Positions 1 through 54,910 of a DNA stretch of 54,910 nt are shown here, piece by piece. Origin of the DNA: Prevotella sp. (GTDB lineage Bacteria > Bacteroidota > Bacteroidia > Bacteroidales > Bacteroidaceae); contig JAFZSR010000012.1 of assembly GCA_017619275.1 (NCBI GenBank), forward strand, positions 1-54,910, in the 5' to 3' direction. The position numbers and the translations under genes were made by a program. Each line of letters starts with the position of its first letter. The first letter of the stretch is position 1. The notes beneath the pieces are model-generated. The model was not told the DNA's origin and ran no database searches. It saw only the letters and a list, made by a program, of their open reading frames with translations.

Positions 1-12
1 AAATTCATGCCG

Positions 13-20
13 CAAAGGTA
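13..20 (-). promoter_or_regulatory. Bacteroidetes -7 box for a gene off the left edge
   Basis: The minus strand reads TACCTTTG, an exact match to the Bacteroidetes sigma-70 -7 consensus TAnnTTTG. It points out of the window, so the gene it would serve cannot be seen. No clear -33 TTG was placed. Confidence 0.4.
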
Positions 21-142
21 AGCATTTTTTTCCAAGCCACTGTGTTCTACAACGCGGTTTTGACCACTTGCAAAGGATAACTGCCTGAAAAACAGGAGAA
101 AATTTTTTGAAAAAAATTCAAAGTGTCAAAGTTGGGTTAAGA

Positions 143-180
143 TTAGAGGGTGTGTCTAATAGTCGTAACACACCCTCTAA
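143..180. other. Perfect 13-bp-stem hairpin
   Basis: TTAGAGGGTGTGT (143-155) is the exact reverse complement of ACACACCCTCTAA (168-180), with a 12-base loop. No T-run follows on the + strand. It could be a transcription end for the off-window gene or a relic of a mobile-element end. The base pairing is seen directly; the function is unknown. Confidence 0.6.
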
Positions 181-233
181 ATATCAACTTGGTACAATTT
201 CCTTGATGTTGAAAAGAAAATTAGTTTTTTACC

Positions 234-570
234 TGCACTACTTACACTGCTTACACCTGTCGTCTGTCGTATGCGGTACTACGCATTGCCGAAGACTGAT
301 AGCTTCCCAAAAATCCAGTATGGGGATTTTTAAAAAAGCGTTACCGATTTTTCAAAAAGCGTTACCAAATAGGCAAAAGGCGGCATCTGCTGGAAGAATT
401 ATTCATTCACTTCGGGTTGCATGAATACGCATCCCTAAATGGATGACTTCTGCAGTGCGTGGTGTAAGTAGTGGTGTAAGTAGTGTGTAAGTAGTGCATG
501 TAGTGTAAGCAGTGCATGTAGTGTAAGTAGTGCAAGCAGTGCAAGTAGTGCAAGCAGTGCAAGTAGTGCA
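234..570. repeat. Inverted pair of 9-bp-period repeats
   Basis: The right arm (453-570) is an array of about a dozen 9-base units of the type AGTGCAAGT / AGTGTAAGC. The left arm (234-257) holds two to three of the same units in the opposite orientation. Similarity continues outward from both arms into an A-rich tract, so the arms behave as inverted repeats of about 44 bp. The roughly 195 bases between them have no recognisable gene. Overall size and design resemble the nuclease cassette at 1491-1947, but the unit sequence differs. Confidence 0.75.
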
Positions 571-691
571 ATGAAAAATCCTTTTTTCTTTGCTCTTCGC
601 TCACTTATTCGTACCTCTGACTTCGTCCTGTTTTCCGTGTTGGGTTAAGTGGCGTGTTTATTTTAGTATATGCCAAGCGCGGAAAAATAGG

Positions 692-728
692 AACGGCGTA
701 GCCCCTTTGCGAAGAAGGCTGCGCCGTT
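692..728. terminator. Bidirectional-looking terminator after yebC
   Basis: AACGGCGTAGCC (692-703) pairs with GGCTGCGCCGTT (717-728) apart from one G-T type mismatch. On the minus strand the stem is followed by CCTATTTTT, and on the plus strand by TTATTTG. It lies 21 bases past the yebC stop codon, so ending the pheT-yebC transcript is the likely role. Confidence 0.7.
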
Positions 729-748
729 TTATTTGTTGTTGCAAGGAA

Positions 749-1480
749 TTACTCCTCGGCGGGTTTCATATTGGTGTAGACGGTCTGCACATCGTCGAAG
801 TCTTCCAGACGCTCCACCATCTTGTCGATAGACTCGCGCTGCTCGGGCGTGACATCCTTCAGGTCGTTGGGGATACGGGTGAACTCGGCTCCAGTCACTT
901 CGAATCCTTCGGCCTCCAAGTGCTTCTGGATGGCGCTGAAGCTCGACGGCTCACCATAGATGGTGACTTCGCCCGTCTCCTCGTCCTCGTCGTATTCATC
1001 CTCCACCCCGTAGTCGATGAGGTCGAGAATCATCTCGTCCATGTCGAGCCCATCTTTCTTCTTGAAAGTGAACACCGACTTGTGGTCGAAAAGGAACGAC
1101 AGAGATCCCTGCGTGCCCAGGTTTCCGTTGAACTTGTTGAACACCGAGCGCACGTCGCCCACGGTGCGGGTGGTGTTGTCGGTAAGTGTCTCCACGAAGA
1201 TGGCCACGCCATGAGGGCCATATCCCTCGTAGGTCACCTCCTTGTAGTCGCTCTGGTCCTTGCCCATGGCGTTCTTGATGGCGCGCTCGATATTGTCCTT
1301 GGGCATGTTCTCGCGCTTGGCGTTGGCAATACATGCACGCAGTGCCGGATTGTTCTCAGGCTCGGGTCCACCAGCCTTCACGGCAATGGCAATCTGCTTG
1401 CCAATCTTGGTGAATGTCTTGGCCATGTGGCCCCATCTCTTCAGCTTTGTAGCTTTACGATATTCAAATGCTCTTCCCAT
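749..1480 (-). CDS. yebC: YebC/PmpR family transcription or translation regulator
   Basis: This is a full-length member of the YebC/PmpR family (243 residues; the family is usually about 240). The protein opens with MGRAFEYRKATKLKRWGHMA. An N-terminal helical domain leads to the conserved region around NNPALRACIANAKRENMPKDNIERA split over residues 40-65, then the KEVTYEGYGP..G segment and the family block TRTVGDVR near residue 105. Family members bind DNA as regulators, and some relieve ribosome stalling. Which applies here cannot be read from sequence. An Asp/Glu-rich patch lies near residues 155-170. It follows pheT and the GxxExxY gene in the same direction and ends at a good terminator, so it is probably the last gene of that operon. 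Its start codon is only about ten bases from the end of the nuclease cassette, so its leader comes largely from that element. Confidence 0.93.
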   Translation of the reverse strand: MGRAFEYRKATKLKRWGHMAKTFTKIGKQIAIAVKAGGPEPENNPALRACIANAKRENMPKDNIERAIKNAMGKDQSDYKEVTYEGYGPHGVAIFVETLTDNTTRTVGDVRSVFNKFNGNLGTQGSLSFLFDHKSVFTFKKKDGLDMDEMILDLIDYGVEDEYDEDEETGEVTIYGEPSSFSAIQKHLEAEGFEVTGAEFTRIPNDLKDVTPEQRESIDKMVERLEDFDDVQTVYTNMKPAEE

Positions 1481-1490
1481 AATGAAATAA

Positions 1491-1947
1491 TAACCGCAGA
1501 TTACGCAGATTATGCAGATTTTGAATCATTCACGAATCTCTCGTACTGCAGGCTTTTGCTTTTAAAATTTATTAATAATCCTTTGTTTATTCTCGTTGCT
1601 TTTAAATAATGAATCAGCTGGGCCTTATGAATGTCGACAATCGCATCAACGGTTTTCAATTCAACTATCAAACTGCCAAAACAAATAAAGTCAGCCTTAT
1701 AATATGTCTTGAGTGGTCGGTCTTTATAGAAGATATTGATGAGTTTCTCACGCTCATAAGGAATATTCCTATCCTCAAATTCTATTTCCAGCGCATCGCC
1801 ATAGGCAGATTCCAAAAATCCAGGTCCCAACTCACGATGAACAGCCATCGCTGCACCTATGACAGCAAACGTTTGTTCATCCCTCCTCTTATCATCTACC
1901 ATATAGATAATCTGTAGAATCTGAGAAATCTGCGGAATCTGTGGTTA
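1491..1947 (-). mobile_element. GxxExxY nuclease cassette with 9-bp-iteron inverted repeats
   Basis: The left end (1491-1522) reads TAACCGCAGATTACGCAG and continues with CAGATT units. The right end (1909-1947), read on the other strand, is TAACCACAGATTCCGCAG followed by more CAGATTnnn units. The two ends are therefore inverted repeats, each built of CAGATT iterons with a 9-base period. They enclose one gene of the GxxExxY family. The cassette fills the space between the pheT stop (1951) and the yebC start (1480) almost exactly. The enclosed gene is visibly more AT-rich than pheT. Mobility is inferred from this layout; no transposase or clear target duplication was seen. Confidence 0.65.
1510..1902 (-). 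CDS. GxxExxY family protein (PD-(D/E)XK-like small nuclease)
   Basis: This is a 130-residue protein with the family signature at G28, E31 and Y34 (GFLESAY region). It also has a nuclease-like core: D71 in YKADFIC and E81-L-K83 in IVELK, which fits the PD-(D/E)XK arrangement assigned to this family (PDDEXK_3). The length is typical for the family. The cellular role is not established. The stop codon lies inside the left inverted repeat and the start lies just inside the right one, so gene and repeats form one unit. Base composition is AT-rich compared with pheT and yebC, which suggests later arrival. It reads in the same direction as its neighbours and may be co-transcribed with them. Family assignment is firm; nuclease activity is inferred. 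Confidence 0.85.
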   Translation of the reverse strand: MVDDKRRDEQTFAVIGAAMAVHRELGPGFLESAYGDALEIEFEDRNIPYEREKLINIFYKDRPLKTYYKADFICFGSLIVELKTVDAIVDIHKAQLIHYLKATRINKGLLINFKSKSLQYERFVNDSKSA

Positions 1948-1950
1948 AAA

Positions 1951-4398
1951 CTACCTCAGCTCTGCATTGAGCTGCTTCTTCAGGCTGGTGATGAGTTTCT
2001 GCATGATGGCATCAATCTGCTTGTCGTTCATGGTGCGCTCGTCGTCTTGCAGGATGAAGTTCACGGCATAGCTCTTCTTGCCGGCGGGCAGGTTCTTTCC
2101 CTCGTAGACATCGAAGAGTTCGACGCTCTTCAGCAGCTTCTTCTCGGCTTGGCGTGCCACCTGCTCAATCTGAGCAAACTCGACGGCGGTGTCGACCAAC
2201 AGAGCCAGGTCGCGGCTCACGGCGGGATGCTTGGGGATGTCGGTGAAGGTGATTACGTTCTTTTTGGTGGCCTTCATCAGCTGCGTCCAGTTAAGCTGAG
2301 CGAAGAAAACAGGCTGTTGCAGGTCGAATTGTTTCAGCAGTTCCTTGCTGATGATGCCCATTTCGACAAGCGTCTTGCCACCGCGGCTATCCATTTGCAA
2401 AGCCGAGGAGAATACGGGGTTCTGGCTCTTCTTTGTCGTCACCATGCCGGGCTTCAGACCAATGCGTTTCAGGATGTTCTGCACGTAGGCCACCAACTCA
2501 CAATAGCTGCTGTCCTCGTCGGGATGTGCCCATGAGCCTTCCACACGCTTTCCCGTCACCCACAGTCCCAAGAAATTCTCCTCCTTGTAGGCCAGCATGG
2601 GATTATCGTCGTTCTGTTTTTCCGGGTCGAAGAAATAGCAGTTGCCAAACTCGAAGAACCTCAAGTTCTGAACGCGCCGCTTCACGTTATGCTCCACGCT
2701 CTCCAGACCACCGTAAAGAAGCGTCTGGCGCATCACGCCAAGGTCTTGCGACAAGGGGTTCATGATGCGCACCACAGCGGGGTTGTCACCGTAATAGGCG
2801 GTTTTTGTCAGCGAGTTGTTCAGGATTTCGTTGAAGCCAGCACCCACGAGCTGCTCGCTCACCAGGTTCTGAAGCTTGTGCTTGCGGTCTTCCTCGTCCT
2901 TGATGACCAGGCTCGACTTCAGCTGTGTTGGAATCTCCACATTATTATATCCATAGATGCGCAGGATGTCCTCCACCACGTCGCAAGGACGCTGCACGTC
3001 CACACGATAGGCAGGCACTTCCAGCTGCAATCCCTCTGCGGTCTCGGCGAGCACCTTCATCTCTAATGTCTGACAGATATTCTTGATGGTCTCAGCGGGA
3101 ATCTCCTTTCCGATGAGCGACGTCACATAGTCGTAGCGTAGTTCCACCTGGGGGTTCTCAATGGGACTGGGATACTCATCGCGAATCTGCATCGAGATCT
3201 TTCCTCCTGCCAACTCTTTGCAGAGCAGGGCGGCCTGCTTCAGAGCATAGATGACGCCATTGGGGTCGATGCCGCGCTCGAAGCGGAACGAGGCGTCGGT
3301 GGAGAGTCCATGCCGACGGGCCGACTTGCGGATCCACGTGGGATGGAAGTAGGCACTCTCAAGCACCACGTTCTTCGTTGTCTCGTAGGTTCCGCTACCC
3401 TTACCACCGAAGACACCGGCAATACACATCGGCTCCTCGGCATTGCAGATGGCCAGGTCGCGGTCGCTCAACTTGTGCTCCACGCCATCGAGGGTGACAA
3501 AGGGTGTGCCTTCCGGCATCGTCTTCACCACAATCTTGTGGCCTTTCACCATGTCGCCATCGAAGCAATGCAACGGCTGGCCGTAGGCCATCATCACATA
3601 GTTCGTAATGTCGACGATGTTGTTGATGGGGCGCAAGCCTATCACGTTCAGCTTTTCCTTCAGCCAATCGGGGCTTTCCTTCACCTCGCAATCGGTGATG
3701 CTGACGCAGGCATAGCGGCGGCAAGCCTCCGAGTTTTCTATCACCACGTCGATGGGAAGGTCGTTGTTGTCGACGGCAAAGTCATCGACTGCAGGGCGAT
3801 GGAGGCTGGTGGTATAGCCGTTTTGGACGAGCCAAGCATAGAGGTCGCGAGCCACGCCCCAATGCGAGAGGGCATCGGCACGGTTGGCCGTGATGTCCAC
3901 CTCGATGAGCCAGTCGCTCTCCAAATGATAATACTCAGCTGCGGGCGTTCCCACCACCGCATCCTCGGGCAGCACGATAATGCCCGCATGGCTGGTTCCT
4001 ATTCCTATCTCGTCTTCTGCGCAGATCATGCCGCACGAATCGACACCGCGCAGTTTCGATTTCTTAATCTGAAATTCCTTGTCGCCGTCGTAGAGCACAC
4101 AGCCCAGGTCGGCCACAATCACCTTCTGTCCGGCGGCCACGTTGGGAGCACCGCACACAATCTGTGAAGGTTCCTGCCGTCCCAGGTCGACGGTCGTCAC
4201 ATGTAGATGATCGCTGTTGGGATGAATTTCGCAGGTAAGCACTTGTCCTACATAGAGTCCTTTCAGGCCACCACGAATAGACTGCACCTCTTCAAGTGCA
4301 TCCACTTCAAGGCCTGTAGAAGTGAGCGCGTCGCACACCTGTTGCGGGGTCAGGTCGAAATCGACGTACTCTTTCAGCCATTTATAAGAAATATTCAT
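1951..4398 (-). CDS. pheT: Phenylalanine-tRNA ligase beta subunit
   Basis: PheT is the beta chain of the alpha2-beta2 enzyme that charges tRNA-Phe. The 815-residue length is normal for Bacteroidetes. In order there is an EMAP-like tRNA-binding domain (about residues 40-150, with YVGQVLTCEIHPNSDH), the B3/4 editing domain (about 210-390, with NNIVDITNYVM and GQPLHCFD), the B5 domain (about 410-480), the catalytic-like core, and a C-terminal anticodon-binding FDX-ACB domain (about 720-815, with FTDIPKHPAVSRDLAL). The alpha subunit gene pheS is not in the window. The chosen start gives the usual MNISYKWLKEYVD opening. A TACCTTTG promoter box lies about 66 bases upstream, back to back with that of dapA. 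Confidence 0.98.
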   Translation of the reverse strand: MNISYKWLKEYVDFDLTPQQVCDALTSTGLEVDALEEVQSIRGGLKGLYVGQVLTCEIHPNSDHLHVTTVDLGRQEPSQIVCGAPNVAAGQKVIVADLGCVLYDGDKEFQIKKSKLRGVDSCGMICAEDEIGIGTSHAGIIVLPEDAVVGTPAAEYYHLESDWLIEVDITANRADALSHWGVARDLYAWLVQNGYTTSLHRPAVDDFAVDNNDLPIDVVIENSEACRRYACVSITDCEVKESPDWLKEKLNVIGLRPINNIVDITNYVMMAYGQPLHCFDGDMVKGHKIVVKTMPEGTPFVTLDGVEHKLSDRDLAICNAEEPMCIAGVFGGKGSGTYETTKNVVLESAYFHPTWIRKSARRHGLSTDASFRFERGIDPNGVIYALKQAALLCKELAGGKISMQIRDEYPSPIENPQVELRYDYVTSLIGKEIPAETIKNICQTLEMKVLAETAEGLQLEVPAYRVDVQRPCDVVEDILRIYGYNNVEIPTQLKSSLVIKDEEDRKHKLQNLVSEQLVGAGFNEILNNSLTKTAYYGDNPAVVRIMNPLSQDLGVMRQTLLYGGLESVEHNVKRRVQNLRFFEFGNCYFFDPEKQNDDNPMLAYKEENFLGLWVTGKRVEGSWAHPDEDSSYCELVAYVQNILKRIGLKPGMVTTKKSQNPVFSSALQMDSRGGKTLVEMGIISKELLKQFDLQQPVFFAQLNWTQLMKATKKNVITFTDIPKHPAVSRDLALLVDTAVEFAQIEQVARQAEKKLLKSVELFDVYEGKNLPAGKKSYAVNFILQDDERTMNDKQIDAIMQKLITSLKKQLNAELR

Positions 4399-4463
4399 TT
4401 TTAAATTACGAATTACAAATTACGCATGATGCATGACGAAATGTGTTTTCGTCATTTTGGCTG

Positions 4464-4471
4464 CAAAGGTA
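4464..4471 (-). promoter_or_regulatory. -7 box for the pheT operon
   Basis: The minus strand reads TACCTTTG, an exact TAnnTTTG match, about 66 bases upstream of the pheT start codon. It faces away from the identical dapA box at 4536-4543, so the two operons are divergent from a short shared region. Confidence 0.6.
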
Positions 4472-4535
4472 CTAATAAACCTGCAAACCACGAAAGAAAA
4501 TTGTCTTTTTCTTTTGCTTTTTGCTCGTTTATTAG

Positions 4536-4543
4536 TACCTTTG
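4536..4543 (+). promoter_or_regulatory. -7 box for dapA
   Basis: TACCTTTG matches the Bacteroidetes -7 consensus, 23 bases upstream of the chosen dapA ATG. TTG-containing T-rich sequence lies at about the right distance for a -33 element. The box lies downstream of an earlier in-frame ATG (4426), which argues against that upstream start. Confidence 0.65.
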
Positions 4544-4566
4544 CACGCAATTTAGACGTGCATTCT

Positions 4567-5454
4567 ATGGTTTACAATATTTTCAAGGGGCTTGGCATTG
4601 CCTTGGTGACCCCATTCAAGCAGGATGGCAGCGTAGACTACGACGCATTATTGCGGCTGGTGGATTATCAGTTGGAGAATGGAGCCGACTTCTTTTGCAT
4701 CCTGGCCACCACAGGCGAAACGCCCACGCTGACAGCCGAAGAAAAGCTTCGCATCAAGAACTTGGTGGTTGATAAGGTACAAGCTCGCGTCCCTATCTTG
4801 ATGGGTTGCGGAGGCTACAACACGGCCGCCGTGATGAATGAGCTGAAGAATGGCGACTTCAAGGGCATTGACGGTGTGCTGAGCGTTTGTCCCTATTATA
4901 ACAAACCATCGCAAGAGGGTCTTTACCAGCATTTCAAGGCCATCGCCTCTGCCACATCGCTGCCCGTGGTGCTCTACAACGTGCCGGGGCGCACGGGTGT
5001 GAACATGAAGGCCGAGACCACTGTGCGCCTGGCCCGCGACTGCTATAACATCGTGGCCATCAAGGAGGCCAGCGGTAACTTGGAGCAAGTGGATGAAATC
5101 ATCAAGAACAAGCCACGCGATTTCGATGTGATCTCAGGTGACGACGCCCTCACCTTCCCCATGGTGTCGTGCGGTGCTGTTGGCGTTATCTCGGTCATTG
5201 GCAACGCCCTGCCGCGTGAGTTCTCGAAGATGATTCGTCTGCAGATGCGAGGCGAATACGAGCCTGCACGCATCATCCACCACCGCTTCACCGACCTCTT
5301 CTCGCTGCTCTTCGTCGATGGTAATCCTGCTGGCGTGAAGGCTATGCTCCACGAGATGGGCTTCATCGAAAACGTCCTGCGCCTGCCATTGGTGCCCACA
5401 CGCATCAGCACGCTGCAGCGCATGAGCGAAATCATGAAGGAGCTGAAGATTTAG
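4567..5454 (+). CDS. dapA: 4-hydroxy-tetrahydrodipicolinate synthase
   Basis: DapA condenses pyruvate with aspartate semialdehyde, the first committed step to diaminopimelate and lysine. The start at 4567 gives a 295-residue protein beginning MVYNIFKGLG, the usual DapA length. The open frame reaches back to 4426, but that would include the promoter box at 4536. The Schiff-base lysine is K166 in VAIKEASG and the catalytic tyrosine is Y137 in VVLYNVPGRTG; the TTGETPT substrate loop is at residues 48-54. The gene stands alone between divergent pheT and the convergent PP2C gene, with only 39 bases to the latter and no obvious terminator. Confidence 0.97.
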   Translation: MVYNIFKGLGIALVTPFKQDGSVDYDALLRLVDYQLENGADFFCILATTGETPTLTAEEKLRIKNLVVDKVQARVPILMGCGGYNTAAVMNELKNGDFKGIDGVLSVCPYYNKPSQEGLYQHFKAIASATSLPVVLYNVPGRTGVNMKAETTVRLARDCYNIVAIKEASGNLEQVDEIIKNKPRDFDVISGDDALTFPMVSCGAVGVISVIGNALPREFSKMIRLQMRGEYEPARIIHHRFTDLFSLLFVDGNPAGVKAMLHEMGFIENVLRLPLVPTRISTLQRMSEIMKELKI

Positions 5455-5493
5455 AATACCCACAAAAACATCGGAGGCTAAAGCTCGAAAAGG

Positions 5494-6450
5494 TTACATC
5501 CGAATCTTTTTCAGCCAATCGGCAATTCTGTTGCCCAAATTCCTCGTGGAAGGTGGTGACTGGGGGTCATCGGGCATTGCAACGGGCTTGTTTCGCCAAG
5601 CCACATCCTTGTAATCATCGTTCAAGGCTTTATTCCTTTGGCAGGCCTCTGCTTCATCGTCGACCAGCAGCTCGTCGCCCTGCTCATGCTCCACATCCTT
5701 TATTTCAATCAGATAGGCCGAATGGTTGTCGCTATTCTGCGCCGTGCGGCGCGCCAACTCGGCAGCCGCCTCCTCGCATGAACGACTTTCGCGGAGTATC
5801 TTTAAGAGTTCCTCGTCGTCCATACGCTCCAGCATACCATCGCTGCAAAGGTAGAAATAGTCCCCCACCCTCACGTCGGTAATATGCACCAGCGTAGCCT
5901 CGGTTCGGTTCTTTTGGAAAGGCTGCATCACCTTCATGATGATGTTTCTGCGGGGCGATGTGGCCATCTCATAATAACTCAGTTCACCATTTTCATAAAG
6001 GAGCTGCACCAACGAGTCGTCGCGTGAGCGATAGCGCACCGGCTGGTCGATATCCGAAGGCCGCAGGTGGTAGATGCAACTGTCGCCGATGTGCGCCGCC
6101 AAGCACCCTTTTCTTCCGAAAGAAAGGAAGGTCATCGTGGTGCCCATTTTTCCCTCATGCCCTGTGTCAGCCTGGTTAAGTGCATCGTAGCCGCATGAGA
6201 GGACATGCTGAAAATGCTCGTCGCTCATTTGCCCCTCGCGGTCCAATAAAGCCTCGGCGGCAGCGCTCATCCCTTGGCAAACGGCAGCACTCGCTACTTC
6301 ACCCAGCTCATGGCCGCCCAAGCCGTCGCAAACGATGAACACTCGGCTACCAACAATAGCAGCACCCGCAGCAGGATAGATGGCGTCCTCCTGTTGCTGG
6401 CGCGAGCCTATTTCATGGATGGCCTGAGGGGGGCAAAGATGAATCTTCAT
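5494..6450 (-). CDS. PP2C-family serine/threonine protein phosphatase
   Basis: This 318-residue protein is a soluble PP2C (PPM) phosphatase, a metal-dependent enzyme that removes phosphate from Ser/Thr. The metal-binding motifs are present: QED at residues 20-22, CDGLGGH with D42-G43, the GTTM block near 103, HIGDSCIY near 120, YLCSDGMLE near 197-205 and SDNHS near 240. The catalytic domain ends near residue 250. The remaining 65 or so residues are acidic and then basic, with no known domain and no membrane segment. Its ATG overlaps the stop region of the upstream helicase gene by four bases (ATGA type), so the two are translated together. That coupling suggests it regulates or belongs to the helicase system rather than general signalling. 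No partner kinase is in the window. Confidence 0.92.
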   Translation of the reverse strand: MKIHLCPPQAIHEIGSRQQQEDAIYPAAGAAIVGSRVFIVCDGLGGHELGEVASAAVCQGMSAAAEALLDREGQMSDEHFQHVLSCGYDALNQADTGHEGKMGTTMTFLSFGRKGCLAAHIGDSCIYHLRPSDIDQPVRYRSRDDSLVQLLYENGELSYYEMATSPRRNIIMKVMQPFQKNRTEATLVHITDVRVGDYFYLCSDGMLERMDDEELLKILRESRSCEEAAAELARRTAQNSDNHSAYLIEIKDVEHEQGDELLVDDEAEACQRNKALNDDYKDVAWRNKPVAMPDDPQSPPSTRNLGNRIADWLKKIRM

Positions 6451-9400
6451 TCGTTGCTATTAAGTGCTTGCTCTATTCGTTCCATCACCTTTGCGCGATT
6501 GGTAAACCAGTCGATTGACCACACTCGCAACAGCTTCCATTCCAGACCACCAAGCACACCCGGTCTAACCACCTCGCGGTCGCGTTCGGTCTTCGTGTCG
6601 TAGTAGCCCTGCCCATCGCAAAGGATGCCCAAGGCATAGCGTTCCGGATGCTGCTTGTCTATGATGGCGACATCGATCTTGAACTGGCTGCGCCCCACCT
6701 TGGTGTCCACTCGATAGCCACGCTGGCGCAGCTCCTGTGCCAAAGCCTCCACAATGCTGTCGGCATGTGGAGAAGCTTTCATCTGCCCGGCTGCCACGGC
6801 CATCCTGCCGCTCTTGGCAAACTCCAGGAATCGCTTCAGGCCTTCCACGCCACGTGCGTTGCTGCGGTTCAAGTCAATCTGTTCGGGTTGCAACGTCGAG
6901 AACACCACCATCTCCTTTCGGGCACGGCTCACGGCCACATTTAGGCGGCGCTCGCCACCTCGGTTGTTCAGAGGTCCGAAGTTCATCGACACCTTGCCGC
7001 TCTTATCGGGACCGTAGCCTACGGAGAAGAGGATGATGTCGCGCTCGTCACCCTGCACATTCTCCAGGTTCTTCACAAAGACAGGCTCCTGGGCCTCGTA
7101 AGCCATCTTCTCCAGGTCGGGATGCTTGGCCAACTCCTCTGTGAGCAGGTCTTCGATGAGATTCTGCTGCACCTTGCTGAAGGCCACGATGCCGATGGAG
7201 TCGTCTTGCGGCAGTCGGCGTAGCGTCTCCTCCACGATGGCCACAGCCTCAGCACGGTTGCTGCGGGTGCGACCATGGTCGTAAACGCCATCCACTGGTA
7301 CGAAGCGGACCCGCGATTGGCGGTCGTCGACGGAGGGGAAGGTAAACAAGCGTCCATCATAGTACTGGGAGTTACTGAAGGCGATAAGGCTCTCATGGCG
7401 CGAGCGATAGTGCCACGACAGGTAGTGCTCGGGCAGCGACAGAGTGATGCAGTCGTCGAGAATGCTCTCCATGTCGTCGATGTCGGCCTCGCTCTCGTCG
7501 ATGGCGTTGGTGGTGAAGAAGCTGGTGGGCGGCATCTGCTTGGGGTCGCCCACCACGATAAGGTTCCGTCCACGGGCGATGGCTCCCACGGCCTCGCTGG
7601 TGGGCATCTGCGATGCCTCGTCGAACACCACCAGGTCGAAGGGCGGCTGCTTCAGGTCGATATACTGTGCCACCGAAATAGGACTCATCAGCATGCAGGG
7701 GCATAGCTGGGGCAGCAACGTGGGCAACTGGTCCATGATGCGGCGGATGGTGACGCCACGCCCGCCAGTGGCTATCCAGCGCTTCAACTGAGCCAGCTCC
7801 TGTGCCAGTTTGTCGCCTTTGTCGGGCTTGGCGGCATTGGCCGTGGCAGCAAGATGTGGCAGCTGCTTGGTCATTTGGCAATAGAGCATCTTCTTGGTGA
7901 GTTGCTGGAATTCGGAAGAAAGGTCGCGATAGCGTTTGATGGCATCGTCGAAGAGCACGCCATTGAACATGGACAGGTTCTTGTCGGCATCAATCATGTC
8001 GAGTGCCATGCGTTTGTAGGCTCCCCGCAGCACGCGGTCGGCCATGCTGCTGCCCGATGCTGGTTGTCGTTCCATCTCCTTAAGGACAAACTGCAACTGC
8101 TGTTCGCGCAACGCTGGCAGACGCATGCACCACTGCGCCCAGTCGCGGCTACGTTCCATGTGGGGCATCCACTGACTGATGCGGCTGTCGAGCATAGCCA
8201 ACTGCGGGGCGTCGGCTCCCAAGTCGAAGCGACATAGCTGGGGCGTCAGCCTGGCCAGTGTGGTATTCAGTTCGCGACAAGCCTTGCTGCTGGCAGCACT
8301 CACCACTTGCTGACGGTCGCAACCGCAGGTGTGGGCCAACTGCTGACACTCCTCCAGCTGCTGGCACAGCGTCTCCACTTCATCCGGGTCGAAGTCGGCC
8401 TTATAGGCACGCATCCGCTTGGCAAAGGAGCGCTTGGCAAAGAAGCGTGGCAGGAACCACTTGGCCTCGATGGCATTCCATTCGGCTTGCAGTTGGCGGG
8501 GCTTCAGTTCAAGCACGTCATCGGTATATATTTGCAGCAGTTCCTCTTGCTTGGCGATGTATTCAAGCCATGTATTCAAACCATTAAAACTCAATGCATT
8601 GTCACGCGTAGCTTGCAGCGTTTCTTTTATTTGCTGACTCAGCCGCGGCAGCTCGTCGGCCAGCTGTTGGCGGGCGCGTTCCGAAGCATCGGTAATCTCC
8701 AATCCTTGCAGGGGATGGCTACTGGGATGCCCCGAAATCTGCATCACCGCATCCAACTCGCGCAGGCACTTCGCAGCCATGTCGAGCCGCTCGCTGGTGA
8801 GCACCTGCAAGAATTCGTTACTGGGATTAAGGGGTTCCACCTCGGGCATCGACTCGTAGCGGGCGATGCAGTCGTAGAGCGACAGGCCATGCTCGCGCTT
8901 GCGATGCAACTCCTCGGTATAGGCAATGAGTTCCTTGCGGCGGGCCATCAGCTCGTCGGCCACCTTGGTATATTGTATGCTGCTGTGCGCCGCCCCCAGT
9001 TCGAGCACCGCCTGCAGCTGTTGCAGCAAGTGGCTCTTCGTCATCTTGTTCGAGTGCATCTCCAAACAGAAAGGCGCCAGGCCAATCTTCTCCATGCGCG
9101 ACTGCACCACCTGCAGGGCCGCCATCTTCTCGGCCACGAAGAGCACGCGCTTGCCATGGTAGAGGGCGTTGGAGATGATGTTGGTGATGGTCTGGCTTTT
9201 GCCCGTTCCGGGAGGGCCATAGAGGATGAAGCTGCGCTGCTGCCCCGACTCGATGACGGCTTCGAGCTGCGACGAGTCGATGTCGACAGGTAGCGCAAAG
9301 GCAGTGGGCGGCAGCGTACTGTCAGCCTGGCGCACGTCCACCTCGCCGTCGACGGCCGTCTCCTTGGCAAAGCGCTGTTGCAGCAATCCGTTGACGATAT

Positions 9401-11258
9401 GGTTGCGGCGCATCAGCTCGCTGTTGCTGTGGATGTCGTTCCACATCACAAACTTGCTAAACGAGAACAAGCCCATCATGCCCTCCTCAATCACATCCCA
9501 GCGGGCAAACTCCTTCACGTGCGCCCTGACGATGCTGAAGATGGCCCGCATGTCAACACCGCTCGCATCCTTGGGCAGGGGCGAGAGGCCGGTAATGTTA
9601 ATGCCAAACGTCTGGCGCAGCATCTCCACCAGCGTGGTATTAAAGGTGGTGTCTTCGTCGCGCATGCGCAGCACATAACTGCCGGCGCTCTTCCTCACCA
9701 ACCGGGCGGGGAGCATTACCAGCGGCGCATAGCGGGGCACCACGCTCTTCTCGGTCTCATACCACTTCAGCATGCCCATGGCGAGGAACAGCGTGTCGGC
9801 ACCGTTCTCCTCCATGGCCGTGCGACTCTCGCGGTAGAGCGTCTTGATGGCCGATGCCAGCTCGTCGGTGTCGAGATAGGAATAGAGTTGGTTTTGCTTC
9901 AACCCTTGTGCCACCACGCCTTCCAGCTCGTCGCGGTGCAGCCGTGAGATATAATAGTTGCCCTCGTCGGGCTGAATCTTCTGCTTCGTTGGCGACGGCA
10001 TCAGCTCGTAGCTCTCGCCCGCCTGCAGATGGTCTTCGAGCACGTCGAGATCGAAGGATACAAAGGGGATGGTCTTCTTCGTGAGACGCAGGTTGAGCAG
10101 ACTGTTGCGCATGGTAAAGTCGAGCAGCTTGCGCTCCCACACGTTCAGGCGGTCGGTGGGTGTCCCGGCCTCGGTGTCGGCCACGCTCACGTTGATGGTG
10201 CTCTGCTGCGCCACGCTCACGGTGGCAGTCTCACGCTGCGGAGTGCTCTGCGCCATCAAGGTACCGTCGGTCTGCAGGGGCAACGGACGCACATGGTCAA
10301 GGCGGCAACGGAAAACGTCGACAAAGAGCACAAAGTCGTCGGGCTTGGCCAGCAGTCGCTTTTCGGCCATGTCGACAGCCTCCTCAAAGGGCACTGGCTG
10401 CGAGGCGGTGAGGGCAGTAGACTCGATAAGCACCATCTCGTTAATGCCGTTGGCAGCCGACTTCAGCAGCAGCGAGGCATCGTCGCCCACGGTGTGCGGA
10501 TGGTATTTGTTTGTCAGCCAACAGCCCACCATGGCATGGCCGCGCAAGAGTAATACTATCGGATGCAAGCCGCAAGCCTCCATGCACGAAGCCATGAGCA
10601 GCGACAGGTCGAGGCAGGTGGCGAGCTTCTGCCCCATCACCGTGGGAACCAGGCGCACACGCTGTCCCGTTCGCTCGAAGCTGGCGGGCGGAGCGCTATA
10701 CACCAGTCCCTTTTCACGCAGGGCCGTATAAAGGCAAGCCACTTGGGCACGCACGCGGTTGGGGTCTTGGGTCTGATACTCGTCGAGCGAACCAGAGCCG
10801 GTGAGTTGTTCGAGCAACGCGGAAGCCCGCAACTGAACTGCCGACAGCTCGGGGCAGTTGGGCATCACAAAGGCCGAGAGCAACTCTGGCGACAGTTGTA
10901 CACCGGGCCACTCGTCGAAGGCCAGCAGACGCAGCTCAAAGGTCTGTTGGGCCACAGGTGACTCAGCAGCATCGCCAACCACCACAGCCACATGGAAATG
11001 GACAACCACGCTCTCAGTCAGCTGGCGCAGTGTGTCGGCATCGGGCACTATCTGCAAGCGGCTCAGCACCACCACCTGCCCACGTGGCACCAGTTCCAAG
11101 TGTTCCTCCTGCGTTTCCATCAGGTCGCCACTCAGGTTCACAGTCACCTGCTGCCAATCGGCATCGGTGGAATTCTCTATCTCCACACGGCGCAGACACT
11201 GCTGGCCGTGCAGCCACATGGCATAGTTCAGCTGCGGCAGATAGTCAAGTCGAATCAT
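6447..11258 (-). CDS. DUF4011-type superfamily I helicase fused to an MTES_1575-like nuclease
   Basis: This 1603-residue multidomain protein is probably a DNA-processing or defence enzyme. Residues 1-120 look like a beta-rich domain. Residues about 145-260 resemble a transglutaminase-like fold (CLDLSLLMASCMEACG, then RGHAMVGCWL). DUF4011 begins near 370 (WERKLLDFTMRNSLLNLR). Walker A GPPGTGKSQT is near 680, Walker B VVFDEASQMP near 1211 with GDPKQMPP after it, and the late helicase motifs NVQGDERD and RRLNVAVSRA are near 1400-1440. The last 100 residues match a restriction-endonuclease-fold domain of the MTES_1575/Vsr type (KIDVAI, then CDGQGYYDTKTERDRE). It is first of two coupled genes, with PP2C following. 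Similar helicase-endonuclease fusions have been listed as defence candidates; I recall this from memory and could not check it. The target is unknown. Confidence 0.85.
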   Translation of the reverse strand: MIRLDYLPQLNYAMWLHGQQCLRRVEIENSTDADWQQVTVNLSGDLMETQEEHLELVPRGQVVVLSRLQIVPDADTLRQLTESVVVHFHVAVVVGDAAESPVAQQTFELRLLAFDEWPGVQLSPELLSAFVMPNCPELSAVQLRASALLEQLTGSGSLDEYQTQDPNRVRAQVACLYTALREKGLVYSAPPASFERTGQRVRLVPTVMGQKLATCLDLSLLMASCMEACGLHPIVLLLRGHAMVGCWLTNKYHPHTVGDDASLLLKSAANGINEMVLIESTALTASQPVPFEEAVDMAEKRLLAKPDDFVLFVDVFRCRLDHVRPLPLQTDGTLMAQSTPQRETATVSVAQQSTINVSVADTEAGTPTDRLNVWERKLLDFTMRNSLLNLRLTKKTIPFVSFDLDVLEDHLQAGESYELMPSPTKQKIQPDEGNYYISRLHRDELEGVVAQGLKQNQLYSYLDTDELASAIKTLYRESRTAMEENGADTLFLAMGMLKWYETEKSVVPRYAPLVMLPARLVRKSAGSYVLRMRDEDTTFNTTLVEMLRQTFGINITGLSPLPKDASGVDMRAIFSIVRAHVKEFARWDVIEEGMMGLFSFSKFVMWNDIHSNSELMRRNHIVNGLLQQRFAKETAVDGEVDVRQADSTLPPTAFALPVDIDSSQLEAVIESGQQRSFILYGPPGTGKSQTITNIISNALYHGKRVLFVAEKMAALQVVQSRMEKIGLAPFCLEMHSNKMTKSHLLQQLQAVLELGAAHSSIQYTKVADELMARRKELIAYTEELHRKREHGLSLYDCIARYESMPEVEPLNPSNEFLQVLTSERLDMAAKCLRELDAVMQISGHPSSHPLQGLEITDASERARQQLADELPRLSQQIKETLQATRDNALSFNGLNTWLEYIAKQEELLQIYTDDVLELKPRQLQAEWNAIEAKWFLPRFFAKRSFAKRMRAYKADFDPDEVETLCQQLEECQQLAHTCGCDRQQVVSAASSKACRELNTTLARLTPQLCRFDLGADAPQLAMLDSRISQWMPHMERSRDWAQWCMRLPALREQQLQFVLKEMERQPASGSSMADRVLRGAYKRMALDMIDADKNLSMFNGVLFDDAIKRYRDLSSEFQQLTKKMLYCQMTKQLPHLAATANAAKPDKGDKLAQELAQLKRWIATGGRGVTIRRIMDQLPTLLPQLCPCMLMSPISVAQYIDLKQPPFDLVVFDEASQMPTSEAVGAIARGRNLIVVGDPKQMPPTSFFTTNAIDESEADIDDMESILDDCITLSLPEHYLSWHYRSRHESLIAFSNSQYYDGRLFTFPSVDDRQSRVRFVPVDGVYDHGRTRSNRAEAVAIVEETLRRLPQDDSIGIVAFSKVQQNLIEDLLTEELAKHPDLEKMAYEAQEPVFVKNLENVQGDERDIILFSVGYGPDKSGKVSMNFGPLNNRGGERRLNVAVSRARKEMVVFSTLQPEQIDLNRSNARGVEGLKRFLEFAKSGRMAVAAGQMKASPHADSIVEALAQELRQRGYRVDTKVGRSQFKIDVAIIDKQHPERYALGILCDGQGYYDTKTERDREVVRPGVLGGLEWKLLRVWSIDWFTNRAKVMERIEQALNSNE

Positions 11259-11291
11259 CTCAAAATATTATGTACGCGTTAGTATAGCGTG

Positions 11292-11299
11292 CAAAATTA
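11292..11299 (-). promoter_or_regulatory. -7 box for the helicase-PP2C unit
   Basis: The minus strand reads TAATTTTG, a TAnnTTTG match, 33 bases upstream of the helicase ATG. It is back to back with the GH97 promoter, so the helicase-PP2C pair has its own promoter. Confidence 0.55.
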
Positions 11300-11362
11300 C
11301 AAAAAAATACTGGAACGGCACCTTTTTCTTCTCTTTTTTTCTGCATTTCAACAATTATGTTG

Positions 11363-11370
11363 TAACTTTG
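11363..11370 (+). promoter_or_regulatory. -7 box for the GH97 gene
   Basis: TAACTTTG matches the -7 consensus, 36 bases before the GH97 start codon. Confidence 0.6.
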
Positions 11371-11382
11371 CGCCATAAATAA

Positions 11383-13644
<2,262 letters not shown>

Positions 13645-13708
13645 CAGGAAACACAGGAAAAGTCAAGCCGCTTTCTACAAACATCAGCCAGTCTTTTTAT
13701 TTGAATTA

Positions 13709-13893
13709 ACCGCGACGCGGTTTTTATAGATTACGACGTAGTTTATAAAAACCGCGACGTGGTTTATATAAATCGTGACGCAGTTTATATAGATTACGAC
13801 GCAGTTTATAAAAAACACGACGTGGTATGAAGAATGTCTGCGTGTCAGCAGCATAAGTTTTGGCGCAGCGTGCATTTCCCTGACACCAATATT
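13709..13893 (-). repeat. 21-bp palindromic-box array with leader, copy 1
   Basis: Six units with a 21-base period lie at 13709-13826. Each centres on a 13-base near-palindrome; the first, ACCGCG-A-CGCGGT, is a perfect one. Units are separated by TTTATA-type spacers. Next to the array (13827-13893) is a leader that contains GCAGACATTC on the minus strand and ends with AATATTGGTGTC. The same leader accompanies the arrays at 25.6 and 33.1 kb, so the leader-to-array order is on the minus strand here. Confidence 0.85.
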
Positions 13894-13955
13894 AAAAAAA
13901 TAGGCGAAAAATGCAATTATTGCGGCTACCTTGCTCGAATGTGGAGAAAATTATG

Positions 13956-13963
13956 TAATTTTG
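13956..13963 (+). promoter_or_regulatory. -7 box for lon
   Basis: TAATTTTG is preceded by TTG at 13931-13933 with a 22-base gap, close to the Bacteroidetes promoter layout. It sits about 60 bases before the lon ATG. No heat-shock-type element was recognised. Confidence 0.55.
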
Positions 13964-14023
13964 CAAACTTGAATCAATACGAACGACATTTTAGGATAAA
14001 ACAGGAAAAAGAAGCAGCACACA

Positions 14024-16513
14024 ATGAGCGATAGTCAAAACAACAAGGCATTCTCCATGATTGCCGATATAGACGGAGATTTTTCCACTTTAATTGATGT
14101 AGAAACCCCTAACGAGGTGCCCATCCTGCCAGTCAGAAACCTGGTGGTGTTCCCTGGCGTGGTGTCGCCCATCCTCATTGGTCGCGAGTCGAGCATGAGA
14201 TTGGTGCGCAAAGCCGAGAAGACGGGAACACTGATTGGTATCGTATGCCAAAACGACCCCGACGTGGATGCGCCAGGGTTTGAAGACCTTTTTGAATACG
14301 GCGTCTATGCCAAGGTGGTGAAGCAGCTTACACTGCCCAACGGAAGCATCACGGCCATCGTGCAAGGACTGGGACGCTTGCGACTGACCAGCATCACCTC
14401 GGAATTCCCATACCTCACAGGAACCGTCACAGCCGACACTGAAATCATGCCCGAGAAGCGCGACAAAGAGTGGAAGACGGCCATGGACGACCTGCGCCAC
14501 AGAGTGGAAGAATACGTGAGCATCAGCGACGACCTTCCCGACGAGGCCGCCTTTGCGCTGCGCAACATCTCGAACAACATGATGGCGCTGAACTTCGTAT
14601 GCTCCAACCTGCCTTTCACCACCAAGGAGAAGAAACGGCTCATCAGCGTCGACAGCATGAAGGAGCGCCTCTTCGAGGTGATGAAAGCGCTGAACCGCGA
14701 AATCAACCTGCAACACCTGAAGGCCGAGATACGCAACAAGACACGCGAAGACCTGGACGAGCAGCAGAAGAACTACTTCTTGCAGCAGCAAATCAAGAAC
14801 CTGCAGGCCGAGATGGGAAGCGGAACCAGCCCCGAGAAGGCTGCCCTGCTGGAGAAGGCCAAAGGAAAGAAATGGACCGAGGAGGTGGAGAAAACCTTCT
14901 ACAAGGAGGTGGAGAAGCTGGACAGCCTGCAGCAGCAGTCGCCCGATTTTAACGTGCAGCTGAGCTACCTACAGGCCTTCGTCAGCCTGCCCTGGGGCGA
15001 ATACACCAAGGACAACCTCGACCTGCCTCGTGCACAGCGCATCCTCGACCGCGACCACTACGGCATGGAGAAGGTGAAGGAGCGCATATTGGAGTATATG
15101 GCCGTGCTGGCACTGAGAGGCGACCTGAAGAGTCCCATCCTCTGCCTCTACGGGCCTCCGGGCGTGGGAAAGACCTCGTTGGGCAAGAGCATCGCGGCCG
15201 CCATGAAGCGCAAGTACGTGCGCATCTCGCTGGGCGGACTGCACGACGAGGCCGAGATTCGCGGACACCGCCGCACCTACGTTGGAGCTATGCCTGGACG
15301 CATCATCAAGAGCATACAGAAGGCTGGGTCGAGCAACCCCGTGTTCATCCTCGACGAGATTGACAAGGTGACACAGGCCACCATCAACGGCGACCCCGCA
15401 TCGGCATTGCTCGAAGTGCTCGACCCCGAACAGAACACCGCCTTCCACGACAACTACCTCGACGTGGACTACGACCTGTCGAAGGTGCTCTTCATCGCCA
15501 CGGCCAACAACCTGGGCACCATCCCCAAGCCCCTGCTCGACCGCATGGAGGTCATCGAGCTGAGCGGCTACACCACCGAGGAGAAGATTGAGATTGCCAA
15601 GCGCCACCTCATTCCCCGCGAACTGGAGAACACCGGTCTGAAGACGCTGAAAGAGAAGCCTCGCTTCAACAAGGCGGCGATAGAGAAAATCATCGAACAA
15701 TACACGCGCGAGAGCGGTGTGCGCCAGTTGGAGAAGCAAATCAACAAGGCCATGCGCAAGCTGGCCTATAGGATGGCGATGGCACCCAAAGATTCTGAGG
15801 AGGCTGCTATTGCCCCCGCTCAGAGCAAAGCAAAAGAAACCCATTCGGGAACCGTGGGAGGGGCCTCCATTGAAGACCTGCTCGGCAAACCACCCTTCTA
15901 CCGCGACATCTACCAGGGCAACGACTACGCCGGAGTGGTCACCGGACTGGCCTGGACCAGTGTGGGCGGTGAGATTCTCTTCATCGAGACGTCACTGTCG
16001 AAGGGAAAAGGCTCGAAGCTTACCCTCACCGGCAACCTGGGCGACGTAATGAAGGAGAGCGCCGTGCTGGCATTGGAGTATGTGAAGGCCCACGCCTCCA
16101 CGCTCAACATCGACTACCGCATCTTCGAAAACTGGAACATACACATCCACGTACCCGAAGGGGCCACACCCAAGGATGGCCCCTCGGCGGGCATCACCAT
16201 CGCCACCAGCATCGCCTCGGCACTCACGCAGCACAAGGTGCGAAAGAACGTGGCCATGACGGGTGAGATCACCCTGCGCGGTAAGGTGCTTCCCGTGGGC
16301 GGCATCAAGGAGAAAATCCTGGCTGCCAAGCGTGCCGGCATCACCGACATCGTGCTTTGCCGCGAGAACGAGAAGGACATCAACGAGATACCCGCCGTCT
16401 ACTTACAGGGCGTCAGCTTCCACTATGTGGAGGATGTGCAAGAGGTGTGGGCCTTCGCCCTCACCAACGAGATGGTGAAGAACCCAGTGGACTTCACGAT
16501 AGAGGAAGCATAG
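14024..16513 (+). CDS. lon: ATP-dependent Lon protease
   Basis: Lon degrades damaged and regulatory proteins in the cytoplasm. The 829-residue protein has the N-terminal substrate-binding LON domain (about 30-230, with [16 protein letters not shown]), a coiled-coil linker, the AAA+ domain with Walker [10 protein letters not shown] near 376 and Walker B FILDEIDK near 443, and the C-terminal protease. The catalytic dyad is S721 in KDGPSAG and K764 in GGIKEK, the same 43-residue spacing as in E. coli Lon. A short low-complexity stretch ([16 protein letters not shown]) separates the AAA+ lid from the protease. tgt follows, and the whole intervening gap is taken up by a palindromic repeat element. 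Confidence 0.98.
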
Positions 16514-16517
16514 GACT

Positions 16518-16645
16518 AACCCACCCCCAACCCCTCCCGTGCGGGAGGGGAGCTATATAGACAAACAAATGGAACAAGAAATAGAGCAGACTGCAGCAAA
16601 TGTAACTAAACTCCCCTCCCGCACGGAAGGGGTTGGGGGTGGGTT
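16518..16645. repeat. CCCACCCCC hairpin element covering the lon-tgt junction and tgt start
   Basis: The left arm begins AACCCACCCCCAACCCC and includes the hairpin CCCCTCCC-GTGC-GGGAGGGG. The right arm is its reverse complement with one or two changes and ends GGGGGTGGGTT. Together they form a 128-base element starting four bases after the lon stop. The tgt ATG at 16569 lies inside it, so the element encodes the first residues of Tgt. The inner sequence (GAGCAGACTGCAGCAAATG) is closely similar to that of the copy inside the AEC transporter gene. Confidence 0.85.
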
Positions 16646-17786
16646 TTATACTTTGCAGCACACCGACCCTTACTCTTCTGCACGTGCCGGCCTTATCACC
16701 ACCGACCATGGAGAGATTGAGACACCCATCTTCATGCCCGTGGGCACCTGCGGCAGCGTCAAAGGGGTTCACTTCAGCGAGCTGGAAGAGCAGGTGAAGG
16801 CACAAATCATCCTGGGCAACACCTACCATCTTTATTTGCGCCCAGGACTCGACACGCTGCGCAAAGCTGGCGGACTGCACCACTTCAACACTTGGCAGCA
16901 CCCTATCCTCACCGACTCGGGCGGCTTCCAAGTTTTCTCGCTCACCAGCATCCGCAAGCTACGCGAAGAGGGCTGCGAATTCCGTTCACACATTGATGGA
17001 TCGAAACACATCTTTACGCCTGAGAATGTGATGGATACGCAGCGCATCATCGGTGCAGACATCATGATGGCGCTCGACGAATGTCCGCCCGGCGAGAGCG
17101 ACTATCAATACGCCAAAAAATCGCTCGGATTGACGCAACGATGGCTGGAACGCTGCATCAAGCGGTTCAACGAAACCGAGCCACTCTACGGCCACCGACA
17201 GGCGCTCTTCCCCATCGTGCAGGGGTGCAAATACAAAGACCTGCGCCAGGATGCAGCCAAGCACATTTGCGACCTGCTGCCCACCATTGGCGACGGGCAG
17301 GGCGGCATGAGCATCGGCGGACTGGCAGTGGGCGAACCCACCGAGGTGATGTACGAGATGATTGAGGTGGTGAACGAAATACTGCCCAAGGACCGTCCAC
17401 GCTACCTCATGGGCGTAGGCACACCGCAGAACATCTTGGAGGCCATCGAGCGCGGCGTCGACATGTTCGACTGCGTGATGCCTACCCGCAACGGGCGCAA
17501 CGCCATGCTCTTCACCTATCAAGGAACGATGAACATGCGCAACAAGAAGTGGGAGCACGACTTCAGCCCCATCGACGCCGACGGCTGCTACATCGACCGC
17601 CTCCACACCAAGGCCTACCTGCACCATCTCTTCAAGGCGCAAGAGCTGTTGGCACTGCAGATTGCCAGCATCCACAACCTGGCTTTCTACCTGCGCCTCG
17701 TCGGCGACGCACGCCAGCACATCATCAACGGCGACTTCACACAGTGGAAGCGCTCAGTCATCAACGACTTAGGGCGAAGAATATAA
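16569..17786 (+). CDS. tgt: tRNA-guanine transglycosylase
   Basis: Tgt exchanges guanine-34 for preQ1 in tRNAs on the way to queuosine. From ATG 16569 the protein has 405 residues. Conserved parts are ARAGLITTDHGEIETPIFMP, the general-base region TDSGGFQVFS, GGLAVGEP and the nucleophile D301 in MFDCVMPTRNGR. The canonical zinc motif CxCxxC is absent; the region reads DADGCYIDRLHTKAYL with a single Cys, although the later His in SIHNLAF remains. I believe other Bacteroidetes Tgts share this, but could not check. Residues 1-25 or so (MEQEIEQTAANVTKLPSRTE...) come from the palindromic element; without them the length is close to the usual 376-380. A GTG at 16539 would extend it further into the element. 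The LptF/LptG-type gene follows after three bases. Confidence 0.95.
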   Translation: MEQEIEQTAANVTKLPSRTEGVGGGFYTLQHTDPYSSARAGLITTDHGEIETPIFMPVGTCGSVKGVHFSELEEQVKAQIILGNTYHLYLRPGLDTLRKAGGLHHFNTWQHPILTDSGGFQVFSLTSIRKLREEGCEFRSHIDGSKHIFTPENVMDTQRIIGADIMMALDECPPGESDYQYAKKSLGLTQRWLERCIKRFNETEPLYGHRQALFPIVQGCKYKDLRQDAAKHICDLLPTIGDGQGGMSIGGLAVGEPTEVMYEMIEVVNEILPKDRPRYLMGVGTPQNILEAIERGVDMFDCVMPTRNGRNAMLFTYQGTMNMRNKKWEHDFSPIDADGCYIDRLHTKAYLHHLFKAQELLALQIASIHNLAFYLRLVGDARQHIINGDFTQWKRSVINDLGRRI

Positions 17787-17789
17787 GAA

Positions 17790-18875
17790 ATGAAACGGCT
17801 CGACCTCTACATCATCCGCAAGTTCATTGGCACGTATGTTTTTGCCATTCTGCTGATTATCTCTATCAGCATCGTTTTCGATTTCAACGAGAACATGGCG
17901 AAATTTGCCACCAACCATGCACCGTGGCGAGCCATCATTTTCGACTACTACGCCAACTTCATCCCCTACTTCGCCAACCTCTTCTCGCCGCTCTTCGTCT
18001 TCATCGCCGTCATCTTCTTCACCTCGAAGCTGGCGGGCAACAGCGAGATTATCGCCATGCTTGCTTCTGGCACCAGCTTCCGACGCCTCATGAGGCCCTA
18101 CATGTTCTCGGCAGCGCTCATTGCCGGCATCAACTACTACCTGGGAGCTTATGTCATTCCCAGCGGCAACATCGTGCGACAAAACTTCGAGACCATCTAC
18201 AAAAACAAGAAGAAGCAAACCTCGGCCAACAACGTCACCCTGCAAGTGGGACCAGGCATCATTGCCAACATGCAGCAGTACGACAACATGAGCAAAAGGG
18301 GCTATGGTTTCAACCTCTACAAGTTCGAGAACAAAAAGATGGTAAGTCACATGACTGCCAATGTGATACAATACGACACCATCAGCGACGAGCGCTTCCA
18401 TTGGAAGGCCACCAACTACAAGATTCGCACGCTGACAGGACTGCGTGAGAAGATAGAAAGTGGCATGCAAATCGACACGATGGTGATGATGGAACCCATG
18501 GACTTGGTGTACAACAAGGGACAACAGGAGCAGTTCACCTCGCCCGAGCTGCTGCGCTACATCTCGAAGCAACAGGAGCGCGGCTCCACCAACGTGGTGC
18601 AGTACGAGGTGGAATACCACAAGCGCATCGCCACCAGCTTCGCCTCGTTCATCCTCACCATCATCGGCGCCTCGCTCTCGGCCCGCAAGCGCAAGGGGGG
18701 CATGGGCCTCGCCCTGGGCATCGGACTGGCCCTCTCCTTCGCCTACATCCTGTTGCAAACCGTCTCGGCCACCTTTGCCATCCAAGCTGGCATGCAGCCC
18801 ATGCTGGCAGCATGGCTGCCCAACATCCTCTACGTCTTCATCGCCTACTTCTGCTACCGGCAGGCGCCCAACTAA
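17790..18875 (+). CDS. LptF/LptG family lipopolysaccharide export permease
   Basis: This is a 361-residue inner-membrane protein of the YjgP/YjgQ family, which forms the LptB2FG transporter that extracts LPS toward the outer membrane. It opens MKRLDLYIIRKFIGTYVFAIL, the usual first membrane helix. Two more helices follow near 50-75 and 100-125, then a long periplasmic beta domain (about 140-280) and three C-terminal helices ending near 355. LptF and LptG are hard to tell apart from one copy, so no symbol is given. It follows tgt closely, and the lon-tgt-permease order is common in Bacteroidales as I recall. Confidence 0.9.
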   Translation: MKRLDLYIIRKFIGTYVFAILLIISISIVFDFNENMAKFATNHAPWRAIIFDYYANFIPYFANLFSPLFVFIAVIFFTSKLAGNSEIIAMLASGTSFRRLMRPYMFSAALIAGINYYLGAYVIPSGNIVRQNFETIYKNKKKQTSANNVTLQVGPGIIANMQQYDNMSKRGYGFNLYKFENKKMVSHMTANVIQYDTISDERFHWKATNYKIRTLTGLREKIESGMQIDTMVMMEPMDLVYNKGQQEQFTSPELLRYISKQQERGSTNVVQYEVEYHKRIATSFASFILTIIGASLSARKRKGGMGLALGIGLALSFAYILLQTVSATFAIQAGMQPMLAAWLPNILYVFIAYFCYRQAPN

Positions 18876-18962
18876 CCTTGTGAAGGATTTAGCAGGAAAA
18901 GTTTTTTCTTTCAAAAAGCGAAACAAATTAGGCGAAAACTTGGTAGAGCGGGAAAAATAACG

Positions 18963-18970
18963 TATCTTTG
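18963..18970 (+). promoter_or_regulatory. -7 box for der
   Basis: TATCTTTG fits TAnnTTTG. Transcription would begin around 18976-18978, right at the in-frame ATG at 18979. That favours the later ATG at 19024 as the true der start. Confidence 0.55.
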
Positions 18971-19023
18971 CATGCGCAATGCACAATGCAGAGCAAGTAC
19001 AAACACAGAAGAAACAAGATAGC

Positions 19024-20337
19024 ATGCCAAACTTAGTAGCCATTGTAGGGCGCCCCAACGTGGGCAAGTCCACTTTATTTAACCGTCTGACCCAGAGCCG
19101 CCAGGCCATCGTGAGCGACGAAGCCGGCACCACACGCGACCGCCAGTATGGCAAGTGCGAATGGTGCGGACGTGAGTTCAGCGTCGTCGACACCGGCGGA
19201 TGGGTAGTGAACAGCGACGACATCTTCGAGGAAGAGATACGTAAGCAGGTGGTCATCGCCACCGAGGAGGCCGACCTGGTGCTCTTCCTGGTGGACATCA
19301 AGAACGGTGTCACCGACCTCGACGAGGACGTGGCGCAGATTCTGCGCCGCTCAAAGCAACCCACGCTGTTGGTGGCCAACAAGGCCGACGACGGCAAGGA
19401 CCTCTACGGCCAGTACGACTTCTACAAGCTGGGGCTGGGCGACCCCTGGTGCGTGAGCGCCGCCACGGGCAGCGGCACAGGTGATCTGCTCGACAAGGTG
19501 ATGGAGCTGTTGCCTGAGAAGAAGGACGAGGGGCTGGAGGAGGGCATCCCCCGCTTTGCCGTGGTGGGAAGACCCAACGCCGGTAAGTCGAGCCTCATCA
19601 ACGCCTTCATCGGCGAGGACCGTCACATCGTCACCGACATCGCCGGTACCACACGCGACAGCATCTACACCCGCTACGACAAGTTTGGCTTCGACTTCTA
19701 CCTCGTTGACACGGCTGGCATCCGCCGCAAGAACAAGGTGACGGAGGACTTGGAGTTCTACAGTGTGATGCGCGCCATCCGCGCCATCGAGAACAGCGAC
19801 GTGTGTATCCTGATGATTGACGCCACTCGCGGCATCGAAGGTCAGGACATGAACATCTTCCAAATCATCCAGAAGAACAACAAGAGCCTCGTGGTGGTGG
19901 TGAACAAATGGGACCTGGTGGAGGAGAAGTCGCAGGTGGTGATCGACACGTTCGAGCAGGCCATCCGCGACCGCATGGCTCCGTTCCGCGACTTCCCCAT
20001 CATCTTCGCCTCGGCGCTCACCAAGCAGCGCATCTTCAAAGTGCTTGAGACGGCCAAGCAGGTTTACCAGAACCGCAAGCTGCGCATTGGCACCACGAAG
20101 CTGAACGAGGTGATGCTGCCACTCATCGAGGCCACGCCGCCGCCCAGCATCAAGGGCAAGTACATCAAGATAAAATACGTAAGCCAGGTGCCCGACACGC
20201 AGATTCCCACCTTCATCTTCTACGCCAACTTGCCGCAATATGTGAAGGAGCCTTACAAGCGCTTCCTGGAGAACAAGATTCGCGAGAACTGGACGCTCAC
20301 AGGGTCGCCCATCAACGTGTTTATCAGGCAGAAATGA
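19024..20337 (+). CDS. der: Ribosome-assembly GTPase Der (EngA)
   Basis: Der is a double GTPase needed for maturation of the 50S subunit. From ATG 19024 it has 437 residues and begins [17 protein letters not shown]. The first G domain has its P-loop at 9-16 (GRPNVGKS), DTGG at about 58 and NKAD near 119. The second has GRPNAGKS near 181, DTAG near 228 and NKWD near 295. A C-terminal KH-like domain follows (about 350-437, with [17 protein letters not shown]). An upstream ATG (18979) would add 15 residues but falls at the predicted transcription start. The stop codon overlaps the ATG of the next small lipoprotein gene. Confidence 0.97.
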
Positions 20338-20741
20338 AATTAGGTTGGGTCTGGGTTTTCTCTTTGCTCCTCTGTCTTTCCTGTAGCTCTGGCGACGGCC
20401 GTGAGAACACGCCTGAGTGGCAGGCCACGCTGGCAGCCAAGCAATGCTATGAAGCACTCTATATGCAGAAACGGCCCGAAGGATTCCTCTACGGGCGCCA
20501 GCATGCAGGAGAGCTGCCCCAGGACTATCGCCAGCAGCTGCTCGAAGCCTACCGCAGCCATATACGACGGACAGAGCGTGAGCACGGCGGCGTGAAAGCC
20601 ATCGACATGGCACGCAACGCCCTACCCGACTCCACGCTGGGTGTGATGCAGGTGTTCCTGCAACTGTCGTTCTACGACGGGAAGAAAGAAGAAATCGTGG
20701 TGCCGATGGTTCAATCCAACGGCACCTGGTGCATGAAGTGA
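20334..20741 (+). CDS. Small putative lipoprotein of unknown function
   Basis: This 135-residue protein has an N-terminal hydrophobic segment and a lipobox-like LCLSC, with the acylated cysteine probably C17. The mature part is soluble, contains a pair of aromatic-rich helices and ends [27 protein letters not shown] split across the last 30 residues. That ending resembles small lumazine/NTF2-like lipoproteins (DUF4878 type), but I cannot assign it with confidence. It overlaps the der stop by four bases, so it is translationally coupled to der. Its last 31 bases also overlap the 3' end of the convergent gene on the other strand. Confidence 0.7.
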
Positions 20742-21940
20742 AGCAGCTGCTGCAGCTCGGCGCCCCGATGCCCCGGCAGGACGATGTGATGATTGCCGAT
20801 GGGCTGTGTGAGGAAGTAGTTGGCCTGTGACTTGTCGCTGAGGACGATTCGCAGTTGGGTGCGGCACAGGTCGCTGGCCGACTGGCAGCCCTCCAGACGT
20901 CCCTCGGCGATGAAGCTACGCTGCAAGTCGCCCGACAGCTTGAATACCGTGACAGGGCCAGGTTCCAAAAATCCCCTTATTCCCACTCCGATGCCCGACT
21001 CGAAATGCGTGTCGAGTTCGTAGCGCTGCACCATGTCGAGCGGTATGGTGCAATGGGCGAACAGTATCTCGCCCGCCGCGCAGTCGATGGCAGCAGGATT
21101 GGCCTGGAACCCCGACACCGCCGTTAGCGTCCGCCCCACCATCATCGAGAGCATGGCCGGCACATCGCCTTCGCAGCCAGCCACCAGCCCCTGTGCATTG
21201 AGCCTTGCCAATGCCAGGCAGCCCGTGTTGCCAACCGCCGAGAGCAAGTCGAAACACCGCAACGTGAACCCCTGCAGCCGATGGCGCTGCACCAGCCGCC
21301 GCAGTGCCTCGTAGATGCGTATGGCCCCAGGCAGTGCCGCACCGACAGCTGGCTCAGCCGCAGGCCAGTCCATCGGAGCCACCGGCAGTTCCTTGGTTTC
21401 GGCTATGACGTCGAGCAGCTCCTGCATCGGAATGTCAATGAGTTCAATGCCCAGCAGAGCCTTCACCCGTTCAGCATCGGCTTGACTGGCGATGAGCCAG
21501 TCCGACGGCTCTCCCACGATGCCCAGCCGCACGCCCTGCAGCCCTCGGAGCGCCTCGCTGGCCTTGGCCAACAGAAGAACCCGAGCCCGGACATAGTCGG
21601 CACGGCCGTGGATGATTTCGCCCCCGATGCCCTGCTGGCGCAAGAACGAGAGAATCTCCATCGAGGCAGCCAGCGAGTTGCTCTTGCCCGACGTGAGCAG
21701 CAGGAAGCCATGCCGCGCCTTGCCCAGGAGCGTGGGCAAGAGGCGGCGAAAGATGCCCTCGGTGCCGCCTGTGCGCACAAATATCAGACTGAGGGCATAG
21801 CGGCCATAGTCGCCGTAGTCGTTGCCCCGAAAGTCATACTCCAAGCCAAGGCTTGCCAGGAATTCCTGCGTCTGGGCTGCCACGGCCTCCTCGTTGTGCA
21901 GCTCCGAGGTGAGGGTGTAGATTGCAATTGAACGTTCCAT
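20711..21940 (-). CDS. Conserved protein resembling the L-fucose/L-arabinose isomerase fold
   Basis: The start at 21940 gives about 409 residues beginning MERSIAIYTLTSELH; the open frame extends to 22042, but that part covers the promoter box. The middle segment (GCLALARLNAQGLVAGCEGDVPAMLSMM, split) is typical of the C-terminal half of fucose isomerase-like proteins, where the E and D of CEGD are metal ligands. An early LLLTSGKSNSLAASMEIL and a late GHHIVLPGHRG-like stretch (residues 380-400) fit the same fold. It lies alone, away from other sugar-metabolism genes, so substrate and activity are unknown. Its 3' end overlaps the convergent lipoprotein gene by 31 bases. Confidence 0.6.
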   Translation of the reverse strand: MERSIAIYTLTSELHNEEAVAAQTQEFLASLGLEYDFRGNDYGDYGRYALSLIFVRTGGTEGIFRRLLPTLLGKARHGFLLLTSGKSNSLAASMEILSFLRQQGIGGEIIHGRADYVRARVLLLAKASEALRGLQGVRLGIVGEPSDWLIASQADAERVKALLGIELIDIPMQELLDVIAETKELPVAPMDWPAAEPAVGAALPGAIRIYEALRRLVQRHRLQGFTLRCFDLLSAVGNTGCLALARLNAQGLVAGCEGDVPAMLSMMVGRTLTAVSGFQANPAAIDCAAGEILFAHCTIPLDMVQRYELDTHFESGIGVGIRGFLEPGPVTVFKLSGDLQRSFIAEGRLEGCQSASDLCRTQLRIVLSDKSQANYFLTQPIGNHHIVLPGHRGAELQQLLHFMHQVPLD

Positions 21941-21967
21941 CGTCGTTAAGCGTAAAAATATTCCTTG

Positions 21968-21975
21968 CAAAGTTA
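21968..21975 (-). promoter_or_regulatory. -7 box for the isomerase-like gene
   Basis: The minus strand reads TAACTTTG, 27 bases upstream of the ATG at 21940. This supports that start over the longer open frame. Confidence 0.6.
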
Positions 21976-22059
21976 CGCTTTTTTCCGAGAAGACGGACAA
22001 AAAATGCGAGGAAAAAGAAAAAAATGGCCGATGATGGTGCAAATGCGTGTTTTTTTTCG

Positions 22060-22067
22060 TAACTTCG
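22060..22067 (+). promoter_or_regulatory. Near-consensus -7 box for the DUF5009-type gene
   Basis: TAACTTCG differs at one position from TAACTTTG. It lies 35 bases before the ATG at 22103, after a run of eight T. Confidence 0.4.
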
Positions 22068-22102
22068 CGCCATCATTCGGCAACTACAGCCACCGAGCAA
22101 TT

Positions 22103-23194
22103 ATGAACGAAACGAAAAACAAGCGACTGCTATCGCTCGACGTGCTTCGCGGACTCACCGTGGCGGGCATGATTTTGGTCAACAACGGCTATGGCGAAAG
22201 CTTCGAGATGCTTCGACACTCGAAGTGGAACGGCATGACGCCCTGCGACCTGGTGTTCCCCTTCTTCCTCTTCATCGTGGGCGTGTCGTGCTACCTCTCG
22301 ATGTCGAAGTTCAACTTCAAGCCCTCGCGCCCCACCCTCCTGAAGGTGTTTCGGCGCACGGTGCTGCTCTTCGCACTGGGCCTGTTCATCAACTGGTTCG
22401 ACCATGCCATCGAGGGCGACCTGCTCTGCTTCGGCCACCTGCGCCTATGGGCGGTGCTGCAGCGCATTGCACTATGCTATTTCTTCGCGTCGCTCTTCGC
22501 CCTCTACGTTCCCCACCGCTACACCATCCACACCATCATCGGCCTGCTGGCCGTCTATGCCATCATCTTGTTATGGGGCAATGGCTATGCCGAGGACGCC
22601 TCGGTGAACATCCTGGCGCAGGTCGACATCAGCCTCTTTGGCACGGAGCACCTCTACCACAAGAGCCCTGTCGACCCCGAAGGCCTCCTGGGCACCATCA
22701 GCGGCGTGGCGCATGTGCTGCTGGGATTCTGGTGTGGCCAGCAAATCAAGCAGCGCAAGAACATCGAGGAGAAGACGCTGGCCGTCTTTGCCCTCGGAGC
22801 CGTGTGCGTCGTGGGCGGCTATCTGCTCGACTATGGCCTGCCGCTCAACAAGCGCATCTGGAGCCCCAGCTATGTGCTGATGACCTGTGGTCTCTGCGCC
22901 CTGCTCCTGGCACTGTTCATCAATATGGAACGGTCGGCCCGCAACGCTGAACGCAACACCTTCTTCACCTTCTTCCGCATCTTCGGCGTCAACGCCCTCG
23001 CCATCTACGTCGCCAGCGAGCTGCTGGCCATCCTCTTTGGCCACTTCGGCATCAGCGACGCCATCTACAACGCCCTGCACTCCGTCATCCAGTGGGACAA
23101 ATGGGCCTCGCTGGCCTACGCTCTCACCTTCGTGGGCATCAACTTCCTGATTGGCTACATTCTTTGGAAACGTAAAATATTCATTAAACTCTAA
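22103..23194 (+). CDS. DUF5009/NagX-like membrane acyltransferase family protein
   Basis: From ATG 22103 the protein has 363 residues and begins MNETKNKRLLSLDVLRGLTVAGMI. It is a multi-pass membrane protein (about ten hydrophobic segments) of the COG4299 group, related to heparan-alpha-glucosaminide N-acetyltransferase. The family hallmark, a histidine/aspartate-containing first loop (MLRHSKWNGMTPCDLVFPFF region), is present near residues 36-60. Members are thought to transfer acetyl groups across the membrane or handle amino sugars; the substrate here is unknown. The first ATG of the open frame at 21965 would precede the promoter and is rejected. A small lipoprotein gene follows after six bases. 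Confidence 0.85.
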   Translation: MNETKNKRLLSLDVLRGLTVAGMILVNNGYGESFEMLRHSKWNGMTPCDLVFPFFLFIVGVSCYLSMSKFNFKPSRPTLLKVFRRTVLLFALGLFINWFDHAIEGDLLCFGHLRLWAVLQRIALCYFFASLFALYVPHRYTIHTIIGLLAVYAIILLWGNGYAEDASVNILAQVDISLFGTEHLYHKSPVDPEGLLGTISGVAHVLLGFWCGQQIKQRKNIEEKTLAVFALGAVCVVGGYLLDYGLPLNKRIWSPSYVLMTCGLCALLLALFINMERSARNAERNTFFTFFRIFGVNALAIYVASELLAILFGHFGISDAIYNALHSVIQWDKWASLAYALTFVGINFLIGYILWKRKIFIKL

Positions 23195-23200
23195 AACCAC

Positions 23201-23809
23201 ATGAAGACCATACCTCTTATCCTGCTCGGCGCCGCCCTCACGCTGGCAGCATGCAGCAGCAAAGACAACCAGCGCAGCACCCCTGCCACCAATGTTGAAA
23301 ACGAAACCGAGCTGGCCAGCGACGACGAGCCACAGCTGCCGGAGCGCGGCGACTTCACCTTCGCCACCGACCTGCACGTGAGCAGCGTAGACGACCCCAT
23401 CGCCGACAGCATCGTGGTCCACATCAAGCTCAATGGGAAAGAGCACCTGACGCTGGGCTGTACGCCCATCCCCCTCGACACCACCTACTGGACAGGCTTT
23501 GGCGACATCATAGAGGACGACATCAATTTCGACGGCATCGCCGACCTGCGGGTATGCCTCGGCCCGTCGAATTACTTTGGCAACTTCGTCTACGACGCCT
23601 GGCTGTGGAACCCCAAGACCCATAAGTTCGACTTTATAGAAGAGTTCAACGAGATAACGGATCCAGAACTCGACCCAGAGAACATGCGCATCAAAGGCTC
23701 GTGGCGGCTCGACAACGAATATGAGGAATCCGTCTACAAATGGGAGAAAGGCAAGCTGGTGAAAGAAAGCAGCAAGACCATCGACCTGAACGAGATTTAC
23801 GAAGAATAA
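23201..23809 (+). CDS. Putative lipoprotein with FG-GAP-like calcium motif
   Basis: This 202-residue protein has a signal peptide and lipobox LAAC (C18), followed by an acidic low-complexity stretch to about residue 48. The rest resembles XAC2610-type or FG-GAP-like proteins, with an EF-hand-like calcium loop DINFDGIADLRV near residues 107-118. It is likely anchored in a membrane and exposed to the periplasm or the outside. It sits in a tight same-strand run with the DUF5009-type gene upstream (6-base gap) and another exported protein downstream (15-base gap). Function is unknown. Confidence 0.75.
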   Translation: MKTIPLILLGAALTLAACSSKDNQRSTPATNVENETELASDDEPQLPERGDFTFATDLHVSSVDDPIADSIVVHIKLNGKEHLTLGCTPIPLDTTYWTGFGDIIEDDINFDGIADLRVCLGPSNYFGNFVYDAWLWNPKTHKFDFIEEFNEITDPELDPENMRIKGSWRLDNEYEESVYKWEKGKLVKESSKTIDLNEIYEE

Positions 23810-23824
23810 TAACAGAAAACAGCC

Positions 23825-24367
23825 ATGAAAAAGCTTCTCACCCTTCTACTGCTGCTCAGCACCATGGCAGCACAAGCCCAGACGGGAAAGGCTGCCTCCG
23901 ACCAGGTGGCCAAGATTCGCGCCCGCTATGCCGAGGCCAAGCAGATGATGGCCAACGAAGGCGAAGACTGGATGACCCAAAACCACATCGTGGTGAACGC
24001 CACCTACATGTGCCCCGGCGCTGGGCCACGCAACGAGAACATACAGTTCTACTTCACACTCGACGAGGACGAGACGTCTGACAGCTTCTACTCGCGCACC
24101 CCCTACCTCATCACGCGCAGCTACAACGTGGCGCCACGCAAGTTCTACGAGGAATACCTCTACGACGCCAAGGGGCGCCTCATCTTCTTCTACTCATCCA
24201 ACGACAGCTATGAGTCGGAGGCCAAAGACGAGTCGCGCTACTACTGGAACGCGTCGGCCAAGCTGGTGCACCAGCAGAAGCAGGGCGAGACGCTCTACTC
24301 AGAAGCCCAAGCCCGGGGGATGTCAGACCATCTTCTACAGACGTTCCGCATGCTCGTCATTCCGTAG
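23825..24367 (+). CDS. Secreted hypothetical protein
   Basis: This 180-residue protein has a clear signal peptide (MKKLLTLLLLLSTMAAQAQ, cleavage near residue 19). The mature part begins with a charged helical stretch (about 20-50), then a beta-rich part with Tyr- and Phe-containing strands and a YDAKGRLIFFYSSND segment. That pattern resembles a repeat or beta-meander reporter-like fold, but no family was recognised. It is probably periplasmic. Close spacing suggests co-transcription with the lipoprotein upstream and the DHH phosphoesterase downstream. Confidence 0.75.
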   Translation: MKKLLTLLLLLSTMAAQAQTGKAASDQVAKIRARYAEAKQMMANEGEDWMTQNHIVVNATYMCPGAGPRNENIQFYFTLDEDETSDSFYSRTPYLITRSYNVAPRKFYEEYLYDAKGRLIFFYSSNDSYESEAKDESRYYWNASAKLVHQQKQGETLYSEAQARGMSDHLLQTFRMLVIP

Positions 24368-24396
24368 TGGAAGAAGCCCCCTAAAACTAGTAAACA

Positions 24397-25437
24397 ATGC
24401 TGAAAAATATCATCCCCACCGACGAGTGCGCACAGCTGCGCGCCCTCATCCACGAGAGCGAGACCATCGTCTGCGTATGCCACCAGAATCCCGACGGCGA
24501 CGCCCTGGGCAGCAGCCTGGCGTGGGCCGAGGTGCTGAAGACCTGCTTCGGCAAGCAGGCCCAGGTGTTCGTGCCCGACCAATACCCCGACTATCTGCAG
24601 TGGCTGCCCAACAGCGAAAAGCTCATCCGCTACGACAAGCACCGCGAGGGCTGCGACTTCGTGCTGCAGCACGCCGACCTGGTGTTCTGCCTCGACTTCA
24701 ACACCGCCCACCGCACCGCCGACATGGAGGCCTCGCTCTGCGCCTCGCCCGCCAAGAAGGTACTCATCGACCATCACCTCGACCCCGCCGTGCCCGCCGC
24801 CATCACCATCTCGCACCCCGAAGCCAGCAGCACCAGCGAGCTGGTGTTCCGCCTCGCCTGGCAGCTGGGATGCTTCGAGCAGCTGGGCAAGCAGTTCGCC
24901 GTGCCCGTCTACTGCGGCATGATGACCGACACCGGCGGCTTCACCTACAACAGCAACGACCCCGACATCTACTTCATCATCTCGCAGCTGCTCACCAAGC
25001 ACATCAACAAAGACAAGATCTACCGCAACGTCTACAACAACTTCTCCGAGAACCGCCTGCGCCTCACCGGCTTCGTCATGCTCGAGCGGCTGGTGGTCGA
25101 CGCCGCCCGCCACGCCAGCTACTTCACCCTGAGCCGCGACGACCTGCGCCGCTTCCACTTCATGAAGGGCGACGCCGAGGGACTGGTGAACATGCCCCTG
25201 CAGATCAAGGGCCACAAGCTCAGCATCTCGCTGCGCGAAGACACCGAGAAGGACAACCTGGTGTGGGTGAGCCTGCGCTCCGTCGACCAGTTCCCCTGCA
25301 ACCAGGTGGCCGCCCGCTTCTTCAACGGGGGAGGCCATCTCAACGCCTCCGGCGGGCGCCTCTTCTGCTCCCTCAGCGAAGCCGTGGAAGTGGCGAAGAA
25401 CGCCATCACCGCCTTTGAGAAAGAACTGAAAGGATAA
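24397..25437 (+). CDS. nrnA: DHH-family phosphoesterase (NrnA-like oligoribonuclease / pAp phosphatase)
   Basis: This 346-residue cytoplasmic enzyme degrades very short RNAs and 3'-phosphoadenosine 5'-phosphate. Motif I is NPDGDALGSS (residues 31-40, metal ligands D33 and D35). D100 lies in VFCLDFN and the DHH triad is D125-H126-H127 in LIDHHLD. The DHHA1 substrate-binding domain ends with GGGHLNASGG near residue 312. Length and motif order are normal for NrnA. Base composition is very GC-rich compared with the flanking intergenic DNA. The gene ends at a strong hairpin terminator at 25481-25557. Confidence 0.93.
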   Translation: MLKNIIPTDECAQLRALIHESETIVCVCHQNPDGDALGSSLAWAEVLKTCFGKQAQVFVPDQYPDYLQWLPNSEKLIRYDKHREGCDFVLQHADLVFCLDFNTAHRTADMEASLCASPAKKVLIDHHLDPAVPAAITISHPEASSTSELVFRLAWQLGCFEQLGKQFAVPVYCGMMTDTGGFTYNSNDPDIYFIISQLLTKHINKDKIYRNVYNNFSENRLRLTGFVMLERLVVDAARHASYFTLSRDDLRRFHFMKGDAEGLVNMPLQIKGHKLSISLREDTEKDNLVWVSLRSVDQFPCNQVAARFFNGGGHLNASGGRLFCSLSEAVEVAKNAITAFEKELKG

Positions 25438-25480
25438 ACCCAAAACCATAAAAACAACAAGGCGCAGCCCCTCCCTTCAA

Positions 25481-25557
25481 CTACTCTTTATACACATTTC
25501 CGAATGGTAACCCGAAGGGGTTTTCCATCGAAGATGTGTATAAAGAGTAGCTTTTTT
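25481..25557 (+). terminator. Long two-level hairpin terminator after nrnA
   Basis: CTACTCTTTATACACAT (25481-25497) pairs perfectly with ATGTGTATAAAGAGTAG (25534-25550). Inside, ATGG..AACCC-GAAG-GGGTT..CCAT forms a nested stem. A C and six T follow. The stem is unusually long for a simple terminator, so it could also act as an mRNA 3'-end stabiliser or a small RNA. Confidence 0.85.
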
Positions 25558-25587
25558 CTAGTATAGCCCTCTCTCATTTTTCTTTTC

Positions 25588-25740
25588 AATATTGGTGTCC
25601 GGGAAAAGGAGCCTGCATCAGGACTTCTGCTTCAGACACGCAGACATTCTTTAGACCATGTCGTGGTTTTTATAGATTACGTCGTAGTTTATAAAAACTG
25701 CGTCACAGTTTATATAGGGCGCGTCGTAGTTCAAACAAAT
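25588..25740 (+). repeat. 21-bp palindromic-box array with leader, copy 2
   Basis: A leader (25588-25654), starting AATATTGGTGTCCGGGAAAA and ending GCAGACATTC..AG, is followed by four 21-base units (25655-25740). It lies between the nrnA terminator and the convergent glycosyltransferase-like gene. Unit order and spacer sequences match copy 3. Confidence 0.85.
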
Positions 25741-25777
25741 ATCACAACACCTCCCATGATTTTGGGGGATTATCGAC

Positions 25778-26701
25778 TTAGTCGAAATAATGGAGCCAGG
25801 TGTTCACGTCGTAGCGTTGCTTCACGTCGTGGGGCACCTCCACGGCGGGAGTGCCCATGAAAGCGGGCAGCTGCGAGGGGTGGTCCTTGCCCAGGATGAA
25901 GATGTTGTGCGGATGGTAGAAAGGGAACTGGGCGATGTGGGCGTTCTCGGTGAGCAGCTTCTTGTTGAAGAACAGGGCCTCGAGGGGTCGGCGTGTCAGC
26001 CCCACCTGTCCCTCCTGGAAGAGGTCGACCAGGCAGCGGCTCTGCCGCACATAGTGCAGGTACTCCTCATAGTCGATGCGGGACTGCCCACCCTCGCCCA
26101 CCACGAGGAACTGGCAGGTGAAGCCTTGCTCCTGCAGGGTGTGCTTGAGCTGGTCGAGCCGCTCGCCACGATCCTTGCGCACGCCGCAGAAGAAGAAGTC
26201 GTAGCGCGGCACGTCGTCGTAAGGCTCGGGGAAGCGATAGAACTGGGGGGCATAGGTCATCCCGTAGTCGGCCGACTCCTGGGGGTCGAAGCTCACCAGG
26301 TGGTAGCCCATCTGCTTCATGCGCTCCACACGCTGCGCCACCTCGTCGGGGGGGATGAAGAAGCGCAGGCAGTTGTTGAAGTACTGGAAGCGGCGCACCC
26401 CCTTGGGCGTGAGCCAGGCGATGGCTTGCAGGGTGCGCAGGTTGGTGACGCCGTTCACGATGAGGCGGTCGCCGCTGCGCAGGGTGGTGAGCCACTGGTA
26501 GCCGCGGTAGCCCGTGATGAGCTCGGTGAGGCGGCCGCCCAGGGGGATGCGCCCCACAAGCAGGAACTTGAGCACCCGGCGCGGGAAGGAGCGGGGCTGA
26601 AGGGCAAAGTCGGGGACGAACACCAGGTCGTGGCCCGCCGCCAGCCCGCCGAAGATGTAGGCGGGGGCCTCGTCGACCACCTTGGGATAGTAGAGTGCCA
26701 T
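25778..26701 (-). CDS. Glycosyltransferase-like protein, surface-glycan locus
   Basis: This 307-residue cytoplasmic protein begins MALYYPKVVDEAPAYIFGGL and has no membrane segment. The N-terminal half reads like a nucleotide-sugar-enzyme fold with a VNGVTNLRTLQAI stretch (residues 83-95). The C-terminal part has a Rossmann-like segment ending PLEALFFNKKLLTENAHI (near 245-262), a pattern seen in capsule or LPS glycosyltransferases where the EAL..KK glutamate contacts the sugar nucleotide. Two surface-polysaccharide genes start on the opposite strand just upstream. Family assignment is tentative. Confidence 0.5.
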   Translation of the reverse strand: MALYYPKVVDEAPAYIFGGLAAGHDLVFVPDFALQPRSFPRRVLKFLLVGRIPLGGRLTELITGYRGYQWLTTLRSGDRLIVNGVTNLRTLQAIAWLTPKGVRRFQYFNNCLRFFIPPDEVAQRVERMKQMGYHLVSFDPQESADYGMTYAPQFYRFPEPYDDVPRYDFFFCGVRKDRGERLDQLKHTLQEQGFTCQFLVVGEGGQSRIDYEEYLHYVRQSRCLVDLFQEGQVGLTRRPLEALFFNKKLLTENAHIAQFPFYHPHNIFILGKDHPSQLPAFMGTPAVEVPHDVKQRYDVNTWLHYFD

Positions 26702-26724
26702 AGCAGTGCTTTCGATTGATGATG

Positions 26725-26732
26725 CAAAAGTA
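26725..26732 (-). promoter_or_regulatory. -7 box for the glycosyltransferase-like gene
   Basis: The minus strand reads TACTTTTG, 23 bases upstream of the ATG at 26701. It is divergent from the LicD promoter. Confidence 0.6.
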
Positions 26733-26838
26733 ATGCTTTTCGGCGGAATGAGGACAGGAAAAGGGTGTTTTTCGGCGCCAGCGGAGCGGTTTTTTGTATT
26801 TTTTTGCAGATTACGATGGCGGTCTCGAAAAAAAACGC

Positions 26839-26846
26839 TATTTTTG
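26839..26846 (+). promoter_or_regulatory. -7 box for licD
   Basis: TATTTTTG fits TAnnTTTG, 31 bases before the ATG at 26878. It lies downstream of the earlier in-frame ATG (26794), which argues for the later start. Confidence 0.55.
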
Positions 26847-26877
26847 CAAAAATCTTTTCGCTACGACGACGACCTGC

Positions 26878-27711
26878 ATGAGCAACACCCCTACCCTCAC
26901 CCACGAGGAGCTGCGGCAACGCTTCAACCCCGACGGCTCGCTGCTGCGCCGCCAGCAGCTGCGCATGCTCGACATGCTGCTGGTGCTCGACGATATCTGC
27001 CAGCGCCACCACATCCGCTACTGGCTGAGCAGCGGCACGCTCATCGGCGCCCTGCGCCACGAGGGCTTCATCCCCTGGGACGACGACCTCGACGTGGAGA
27101 TGATGCGCAACGACTATCTGCAACTGCTGAAGGTTCTGCCACAGGAGCTGCCCGACTGGATGGCCCTGCAAGACGACACCACCGACCCCGCCTACTTCTT
27201 CTTCTATGCGAAGCTGCGCGACCGACGCTCGCGCCTTGAAGAGACGAACAACTACGACCGCCAGCTGCGCGAGCGCGGCATCTACATCGACATCTTCCCC
27301 TTGGAGCGCCAACGCCGGTGGCTGCACATCGTGGGCGAGAAGACCGTGGGCCACATGTACAAGGTGTGGCGCACCAGCACCGACGATGCCCGCAGCCTGC
27401 GCACCGTGAGGCGCATCTTCGGCTTCAACCGCCGCGTGGTGTTCCCCGTGCTGCGCTTCCTCTGCCGTGTGCTGGGGGCAAAGGTCGTCACCAGCGGCAT
27501 GGGCATCCCCTTCCATAATCCCCGCTACGAGCAAGACATCTTCCCCCTGACCACCCATGCCTTCGAGGGGCACCAGCTGCCCGTGCCCAAGGATGCCGAC
27601 CACCTGCTGCGCGGCATCTACGGCGACTACCTGCAGCTGCCCGACCTGAGCGGGGTGGCTCCTCATGCCAACAAACTTGAATTCTATGACGAAACATCCA
27701 GCCAAGATTGA
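26878..27711 (+). CDS. LicD family nucleotidyl/phosphocholine transferase-like protein
   Basis: This 277-residue protein from ATG 26878 begins MSNTPTLTHEELRQRF. The LicD domain shows HIRYWLSSGTLIGALRHEG (residues 45-63) and the acidic motif PWDDDLDVEM (D68-D70, D72), expected to bind metal and nucleotide. LicD proteins attach phosphocholine or similar groups to surface glycans. The pairing with a glycosyltransferase just downstream (26-base overlap) suggests a small surface-glycan modification unit. Confidence 0.88.
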   Translation: MSNTPTLTHEELRQRFNPDGSLLRRQQLRMLDMLLVLDDICQRHHIRYWLSSGTLIGALRHEGFIPWDDDLDVEMMRNDYLQLLKVLPQELPDWMALQDDTTDPAYFFFYAKLRDRRSRLEETNNYDRQLRERGIYIDIFPLERQRRWLHIVGEKTVGHMYKVWRTSTDDARSLRTVRRIFGFNRRVVFPVLRFLCRVLGAKVVTSGMGIPFHNPRYEQDIFPLTTHAFEGHQLPVPKDADHLLRGIYGDYLQLPDLSGVAPHANKLEFYDETSSQD

Positions 27712-28711
27712 CGTGGCAGTGCTGCTGCTGTTCTTCACGCGCACCGACTCGTTCCAGAAAGTGTTCGACGAGGTGCGGCGCGCCCGCCCCTCGCGCCTGT
27801 TCCTCTTCCAAGACGGTCCGCGCGGCGAGCGCGACTTGGCAGGCATCGAGGCCTGCCGCGCCATCGTGGCCGACGACCAGATTGACTGGGAGTGCGACGT
27901 GCACCGCAACTACCAGGAGCACAACCTGGGTTGCGACCCCTCGGAATACCTGTCGCAGAAATGGGCGTTCAGCCTGGCCGACAAGTGCATCGTGCTCGAA
28001 GACGACGACGTGCCCTCGCAATCGTTCTTCCCCTTCTGCAAGGAGCTGCTCGACCGCTACGAGCACGACGAGCGCATCAGCATCATCGCCGGCTTCAACA
28101 CCGACGAGGTGACGCCTGGCGTGCCCTACGACTATTTCTTCACCTCGGTGCAGAGCATCTGGGGATGGGCGTCGTGGCGGCGCGTCATCGACCGTTGGGA
28201 GGGCAACTACGCCTTCCTCGACGATGACTTCAACATGCGGCAGCTGGAGGCCTTGCGGAAGCAACGCGACTACCGCGACGAGATGATCAAGATGTTTCGC
28301 GACCACCGGGCCACGGGCAAGGAATACTACGAGAGCATCATGTGGGCCGACATGGTGCTCAACTCGGGCCTTACCATCATGCCCACCAAGAACCTCATCA
28401 ACAACCTGGGAGCCACCAACGACTCCACCCACTACTCGGCGCTGCCCACGATGAATCACCGCATGCGCCGCATCTTCACCATGCAGCGCCACGAGCTGGA
28501 GTTTCCCTTGAAGCATCCGAAGTATGTGATTGAGAACGTGGAGTATAAGGAGCACCGCTACAAGGTGCTGGCCTGGAACCACCCGTGGACGAAGGTGTGC
28601 AACTCGATGGAAGAGCTGTGGCTGAACCTGAAGGCGGGCAACTTCAAGTTCATCGCCACGTCGGCTGCCCGCCGTCTGCGCAAATGGACAGGCCGCGACC
28701 AGCACAAATAG
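27686..28711 (+). CDS. Glycosyltransferase (GT2-like, HlpA type)
   Basis: The start at 27686 gives 341 residues beginning MTKHPAKIDVAVLLLFFTRTDSF; an ATG at 27665 would add seven. The acidic VLEDDDVPSQSFFPF motif (near residues 103-117) is the DxD-type metal and sugar-nucleotide site of a GT-A fold, and SIWGWASWRRVIDRWEGNY follows near 155. No membrane segment is present, so it acts at the cytoplasmic face. It overlaps the end of licD, so the two are translated together, presumably on the same glycan. The convergent nadD gene ends six bases beyond its stop. Confidence 0.75.
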   Translation: MTKHPAKIDVAVLLLFFTRTDSFQKVFDEVRRARPSRLFLFQDGPRGERDLAGIEACRAIVADDQIDWECDVHRNYQEHNLGCDPSEYLSQKWAFSLADKCIVLEDDDVPSQSFFPFCKELLDRYEHDERISIIAGFNTDEVTPGVPYDYFFTSVQSIWGWASWRRVIDRWEGNYAFLDDDFNMRQLEALRKQRDYRDEMIKMFRDHRATGKEYYESIMWADMVLNSGLTIMPTKNLINNLGATNDSTHYSALPTMNHRMRRIFTMQRHELEFPLKHPKYVIENVEYKEHRYKVLAWNHPWTKVCNSMEELWLNLKAGNFKFIATSAARRLRKWTGRDQHK

Positions 28712-28716
28712 AAAAA

Positions 28717-29286
28717 TCAGTATAACAATTCGACGAGCGGCTCGATGGCGCTCGGCACCATCCCTGTTATCTTTTGGTGCAAGGCCACGCGCTGGCGCAC
28801 CTCGGTGCTGCTGATGTCGAGCAGCTCGGTGTGGGCGATGCGCACCGTAGGCGGAAGGGCTGTCGTGTCGATGGTGCTTCCGCGACGCGGATAAACCACG
28901 ATGGGATAGCGAGCCATGATGTCGGCAGCACGATACCAGCGGCCGAAGCTCTGCCAGTTGTCGCCACCTATGAGCAACGTGAAAGCGTGCTGTGAAAATT
29001 CGGCATCAAGGTGCTGCAGCGTGTTCCAAGTGTACGACGGACGCGGCAGGTGCAGCTCGTAGTTGCTGGCCACGATGCCCTGCTCGCCATGCAGGGCGAT
29101 GCGCGCCAACTGATAGCGCAACTGGTCGGGCAGCAGCTCACTGCTCCCTGCCTTCAGCGGGTTCTGCGGCGACACCATCAGCCACACCTCGTCGAGGCCA
29201 GCCACCTGCAACAACTGTCGAGCCAGTGACACGTGCCCCACATGGATGGGGTTGAACGAGCCGCCGAAGATGCCAATCCTACTCAT
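28717..29286 (-). CDS. nadD: Nicotinate-nucleotide adenylyltransferase
   Basis: NadD adenylates nicotinate mononucleotide on the way to NAD. The 189-residue protein has the nucleotidyl-transferase motif GGSFNPIHVGH (residues 8-18) and the C-terminal ISSTEVRQR that binds the nucleotide. Length is standard. It overlaps gmk by eight bases and lies last in the yicC-gmk-nadD run. Confidence 0.96.
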   Translation of the reverse strand: MSRIGIFGGSFNPIHVGHVSLARQLLQVAGLDEVWLMVSPQNPLKAGSSELLPDQLRYQLARIALHGEQGIVASNYELHLPRPSYTWNTLQHLDAEFSQHAFTLLIGGDNWQSFGRWYRAADIMARYPIVVYPRRGSTIDTTALPPTVRIAHTELLDISSTEVRQRVALHQKITGMVPSAIEPLVELLY

Positions 29287-29854
29287 GCAGGAAAGCCTCC
29301 ACCAGGCTCAGCGTCTCGGCCTCGGCAACGGCGAGGTCGTCGTTCACAACGATATGGTCGAACTGCGGGGCGAAGGTCAGCTCATACTCGGCCTTGGCCA
29401 GACGGTTCTCGATGGCCTCGGGGGTGTCGGTGCCGCGTCCCTCCAACCTTCGGCGCAGCTCCTCCACCGAGGGGGGCTGGATGAACAGGCTCATGGCCCG
29501 CTCGCCGTAGTACTTCTTGATGTTCAGGCCTCCCTTCACATCCACGTCGAACACCACGTTCTGCCCCTGCTCCAGCTGGTTCTCCACCTGCTGCTTCAGC
29601 GTGCCGTAGAAGCGGTCGGCATACACCTCTTCATACTCCAGGAACTCGTCGTTCTCAATGCGCTGGCGGAACTCCTCGGGCGAGAGGAAGAAATACTCCA
29701 CGCCGTTCTGCTCGGTGCCACGGGGCGCACGACTGGTGCACGACACCGAGAAATAGAGGTTCAGCTCGGGGTGCTCGCCCATCAGCCAGTTCACTATCGT
29801 GCTCTTCCCGCTGCCGCTGGGAGCCGAGAAAATAAGCATCTTGCCTTTATTCAT
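29279..29854 (-). CDS. gmk: Guanylate kinase
   Basis: Gmk phosphorylates GMP to GDP. The 191-residue protein has the P-loop SAPSGSGKST (10-19), the GMP-binding SCTSRAPRGTEQNGVEYFF (about 39-57) and the lid YADRFYGT. An internal ATG at residue 6 is a possible alternative start. It overlaps nadD by eight bases. A 117-base gap with a hairpin separates it from yicC, so it may have its own leader. Confidence 0.96.
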   Translation of the reverse strand: MNKGKMLIFSAPSGSGKSTIVNWLMGEHPELNLYFSVSCTSRAPRGTEQNGVEYFFLSPEEFRQRIENDEFLEYEEVYADRFYGTLKQQVENQLEQGQNVVFDVDVKGGLNIKKYYGERAMSLFIQPPSVEELRRRLEGRGTDTPEAIENRLAKAEYELTFAPQFDHIVVNDDLAVAEAETLSLVEAFLHE

Positions 29855-29891
29855 TTTGGAAAGAAATTATAATACTTTATGATATTGCATC

Positions 29892-29929
29892 AGGACAGAA
29901 ATGATGATAATTATGATAATTTCTGTCCT
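29892..29929. other. 11-bp-stem hairpin in the yicC-gmk gap
   Basis: AGGACAGAAAT (29892-29902) pairs exactly with ATTTCTGTCCT (29919-29929), with an AT-rich loop. It lies in the gmk leader on the minus strand with no T-run after it. A role in attenuation or mRNA processing is possible but unproven. Confidence 0.6.
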
Positions 29930-29971
29930 CTTTTATACGAGAGCAGATACCCTTTTTTTACCTTGAGCGCA

Positions 29972-30847
29972 TCACAGGGCATTAAGCACCTGCTCCTTGA
30001 TTTGTTCCAGCTCGTCCTTCATCTGCACCACGATGTTTTGCATCTCGGCTTGGTTTGACTTGGAGCCAGTAGTGTTGATTTCACGGCCCATCTCCTGGGC
30101 GATGAAGCCCAGCTTCTTGCCCTGTCCGTGGCCGTCGGCCATCGTCTCGCGGAAGTAGCGCAGGTGGTTGGCCAGCCGCTGCTTCTCCTCGCTGATGTCG
30201 AGCTTCTCTATATAATAGATGAGTTCCTGCTCCAGGCGGTTCTTGTCGTAGTCCACGCCGGGAATCTGCTGCAGACCGTCGGTGATGCGCTGGCGAATCT
30301 TCTCCACACGCCCTTTCTCGTAGGGTTCTATCTCGGCCATCAGGCGCTCGATGTTGTCAATCTTCTCGGCGAACTTCTTTTCGAGTGCCGCCCCCTCCTG
30401 CTTGCGGAACGCTACCAGTGCGTCGATGGCCTTGTGCACGGCCTCGCTGGCTGCCTTCCACTCCTCGGGGGTGAGCACCTCGTTGTCGGTGCGCGTCAGC
30501 ACGTCGGGCATACGAGTGAGCGTGAACATCCAGTCGGCCGGTTCGGGGATGCCCGTCCTGCTGGCGATGTCTTTCAGCTGGTGATAGTAGTTCTCCATCA
30601 GCGCCCCGTTCACTGGCGTGGGGTCAACGCCCGTGTCTTTCTCTATCCAAAGGGCGAAGTCCACCTTGCCACGCTCCAGGCGAGCGGCTATCAGCTGGCG
30701 AATCTCCATCTCCTTCTCACGGTAGAGGGGTGCCACACGCGTCAGCAGGTCGAGCTGCTTGGAATTGAGCGACTTGATTTCGGCGCTGATTTTCTTGTCC
30801 TTGAATGCTACGACCGCCTTGCCGTAGCCCGTCATACTCTGTATCAT
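29972..30847 (-). CDS. yicC: YicC family endoribonuclease-like stress protein
   Basis: This is a 291-residue full-length YicC/YloC family protein. It begins MIQSMTGYGKA, the family start signature, has the SAEIKSLNSKQLD segment (20-33), and ends with the conserved C-terminal DUF1732 region (GREINTTGSKSNQAEMQN, about 253-270). In other bacteria the family has RNA-cleaving activity and is linked to stationary-phase survival. It lies 16 bases after the DUF4861 gene and upstream of gmk, a common yicC-gmk neighbourhood. Confidence 0.95.
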   Translation of the reverse strand: MIQSMTGYGKAVVAFKDKKISAEIKSLNSKQLDLLTRVAPLYREKEMEIRQLIAARLERGKVDFALWIEKDTGVDPTPVNGALMENYYHQLKDIASRTGIPEPADWMFTLTRMPDVLTRTDNEVLTPEEWKAASEAVHKAIDALVAFRKQEGAALEKKFAEKIDNIERLMAEIEPYEKGRVEKIRQRITDGLQQIPGVDYDKNRLEQELIYYIEKLDISEEKQRLANHLRYFRETMADGHGQGKKLGFIAQEMGREINTTGSKSNQAEMQNIVVQMKDELEQIKEQVLNAL

Positions 30848-30863
30848 TCTTATATTTGTTAAT

Positions 30864-32078
30864 TCAATTTTCTTTCACGATGATGGGTTGCTCCACCTCC
30901 TTGCGCCACTGCTTCAACCAGTCGAACCATTCGCTGGCGCTGTGGAAGCCAAACTCCTCGTTGGCCGAGCAGTAGCAAAGCTTATAGTGCATCTTGCTGC
31001 CGTCAATCTTCAGCACGTAGGCATAGTTGTCCTTGTTGGCAGGCTCCTCGCTCACAATGTTCTTCTGCGCCACCAGCACGGCCAGGCCCACGGTCTCGGG
31101 TTTCCAGTTCAGCGTGTCGGTCGAGGGATAGTCGGTGCCCCAGCAGGCGCGCAGCCCCTTCTTGTCGGAAAACTCCGTGGAACCTTTCACATTGATGATG
31201 CCCGTGGAGAAGGCATAGCCTTTCACGTCGCGATTGAAAAGCACATCCACGTCGGTGTCGCGGTGCCCAGCATACTGCGTGTAGCGCAGCGTCATGTTCA
31301 CGGCAGGCTTCGTAGCCTCAGGCTTCCACCCTTGGTCCACCACCTCCACGATGGAGCGCAGCGGACCGTAGCTGATGACACGCTGGGTGCGCGTCTTCAC
31401 CGGTTCGATCATCGTGGGCTGCTTGCCGTCCCATCCACGGAACGCTCCCAGGCCGAAGGTGTTGCCCACCCAGAGCACGTCGTCGCCATAGCCCTGCTCT
31501 TTCTGCTCCTTGCTGGTGTAGAACTGGGTGGCCTGCAGCTCCAGGCGTTTCTTGAACTTGCCATAGAGGTCGATTGTCTGGCGCTGGTCGAAATAGATGC
31601 GAATGCCGTTCAGCTCGCTCTCGAAGTCCACGCCATGATGGTGCTGCAGATTGTAGCTATTGGCACAGTCGCCACGCACGGTGATGCTCTGGATGAAGTT
31701 GTCGTGCTTGTTCTTCTCCTTCACCTTGTCGTTGCGCATCAGCATCTCGGCATACACACGGGCGGGATAGGTCCTCGGCTCGCCCTCGGCCATGAGCGTC
31801 ACGGTGTAGGTTTTCTTCTCCCTCGGCCCCAGGTCGACCAGGAAGCACAGCTCGTCCATCTGCTCGTCCAGGTCGAGGTCGTCCAGCTGGCAGGGCACCT
31901 CTTGGCTGTTGCACTTCACCAGCGCCGAGCTCACCATGCCACGGTTGGCAAGGCTCAGCACCACGGGCTGGTCGGTGCGTGCTTGGCGTGAAGGATTCTC
32001 CACACTCACGGTGAAAACCTGCTGTGCGCTGGCTCCCAGCGCGGCACCGAGCGCCAATGTTATAAACAATTTCTTCAT
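30864..32078 (-). CDS. DUF4861 family secreted protein
   Basis: This 404-residue exported protein has a signal peptide (MKKLFITLALGAALGASAQQ) and a mature domain of the DUF4861 family, a beta-rich fold found in Bacteroidetes near polysaccharide-degrading genes. Visible family stretches are the ENPSRQARTDQPVVLSLANRG start and HHHGVDFESELNGIRIYFDQRQTIDLYGK (split, about 148-176). The His/Asp/Glu-rich centre could be an active site, but no activity is established here. It has its own TAACTTTG promoter, and the 16-base gap to yicC suggests read-through into yicC, gmk and nadD. Confidence 0.8.
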   Translation of the reverse strand: MKKLFITLALGAALGASAQQVFTVSVENPSRQARTDQPVVLSLANRGMVSSALVKCNSQEVPCQLDDLDLDEQMDELCFLVDLGPREKKTYTVTLMAEGEPRTYPARVYAEMLMRNDKVKEKNKHDNFIQSITVRGDCANSYNLQHHHGVDFESELNGIRIYFDQRQTIDLYGKFKKRLELQATQFYTSKEQKEQGYGDDVLWVGNTFGLGAFRGWDGKQPTMIEPVKTRTQRVISYGPLRSIVEVVDQGWKPEATKPAVNMTLRYTQYAGHRDTDVDVLFNRDVKGYAFSTGIINVKGSTEFSDKKGLRACWGTDYPSTDTLNWKPETVGLAVLVAQKNIVSEEPANKDNYAYVLKIDGSKMHYKLCYCSANEEFGFHSASEWFDWLKQWRKEVEQPIIVKEN

Positions 32079-32098
32079 ATTCTACATTTTGGTTTCAG

Positions 32099-32106
32099 CA
32101 AAGTTA
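32099..32106 (-). promoter_or_regulatory. -7 box for the DUF4861 gene
   Basis: The minus strand reads TAACTTTG, 20 bases upstream of the ATG at 32078. It may drive the whole DUF4861-yicC-gmk-nadD run. Confidence 0.6.
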
Positions 32107-32180
32107 CATAAAAACAAAGAATAAGCCATTTGAAATTAAAAAAAATTAGGTTAAAACTTGTCAGATTCAAGAATTTTTAG

Positions 32181-32188
32181 TAATTTTG
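32181..32188 (+). promoter_or_regulatory. -7 box for the GldB-like lipoprotein gene
   Basis: TAATTTTG fits the consensus and is 31 bases before the GTG start at 32220. Confidence 0.55.
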
Positions 32189-32219
32189 CAGCGCGATTTA
32201 ACAAAAGTAAAACATTTTG

Positions 32220-33038
32220 GTGCGTAAGCTCTGTCTTTTCTATCTGCTCGCATTGACGGCTCTGCTGGGTTGTCAGTGGCAAATGCGCCCCGAAACGGAG
32301 CAGCAAGAGACCCCCGCCACCGTGGTCATCGACCGCTTCGACCGCCTGGAGAGCCTCTATATCACCGTGGCCGACTATGCCGCACTGCGCCAGATGAAGA
32401 CCGACTACCCGCAGCAGACTCGCACACTGGTGGAAAACGTGCTGCAACTGGGCGAGGTGAACGACCCAGAAATCAACTCGCGCTTGCTGGTTTATTTCCA
32501 AGACACCACTCTGCAAACCATCGTCAACGACGTGGAGCGAATCTTTGAGCGTACCGACGACCTGGACCGCCAGCTCACCAAAGCCTTCAAGCGTCTGCAG
32601 ACAATGCTGCCCGGCCTGGAGATGCCCAAAGTCTACGCACAGATTGGCTCGCTCGACCAAAGCATCGTCGTGGCCGACAGCATCCTGGGCATCTCGCTCG
32701 ACAAATACCTCGGTGCCGACTATCCCGCCTATCTGCGCTATGGCTACAACGAGCAGCAGCGCAGCATGATGACGCGCGAATACATTGTGCCCGACTGTCT
32801 GGGCTTCTATCTGCTCAGCCTCTACCCCATGCCCGAGGCTGCCGACACCGTGCCCGAACTGAGTCATTGGCACATGTCGAAAATCCAGAGCGTGGTGAAC
32901 CAGGCCATGGGGCGCAAGGTGTTTACCAACGACAACATTGAAATGCTGGCCCACTTTCGTCAGCGCCACTCACACACCTCCACACACAACTTGCTGATGC
33001 TCAGCCGCCACCAAGTGCTGGCCGAAGAAAAGCGCTGA
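32220..33038 (+). CDS. GldB-like lipoprotein
   Basis: This 272-residue lipoprotein has a hydrophobic signal and lipobox ALLGC (C18 from the GTG start). The body matches the GldB-type family: IGSLDQSIVVADSILGISLDKYLG (split, about 138-161), the ADYPAYLRYGYNEQQRSMM segment and the REYIVPDCLGFYLL block. GldB belongs to the gliding/T9SS lipoprotein set of Bacteroidetes, but relatives occur in non-gliding Bacteroidales with unknown roles. No ATG fits. The start is GTG at 32220 or TTG at 32217, given the promoter position. No other gld/por gene is adjacent. Confidence 0.75.
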   Translation: MRKLCLFYLLALTALLGCQWQMRPETEQQETPATVVIDRFDRLESLYITVADYAALRQMKTDYPQQTRTLVENVLQLGEVNDPEINSRLLVYFQDTTLQTIVNDVERIFERTDDLDRQLTKAFKRLQTMLPGLEMPKVYAQIGSLDQSIVVADSILGISLDKYLGADYPAYLRYGYNEQQRSMMTREYIVPDCLGFYLLSLYPMPEAADTVPELSHWHMSKIQSVVNQAMGRKVFTNDNIEMLAHFRQRHSHTSTHNLLMLSRHQVLAEEKR

Positions 33039-33064
33039 ACGCAAACCGACGTCAAGAGAAGAAC

Positions 33065-33198
33065 CGTCTGCGCCAGGACTTATGCCCCGGACATGCAGAC
33101 ATTCTTCAGACCACGTCGTGGTTTTTATAAACTACGTCGTAATTTATAAAAACTGCGTTACGATTTATATAGACCGCGTCGTGATTTAAACAAATAAA
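33065..33198 (+). repeat. 21-bp palindromic-box array with leader, copy 3
   Basis: A leader (33065-33109) containing CTGCGCCAGGACTTATGC and GCAGACATTCTTCAG is followed by four 21-base units (33110-33198) ending AAACAAATAAAAG. The first unit ACCACGTCGTGGT is a perfect 13-base palindrome around a central T. Its ending resembles that of copy 1 read on the minus strand. Confidence 0.85.
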
Positions 33199-33290
33199 AG
33201 ACTGTCGGGGATTAACTTTTCCAGTGGTTAAAAAATCAAAAATCGTTTCAAGAAAATGGCCGGCACAAACTCTTTTCGCACGCTTTTTTG

Positions 33291-33298
33291 TACTTTTG
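33291..33298 (+). promoter_or_regulatory. -7 box for the exporter operon
   Basis: TACTTTTG lies 41 bases before the TolC-family ATG at 33340. The earlier in-frame ATG at 33256 is upstream of this box and is rejected. Confidence 0.6.
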
Positions 33299-33339
33299 CA
33301 TCGAAAATTAAACGGATAAAAGTTCAGCATAGAAATATA

Positions 33340-34686
33340 ATGAAAAAGAGAAGAATCATCTACTGGATGACCCTGCTACTGCTGCCGGCAATGCCCCTTC
33401 AAGCACAGCGGCAGTGGACGCTCGACGACTGCATCAGCCACGCTATGCAGCACAACATCACCTTGCAGAAAAGCAAGCTGCAACTGCAGTCGGCCTCAGA
33501 GGACGTGAAGGCCCAGAAGGGCGCACTGCTGCCAACACTCAGTGCCAGCACCAACCACAGCATCGGCTACCAGCCGTGGAAAGACAACGGCATCGCCACC
33601 GTGACCAACGGACAGGTGAACACCAAAGTGGACAAGACCTACTACAACGGCTCCTACGGGTTGAACGCGCAGTGGACCGTGTGGAACGGAGGGCGCAACC
33701 GTAACAACGTGAGGATGAGCGAGCTGAGCGAGCAACAGGCAGAGCTGAGCGTCAGCGAACAGGCCAACAGCATCGAGGAGCGCATCTGCCAGCTCTACAC
33801 CCAGTGCCTCTACATGCGAGAGGCCATCCGGGTGGACAGCGCCATGCTGCAGACAAGCCTGAAGAACGAGAACCGAGGCAAGGAGATGGTGGAGGCCGGA
33901 CTGCTGGCCAAGGCCGACTTGGCACAGCTTACCTCGCAGCGGGCCTCCGACGAATACAACCTGGTGGAGGGCTGGAGTCAGCTGGAAAACTACATGCTGC
34001 AGCTGCGCCAACTGTTGGAGCTGAAGGCCAACGACCAGTTTGACATTGCCGACACTGAGGGCACCGACGCACAAGCCTTGGCACCAACACCATCGCTCGT
34101 CGACATCTATGAACAAGCTCTGGAGCAGCGGCCGGAGATAAAGAGCAGGCAGATTGGCATCGAGAGTGCCAACGTGCAGCTGGCCATCGCCAAGGCAGGG
34201 CACATGCCCACCATCGCCGTCACCGGAGGCGCATCGACCAACACCAACTCGCTCTCGAACAACGGATGGGGCAACCAGATGAAAACCAACTTCGGACTCA
34301 CGGGAGGTCTGCAGCTGAGCATGCCCCTCTTCGATGGACGCCAGACGAAAACCAACGTGGCCAAGGCCAAGCTGCAACAGCAACAGGCCCAGCTGGACCT
34401 GGCCGACCAGCAGAAGCAGCTCTACCAGACCATTGAGGGCTACTGGCTCGACGCCACCACCAACCAGCAGAAGCTGCAAGCTGCCACCGCCAACGTGGAG
34501 AGCGCACAGGCCAGCTACGACCTGCTGCAAGAACAGTTCAACGTGGGACTGAAGAACATCGCCGAACTGCTGAACGGAAAAGGACAGCTGCTGCAAGCAC
34601 AGCAGAACCGACTGCAGGCCAAGTATCTCACCCTGCTCAACCAGCAGCTGCTACGCTTCTATGCTGGCTCCCATTCATCCCATTAA
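33340..34686 (+). CDS. TolC family outer-membrane efflux protein
   Basis: This 448-residue protein forms the outer-membrane channel of a tripartite exporter. A signal peptide (MKKRRIIYWMTLLLLPAMPLQAQ) precedes WTLDDCISHAMQHNITLQKS, the usual first helix of the family. Two repeated outer-membrane efflux domains with long coiled helices follow (about 30-215 and 235-440), rich in Gln, Ala and Leu. A MacA-like adaptor and MacB-like ATPase/permease come next in the operon, so it is the exit duct for that pump. Confidence 0.93.
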   Translation: MKKRRIIYWMTLLLLPAMPLQAQRQWTLDDCISHAMQHNITLQKSKLQLQSASEDVKAQKGALLPTLSASTNHSIGYQPWKDNGIATVTNGQVNTKVDKTYYNGSYGLNAQWTVWNGGRNRNNVRMSELSEQQAELSVSEQANSIEERICQLYTQCLYMREAIRVDSAMLQTSLKNENRGKEMVEAGLLAKADLAQLTSQRASDEYNLVEGWSQLENYMLQLRQLLELKANDQFDIADTEGTDAQALAPTPSLVDIYEQALEQRPEIKSRQIGIESANVQLAIAKAGHMPTIAVTGGASTNTNSLSNNGWGNQMKTNFGLTGGLQLSMPLFDGRQTKTNVAKAKLQQQQAQLDLADQQKQLYQTIEGYWLDATTNQQKLQAATANVESAQASYDLLQEQFNVGLKNIAELLNGKGQLLQAQQNRLQAKYLTLLNQQLLRFYAGSHSSH

Positions 34687-34713
34687 CCCCACTAAACCAT
34701 CAATCCCATCATA

Positions 34714-35916
34714 ATGAAAAAGACACTCATCATCGCCGCCATCATCATTGCCGTGGGCGTGGCAGCCTATTTCCTGCTGGCCGGCGGACAGGCCAAGCAA
34801 ACCGTGGAATTCGATACCGCCAAGGTTGAGAAGACCACCATCCAGAACAGCATCACCGCCACGGGCACCATCGAGCCTGTCACCAGCGTCACCGTGGGTA
34901 CGCAGGTGAGCGGCATCGTCAGCCGACTCTATGTCGACTATAACTCGGTAGTGAAGAAAGGGCAGGTCATCGCCGAACTCGACAAGACCAACCTCACCAG
35001 CGAGCTGCGCACCGCCAAAGCTAACCTGAGCAGCGCACAGAGCACGCTCAACTACGAGCAGGCCAACTATAACCGTTACAAGACGCTCTACGAAAAAGGA
35101 CTGGTGAGCGCCAACGACTATGAGACAGCACACCTGTCATACCTAAAGGCAAAAGACCAGGTGACCACCTCGGCACAGAGCGTGCAGCGCGCACAAACCA
35201 ACCTGGGCTACGCCACCATCACTAGCCCCATCGACGGCATCGTGCTCTCGAAGAGCGTGGAAGAGGGACAAACCGTTGCCGCCTCGTTCAATACGCCCGA
35301 GCTGTTCACCATCGCACAAGACCTGACCGACATGCGCGTCATCGCCGACATCGACGAGGCCGACATCGGCGGCGTAAAGGAAGGGCAGCGCGTGATGTTC
35401 ACCGTCGACGCCTTCCCCGAAGACCACTTCCAGGGACAGGTGACACAGGTGCGTCAGCAGGCCACCACCGAGAGCAACGTCGTCACCTACGAGGTGGTGA
35501 TTGGTGCGCCCAACAACGACCTGAAGCTGAAGCCCGGTCTAACGGCCAACGTCACCATCTACACCCTTGAGAAACCCGACGTGCTGGCAGTGCCGAGTAA
35601 GGCCCTGCGCTTCGTGCCGGTAGAGACCATCCTCACCGAGGAACAGAAGATTGAAGACGTGGAAGCACGGCAGAAAGTGTGGACGCTGGAGGGCAACACC
35701 TTTAAGGCACACGCCGTGGAGACCGGCATCACCAATGGCGTGCTCACCGAAATCATCGGCGGCATCAACGAGGGCACCGAGGTCGTGACAGGCTTCAATA
35801 TCACTGGCGGCGAAATGCCGGAAATGGGAGGCGGACAGGCACAGAACCCCTTCATGCCCAGACCTCGTGGCAATAACAGACAGAACGGGAATGGTCAGCA
35901 ACAGCCAAGAAGATAG
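34714..35916 (+). CDS. Periplasmic adaptor (membrane fusion protein), MacA-like
   Basis: This 400-residue HlyD/MacA-family adaptor connects a MacB-like ABC pump to the TolC channel. One N-terminal membrane helix (residues 5-23) leads to the lipoyl half-motif TGTIEPVTSVTVGTQVSG (about 50-67). A coiled hairpin (about 90-150), the second lipoyl half with ITSPIDGIVLSKSVEEGQTV and beta-barrel domains follow. The C-terminus is a Gly/Asn/Gln-rich tail (GGGQAQNPFMPRPRGNNRQ). Its stop is one base before the DUF559 cassette. Order and spacing show one operon with the flanking exporter genes. Confidence 0.92.
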   Translation: MKKTLIIAAIIIAVGVAAYFLLAGGQAKQTVEFDTAKVEKTTIQNSITATGTIEPVTSVTVGTQVSGIVSRLYVDYNSVVKKGQVIAELDKTNLTSELRTAKANLSSAQSTLNYEQANYNRYKTLYEKGLVSANDYETAHLSYLKAKDQVTTSAQSVQRAQTNLGYATITSPIDGIVLSKSVEEGQTVAASFNTPELFTIAQDLTDMRVIADIDEADIGGVKEGQRVMFTVDAFPEDHFQGQVTQVRQQATTESNVVTYEVVIGAPNNDLKLKPGLTANVTIYTLEKPDVLAVPSKALRFVPVETILTEEQKIEDVEARQKVWTLEGNTFKAHAVETGITNGVLTEIIGGINEGTEVVTGFNITGGEMPEMGGGQAQNPFMPRPRGNNRQNGNGQQQPRR

Positions 35917-35917
35917 C

Positions 35918-36410
35918 GGACCCTCCCCCCAGCCCCTCCCTGCAGGGAGGGGAGAAGATAGTTCTGCTAATAGTGTAACCAATGAGTTATAAGACTGCAT
36001 CACCAGACAGGTACAAGATACTGAAAGCATTCGCCAGAGAAAACCGAAAGAATGCTACTGTGGCAGAACAAGTATTGTGGGACTATCTGAGAGCCAACCG
36101 GCTTGGGGTAAAGTTTCTAAGACAACATGTTATAGGTGACTACATTGTTGACTTTGTATCACAACACAGTGGGCTTGTAATTGAAGTAGACGGCGGGTAT
36201 CACGCTGAGCCGAAACAAAAAGAGGACGACGAGTGGAGAGAAAAAAGACTGGAGCAGATGGGCTATCACATTCTGCGTTTCTCAAACGAAGAGGTTCTTT
36301 ATAATATAGAAGATGTAATAGAACAAATAGAACATTATTTCAATGAATGAATACAATACCGACAATGTAACCACTCCCCTCCCTCACAGGGAGGGGCCGG
36401 GGGAGAGTCC
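35918..36410 (+). mobile_element. DUF559 nuclease cassette with hairpin inverted repeats
   Basis: The left end (35918-35954) begins GGACCCTCCCCCCAGCCCC and carries the hairpin CCCCTCCC-TGCA-GGGAGGGG. The right end (about 36373-36410), read on the other strand, begins GGACTCTCCCCCGGCCCC with the same hairpin. These inverted repeats enclose a DUF559 nuclease gene. The unit fills the gap between the MacA-like stop (35914-35916) and the ATPase ATG (36415). It is clearly more AT-rich inside than the exporter genes. The ends are close relatives of the CCCACCCCC elements at 16.5, 37.2 and 39.0 kb. Mobility is inferred. Confidence 0.7.
35982..36350 (+). CDS. DUF559 endonuclease-domain protein
   Basis: This 122-residue protein of the DUF559 family belongs to the Vsr-like restriction-endonuclease fold. 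Visible core residues are D57 (DYIVDFV), E68 and D70 (VIEVDG), H74 and the C-terminal GYHILRF strand. It starts MSYKTASPDRYKILKAFAREN, with the family N-terminal helix ATVAEQVLWDYLR. No biochemical role is established for such small stand-alone members. It is the only gene in an inverted-repeat cassette inside an ABC-exporter operon and has no apparent link to export. Codon and base use are AT-rich compared with its neighbours. Its stop region overlaps an ATG (36343) that could extend the next gene. Confidence 0.88.
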   Translation: MSYKTASPDRYKILKAFARENRKNATVAEQVLWDYLRANRLGVKFLRQHVIGDYIVDFVSQHSGLVIEVDGGYHAEPKQKEDDEWREKRLEQMGYHILRFSNEEVLYNIEDVIEQIEHYFNE

Positions 36411-36414
36411 GGAG

Positions 36415-37161
36415 ATGCGTCGTATTATCATTGAGCTTCAAAACGTGAAGCGCTACTTCCAAGTGGGTAGCGAGACGGTGAAAGCCTTGCGCGGCGTGTC
36501 GTTCAAGATCTACGAGGGCGAGTTCGTCACCATCATGGGCACCAGCGGCAGCGGCAAGTCGACGCTGCTCAACCAGCTGGGATGCCTCGACACCCCCACC
36601 AGCGGCGAGTACTTCCTCGACGGCGTCAGCGTGCGCACTATGTCGAAGACGCAGCGTGCTCACCTGCGTAACCGCAAGATTGGCTTCGTGTTCCAGAACT
36701 ACAACCTGCTGCCCAAGACCACTGCCGTGGAGAACGTGGAGCTGCCGCTGATGTATAACTCGCAATACAGTGCTGCCGAACGCCGCGAGAAAGCCATCAA
36801 GGCCCTGCAAGCCGTGGGACTGGGCGACCGTTTGGAGCACAAGAGCAACGAGATGTCGGGCGGACAGATGCAGCGCGTGGCCATCGCTCGCGCACTGGTG
36901 AACGACCCTGCCGTGCTGCTGGCCGACGAGGCTACGGGTAACCTCGACACGCGCACCTCATTCGAGATGCTGGTGCTCTTCCAAGAGCTTTACCACCAGG
37001 GGCACACCATCATCTTCGTCACCCACAATCCGGAGATTGCCGAATACGCCAGCCGCAACATCAATCTGCGCGACGGCAAGATTCGCGAGGACACCATCAA
37101 CACCAACATCAAGTCGGCAGCCGAGGCACTCGCCGCACTGCCCATACCGAAGGACGACTAA
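36415..37161 (+). CDS. ABC transporter ATP-binding protein, MacB-like
   Basis: This 248-residue ATPase starts MRRIIIELQNVKRYFQVGSE. Walker A GTSGSGKST is at residues 42-50, the signature MSGGQMQRVAIARAL near 145-159, Walker B AVLLADEATG near 164-173 and the H-loop VTHNPE near 202. It powers the MacB/LolD-type permease encoded downstream. A longer reading from ATG 36343 would add 24 residues translated from the DUF559 cassette end (NVTTPLPHREGPGESPE), in the same element frame as in Tgt and the AEC protein. The shorter start fits the family better. Confidence 0.92.
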   Translation: MRRIIIELQNVKRYFQVGSETVKALRGVSFKIYEGEFVTIMGTSGSGKSTLLNQLGCLDTPTSGEYFLDGVSVRTMSKTQRAHLRNRKIGFVFQNYNLLPKTTAVENVELPLMYNSQYSAAERREKAIKALQAVGLGDRLEHKSNEMSGGQMQRVAIARALVNDPAVLLADEATGNLDTRTSFEMLVLFQELYHQGHTIIFVTHNPEIAEYASRNINLRDGKIREDTINTNIKSAAEALAALPIPKDD

Positions 37162-37164
37162 CAA

Positions 37165-37319
37165 AACCCACCCCCAGCCCCTCCCGTGCGGGAGGGGAGC
37201 CAATATAGACGGGGAGATGGTATTGTTGAATAAATACACACATGTTATTAACTAAATAAAAAAGGAGACCCCAAGAGTAACCAAACGCCCCTCCCGCTCG
37301 GGAGGGGTTGGGGGTGGGT
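37165..37319. repeat. CCCACCCCC hairpin element in the ATPase-permease gap
   Basis: The left arm (from 37165) and right arm (to 37319) are inverted copies of the AACCCACCCCC..CCCCTCCCG repeat. Between them are about 85 AT-rich bases that include the ATATAGAC segment also seen after the left arm at 16.5 kb. It starts three bases after the ATPase stop and ends two bases before the permease ATG, so it is the whole intergenic spacer. Confidence 0.85.
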
Positions 37320-37321
37320 AA

Positions 37322-38539
37322 ATGAATATACTCAATCTTTTCAAAGTCAGCTTCAAGGCCGTAGCCAACAACAAGATGCGCAGCTTCCTCAGCATGCTGG
37401 GCATCATCATCGGCGTGGCTGCCGTCATCATCATGATGGCCATCGGACAAGGCTCGAAGGAGAGCATTCGCTCCGAGCTCTCCACCATGGGCACCAACCT
37501 GCTCACCATACGCCCCGGCGCCGACATGCGAGGTGGCGTGCGCCAAGACCCCTCGGCCATGCAGACGCTGAAGATGGCCGACTATGAGCGCATCGTGCGC
37601 GAGAAGAAATACGTGTCGTACGTCTCGCCGGAGGTCACAGCCAGCGGCCAGGTCATCTACGGCAACAACAACACCAACACCAGCATGTATGGCGAGTCGA
37701 CGGAGTATCTCGACATCAAGCAGTGGCCCATCGAAGAGGGCGAGTGCTTTACCGAGGAGGACATCAAGAAAGCGGCGAAGAAGGTGGTAATCGGCAAGAC
37801 CGTCGTCGACGAGCTCTTCGGCGGCGTCGACCCCATCGGCAAGACAGTGCGCTTCAAGTCGATTCCCATGACCGTTATCGGCGTGCTGAAGTCGAAAGGC
37901 TACAACAGCTGGGGTATGGACCAGGACAATGTGATGATTGCCCCCTACACCACCGTGATGAAGCGCATCGCAGCCCAGACATGGTTCTCGTCCATCGTCT
38001 GCTCCGCCGTGACCGAGGAGATGAGCGACCATGCTATTGAGGAGCTGACGCAGATACTTCGCGACAACCATAAGCTGAAGGGCGAGGCCGTCGACGACTT
38101 CACCATCCGCTCGCAGGCCGAGATGATGGAGACGATGTCGACGACAATGGACACCGTCACCATCATCCTCGTGGTGGCAGCCGCTTTCTCGCTGCTCGTG
38201 GCTGGCATCGGCATCATGAACATCATGCTCGTCTCGGTGACCGAGCGCACCAAGGAGATTGGCCTTCGCATGGCCGTGGGAGCTACAGGCCCCGTCATCT
38301 CGTTGCAGTTCCTCATCGAGTCGGTGCTCATCAGCCTTACGGGTGGACTGCTAGGGGTTATTGTGGGCGTCAGTGCCAGTAAATGGGTGGTGCCAGCCTT
38401 CGACATGCCCAGTAGCGTGCCCGCTTGGAGCATCTGGCTCTCGTTCTTCGTATGCGTGTGCATCGGCATCCTCTTTGGCTACATCCCCGCACAGAAGGCT
38501 GCCAACATGGATCCCATCGAGGCCATCAGGCACGAGTAG
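37322..38539 (+). CDS. ABC transporter permease, MacB-like
   Basis: This 405-residue FtsX/MacB-type permease has one N-terminal membrane helix (MLGIIIGVAAVIIMMAIG, about 23-40). A large periplasmic MacB domain follows (about 45-270). Three C-terminal helices come next, the first after VTIILVVAAAFSLLVAGIGIMNIMLVSVTERTKEIGLRMAVGA (split, about 278-322), which is the family hallmark. The last residues, PAQKAANMDPIEAIRHE, are also typical. With the TolC, MacA-like and ATPase genes it forms a tripartite exporter for a macrolide, peptide or lipid-type substrate that cannot be named from sequence. Confidence 0.93.
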   Translation: MNILNLFKVSFKAVANNKMRSFLSMLGIIIGVAAVIIMMAIGQGSKESIRSELSTMGTNLLTIRPGADMRGGVRQDPSAMQTLKMADYERIVREKKYVSYVSPEVTASGQVIYGNNNTNTSMYGESTEYLDIKQWPIEEGECFTEEDIKKAAKKVVIGKTVVDELFGGVDPIGKTVRFKSIPMTVIGVLKSKGYNSWGMDQDNVMIAPYTTVMKRIAAQTWFSSIVCSAVTEEMSDHAIEELTQILRDNHKLKGEAVDDFTIRSQAEMMETMSTTMDTVTIILVVAAAFSLLVAGIGIMNIMLVSVTERTKEIGLRMAVGATGPVISLQFLIESVLISLTGGLLGVIVGVSASKWVVPAFDMPSSVPAWSIWLSFFVCVCIGILFGYIPAQKAANMDPIEAIRHE

Positions 38540-38542
38540 AAA

Positions 38543-39559
38543 ATGGAAAACCTGGAAATCATGATGACGCTCTTTGCCATCGTCATCGTGGGTTACATCG
38601 CTGGAAAAACGGGCTATATGGGAGGCGACTTCGACCGTCGCCTCTCTAATATTATCATCGACATCACCTGCCCGGCGCTCATTCTCTCTTCCACCATGGG
38701 CGGCACCCTACCCCACCGCGACATGATTCTGCCGCTGCTGCTCATCAGTCTGCTCACCTATCTTTTTTTGACTGGCGTAGCCTTCCTGCTGCCCCGCTAT
38801 CTCTGTTCACGACGTGAAGAGCAGGGCGTGGTGGGCTTTGCCCTGATGTTCGGCAACGTGGGCTTCATCGGCTATCCCGTCGTCGCCTCCATCTTTGGCC
38901 ATCAGGCCGTGTTCTACGCCGCCGTGCTGAGCGTGGTGAACACCTTCGTCGTCTTCACCGTGGGTACTATGCTCATTAACCCACCCCCCACCCCTCCCGT
39001 GCGGGAGGGGAGTCTGAATAGACTTGCAACAGAGGAATTAACGGAACAGGCTACTGCAAATGTAACCAAGCTCCCCTCCCGTACGGGAGGGGTTGGGGGT
39101 GGGTTTGTTGGCTTACTTCTTCGTACTCCCATGCTGGCCGCCTACATGGCCATTCTCATCGTGGCATTGGGCATCGACAACGTGCCGAGCATCATCAGCC
39201 AACCCCTCACCATCATTGGCAACATCACCGTACCCGCCGCTCTGCTCATCATCGGCTCGTCGATGTCGCACCTCTCGGCCCGCACCATGCTGGGCAACCG
39301 CACCGTCTACCTCACCACCCTCTTCCGACTGTGTCTGCTGCCCTTGGCCATCTACTTCCTTTCTCGGCTGGCGGGCTTCTCACCCCTCGTCGTAAGCATC
39401 AACACCGTGGTCATCGCCATGCCCGTAGCCACCTACGGCACCATCCTCTGCCTGAAGTACGGGCGCGACACCACGCTCATCACCGAGGTAACGTTCATCA
39501 CCACCCTCCTCAGCGTGCTCACCATCCCCCTTGCCGCTATGTTTTTCACCAATAGCTAA
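38543..39559 (+). CDS. AEC family transporter with an element-encoded insertion
   Basis: This membrane protein of the auxin-efflux-carrier family (338 residues) has about ten hydrophobic helices, starting METLFAIVIVGYIAG-like (MENLEIMMTLFAIVIVGY). The GNVGFIGYPVVASIFG segment (about 109-124) is typical of helix 4. Residues 146-187 (NPPPTPPVREGS..., ending LPSRTGGVGGG) are not from the family. They are the translation of a 126-base palindromic element, exactly 42 codons, in frame in the loop before PMLAAYMAILIVALG. Without it the length is about 296, normal for AEC proteins. It follows the permease by three bases. The substrate is unknown. Confidence 0.88.
   Translation: MENLEIMMTLFAIVIVGYIAGKTGYMGGDFDRRLSNIIIDITCPALILSSTMGGTLPHRDMILPLLLISLLTYLFLTGVAFLLPRYLCSRREEQGVVGFALMFGNVGFIGYPVVASIFGHQAVFYAAVLSVVNTFVVFTVGTMLINPPPTPPVREGSLNRLATEELTEQATANVTKLPSRTGGVGGGFVGLLLRTPMLAAYMAILIVALGIDNVPSIISQPLTIIGNITVPAALLIIGSSMSHLSARTMLGNRTVYLTTLFRLCLLPLAIYFLSRLAGFSPLVVSINTVVIAMPVATYGTILCLKYGRDTTLITEVTFITTLLSVLTIPLAAMFFTNS
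38979..39104. repeat. CCCACCCCC hairpin element inserted in frame in the AEC gene
   Basis: Left arm ACCCACCCCCCACCCC with hairpin CCCCTCCC-GTGC-GGGAGGGG, and right arm CTCCCCTCCC-GTAC-GGGAGGGGTTGGG ending GGTGGGT. The length is 126 bases, a multiple of three, with no stop codon in the frame used. The centre GAACAGGCTACTGCAAATG matches the copy at the tgt start. Confidence 0.9.
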
Positions 39560-39603
39560 GGATAGGCGAGGCAACACTTGTCCTAGCTGAGTAGGCAAAC
39601 GAA

Positions 39604-39645
39604 AAATCCCATACGGGGAATGTTTCATCCTTCCGTATGGGATTT
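39604..39645. terminator. Bidirectional terminator between the AEC gene and the giant gene
   Basis: AAATCCCATACGG (39604-39616) pairs perfectly with CCGTATGGGATTT (39633-39645). The genes on either side converge here, so it can end both transcripts. A-rich and T-rich flanks on the two sides fit a bidirectional terminator. Confidence 0.8.
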
Positions 39646-39679
39646 ATTCACGGCAAGCGGCCGCTCAAAAGACTCTTTA

Positions 39680-42600
39680 TTACTTGCAGATGTGCTTTTG
39701 GCTCTTGCGGTCGTGCTCGGTCTGTGCCTCGATGATGTAGACACCAGCACTCGCCAGCGTGAAGCTGTAATCCGGCGTTTGTGGCTGGGCGGCATGCACC
39801 AGTCGGCCGCCAGTATCGTAGCAGCGCACGCTGGTGAGAGGCTCCTGCGTGGAAGCAATCACCTTGGCGGTCAAGCCCTCGGTGAAGATTTGCAGGTGGG
39901 TCTCCACGGCAGCCTCTTCCAAGTTCAGACTGCGCACCAGGTAGTAGCGGTTCTGCGTCTGTCCGCTCACCTTAAACTTCATGCCCGACTTCAATGGGGT
40001 CAGCGTCCGCTCCACAGCATCATAGAAGGCCACCGAGTCACCCAGATGCTCCACGCCCTCGAACGTCAGCGTGCAAGGTGCACTACTATTTGACTCTACG
40101 CCTACAGGCAGGCAGCGGAACTCGTGTATGCTGTTGATGGTGGTGGCCAGTCGCCCGCAGAGCGTGTAGACGGTGGGCACCTGCTTCAAGTCGCTGTTGA
40201 GGAACACCTCTGTATCCTCCAAGGGCAAGAAGTCGTTGCTGGCACTGAAAAGCTCCCGCACGAGGGCACTGCTCTGCAGACTGTCACGGCGGGCCGTTAT
40301 GACCATGCCAGACAGGTCGGAACCAGCAGCGCGTGTGCGGGCTAGGAGCGGGAACTGATTGTCGGTATCGGTATCCTGCACGTAAGTGGTGATGACGATG
40401 TCCTCGGTGATGTCCTCCAGCACATAATTGCCACTACTGTCTACCACAGGCACAGTCACTTCAGTTGTTGCCTGAACTTCTGGCGTGTCGGGGTCGTCAT
40501 CATCGTCAATCATCAATGGCACCTCTGGCGTGCTGGGGTCGTCATCGTCGTCGTATGTCAATTCAATAGTTTTAGTTTCCATCTTCTGCTGGGTTCCCAC
40601 TACGATGGTAAACTCTTCACTACCATTTTTCACACCAAAGCGCGACTGGGCCTGCATCTCCCTGTTGAAGGTGATGGTAGTTGTGGTTCCAATGTCGTCG
40701 GTGGCGACCACATCGTTATCAGTATAATTCGGGTCGGCCTGTACGAAGAATCCTTGGCCAGGAGCCAACACAGCTTGGGCAGTGGCGAAATGCAATACTG
40801 TTGGGTCGGTTGCATCTTCAACTGTTGGGCTGATCCATTGGTCATCAGCATACTGCACCAAGTGCTGGCCCGTCTTTGTGAGCAGCCAGTATTTCTTCTG
40901 CAGTTTCGGGTTCGCAGCAAAGAAGGCTTCCATGCTCAAGCCACATGGGAAGGGATTCTCCACCAGATAGTAGCCTAAGCTGGATTCGCCAACGGGCACA
41001 GCCTCGGTGAAGAAGCCTGCAGTGGCGGGATAATCATTGTCCTGAGCGACGAAACTATTATTCATTTCTGTCAAGTCTTCTTCCTTGACAGGTAGGCGGG
41101 TGAAGGTTCGCTGGTCACCATATCTGCTGGCTGTAGTCTCCGTCTTCTGAGTTGAAGCTGGCAGCAACAAGTCGGTCTTCAGGCGCCCACGGTTCTTTGC
41201 TCGGTTCTTGATGGCTTGCACGCCCTCGTCGCCTGTAAGCTCCGTATCAGTGCCTCCATCGTTTGCTCCTGTCCACTCATACTTATAATAGTCGTACATG
41301 GTATCCTCCTTTGGCAGTCGAACGATGGCGGGGTTGGTGTTCTTTCCAGTCTTCAGGTTGTTGAGCACCATCACAGAGAACCCTCCCTTGGTATAGTCCA
41401 CGATGGCATCGTTGTAGGTGTTGCTCCACACGCCCTTGATAGCCACATTAGCCTTATTGCCGCCCATAGGCTTATAGCCCAATCGGTCGAGGTAGTCATC
41501 AGCGGCAGCGGTGTTCCAACTCGCTCCATTGTTCACCCACAGTCCCTGCTCTGTCAAGCCGAGGTTCTGCGTCTGGCTGTCGTCATTATTTGCGTATTCA
41601 GCCCCCACTTCGTAGAGCACTGCCTTAGCCTTGTCCCTGCTGCGCTGGAAGATGGCGGGGCTGTAGCGGTCGTAGCCCGTGCCGAAGGTGACAGGCTCGT
41701 AGTAAGTGGTTGTCTGCTGTGCCGCACCATTTGAATTATACCCAGTGCCCGTCACTTTGGCTTGCAAAGGAGTGTCAGTTTCGCCCGATGGTGCATACCA
41801 CTCTCCTGAGATAGTGCCCTGCAGCGGCGAGCCAAGGAGATACCACCGATTCATGTCGAGACGGTACTCCACCCAGGCATTGTTGTAGTTCAGCAGGTGG
41901 GCATTCAGCAGCTCTGCACCGGGCTGGAAGGCAATCTCGTCGCAGCTGTTGATTTGATACATCTCGGCGATGAGGTCGCCCTCACGGCCCTTGTTGGGAT
42001 AGATGTCGTCGCCATTCGTATCTTTGCCGTAGGTGTCGGGCCAGATGTCATAGAGGCGTGCCTGCATGTCGAAACGCAGGATGGGCGTAGCCGTGGCCTT
42101 GGTGGCCACAGTATTATTCGTTTCGTCAGTGACTGTGCCATCCCAGCCGTCCTTATCGCGCAGGTTGGGGAACGGCGACGCTTCGAGGGTCGGCTTTCCT
42201 GCGAGCCCGTCGTAAAGTTGTGGAGCATTACCCCATTCATTGCTCTTCAGCAGGATGTGGGTGCAGTAGAGGGGTGCGAAGCCCTTGCGCAAGATACGAT
42301 CTTTTGCCGTACGATAGTTCGTATAGTTGGTCATATAAGTCTTCAACTTCGAATCGTCGGGCAAATCATCCGATCGGTACAACTCGTTGCTGTTTCTCTT
42401 TGAACCATCAGAAGTAACGGAGGTGGATGTTGTTGTGTTGCCGTCGGCGCGACGCCAGTTCTGGTCGTTGTTCCAGTCGGTATTGTCGGCACCGCCCGTC
42501 CACACCTCGTAGTCGGGCACAATCTTCACATTGATGAGGAGTGTACCATCGCAGGTGTTCTCTCCATCCTCCCTGAAGGGAAGGCTGAGCGTATAGTTAT

Positions 42601-45600
42601 AGCCCTCGCGCACTTGCAGGTATTTATCTTCGTTGTTCACGTCGTCGGTGCCAGTGGTTCCTTCGTCCTCAGCGCTAAAGAGCTTCTTTACGAAATAGAT
42701 ACACAGTCGGTTCAAGTCGTTCTCGTTACCTCCGTTAAACTTTTGGGTGTCGATGGCATTCAAGGTGACAATCTTTCCGAAGATGGGCAGTGACGGAACA
42801 CGTGCTCTCATGGCCTTTTGAATCTTCTTGTCCCACTTCGGGTCGTCGGTGGAAGCCAGGTAGACATTGTAGTCCTCGGAATTGCGAATGACGCTTTCAG
42901 AGCCCTCCGAGCCCACCACGGCATTGCGGATAGGCAGCCAGAGGTAATGCAGCTGGTCTGCGACGTCAGCATCTGGTCCATTCTCTTCCGTTGGCAATAC
43001 CGGCTCTTCGTCTACATAGCCATGCTGCACAGTCTCAAACTGCTCGCGCTTAGCCAGTCGGATACTCAGCACAGGATCGGTGCCTTCGGGGAAGACGTAG
43101 TGATACTCCGAGAATCCGTTCTCGCCCGACACGAAGCCAGCCTTCAGCGTCGGCGCCTTGTCGATTACCTTGATGCGCACGCCCTGCGGCTCGTCGCAGA
43201 AGTAGTACACGTCGTTATGACCGTCATGGTTCAAGGCCTGGTCGAAATAGCCGTCGTGGATAGGACAAGCCACTAAGTAGAAATAGGGATCATCGGCAGA
43301 CGCTCTCTTGGCTTGGGCACTAATCGACGACTGGTGGAGCACCAATTGTCCGGCATCGACGAGTTCCTGCAGATAGGCTATCATGTGAGGAGTCAGTTCG
43401 GGACGAACATCAGTAGCATCGTTAGGATCAGGACTTTGAGGTATGACACCTTCCAGTGAGGTGATGTCGGGATAATAGAGGCGCATCCTGTACAGGGCCT
43501 CATCGAGCCTCACCTCCTCCGTCACAGAGCCAGACTCGGTTTGTACAGTCACCGTCTTCTTCTGCTTGTGATAGTTTTCGAGCGTTGCAAAAATAGGATG
43601 CTCCGTATCATTCTCATCCACAGGCGGTGTCAGGTCGCCTAACCACCAGTCGTAGTTCAGGTCTTGCAACGACACCTCTTCGCCATCGTAGGTGAATCCC
43701 GTCAGCTCGGCTACCAGCGTGGGAATCTTTCCTTCGCATACTTCCAAGTTGTACACATCGTCGTTGGGTTCCATACTAAGGATATGCAAGGGTGGCTCCA
43801 CTTGGAACACACTTGCACGGACACAACTTTCAGAGCAGAGATTGAAAGTGGAATAGATTTCATCTGCTAATCTGTCAGCTGGAATGAGAGCATTTGTGGG
43901 AATGATATAATAGTCGGTGCTGGCCTTCCACGGCAGTTCAGGATAGTTGCCATTCAAGACCAGATATCTAAACCCTTCTGCATCGGTCTCCCTGAAAACG
44001 GGCGACTGCTTGGTAATGGCTTCTCTGAACGAGTAGACGGGCTGTATGGCGTCATTCTCAAAAGTCGTGCTCCATTGGAAATACATCAAGCCTGCACCCA
44101 TATTGGTCTCTGGGGCATCAGATTTCCAAATCTTGGTCTTGCCGCCTAAGAAGGCAGCGTCGAAAGCTGCTCGATAGGCCGCATCAGTATGAGGAAGCGT
44201 GTACTTACCCCTCATGATGCTGTCGGCCAACTCTTCCAAAGAAACGTTTGCCAAACCAGTTTTGCCAGCTTTCAATGTGCTAAGGAACTTATCTTTCTCA
44301 AGGAAGACGAATCCAATATATGGGTTGTCAACTGCATTCGGATTCACTTCGGCAGATGACTTCTGCTTATTGAAGTCTACATTCAGCTTCAGCAGGCGCA
44401 TGTCGACGGTGCCGTCTTTGTCGATACAGATAGGCGTATTGATTTGTGGCTCAATCTCAGGCACAATAGTATACACCTCAATGTTGTCGAGCATGAAGTC
44501 ACCACCCGTGGAGCTGACGCAGTTGTTGTTCACCTCAAGCCAGTGGCGGTCGAACTTCTCTTGCACAATGAACTCAAAGTAGAACTGCTGCCACACAACA
44601 TGATGCAGATTCTGATATGCTCCAGGAATATTGCCAGGCTCGCCTGGTACTGTGCCATCATCAAGCTCATAAACCTGTCCGGGACAGAAGCGGTAGAGCG
44701 TTTCCGTCACCTTCTTGCCTTGCACTGTATGCTCGCCCTTAATGGTCAGCGTGATACCACCAGGACAACGGGAGTCATTTCCGCCTGCTATATTACAACC
44801 CGTAATCCATCCGGAAATCATCAGATGGTCACCGGCACAGAAATCGCCCACGAATGGAGCGGAGCAGATATCGCCCGGCTGCTCAGAGGCATCGATATAA
44901 AGGAAGCCGGACTGATAGCCCTCATCAGGAGCAATGGCATAACCATAACTACCGTTCTGTATGACACCTCCATTATTTCTACTACCATGATTGGCAGGCA
45001 TACACATCTGCTGCATTCCCCATCGTGTTGATTTCTGACCCACCATGGCATAGGCTGCCCAGTTACAGTCGTCACCATCAAATGAATAGTTGGTCTTGTC
45101 GAACGTCAGAGGAATAGGGCTGGAATTGGCAATGGTGCCACCAGGGCCGAAGGGATTAGGATAGTTGGCATGACGCGTGTCACCCACACTGGGGAAGTGA
45201 TAGGTGTCGCCCGCGGGATAGTCGAATGTGATTTTGGCGATGGGCTTACCAGCACTTTGACGCAGGTTGAAGGGGTCGCGTTTGGTACCCTGCACGTAGT
45301 TGATGACACCATTCTCTACATCATTCACCGACCCGTCGACCGATTTCCAAGGAAGCGTCTCGGAGTCCTTATCAAAGATGATGGTGAACTGTGCTATCTG
45401 ATACCTTTTATTATTATTGGGATTTCTCAGATATACTCTGAGATAGGCCTTGTGATTCTCACCTGTGTTCTCAACCTCTTTAACTCCACCATTGCCGTCA
45501 GACGGGTATCGGAACGACACAAAGCGGCTGTCGCCATACGATGTCTTATCATCCCAATAAGGATACATCTTGTCATAGAAGAAGAAACCTTGGTATGCAT

Positions 45601-48600
45601 CATCGTCTCCTTCTACATTTGCCACATTTACCGGGGGAACATCAACTATTACATTCCATCCGCCAAATCCTTGATTTCTTCTCAAAATGGTTCTGATGGT
45701 CGCATTGTCTCTAACAAGATCAACACCTACCATGGTGAATCCCCTACCTTGGAAACGCAAACCGTGTTCTATGATTTCATTTAAATCATCGTTGGAAGTG
45801 ATTTGAGCTTGAAAATACTCATCGGTTATATTATTATTCTGATTCATGGAGTTCTGGAATGAATCCCAATCCGCGGGAGCATTATTATCATTATTATACC
45901 AATGCTTCCACCACGGGTTGAAGTTGTTATCGCCCCCATCATTGACCCTATCCGTGTAGTACACACGGATATAGTCGCCTACCTGTGGGACGACATCACC
46001 CCAAGCTTCCTTATTCCTAAGGGTTATGTCTGGGTTGTAGCCACCCAAACGAATTCCTGTTTGGCCTTCGTCGTATATCTCAACCTCGATGTTGCCTCCG
46101 TTGCGATTAGTAACGGCCGACACCAGATGGTTGTTGAGATAGTCGATGTTGGTGCCATTTCTTATTCCATCATTATATTCCGTTACGTCGTCGTCTTCGC
46201 TGAACACCCAATAGTCAGAGAATATATGGCGTATACCGATGAATTCACCCCTGTAGCCCACTAACTTTTCCTTTTCATAAGCCAATGGCTTGGAGGGGAA
46301 GTGGAACACCTTCGACTCCAACCATTTTTTGTCGTCAACATCCGTCGTCTCTTGTTCGGGTTTTGATGTCAGGTTGGCAGCCATCTCCTTGGCATCCCTC
46401 ATATAGTAGATGTAGCGCATGGTGAGCGACGGCTCCTCCAAATCGTCCTCTAAGGGTGATTCAGGATTTAGATAAGTCATGTCGCTGTAACGCGACACGT
46501 CGGCAGCCACCGTAAAGCGTTTGCCGTCGGAGTTGGTGAAATTGAAATAGCGCAGGGCGTAAGGATTCTGCCCGGCATTGAGATAGGGGTTGCGGTTCCC
46601 TTCGACAGGGTCACCCCAATAGAGCCTCTCGCCAGTGACCATGCCGTTCTTGTAGAGATAGTAGGGCACAGTACCGTCGGAACTATTTAGGCTTACATGA
46701 CTCAACAGGCCCATGATGTCGGTCTCTTTATCGTAATTGTACCAACGCTGGAACATACGATGGTCGTTATCGGCATTTAGCACGGTGGGCATGGAGAACT
46801 GGACGGTCTCACCGAACTTTATATAGTGAGTAATCTCGAAATGGTTGACCTTCTGGGTCCGTTTTTCATAGTTCCACCAGTCAGACTGAGCTTCGGTTGC
46901 CAAGCCCTGCTTTCCGAGATCATACTCACCATACTGCTGGGCATAGTCATAAAGATAAGAAATCTTGTGCGTCACCTCGCGCTCATATTCGGGCGTTCTA
47001 TACCATACAAAGTCGAAGTCGCCACCTGCAACGGCAGCTGCATCCGTATAAGTATAGATTCTTGCATCTGAAACACCTGACACTACTCCATTAGCGACGA
47101 GGTAGTTCTCGTATGCACCAAATCGGAAGTGATTATAGTCGTCCAACTGTTCCAAATGCCACAAGTCGGGATTCTCTGTGTCAAGGTCTGATGCCCCGCC
47201 ACCATAATTCACCATCAAATTCCCAGCAAATTTCAATACCACCTTATAAGTACGGTCTTCATTGAGCGTGGGCACCTCCACGGGCAGGAAGCCCCAAAGA
47301 TTACCTGCATTGCCATTGCTTTGCGTGACGAGATTTCCGTCGGTGGAATGGGTCAGGTAGCGAGGATACTGCAGTGTAACAGATGAAACCTGGCCAGAGT
47401 TAGTACGCACCTTGATAGAATTCAGATGAACGTATGGTAGATCTGACACGTCAACTTCGGCTTTGCCGTTTTCATCGAAAGTACACCTTTTTTCTTCAAG
47501 ATCTCCTCCATTTTGGTCACCACCATCGACCGGCACCTGACGATTCAAAAGGACACGCAGTTCCATACCAGCGGTTCCTTCAAAAACAATCTTTTGACAT
47601 CCTGTTAAATCAGCATAGGTTAAATAGTAGACAGTTCCTGTACCAAATACTACATTACCAGGGTTAAGCGTCTGATTTAAATGACTTTCCACATTTAGGT
47701 TACCGGGCGGAGTAGCGTGGTTCGCATCAGCGCCAACACCATCCCAATAATAGAACATATCAGTGTTCAGCGCAACAGCATCATAACTGTTCGCATTCTG
47801 AACGGTGGCGTATCTGTTGGCGTCTGGGTCTGTGATTATGTATTCGCCATTAGTATTACTCTTTGCACCTAAGACAGATGCCCCTCCAGCATTGGAGGCG
47901 TTCAAATAGTCATTCGTTCCATACTTCTTGATATAGAAAGTCCCATCGGCATCAGCTTCTTCAAGCTGCCAAAGGCCATCCTTATGGTAGGCTGCCGCTG
48001 TTGGCAGCGCCCAAGCATCGTATGTATTCATAATAGAGGGGCGGGTTGACACGTCAGATTCTACAACAGACATTACGATGTTATCAAAGAAATAATCGGT
48101 AGCTTGCCTACGGACTGCCAAGTTAAAGGTAATGGTATTTGTTATACCATTCTGACCATCATGGATTTGAAAATCCTGTGACAGATGCTTCCATCCCGTT
48201 TCAAAATAAACTCTACCCACTCCGTCATTGTTTGTATAAGTACCAGGATTATGATGTCCTTGAGTATCTACATTTGCATTCTGACTGGCTCTATAATCAA
48301 ACTCCAAATGAATCCTCGTACCTTCCGGTAAATTCTCATTAGTGGTGATGAAGAACTGGGTATCCCAATCTTGTGCACCATCGGTATTGGTTGTGTTCGG
48401 ATGGCTAACCTTAATGCCACGGCTATTCCACCTGCCATCATTACTGATTGATGCTTGTTGAATATTATTATTATTAACGCCGCGCTCTTTCTTGCGGAAG
48501 CTACTCACGTCGTTGCCTTCAAGGTTGCCATTAGTGATCAGGCTTTGTCCGGCACCGGAATTGGTGAGATAATGGCGTGGATTGGTAAATCCTGCCACAC

Positions 48601-49270
48601 CACCTCGGGTTTCGCCATTCAAATCAAAGCCAGCATTATCCTGATAATATATAATGTGGGCAACATTGTCCTTTAGTTTTGCGAAGCGCAGGCAGTTACC
48701 GTCGGTGTTGCGGTTGTAATTATGAATCTCTGCCCACACTCTATAATGGTCGCGAAACATAGCCACCGAGGTATTGGCAGCAGCAGAAATCTCAAATCCG
48801 CCATCGGTTCGTTGATGGAATATCAGTGGAGTAGCAGCGCTTTGGTCTGCCGTGCACTTAAACGAACCATCATCCAAATAAACATAATTTCCACTACGGC
48901 TTTGCAGCAGGAACTGATTCTCAGTATCAGTACTTACCAATTTCCACTGTATGTTATGCGTAAACGGGAGATAGTCTTTGGAGCGCACGACATTGCCCGC
49001 GCCCTGGTCTGACAGATAGCTGCGGTCGTAAGCATCATTCTTTTCTGTGACACGGCTTTGGTCAGCATTGATGGCAAGGCAATAGAACTGGACATAGTAA
49101 TAGTTTCCGTCATTGATGATATCAGCGGGATTCACCGTCTCGAAAGCATCGGGCAAGTCAAGATCCTGTGTCTGTGCCTTACTCTGTGTGCTAACAAAAG
49201 ACAAGACTCCGAACAGCATAACCGTGCGGAGCAGTGTGGTGGTACGTCTGAAAAGCTGTTTCATTTTCAT
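39680..49270 (-). CDS. Giant secreted multidomain protein with T9SS-like C-terminal tail
   Basis: This 3196-residue exported protein is one of the longest genes expected in such a genome. The signal peptide ends near residue 33 (VSTQSKA-QTQ). Near 70-200 is a lectin-like segment with repeated YVYLDDGSFK-type strands. Near 245-410 is a jelly-roll, CBM-like region ending FFDNIVMSVV, and a second similar region near 1450-1590 ends FMLDNIEVYTI. A VWTGGADNTDWNNDQNW motif lies near 2260. Around 2905-2935 two 15-residue acidic repeats read DDDDDPSTPEVP-like. The last 85 or so residues (VRCYDTGGRLVHAAQ..., GVYIIEAQTEH) resemble a T9SS type A sorting tail. It is probably displayed on or released from the cell surface. 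Function and ligand are unknown. Confidence 0.85.
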   Translation of the reverse strand: MKMKQLFRRTTTLLRTVMLFGVLSFVSTQSKAQTQDLDLPDAFETVNPADIINDGNYYYVQFYCLAINADQSRVTEKNDAYDRSYLSDQGAGNVVRSKDYLPFTHNIQWKLVSTDTENQFLLQSRSGNYVYLDDGSFKCTADQSAATPLIFHQRTDGGFEISAAANTSVAMFRDHYRVWAEIHNYNRNTDGNCLRFAKLKDNVAHIIYYQDNAGFDLNGETRGGVAGFTNPRHYLTNSGAGQSLITNGNLEGNDVSSFRKKERGVNNNNIQQASISNDGRWNSRGIKVSHPNTTNTDGAQDWDTQFFITTNENLPEGTRIHLEFDYRASQNANVDTQGHHNPGTYTNNDGVGRVYFETGWKHLSQDFQIHDGQNGITNTITFNLAVRRQATDYFFDNIVMSVVESDVSTRPSIMNTYDAWALPTAAAYHKDGLWQLEEADADGTFYIKKYGTNDYLNASNAGGASVLGAKSNTNGEYIITDPDANRYATVQNANSYDAVALNTDMFYYWDGVGADANHATPPGNLNVESHLNQTLNPGNVVFGTGTVYYLTYADLTGCQKIVFEGTAGMELRVLLNRQVPVDGGDQNGGDLEEKRCTFDENGKAEVDVSDLPYVHLNSIKVRTNSGQVSSVTLQYPRYLTHSTDGNLVTQSNGNAGNLWGFLPVEVPTLNEDRTYKVVLKFAGNLMVNYGGGASDLDTENPDLWHLEQLDDYNHFRFGAYENYLVANGVVSGVSDARIYTYTDAAAVAGGDFDFVWYRTPEYEREVTHKISYLYDYAQQYGEYDLGKQGLATEAQSDWWNYEKRTQKVNHFEITHYIKFGETVQFSMPTVLNADNDHRMFQRWYNYDKETDIMGLLSHVSLNSSDGTVPYYLYKNGMVTGERLYWGDPVEGNRNPYLNAGQNPYALRYFNFTNSDGKRFTVAADVSRYSDMTYLNPESPLEDDLEEPSLTMRYIYYMRDAKEMAANLTSKPEQETTDVDDKKWLESKVFHFPSKPLAYEKEKLVGYRGEFIGIRHIFSDYWVFSEDDDVTEYNDGIRNGTNIDYLNNHLVSAVTNRNGGNIEVEIYDEGQTGIRLGGYNPDITLRNKEAWGDVVPQVGDYIRVYYTDRVNDGGDNNFNPWWKHWYNNDNNAPADWDSFQNSMNQNNNITDEYFQAQITSNDDLNEIIEHGLRFQGRGFTMVGVDLVRDNATIRTILRRNQGFGGWNVIVDVPPVNVANVEGDDDAYQGFFFYDKMYPYWDDKTSYGDSRFVSFRYPSDGNGGVKEVENTGENHKAYLRVYLRNPNNNKRYQIAQFTIIFDKDSETLPWKSVDGSVNDVENGVINYVQGTKRDPFNLRQSAGKPIAKITFDYPAGDTYHFPSVGDTRHANYPNPFGPGGTIANSSPIPLTFDKTNYSFDGDDCNWAAYAMVGQKSTRWGMQQMCMPANHGSRNNGGVIQNGSYGYAIAPDEGYQSGFLYIDASEQPGDICSAPFVGDFCAGDHLMISGWITGCNIAGGNDSRCPGGITLTIKGEHTVQGKKVTETLYRFCPGQVYELDDGTVPGEPGNIPGAYQNLHHVVWQQFYFEFIVQEKFDRHWLEVNNNCVSSTGGDFMLDNIEVYTIVPEIEPQINTPICIDKDGTVDMRLLKLNVDFNKQKSSAEVNPNAVDNPYIGFVFLEKDKFLSTLKAGKTGLANVSLEELADSIMRGKYTLPHTDAAYRAAFDAAFLGGKTKIWKSDAPETNMGAGLMYFQWSTTFENDAIQPVYSFREAITKQSPVFRETDAEGFRYLVLNGNYPELPWKASTDYYIIPTNALIPADRLADEIYSTFNLCSESCVRASVFQVEPPLHILSMEPNDDVYNLEVCEGKIPTLVAELTGFTYDGEEVSLQDLNYDWWLGDLTPPVDENDTEHPIFATLENYHKQKKTVTVQTESGSVTEEVRLDEALYRMRLYYPDITSLEGVIPQSPDPNDATDVRPELTPHMIAYLQELVDAGQLVLHQSSISAQAKRASADDPYFYLVACPIHDGYFDQALNHDGHNDVYYFCDEPQGVRIKVIDKAPTLKAGFVSGENGFSEYHYVFPEGTDPVLSIRLAKREQFETVQHGYVDEEPVLPTEENGPDADVADQLHYLWLPIRNAVVGSEGSESVIRNSEDYNVYLASTDDPKWDKKIQKAMRARVPSLPIFGKIVTLNAIDTQKFNGGNENDLNRLCIYFVKKLFSAEDEGTTGTDDVNNEDKYLQVREGYNYTLSLPFREDGENTCDGTLLINVKIVPDYEVWTGGADNTDWNNDQNWRRADGNTTTSTSVTSDGSKRNSNELYRSDDLPDDSKLKTYMTNYTNYRTAKDRILRKGFAPLYCTHILLKSNEWGNAPQLYDGLAGKPTLEASPFPNLRDKDGWDGTVTDETNNTVATKATATPILRFDMQARLYDIWPDTYGKDTNGDDIYPNKGREGDLIAEMYQINSCDEIAFQPGAELLNAHLLNYNNAWVEYRLDMNRWYLLGSPLQGTISGEWYAPSGETDTPLQAKVTGTGYNSNGAAQQTTTYYEPVTFGTGYDRYSPAIFQRSRDKAKAVLYEVGAEYANNDDSQTQNLGLTEQGLWVNNGASWNTAAADDYLDRLGYKPMGGNKANVAIKGVWSNTYNDAIVDYTKGGFSVMVLNNLKTGKNTNPAIVRLPKEDTMYDYYKYEWTGANDGGTDTELTGDEGVQAIKNRAKNRGRLKTDLLLPASTQKTETTASRYGDQRTFTRLPVKEEDLTEMNNSFVAQDNDYPATAGFFTEAVPVGESSLGYYLVENPFPCGLSMEAFFAANPKLQKKYWLLTKTGQHLVQYADDQWISPTVEDATDPTVLHFATAQAVLAPGQGFFVQADPNYTDNDVVATDDIGTTTTITFNREMQAQSRFGVKNGSEEFTIVVGTQQKMETKTIELTYDDDDDPSTPEVPLMIDDDDDPDTPEVQATTEVTVPVVDSSGNYVLEDITEDIVITTYVQDTDTDNQFPLLARTRAAGSDLSGMVITARRDSLQSSALVRELFSASNDFLPLEDTEVFLNSDLKQVPTVYTLCGRLATTINSIHEFRCLPVGVESNSSAPCTLTFEGVEHLGDSVAFYDAVERTLTPLKSGMKFKVSGQTQNRYYLVRSLNLEEAAVETHLQIFTEGLTAKVIASTQEPLTSVRCYDTGGRLVHAAQPQTPDYSFTLASAGVYIIEAQTEHDRKSQKHICK
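40478..40568 (-). repeat. 45-bp tandem repeat coding for acidic DDDDDPxTPEV units
   Basis: Two adjacent copies of a 45-base (15-codon) unit within the giant gene encode DDDDDPSTPEVPLMI and DDDDDPDTPEVQATT. The copies differ at a few bases. The Asp runs could bind calcium or form a flexible linker. Confidence 0.8.
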
Positions 49271-49367
49271 CGCTTTATCTCGATTTATTGTCGTGTATTA
49301 TTCTTTCTATTTTGTTCGAGCGGATTCTGCAATGCGCTCATTGGATTATAAAAACGATACTCCTTGC

Positions 49368-49389
49368 AGCCAGATTCTCAAATCCGGCT
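49368..49389 (-). other. Small hairpin in the long leader of the giant gene
   Basis: AGCCAGATT (49368-49376) pairs with AATCCGGCT (49381-49389) with one A-C mismatch, which would be a G-U pair in the minus-strand RNA. The four-base loop makes it a stable stem about 100 bases before the start codon. Confidence 0.5.
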
Positions 49390-49613
49390 GAACGGGGAAT
49401 CGGGAGGGTTGGGCGTAGGTGCTGTTTTCGAGGTATCTGCAAAAGCTAATACACCTTGAAATGTGGATATATGGAGCATGGCTATGCCATGAAAGTATAA
49501 TTGTTTCATTCCAATGTTTTATGTAGTCAGAGTATTGGTTTTTACTGAGTCCTTCTTCTGCTTCTTCACCCCTTGACCATTAGGGAGAAGGCAGAGAAAA
49601 CCCAATTTGGGTA

Positions 49614-49621
49614 CAAAGTTA
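49614..49621 (-). promoter_or_regulatory. -7 box for the giant gene
   Basis: The minus strand reads TAACTTTG. It is the best match upstream of the giant gene, about 340 bases from the start codon, which would give an unusually long 5' leader. A closer weak promoter cannot be excluded. Confidence 0.4.
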
Positions 49622-49795
49622 TAACATTTTTTTGAAACTCGTGATTAATTTTCCGTTTTTTTAATAGTAATGATTAAAATGTTTTAAAATTTTACTCAAG
49701 AGATATTTATTCTAAGGACTATTAAGATTGATGAAGGTAAATCGTTTTTATAGAGTAATAATATTTTATGGTTACTTAAGTCGAAAAGTTCATTT

Positions 49796-49873
49796 TATGA
49801 CGTAGTTTTTATATTTTACGACGTAGTTTATAAAGATTACGACATGATTTATATATTTTGCGACGTGGTTTAG
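49796..49873. repeat. 21-bp palindromic-box array, copy 4 (no leader)
   Basis: Four units of 21 bases (TATGACGTAGT-, TACGACGTAGT-, TACGACATGAT- and TGCGACGTGGT-type) with TTTATA spacers are present. The leader found beside the other three copies was not seen on either side. It lies in AT-rich DNA between the small peptide gene and the giant gene. Confidence 0.75.
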
Positions 49874-49986
49874 AGTTTTTGTGCCGTCAGGCGTTAATCT
49901 ACCGATGAGTGTCTAAGTACTTATACGACTAAAAGGATTGTCCTTCGAGTCCGTAGAAGAAACTTTTCATGTTTCCTAAAAATATT

Positions 49987-50039
49987 CTACGGAGCCAAGG
50001 ACGTAGGGAGCAGTGCTCCTTTCCTCCCTGACTCCGTAG
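49987..50039 (-). terminator. Terminator-like structure after the small peptide gene
   Basis: CTACGGAG (49987-49994) pairs with CTCCGTAG (50032-50039), with an inner GGGAG..CTCCC stem. On the minus strand AATATTTTT follows. A further copy, TCCGTAGAA at 49950-49958, can pair with the middle arm instead, so two structures compete. Confidence 0.65.
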
Positions 50040-50076
50040 ATGGTCAGAATGTGGAGTAAAGTTCGTTCAGACGGGT

Positions 50077-50280
50077 TTAGAAATCATCGTCGAAGTTCCA
50101 AGGGCCAAAGCCTCGGCCCATAGCGCCGCTCCAGGCATCGCCTTCGCCGCCCAGGACGAAGTTATCGCTGGTATCGACGCCAGTGATGTTGATGTCGGTC
50201 AGTGAGCTGACCAAGAGTTCCTCTTCCATTTGGGCCTCATAAGCCTCGATAAGGGGCTTCGTATATTCTTTCTTTGTCAT
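50077..50280 (-). CDS. Small peptide of the Bacteroidales K-x-Y-x-x-P type, unknown function
   Basis: This 67-residue protein starts MTKKEYTKPLIEAYEAQ, followed by an acidic helix and LLVSSLTDINITG. The C-terminal half is rich in Gly and aromatic residues (GGEGDAWSGAMGRGFGPWN) and ends with an acidic FDDDF. Short proteins with this layout (KKEYxKP start, Gly/Trp-rich tail) recur in Prevotella and Bacteroides genomes as I recall; their role is unknown. A precursor-like leader/core look is noticeable, but no modifying enzyme, protease or exporter is nearby. It lies 57 bases downstream of the FN3/adhesin gene and is probably co-transcribed with it. A terminator-like structure follows. Confidence 0.65.
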   Translation of the reverse strand: MTKKEYTKPLIEAYEAQMEEELLVSSLTDINITGVDTSDNFVLGGEGDAWSGAMGRGFGPWNFDDDF

Positions 50281-50337
50281 AGTTCCATTCTTTGTTAATC
50301 TGATTTACCATAAAAATCACATACATAAGGCCTTGAC

Positions 50338-53300
50338 TTACTTCTTAACGACCTTCTTTCCGTTCACGATGTACACACCCTTATGCAGGGGTTGAACGCA
50401 GACGCGGCGCCCCTGCAGGTCGAAGGTGCCCTCAACGGCCGGTTGTCCGTTCTCGATTTCCTGGATTCCCGTTGCCTCTTCGCCTTCGATGTTCAGGTTG
50501 AAGGCACGGATGCCAGCGGCTGTGTCCTTCAGCTGGAAGTAGCCACGGAAACCCTTCATGTAGCTGCTCTGTTCCTCGGGATTATTCACCACTGTGGGGG
50601 TGAGGAGCGTGTTGTTTGCTCCGAGGAAGAGCACTCTATTGGCGTTGCTTTCATTGCCTTCCGGCCCTGTGACGAGGGTCTTGCCCAAGGTGGGGACGAA
50701 GATCACATCGTCGGTGCTGACGGGGGCAGCATCCTTGCTGATGATGGCATCGGGGAAATCAGCGTAATTCAGGGGGAACTCAGTTAATCCCTGCGAAGTC
50801 ACCTTCACGAGGTAAGGTTTGCCAGCTTTCATGCTTGTGACATCCTGGAAGTTCAGGGTCAGCACGCCGTCTTCAATCTTCGAACTGGCCAGTTCCTTCA
50901 TCGTCATACTCATGTCAAACAGAACCAGCATATCGTTGATATCTCTAAAAGTATCTTCATTTACATCGAAGGGCACTGCCAAGGTGTTGTAGCCCTGCAG
51001 CAAGGTGCGCGTCAGGGTGACGTTGGCCTCATAGCCATTCCACTCAGCGAGGATGTCGGTGTTATCGTCCTCTTCGTTAAGTGCCAGTGCGCTCTCATAA
51101 GCCACTGTCACTTCCACATCTTCTGACGGCATGAGGAAAATCCATCTGTTTGATCCACCCACTGCTGCGGCCTTGCCGTTGGCCTCTACGCTTCCCACTT
51201 TCTTTTGGGCTCCAAAAGTCAGGGAAACGATTTGGCCTTCTGGGGCGGGGTTGGCACTGACTTTCCAAGTGTCGGCCAGCGGCGTTCCAGCGGCGAAGGT
51301 CACCTCATAGGCGTGAGCTTTGGTGGTGAAAGTGCTTTCGGTCCATTCGGTGGTGCCTTTCTCCGTGATGCCCTGCACCTGCCACTCGTAGTCCGTACCC
51401 GAAGTAAGGTCGGCGACAGCGAGGGTCGGCTCGCTGGTAGTGGCAGCAATCCACTCACCGGCAGGAACGACATTATAGAGACCGAAATCATCAATAAAAA
51501 GGTAGTTCTTGTCGGTGTCAACATGATGGATGGCGATATATCCTTTCTGTCCTGCGTATTCACTCAGGTCGATGCGAACCTCATTCCAATCGCCTGTTGC
51601 TGAAGCTTGTGCCAATGGGCGCAGTGTCTTTGTAAAGGAAGCATTTTTGTTGTCGGTTAACGACAGGAGCACTTCGTAGGAGTCGGGTAATTGCGGACTG
51701 GTTTGCTCATAATAAATGAGCATTCCACCCAGTTCCAATTGAGGAGTGATGAGCCAGTTGTCGGCATGAAGGGCCTCTCCTACCCAACTCCATGAACTAG
51801 CTACATAGCTGCCGCTCATTGCAGGAGCAGCTGTTGACACCATTTCAGCAATATAGTCATACCAACCTTCTTTTCCACTTATCACGTCGCCTTCGGCGCG
51901 GATGGTCCAGTTGCCCAATCCTCCTTCAAAATCATCCACCCATACAGGCTCGTAGATAGGAGTCGTTCTGTACTGCACGTTATAGCTGTTTTGATTGCCA
52001 GTCCAATTGAACGTGGCAGCGGTGTAGTCGATGTCGGTGACAGCCAGGTTGAAAGGAGGCTCGTTTTCAGGATATGTCTTGAATGCGTCGTTTACCCATT
52101 CACTCTCGCCGTCGGCATAAACGGCTTTTACTCTGACTGAGTAATATGTCTTGGGGTCTAATTCTGTCAGGGTGTAAGGCGAGGCGGCATCTGTTATCGT
52201 CGTCCAACTCATCGTTGAAGGATCGTCAATGCCTCCTATTTCGGCTCGAATCATGAAAGTAAGTCCATTAATACCGAAATTGACGATGTCGGACCAATTG
52301 CCGTTGATTTCTACCCATCTTCCATTGGGGTCTTCAAGCACATCTTGGCTGGCTGCGGCCACATAATCCGCCCCACTCTCAAAACTAAAGACCACCCAAA
52401 CGTTCTTCGTGTCGTCGATTGCCAAGTTGTTGAAATCGAATTCCACAAAGCCATCCACGCCCGTTAAGCTGACGGACTTCGAGGCAACCAGATTGGTGGG
52501 AGCATTTGCGCCATCATTGTAAATGTTGAGGGTTCCTTCCATTTCAGCAACATCGTAAACTTTTACTTTTTTCAGAGCATCACCCATGAATGAGCCTGCG
52601 GGGAACATTACACCCCATGAGAATGGTTCGCCAATTCCGATAGAACTATAATGTGTTCCATTGTCATAATGATAGCACTCGCTATCGGCATAACCTTTGG
52701 CATATTGCAACTCCGCTCTGAGCGCCCTGCCATCTAAGTTCCAGCTTACATTGGCTGTTGTGGCAGTGACATTGTCGACCATTAGTGTAGATGGCTTGGG
52801 GAATTCGCTGTTATCAATTTCATAGAGCACATCGCCTGTTGCCAAGGAAGTTCCTATTCCAGAGAATAATGTTTCGCCGAGCTCGTTGGAGAATGTCCAT
52901 GAAGTTTCTTCAGCATAGTTGCCTTTCACCCATACAAACTTTACATACTGAGCACAAATATGGAGTGAGCCAGAGGCAGAAGCGCCACTCGAGAGGGTCA
53001 ATATAGCAATCACCTCATCATTCTCATCAATCACTTGGATGGCATTGCCATTCCATCCATCGCCGTATGAGTCGGTCAGCGTATAGTTAAGGACCAATGG
53101 ATCCAGACATCCGTCGGTAGTGAAGCTGACGGGGTAAGTCCAACTGCTGGTGCTGCCATTGCCACAGTCGGCCTTCACTTTCACCTCGTAGGTTGTCGAC
53201 AGTACAAGATTGGTCAGCGTATAAGGATTCTCAGTGACGGATATGATGGTGCCGTTCACGTCGATGTTCCAAGCCGTTGCGTCCGACGTCCAGCTCACCT

Positions 53301-54645
53301 GGGCAGTAGTGCCGCCGGTGTAGTCGACGGTCAAGCCAGTGGGCTTGGAACAGTCGGTAGGAACCTCAAAGATGAAGTCATCTAAACACAGTTTGAGTTG
53401 GTTATCTGAAGTATGTTTGATGGCCACAAATTTCACATCTTTGGTCAGGATGGTACTTGTGTACTCCGTCCATTGCGTGTCTTCAGCGGTCAACTCATCG
53501 CTCCAAGTGAAGGCATCGATATCGCTTGTTGTAGTGGAATAGCCCACACAGAATGTTTCTGGATAATCAGCACTACAGTTTTTATAACAGAAAGAAACGC
53601 TAATTCCATTTTCTGTGCCTTCCAGCTCCGGTGATATGAGGTACTGGGGAGGATTGGAGGTATAATTGAATACGAAACCATAGTTGCCAGTATGTGCCGC
53701 ATCCTCCATCAAGCCCGAAATAGAAACGCAATCCACCATTGTCCAGCCGTCGAAGCCATCCTCAAAACCGTAGACGTAAGGCAGGGTTTTCACTGGAAGC
53801 GTAGTGAAGCTGATAGGTTGGGTCCATTCGCTGTAGTTGTTGTCGCCATAGTCACTGCATACCTTCACCTTATAGGTTGTTCCAGGCACCAAGCCCAACA
53901 GTTCTTTGCTGGTAGTGGTGCTGGAGTAGTATTCAACGTTTGCCTCGTCCGTCGCCTTCCAGATGGCGATACTCCATGCGGCCTCATCCTTGCCTGGTGT
54001 CCAGCTGATAGTGGCAGAGTTCTTGGTGATGTTGCTTGCCATCAGCGTGTAGGGGGCGGGATACGCAGTAGCAGTGCTAATGACGATGTCGTCCACATTG
54101 AGGCGGAAATAGTCCGTACAATCGAAGTGGCGAATGGCCACATAGCCCACCTGATCTTCATATTCGTTGAGGTCAACCACGAATTGGTACCAGTTGCCCT
54201 GTGCTCTCCTTGTGCCACGGACAGCGGCCATGTCGCTCTCCCAAATGGTGGTAAATGCTTTGGCATCGTCGTTGACAGTGGTGGAAACGGCTACACCGAA
54301 ATGCTCAGTAGCCCACTGTTCATCTTGGGCGCAGGCCCAGAAGGAAATGGTTCCACCAAGGGGCACCAGGGGCGATACCAGATAATTGTCGGGGGTGAGA
54401 GCGCCACTTTCATAGCTGGCAGAAGTGGCTAAGCCCACAGAATTGTTGTGGCCAGGAATGTCTTCAATGTCGAGAGCATACCAGTCTTTTCCATCGCCGT
54501 CGGCATCAATAGTGGTCCAGACGCCAAGAGAACCGTCTTCAAAGTCGGCTACCAAAGGCAGCGTTACCGTTTGTGCTTGGATAGCCAATGGCGAGAGAGC
54601 CGCCATCAGCAGAAGCAAAGCACGACGAAAGGATTTCTTTTTCAT
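50338..54645 (-). CDS. Secreted cleaved-adhesin / fibronectin type III protein with T9SS tail
   Basis: From the ATG at 54645 this is a 1435-residue protein with a signal peptide ending near residue 25 (LSPLAIQAQ); an ATG at 54678 would add eleven residues. The first cleaved-adhesin (choice-of-anchor J) domain spans about 25-190 (DFEDGSLGVWTTIDADGDG, then DNYLVSPLV and HFDCTDYFRLNVDDIVI). Fibronectin type III domains follow, alternating with a second (about 290-430) and third (about 925-1080) adhesin domain, plus a DSYGDGWNGNAI module near 520. The end, GIQEIENGQPAVEG...FDLQGRRV..., KGVYIVNGKKVVKK, is a T9SS-type sorting tail. Gingipain-associated adhesins use the same domains. It is likely surface-attached and binds host or dietary ligands. 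Confidence 0.92.
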   Translation of the reverse strand: MKKKSFRRALLLLMAALSPLAIQAQTVTLPLVADFEDGSLGVWTTIDADGDGKDWYALDIEDIPGHNNSVGLATSASYESGALTPDNYLVSPLVPLGGTISFWACAQDEQWATEHFGVAVSTTVNDDAKAFTTIWESDMAAVRGTRRAQGNWYQFVVDLNEYEDQVGYVAIRHFDCTDYFRLNVDDIVISTATAYPAPYTLMASNITKNSATISWTPGKDEAAWSIAIWKATDEANVEYYSSTTTSKELLGLVPGTTYKVKVCSDYGDNNYSEWTQPISFTTLPVKTLPYVYGFEDGFDGWTMVDCVSISGLMEDAAHTGNYGFVFNYTSNPPQYLISPELEGTENGISVSFCYKNCSADYPETFCVGYSTTTSDIDAFTWSDELTAEDTQWTEYTSTILTKDVKFVAIKHTSDNQLKLCLDDFIFEVPTDCSKPTGLTVDYTGGTTAQVSWTSDATAWNIDVNGTIISVTENPYTLTNLVLSTTYEVKVKADCGNGSTSSWTYPVSFTTDGCLDPLVLNYTLTDSYGDGWNGNAIQVIDENDEVIAILTLSSGASASGSLHICAQYVKFVWVKGNYAEETSWTFSNELGETLFSGIGTSLATGDVLYEIDNSEFPKPSTLMVDNVTATTANVSWNLDGRALRAELQYAKGYADSECYHYDNGTHYSSIGIGEPFSWGVMFPAGSFMGDALKKVKVYDVAEMEGTLNIYNDGANAPTNLVASKSVSLTGVDGFVEFDFNNLAIDDTKNVWVVFSFESGADYVAAASQDVLEDPNGRWVEINGNWSDIVNFGINGLTFMIRAEIGGIDDPSTMSWTTITDAASPYTLTELDPKTYYSVRVKAVYADGESEWVNDAFKTYPENEPPFNLAVTDIDYTAATFNWTGNQNSYNVQYRTTPIYEPVWVDDFEGGLGNWTIRAEGDVISGKEGWYDYIAEMVSTAAPAMSGSYVASSWSWVGEALHADNWLITPQLELGGMLIYYEQTSPQLPDSYEVLLSLTDNKNASFTKTLRPLAQASATGDWNEVRIDLSEYAGQKGYIAIHHVDTDKNYLFIDDFGLYNVVPAGEWIAATTSEPTLAVADLTSGTDYEWQVQGITEKGTTEWTESTFTTKAHAYEVTFAAGTPLADTWKVSANPAPEGQIVSLTFGAQKKVGSVEANGKAAAVGGSNRWIFLMPSEDVEVTVAYESALALNEEDDNTDILAEWNGYEANVTLTRTLLQGYNTLAVPFDVNEDTFRDINDMLVLFDMSMTMKELASSKIEDGVLTLNFQDVTSMKAGKPYLVKVTSQGLTEFPLNYADFPDAIISKDAAPVSTDDVIFVPTLGKTLVTGPEGNESNANRVLFLGANNTLLTPTVVNNPEEQSSYMKGFRGYFQLKDTAAGIRAFNLNIEGEEATGIQEIENGQPAVEGTFDLQGRRVCVQPLHKGVYIVNGKKVVKK

Positions 54646-54910
54646 ACGCAAATTGTTTAAATAATTCAAGTTTCGCAAGTACTTACCCCGGCTCGGGTCT
54701 CATAACCACCGTCGTGAAACGCGACAGTGGGATTTGCTCTCCATACACAGATATGCGACTTTGTGACTAGTGACTTTGTGACATTAAGGAGGTTGAATAT
54801 GGTGGGGAAGAAAAAGAGGGTATTGTATTTTATATATTATTAATAATAATTATATATTATTTATATATAGTTATATTGCAGGGAGGGGCGCACACATAGC
54901 GGAGGTGCTT
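54646..54910. other. Upstream region of the adhesin/FN3 gene
   Basis: This 265-base stretch reaches the window edge and ends in a very AT-rich run (about 54825-54880). No exact TAnnTTTG box was found on the minus strand. A direct repeat of GACTTTGTGAC occurs at 54757-54767 and 54772-54782. No gene is supported. Confidence 0.6.
54757..54782. repeat. Direct repeat of GACTTTGTGAC, possible operator
   Basis: Two exact copies lie 15 bases apart, about 110 bases upstream of the adhesin/FN3 start. Spacing and length fit a protein-binding site pair, but no regulator is known. Confidence 0.45.

Follow-up and report, generated by a model that had tools for sequence, protein, structure and literature searches.

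The 495-bp cassette between the MacA-type and MacB-type exporter genes of a Prevotella sp. genome is, on balance, probably a complete copy of a REPIN-like selfish element, in which a homing-type PD-(D/E)XK nuclease of the DUF559 family would serve as the element's own mobility enzyme. Comparison with other genomes shows a mobile unit with linked ends, a nuclease under selection, gene-less kin, and nesting within host genes. That the nuclease acts on the ends, and that movement starts through break repair, we infer. The window, i.e., the whole stretch of 54,910 nt that was analyzed, is contig 110 of a 3.59-Mb assembly in 127 contigs.

Anatomy of the element at the MacA-MacB junction

The element and the related features of the window are as follows.

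35917..36411 (+): whole element, 495 bp, with inverted arms; a gap at the orthologous site in the alignment with the related genome G059
35917..35954 (+): left end, a C-rich head followed by a hairpin (35933-35952)
36374..36411 (+): right end, a hairpin (36376-36396) followed by a G-rich head; inverse of the left end
35982..36350 (+): DUF559 nuclease gene, 122 aa, PD-(D/E)XK/EDxHD-type
34714..35916 (+): MacA-type membrane-fusion protein, upstream host gene
36415..37161 (+): MacB-type ABC ATPase, downstream host gene
36343..36414 (+): part of ORF 36343-37161 overlapping the nuclease stop; it crosses the right end without a stop codon and continues into the MacB-type ATPase, possibly extending the N terminus of the latter
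37164..37320 (no strand): gene-less copy of a sister subfamily (GTGC) between the ATPase and permease genes, also in G059
38978..39106 (no strand): gene-less sister-subfamily copy inside a Mem_trans gene, frame open; absent from genome G097
16518..16646 (no strand): gene-less sister-subfamily copy at the start of tgt (named by eye), with the tgt frame running out of the copy
1491..1947 (-): GxxExxY-type (PF13366) cassette; its gene at 1510-1902 is flanked by inverted arrays of CGCAGATT units, each of about 10 nt

The two 38-nt arms are 74% complementary without gaps and reach a score of 24.5 in a gapped alignment. The hairpin of each arm has the form CCCCTCCC-loop-GGGAGGGG and is separated from the C-rich head by a spacer of a few nucleotides. 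With a 4-nt loop and up to two mismatches, this pattern occurs seven times in the window against an expectation of 0.03, and the exact stem with a 2- to 8-nt loop occurs 170 times in the whole genome and never in the reversed control. When folded as single-stranded DNA, the left and right ends are only slightly better than shuffled sequences (z = -0.81 and -1.76, respectively), so they stand out by being repeated rather than by being stable. A single ORF lies between the arms. It matches DUF559 (PF04480; 117 bits against a cut-off of 20.6; E = 3.6e-34) and the related MTES_1575 family, and the Pfam matches of the element include neither the Y1 family nor any other transposase family. The GC content is 0.43 to 0.45 within the nuclease gene versus 0.55 to 0.62 outside it. 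The initial annotation had described GC-rich inverted hairpin ends around one AT-rich DUF559 gene, tightly fitted between the MacA stop and the ATPase ATG. The arms, hairpins, single ORF and GC contrast confirm this picture. The fit also holds, with the borders refined from 35918-36410 (one and four bases from the two codons): the element begins on the base after the MacA stop, which ends at 35916, and the ATG at 36415 lies 3 nt past its end. The exporter genes are also adjoined by an ORF of 3,196 aa (39680-49270, minus strand), possibly a large surface protein.

The nuclease carries the residues E29, D57, E68, D70, H74, and D83. Profile searches matched it to 3hrl (an endonuclease-like protein; E = 8.3e-32) and to 3r3p (a mobile intron protein, which we take to be I-Bth0305I; E = 8.9e-8, profile positions 39 to 117). 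The type name PD-(D/E)XK/EDxHD presumably applies to it, partly from general knowledge and partly after the classification cited next. That source, in the part consulted, assigns a gene containing DUF559 to the EDxHD homing endonucleases (PMC9403480). Judged by these matches, the window protein is homologous to a homing endonuclease, and its nuclease fold is predicted from the same homology, which suggests a chemistry unlike that of the REP-associated tyrosine transposases. In 36 pairs of nuclease sequences, pN was 0.13 to 0.24 versus a pS of 0.73 to 1.00, values by which the nuclease is under strong purifying selection.

Ends, gene-less kin, and empty sites

The association between the nuclease and its ends was examined by taking 350 nt on either side of each DUF559 domain and aligning the upstream stretch with the reverse-complemented downstream one; a score of at least 14 counted as paired inverted ends. 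In a genus sample in which 62 of 100 genomes carry DUF559, such ends were found at 93 of 108 loci versus 15 of 1,080 random positions in the same loci, leaving 15 loci without a paired end at this score. These loci comprise 107 places of at least 90 bits and a frame-broken copy on contig 112; weaker places (fragments, frame-broken pieces, and weak matches in long proteins) were left out. Among named Bacteroidota contigs, 70 of 79 loci passed versus 8 of 790 controls, and all four flavobacterial loci of this set stayed below the threshold (scores of 9 to 12); an 80th locus, L221, was dropped because it lies at a contig edge. The two sets are not independent, since they overlap and several contigs are identical. 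In a phylum sample, DUF559 was present in 222 of 395 genomes, and 21 of the best 30 loci among the matches passed versus none of 150 controls. The expectation that DUF559 genes are flanked by such ends far more often than chance is thus borne out in each of the three samples.

Outside the phylum, 12 chosen places, from 11 of 45 plasmid records and 1 of 3 phage records, were read without a control set. C-rich hairpin ends were present on both sides on plasmids of Pseudanabaena (two, scores of 64 and 48), Picosynechococcus (17), Deinococcus (49), and Sphingomonas (37), and, in imperfect form, on two Synechocystis plasmids (13.5 and 10.5). Among the same 12 places, the Azospirillum, Sinorhizobium, and Photobacterium loci had unpaired C-rich hairpins on one side only, the Azospirillum score of 14.0 arising from other sequence. 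C-rich paired ends were not seen at the Geobacillus locus or on the phage contig, whose score of 17 reflects another kind of inverted repeat.

The ends also vary together with the enzyme. End similarity rises with nuclease identity (Spearman 0.46; reached in 0 of 2,000 permutations) over 92 of the 93 loci with ends, L023 being left out, and pairs from the same genome are no more alike than pairs overall (0.295 versus 0.305). The ends therefore appear to follow the nuclease lineage rather than the host genome. The subfamily nearest to the window cassette comprises 22 loci in 16 contexts, a spread over many different sites, but gene-less copies could themselves be the cognate allele for homing.

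Within each end, head and stem are related by an unusual symmetry, which was examined in 308 units from 156 loci (163 before the removal of repeats). The head matches the reversed, or mirror, stem at a mean of 0.818 and the direct stem at 0.723, and 300 trials in which stems were swapped between loci never exceeded 0.735. The mirror match is the better one in 181 units and the poorer one in 21, and the two tie in 106. At head positions facing a stem T, the fraction of A or T is 0.744, versus 0.322 in the direct orientation and at most 0.517 in 200 swaps; A and T are about equally frequent there (148 and 140 of 387). The C-rich head tends to be a mirror copy of its own hairpin stem, and because the units are related by descent, the match is evidence of covariation rather than proof of a fold. 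Mirror symmetry is of no use to a duplex or to a typical binding site of a dimeric protein; an intramolecular triplex or paired G-tracts would require it. The near equality of A and T disfavors a pyrimidine-motif triplex, with protonated C, as the sole reading of the head. By base-triplet rules, a purine-motif triplex or a G-quadruplex fits both bases opposite a stem T. A canonical four-tract G-quadruplex motif was found in just 94 of the 308 units.

Short, two-ended copies without a gene are common in the stretches of the genome that were read (the window and seven others chosen for holding stem-loops). There, a neighbor lies no more than 200 nt away from 32 of 40 stem-loops, and the >< arrangement is seen in 13 of 17 close pairs. 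Overall, gene-less ends far outnumber gene-bearing ones. The three short relatives noted earlier in the window are real. They cannot be taken for derivatives of the window cassette, a candidate origin ruled out by their differing loops and heads: the cassette has loops TGCA/TCACA and the head GGACCCTCCCCCC, whereas the sister subfamily has a left loop GTGC, a right loop GCAC, GCTC, or GTAC, and the head ACCCACCCCC. The copies at 16518, 37164, and 38978 share the GTGC left loop and the ACCCACCCCC head with a gene-bearing copy located before ispF (identified by eye) in G059 (L093). The cassette's own short kin, with the same loop class and a GATAGTTCTGCT-like stretch within the left end, lie on contigs 24, 27, and 28 and, less closely related, on contig 6. 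At 16518-16646, the tgt-like frame starts inside the gene-less copy, and the tgt N terminus is probably repeat encoded. The Mem_trans transporter gene (38543-39559) holds its in-frame gene-less copy in a loop that in G059 (L250) contains a different, apparently frame-shifting insert.

Empty versions of the MacA-MacB junction, sought in relatives as the initial annotation had proposed, were found. With these and the association of DUF559 with the ends, neither of the two outcomes named there as refuting was obtained. The MacA of G059 is 92% identical to that of the window, and a 3,761-nt alignment of the two regions (89% identity) lacks exactly the 495 bp in G059. The alignment places the gap at 35916-36410, which has the same length and is ambiguous by one G, and no target-site duplication of more than 2 nt was seen by eye at this one near-exact empty site. 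In the best MacA matches among 100 genomes of the same genus, the MacA stop and MacB ATG lie at most 6 nt apart or overlap at 21 of 29 junctions. Since G059 and these junctions are empty, the cassette was acquired as a whole, with no clear duplication of the target. Each of the remaining eight junctions has sequence between the two genes; they hold 16, 26, 33, 33, 54, 90, 91, and 311 nt; one of them (L035) is a lone end of the window-cassette type, and the others contain different sequence or repeats. The site thus appears to be usually empty, to tolerate several kinds of repeat, and to hold a complete unit here. Other occupants of this insertion-tolerant spot in other species (L036, L043, L050, L039, L041, and L045) include CGAATTA inverted repeats, GAGAGTTGAAAGTT repeats, and GATGTAAGA-like units.

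Two further gene-bearing copies were compared between genomes. The copy before ispF in G059 has an empty counterpart in the window genome, with 7 nt between the matching flanks and, by eye, a small target change. At the same position, genome G092 has a degraded right-end-like piece and G097 other repeats. The start of ispF is a shared insertion spot (L337, L338, and L339 among the loci), being gene bearing in L082 as well as in G059. The third copy, frame-broken and on contig 112, is common to the window genome and G059 (93% identity over 2.5 kb) and is not at that site in G097.

In-frame copies within host proteins

Some gene-bearing copies have frames that continue into neighboring coding sequence. 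Among the 93 loci with ends, the DUF559 frame stays open for at least 30 codons past the right end in 23, past the left end in 10, and on both sides in 6; in 68, a stop codon follows the domain before the right arm has been fully crossed. Frames on the gene strand are free of stop codons across the arms in 69% of cases. A strong general frame bias was looked for in the flanking ORFs and not found: both sides are in frame at 8 of 39 loci, with about 4 expected, a mild bias. Nesting therefore concerns a minority of the copies. In G059, the nuclease frame continues into ispF, which lacks its usual start there.

Eight nested proteins were scanned with Pfam, and host domains were found on one or both sides of DUF559 in each. 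The hosts are leucyl-tRNA synthetase (LeuRS; two cases, at different places), a helicase-type AAA protein (two cases, at the same place by eye), an ABC-F-like protein, an epimerase, a DegT aminotransferase, and a GAF protein. The ends fall below the threshold in three of the eight (L159, L165, and L166). LeuRS recurs as a nested host in the phylum sample (L305, L308, and L329), where other hosts were taken by eye, from their motifs, to be methionine synthase (L312, L314, L320, L322, and L330) and HsdR-like proteins (L310, L313, and L318). The residues of the nuclease were checked in 122 domain sequences, namely that of the window, those of the 108 genus loci (the window's again among them), and those of 13 chosen phylum loci. 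In the 21 nested copies, E29, D57, E68, D70, and D83 are present in all and H74 in 20.

In three genomes that are 99 to 100% complete (G152, G202, and G395), strong LeuRS matches occur solely in nested genes, of 1,127, 1,142, and 1,251 aa; the only matches elsewhere are single ones in G152 and G202 (E = 1.4e-4 and 5.0e-4, respectively). The sole leucyl-tRNA synthetase found in each of these nearly complete genomes thus carries a nested gene-bearing copy with its catalytic residues kept. In the less complete G089 (77%), the single LeuRS match lies within a nested gene, and in G043 (81%), the two listed of three matches fall in one. A gene-less copy occupies, by eye, the LeuRS site in L106 at which L115 has a gene-bearing copy, and L106 is also gene bearing at a second site. 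Open LeuRS frames of more than 900 aa in the genus sample, among the matches listed, range from 941 to 1,059 aa, besides the nested ones of 1,140 and 1,213 aa, a spread that suggests frequent gene-less in-frame insertions. Presence in frame inside essential proteins is unusual for selfish DNA, and these are natural cases of an essential enzyme tolerating an inserted nuclease domain.

Possible mobility and relation to known systems

The GxxExxY cassette at 1491-1947, which had been proposed to share this design with a different nuclease and repeat family, is a parallel case. Inverted ends flank 26 of 30 GxxExxY (PF13366) loci versus 2 of 300 controls, and many are built of repeated units of roughly 10 nt. 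Both types of cassette place a single PD-(D/E)XK-type gene between inverted repeats. In contrast to the DUF559 units, the ends here are arrays of ~10-nt units without a GC hairpin, and the nuclease belongs to a different family. The earlier suggestion of a general class of PD-(D/E)XK-armed cassettes therefore gains support from these loci, with unrelated ends.

To explain the movement of the DUF559 element, the following scheme is proposed. The protein would recognize the folded end, consisting of the hairpin and the mirror-matched head, possibly as a triplex or G-quadruplex in single-stranded DNA, and would cut this end, the target, or both. Repair of the break by the host would then insert a copy, either of the whole element or of a derivative that has lost internal sequence and kept the same ends. 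One point against the scheme is that, to our knowledge, a lone PD-(D/E)XK nuclease cannot transfer strands, which would leave insertion at naive sites to host repair. The loci without paired C-rich ends in the genus sample, among the flavobacteria, and outside the phylum also count against it, as do the small share of nested copies and the weak folding of the ends. A nuclease cut followed by host repair would account for the lack of a clear target-site duplication and for the small target change at ispF. Copies would persist between stop and start codons, or in tolerant loops if the frame stays open.

This scheme has two main rivals: in one, the nuclease gene homes into repeats that another agent moves, and in the other, a Y1 system carries it. 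In the former, a less probable but sizable alternative, a DUF559 homing gene has invaded the spacer of repeats that something else moves, and spreads to gene-less copies by gene conversion. The homology to homing endonucleases (3r3p) fits it, as does the placement of a DUF559-containing gene in the EDxHD family in the consulted part of PMC9403480. The LeuRS site that is gene-less in one species (L106) and gene bearing in another (L115), by eye, points the same way, and the repeats of G097 and the degraded piece of G092 at ispF could be counted for it as well. It is at odds with the empty junctions of the nearest relatives at MacA-MacB and the empty ispF site of the window genome, and with each nuclease lineage having its own end type whatever the host genome. 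Another enzyme could indeed move the repeats, because gene-less ends far outnumber gene-bearing ones and Y1 transposase (Y1_Tnp) matches exist in three of the four genomes searched: marginal in the window genome (E = 6.6e-5), clear in G059 (1.5e-18), and present in G097 (4.0e-6). These matches would also suit the second rival, considered unlikely, in which DUF559 has a protective or repair role and travels as cargo of a REP-type transposition system with a Y1/HUH transposase acting in trans; REP/REPIN systems have inverted hairpin pairs of this kind, according to the part of PMC3116915 consulted. Against such carriage, the unit contains no Y1 gene, a second nuclease family (GxxExxY) has its own end type, and G092 has a DUF559 gene with no Y1 match in its 76% complete assembly. 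Moreover, none of 310 ends has GTAG or CGTC on the outer (5') side of its hairpin (GTAG lies on the inner side in 29), but REP-like families lacking these tags are known, as stated in the consulted part of PMC3733652.

Two further explanations are far less probable than these. Hairpins do occur at operon junctions, where they could be static regulatory elements (terminators or mRNA stabilizers) gathered by chance near a conserved repair gene. However, this is very hard to reconcile with the empty sites, the 16 contexts of one subfamily, the lineage-specific matching of ends, the in-frame copies within genes, and a folding little better than that of shuffled sequences. The presence/absence patterns already contradict it unless they are assembly artifacts. 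Nuclease domains inside host proteins resemble inteins, and the nested cases might be read as ordinary inteins or domain fusions. We consider this equally improbable: the Pfam matches of the eight nested proteins include no splicing domain, repeat ends border the nuclease in the nested loci that score at least 14, and units of the same family also lie between genes.

Returning to the DUF559 nuclease as the element's own mobility enzyme, we advance tentatively, with slightly more doubt than belief, a wider reading. The elements may form a transposase-free selfish class spanning four phyla (Bacteroidota, Cyanobacteriota, Deinococcota, and Pseudomonadota), in which a lone homing-type PD-(D/E)XK nuclease acts on its own hairpin and third-strand (triplex or G-quadruplex) ends. 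The class would be compatible with translation and nested unspliced in essential enzymes such as leucyl-tRNA synthetase, and the GxxExxY cassettes would be a second, independent class of the same build. If true, DNA could also move by means of a nuclease alone, a route intermediate between homing endonuclease genes and transposons, and C-rich in-frame insertions in proteins of these bacteria would be accounted for. For REP-like repeats without known tags, the link to a dedicated protein is described as an open question in the consulted part of PMC3733652; a large group of untagged REP-like repeats is now linked to one enzyme family, in a directly testable way. New here are the in-frame gene-bearing copies in host proteins, the mirror match of head and stem, and the membership of the window's gene-less copies in a sister subfamily. 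An association of DUF559 with inverted repeats was not found among the records listed in one open-access literature collection, covered mostly through titles and the beginnings of abstracts, which is weak evidence of novelty, as subscription journals and bioRxiv were outside this scope.

Among known systems, the REPtron/REPIN systems are closest. The parts of PMC3116915 and PMC8266576 consulted describe systems in which one enzyme gene is associated with inverted hairpin repeats, inverted pairs also occur without the gene, and enzyme and repeat coevolve. The window element shares with TnpA-REP (RAYT) systems the single enzyme gene with inverted hairpin repeats, the gene-less inverted pairs, and the joint variation of enzyme and ends. 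The dispersed inverted pairs, 13 of 17 in the >< arrangement, are likewise REPIN-like. The element is REPIN/REPtron-like in its working, but its unit encodes no HUH enzyme and its ends have no outer tag; it has instead a PD-(D/E)XK nuclease, a mirror-matched head, and in-frame coding copies. The EDxHD/Vsr-like homing endonucleases (I-Bth0305I; DUF559) are homologous in sequence, and differ in that the window element is not tied to an intron or intein and has its own hairpin ends, gene-less kin, and many sites. With MITEs and insertion sequences, it has in common short terminal inverted repeats and nonautonomous copies, although the window unit lacks a transposase and a clear target-site duplication at the one near-exact empty site. 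The Rickettsia palindromic elements, as described in the part of PMC10969869 consulted, are about 150 bp long, encode a conserved peptide, lie in frame in protein-coding genes, and have no nuclease gene described. Palindromic copies in frame within coding genes, including that at 38978-39106, are common to both, whereas here the same kind of end also carries a conserved 122-aa nuclease.
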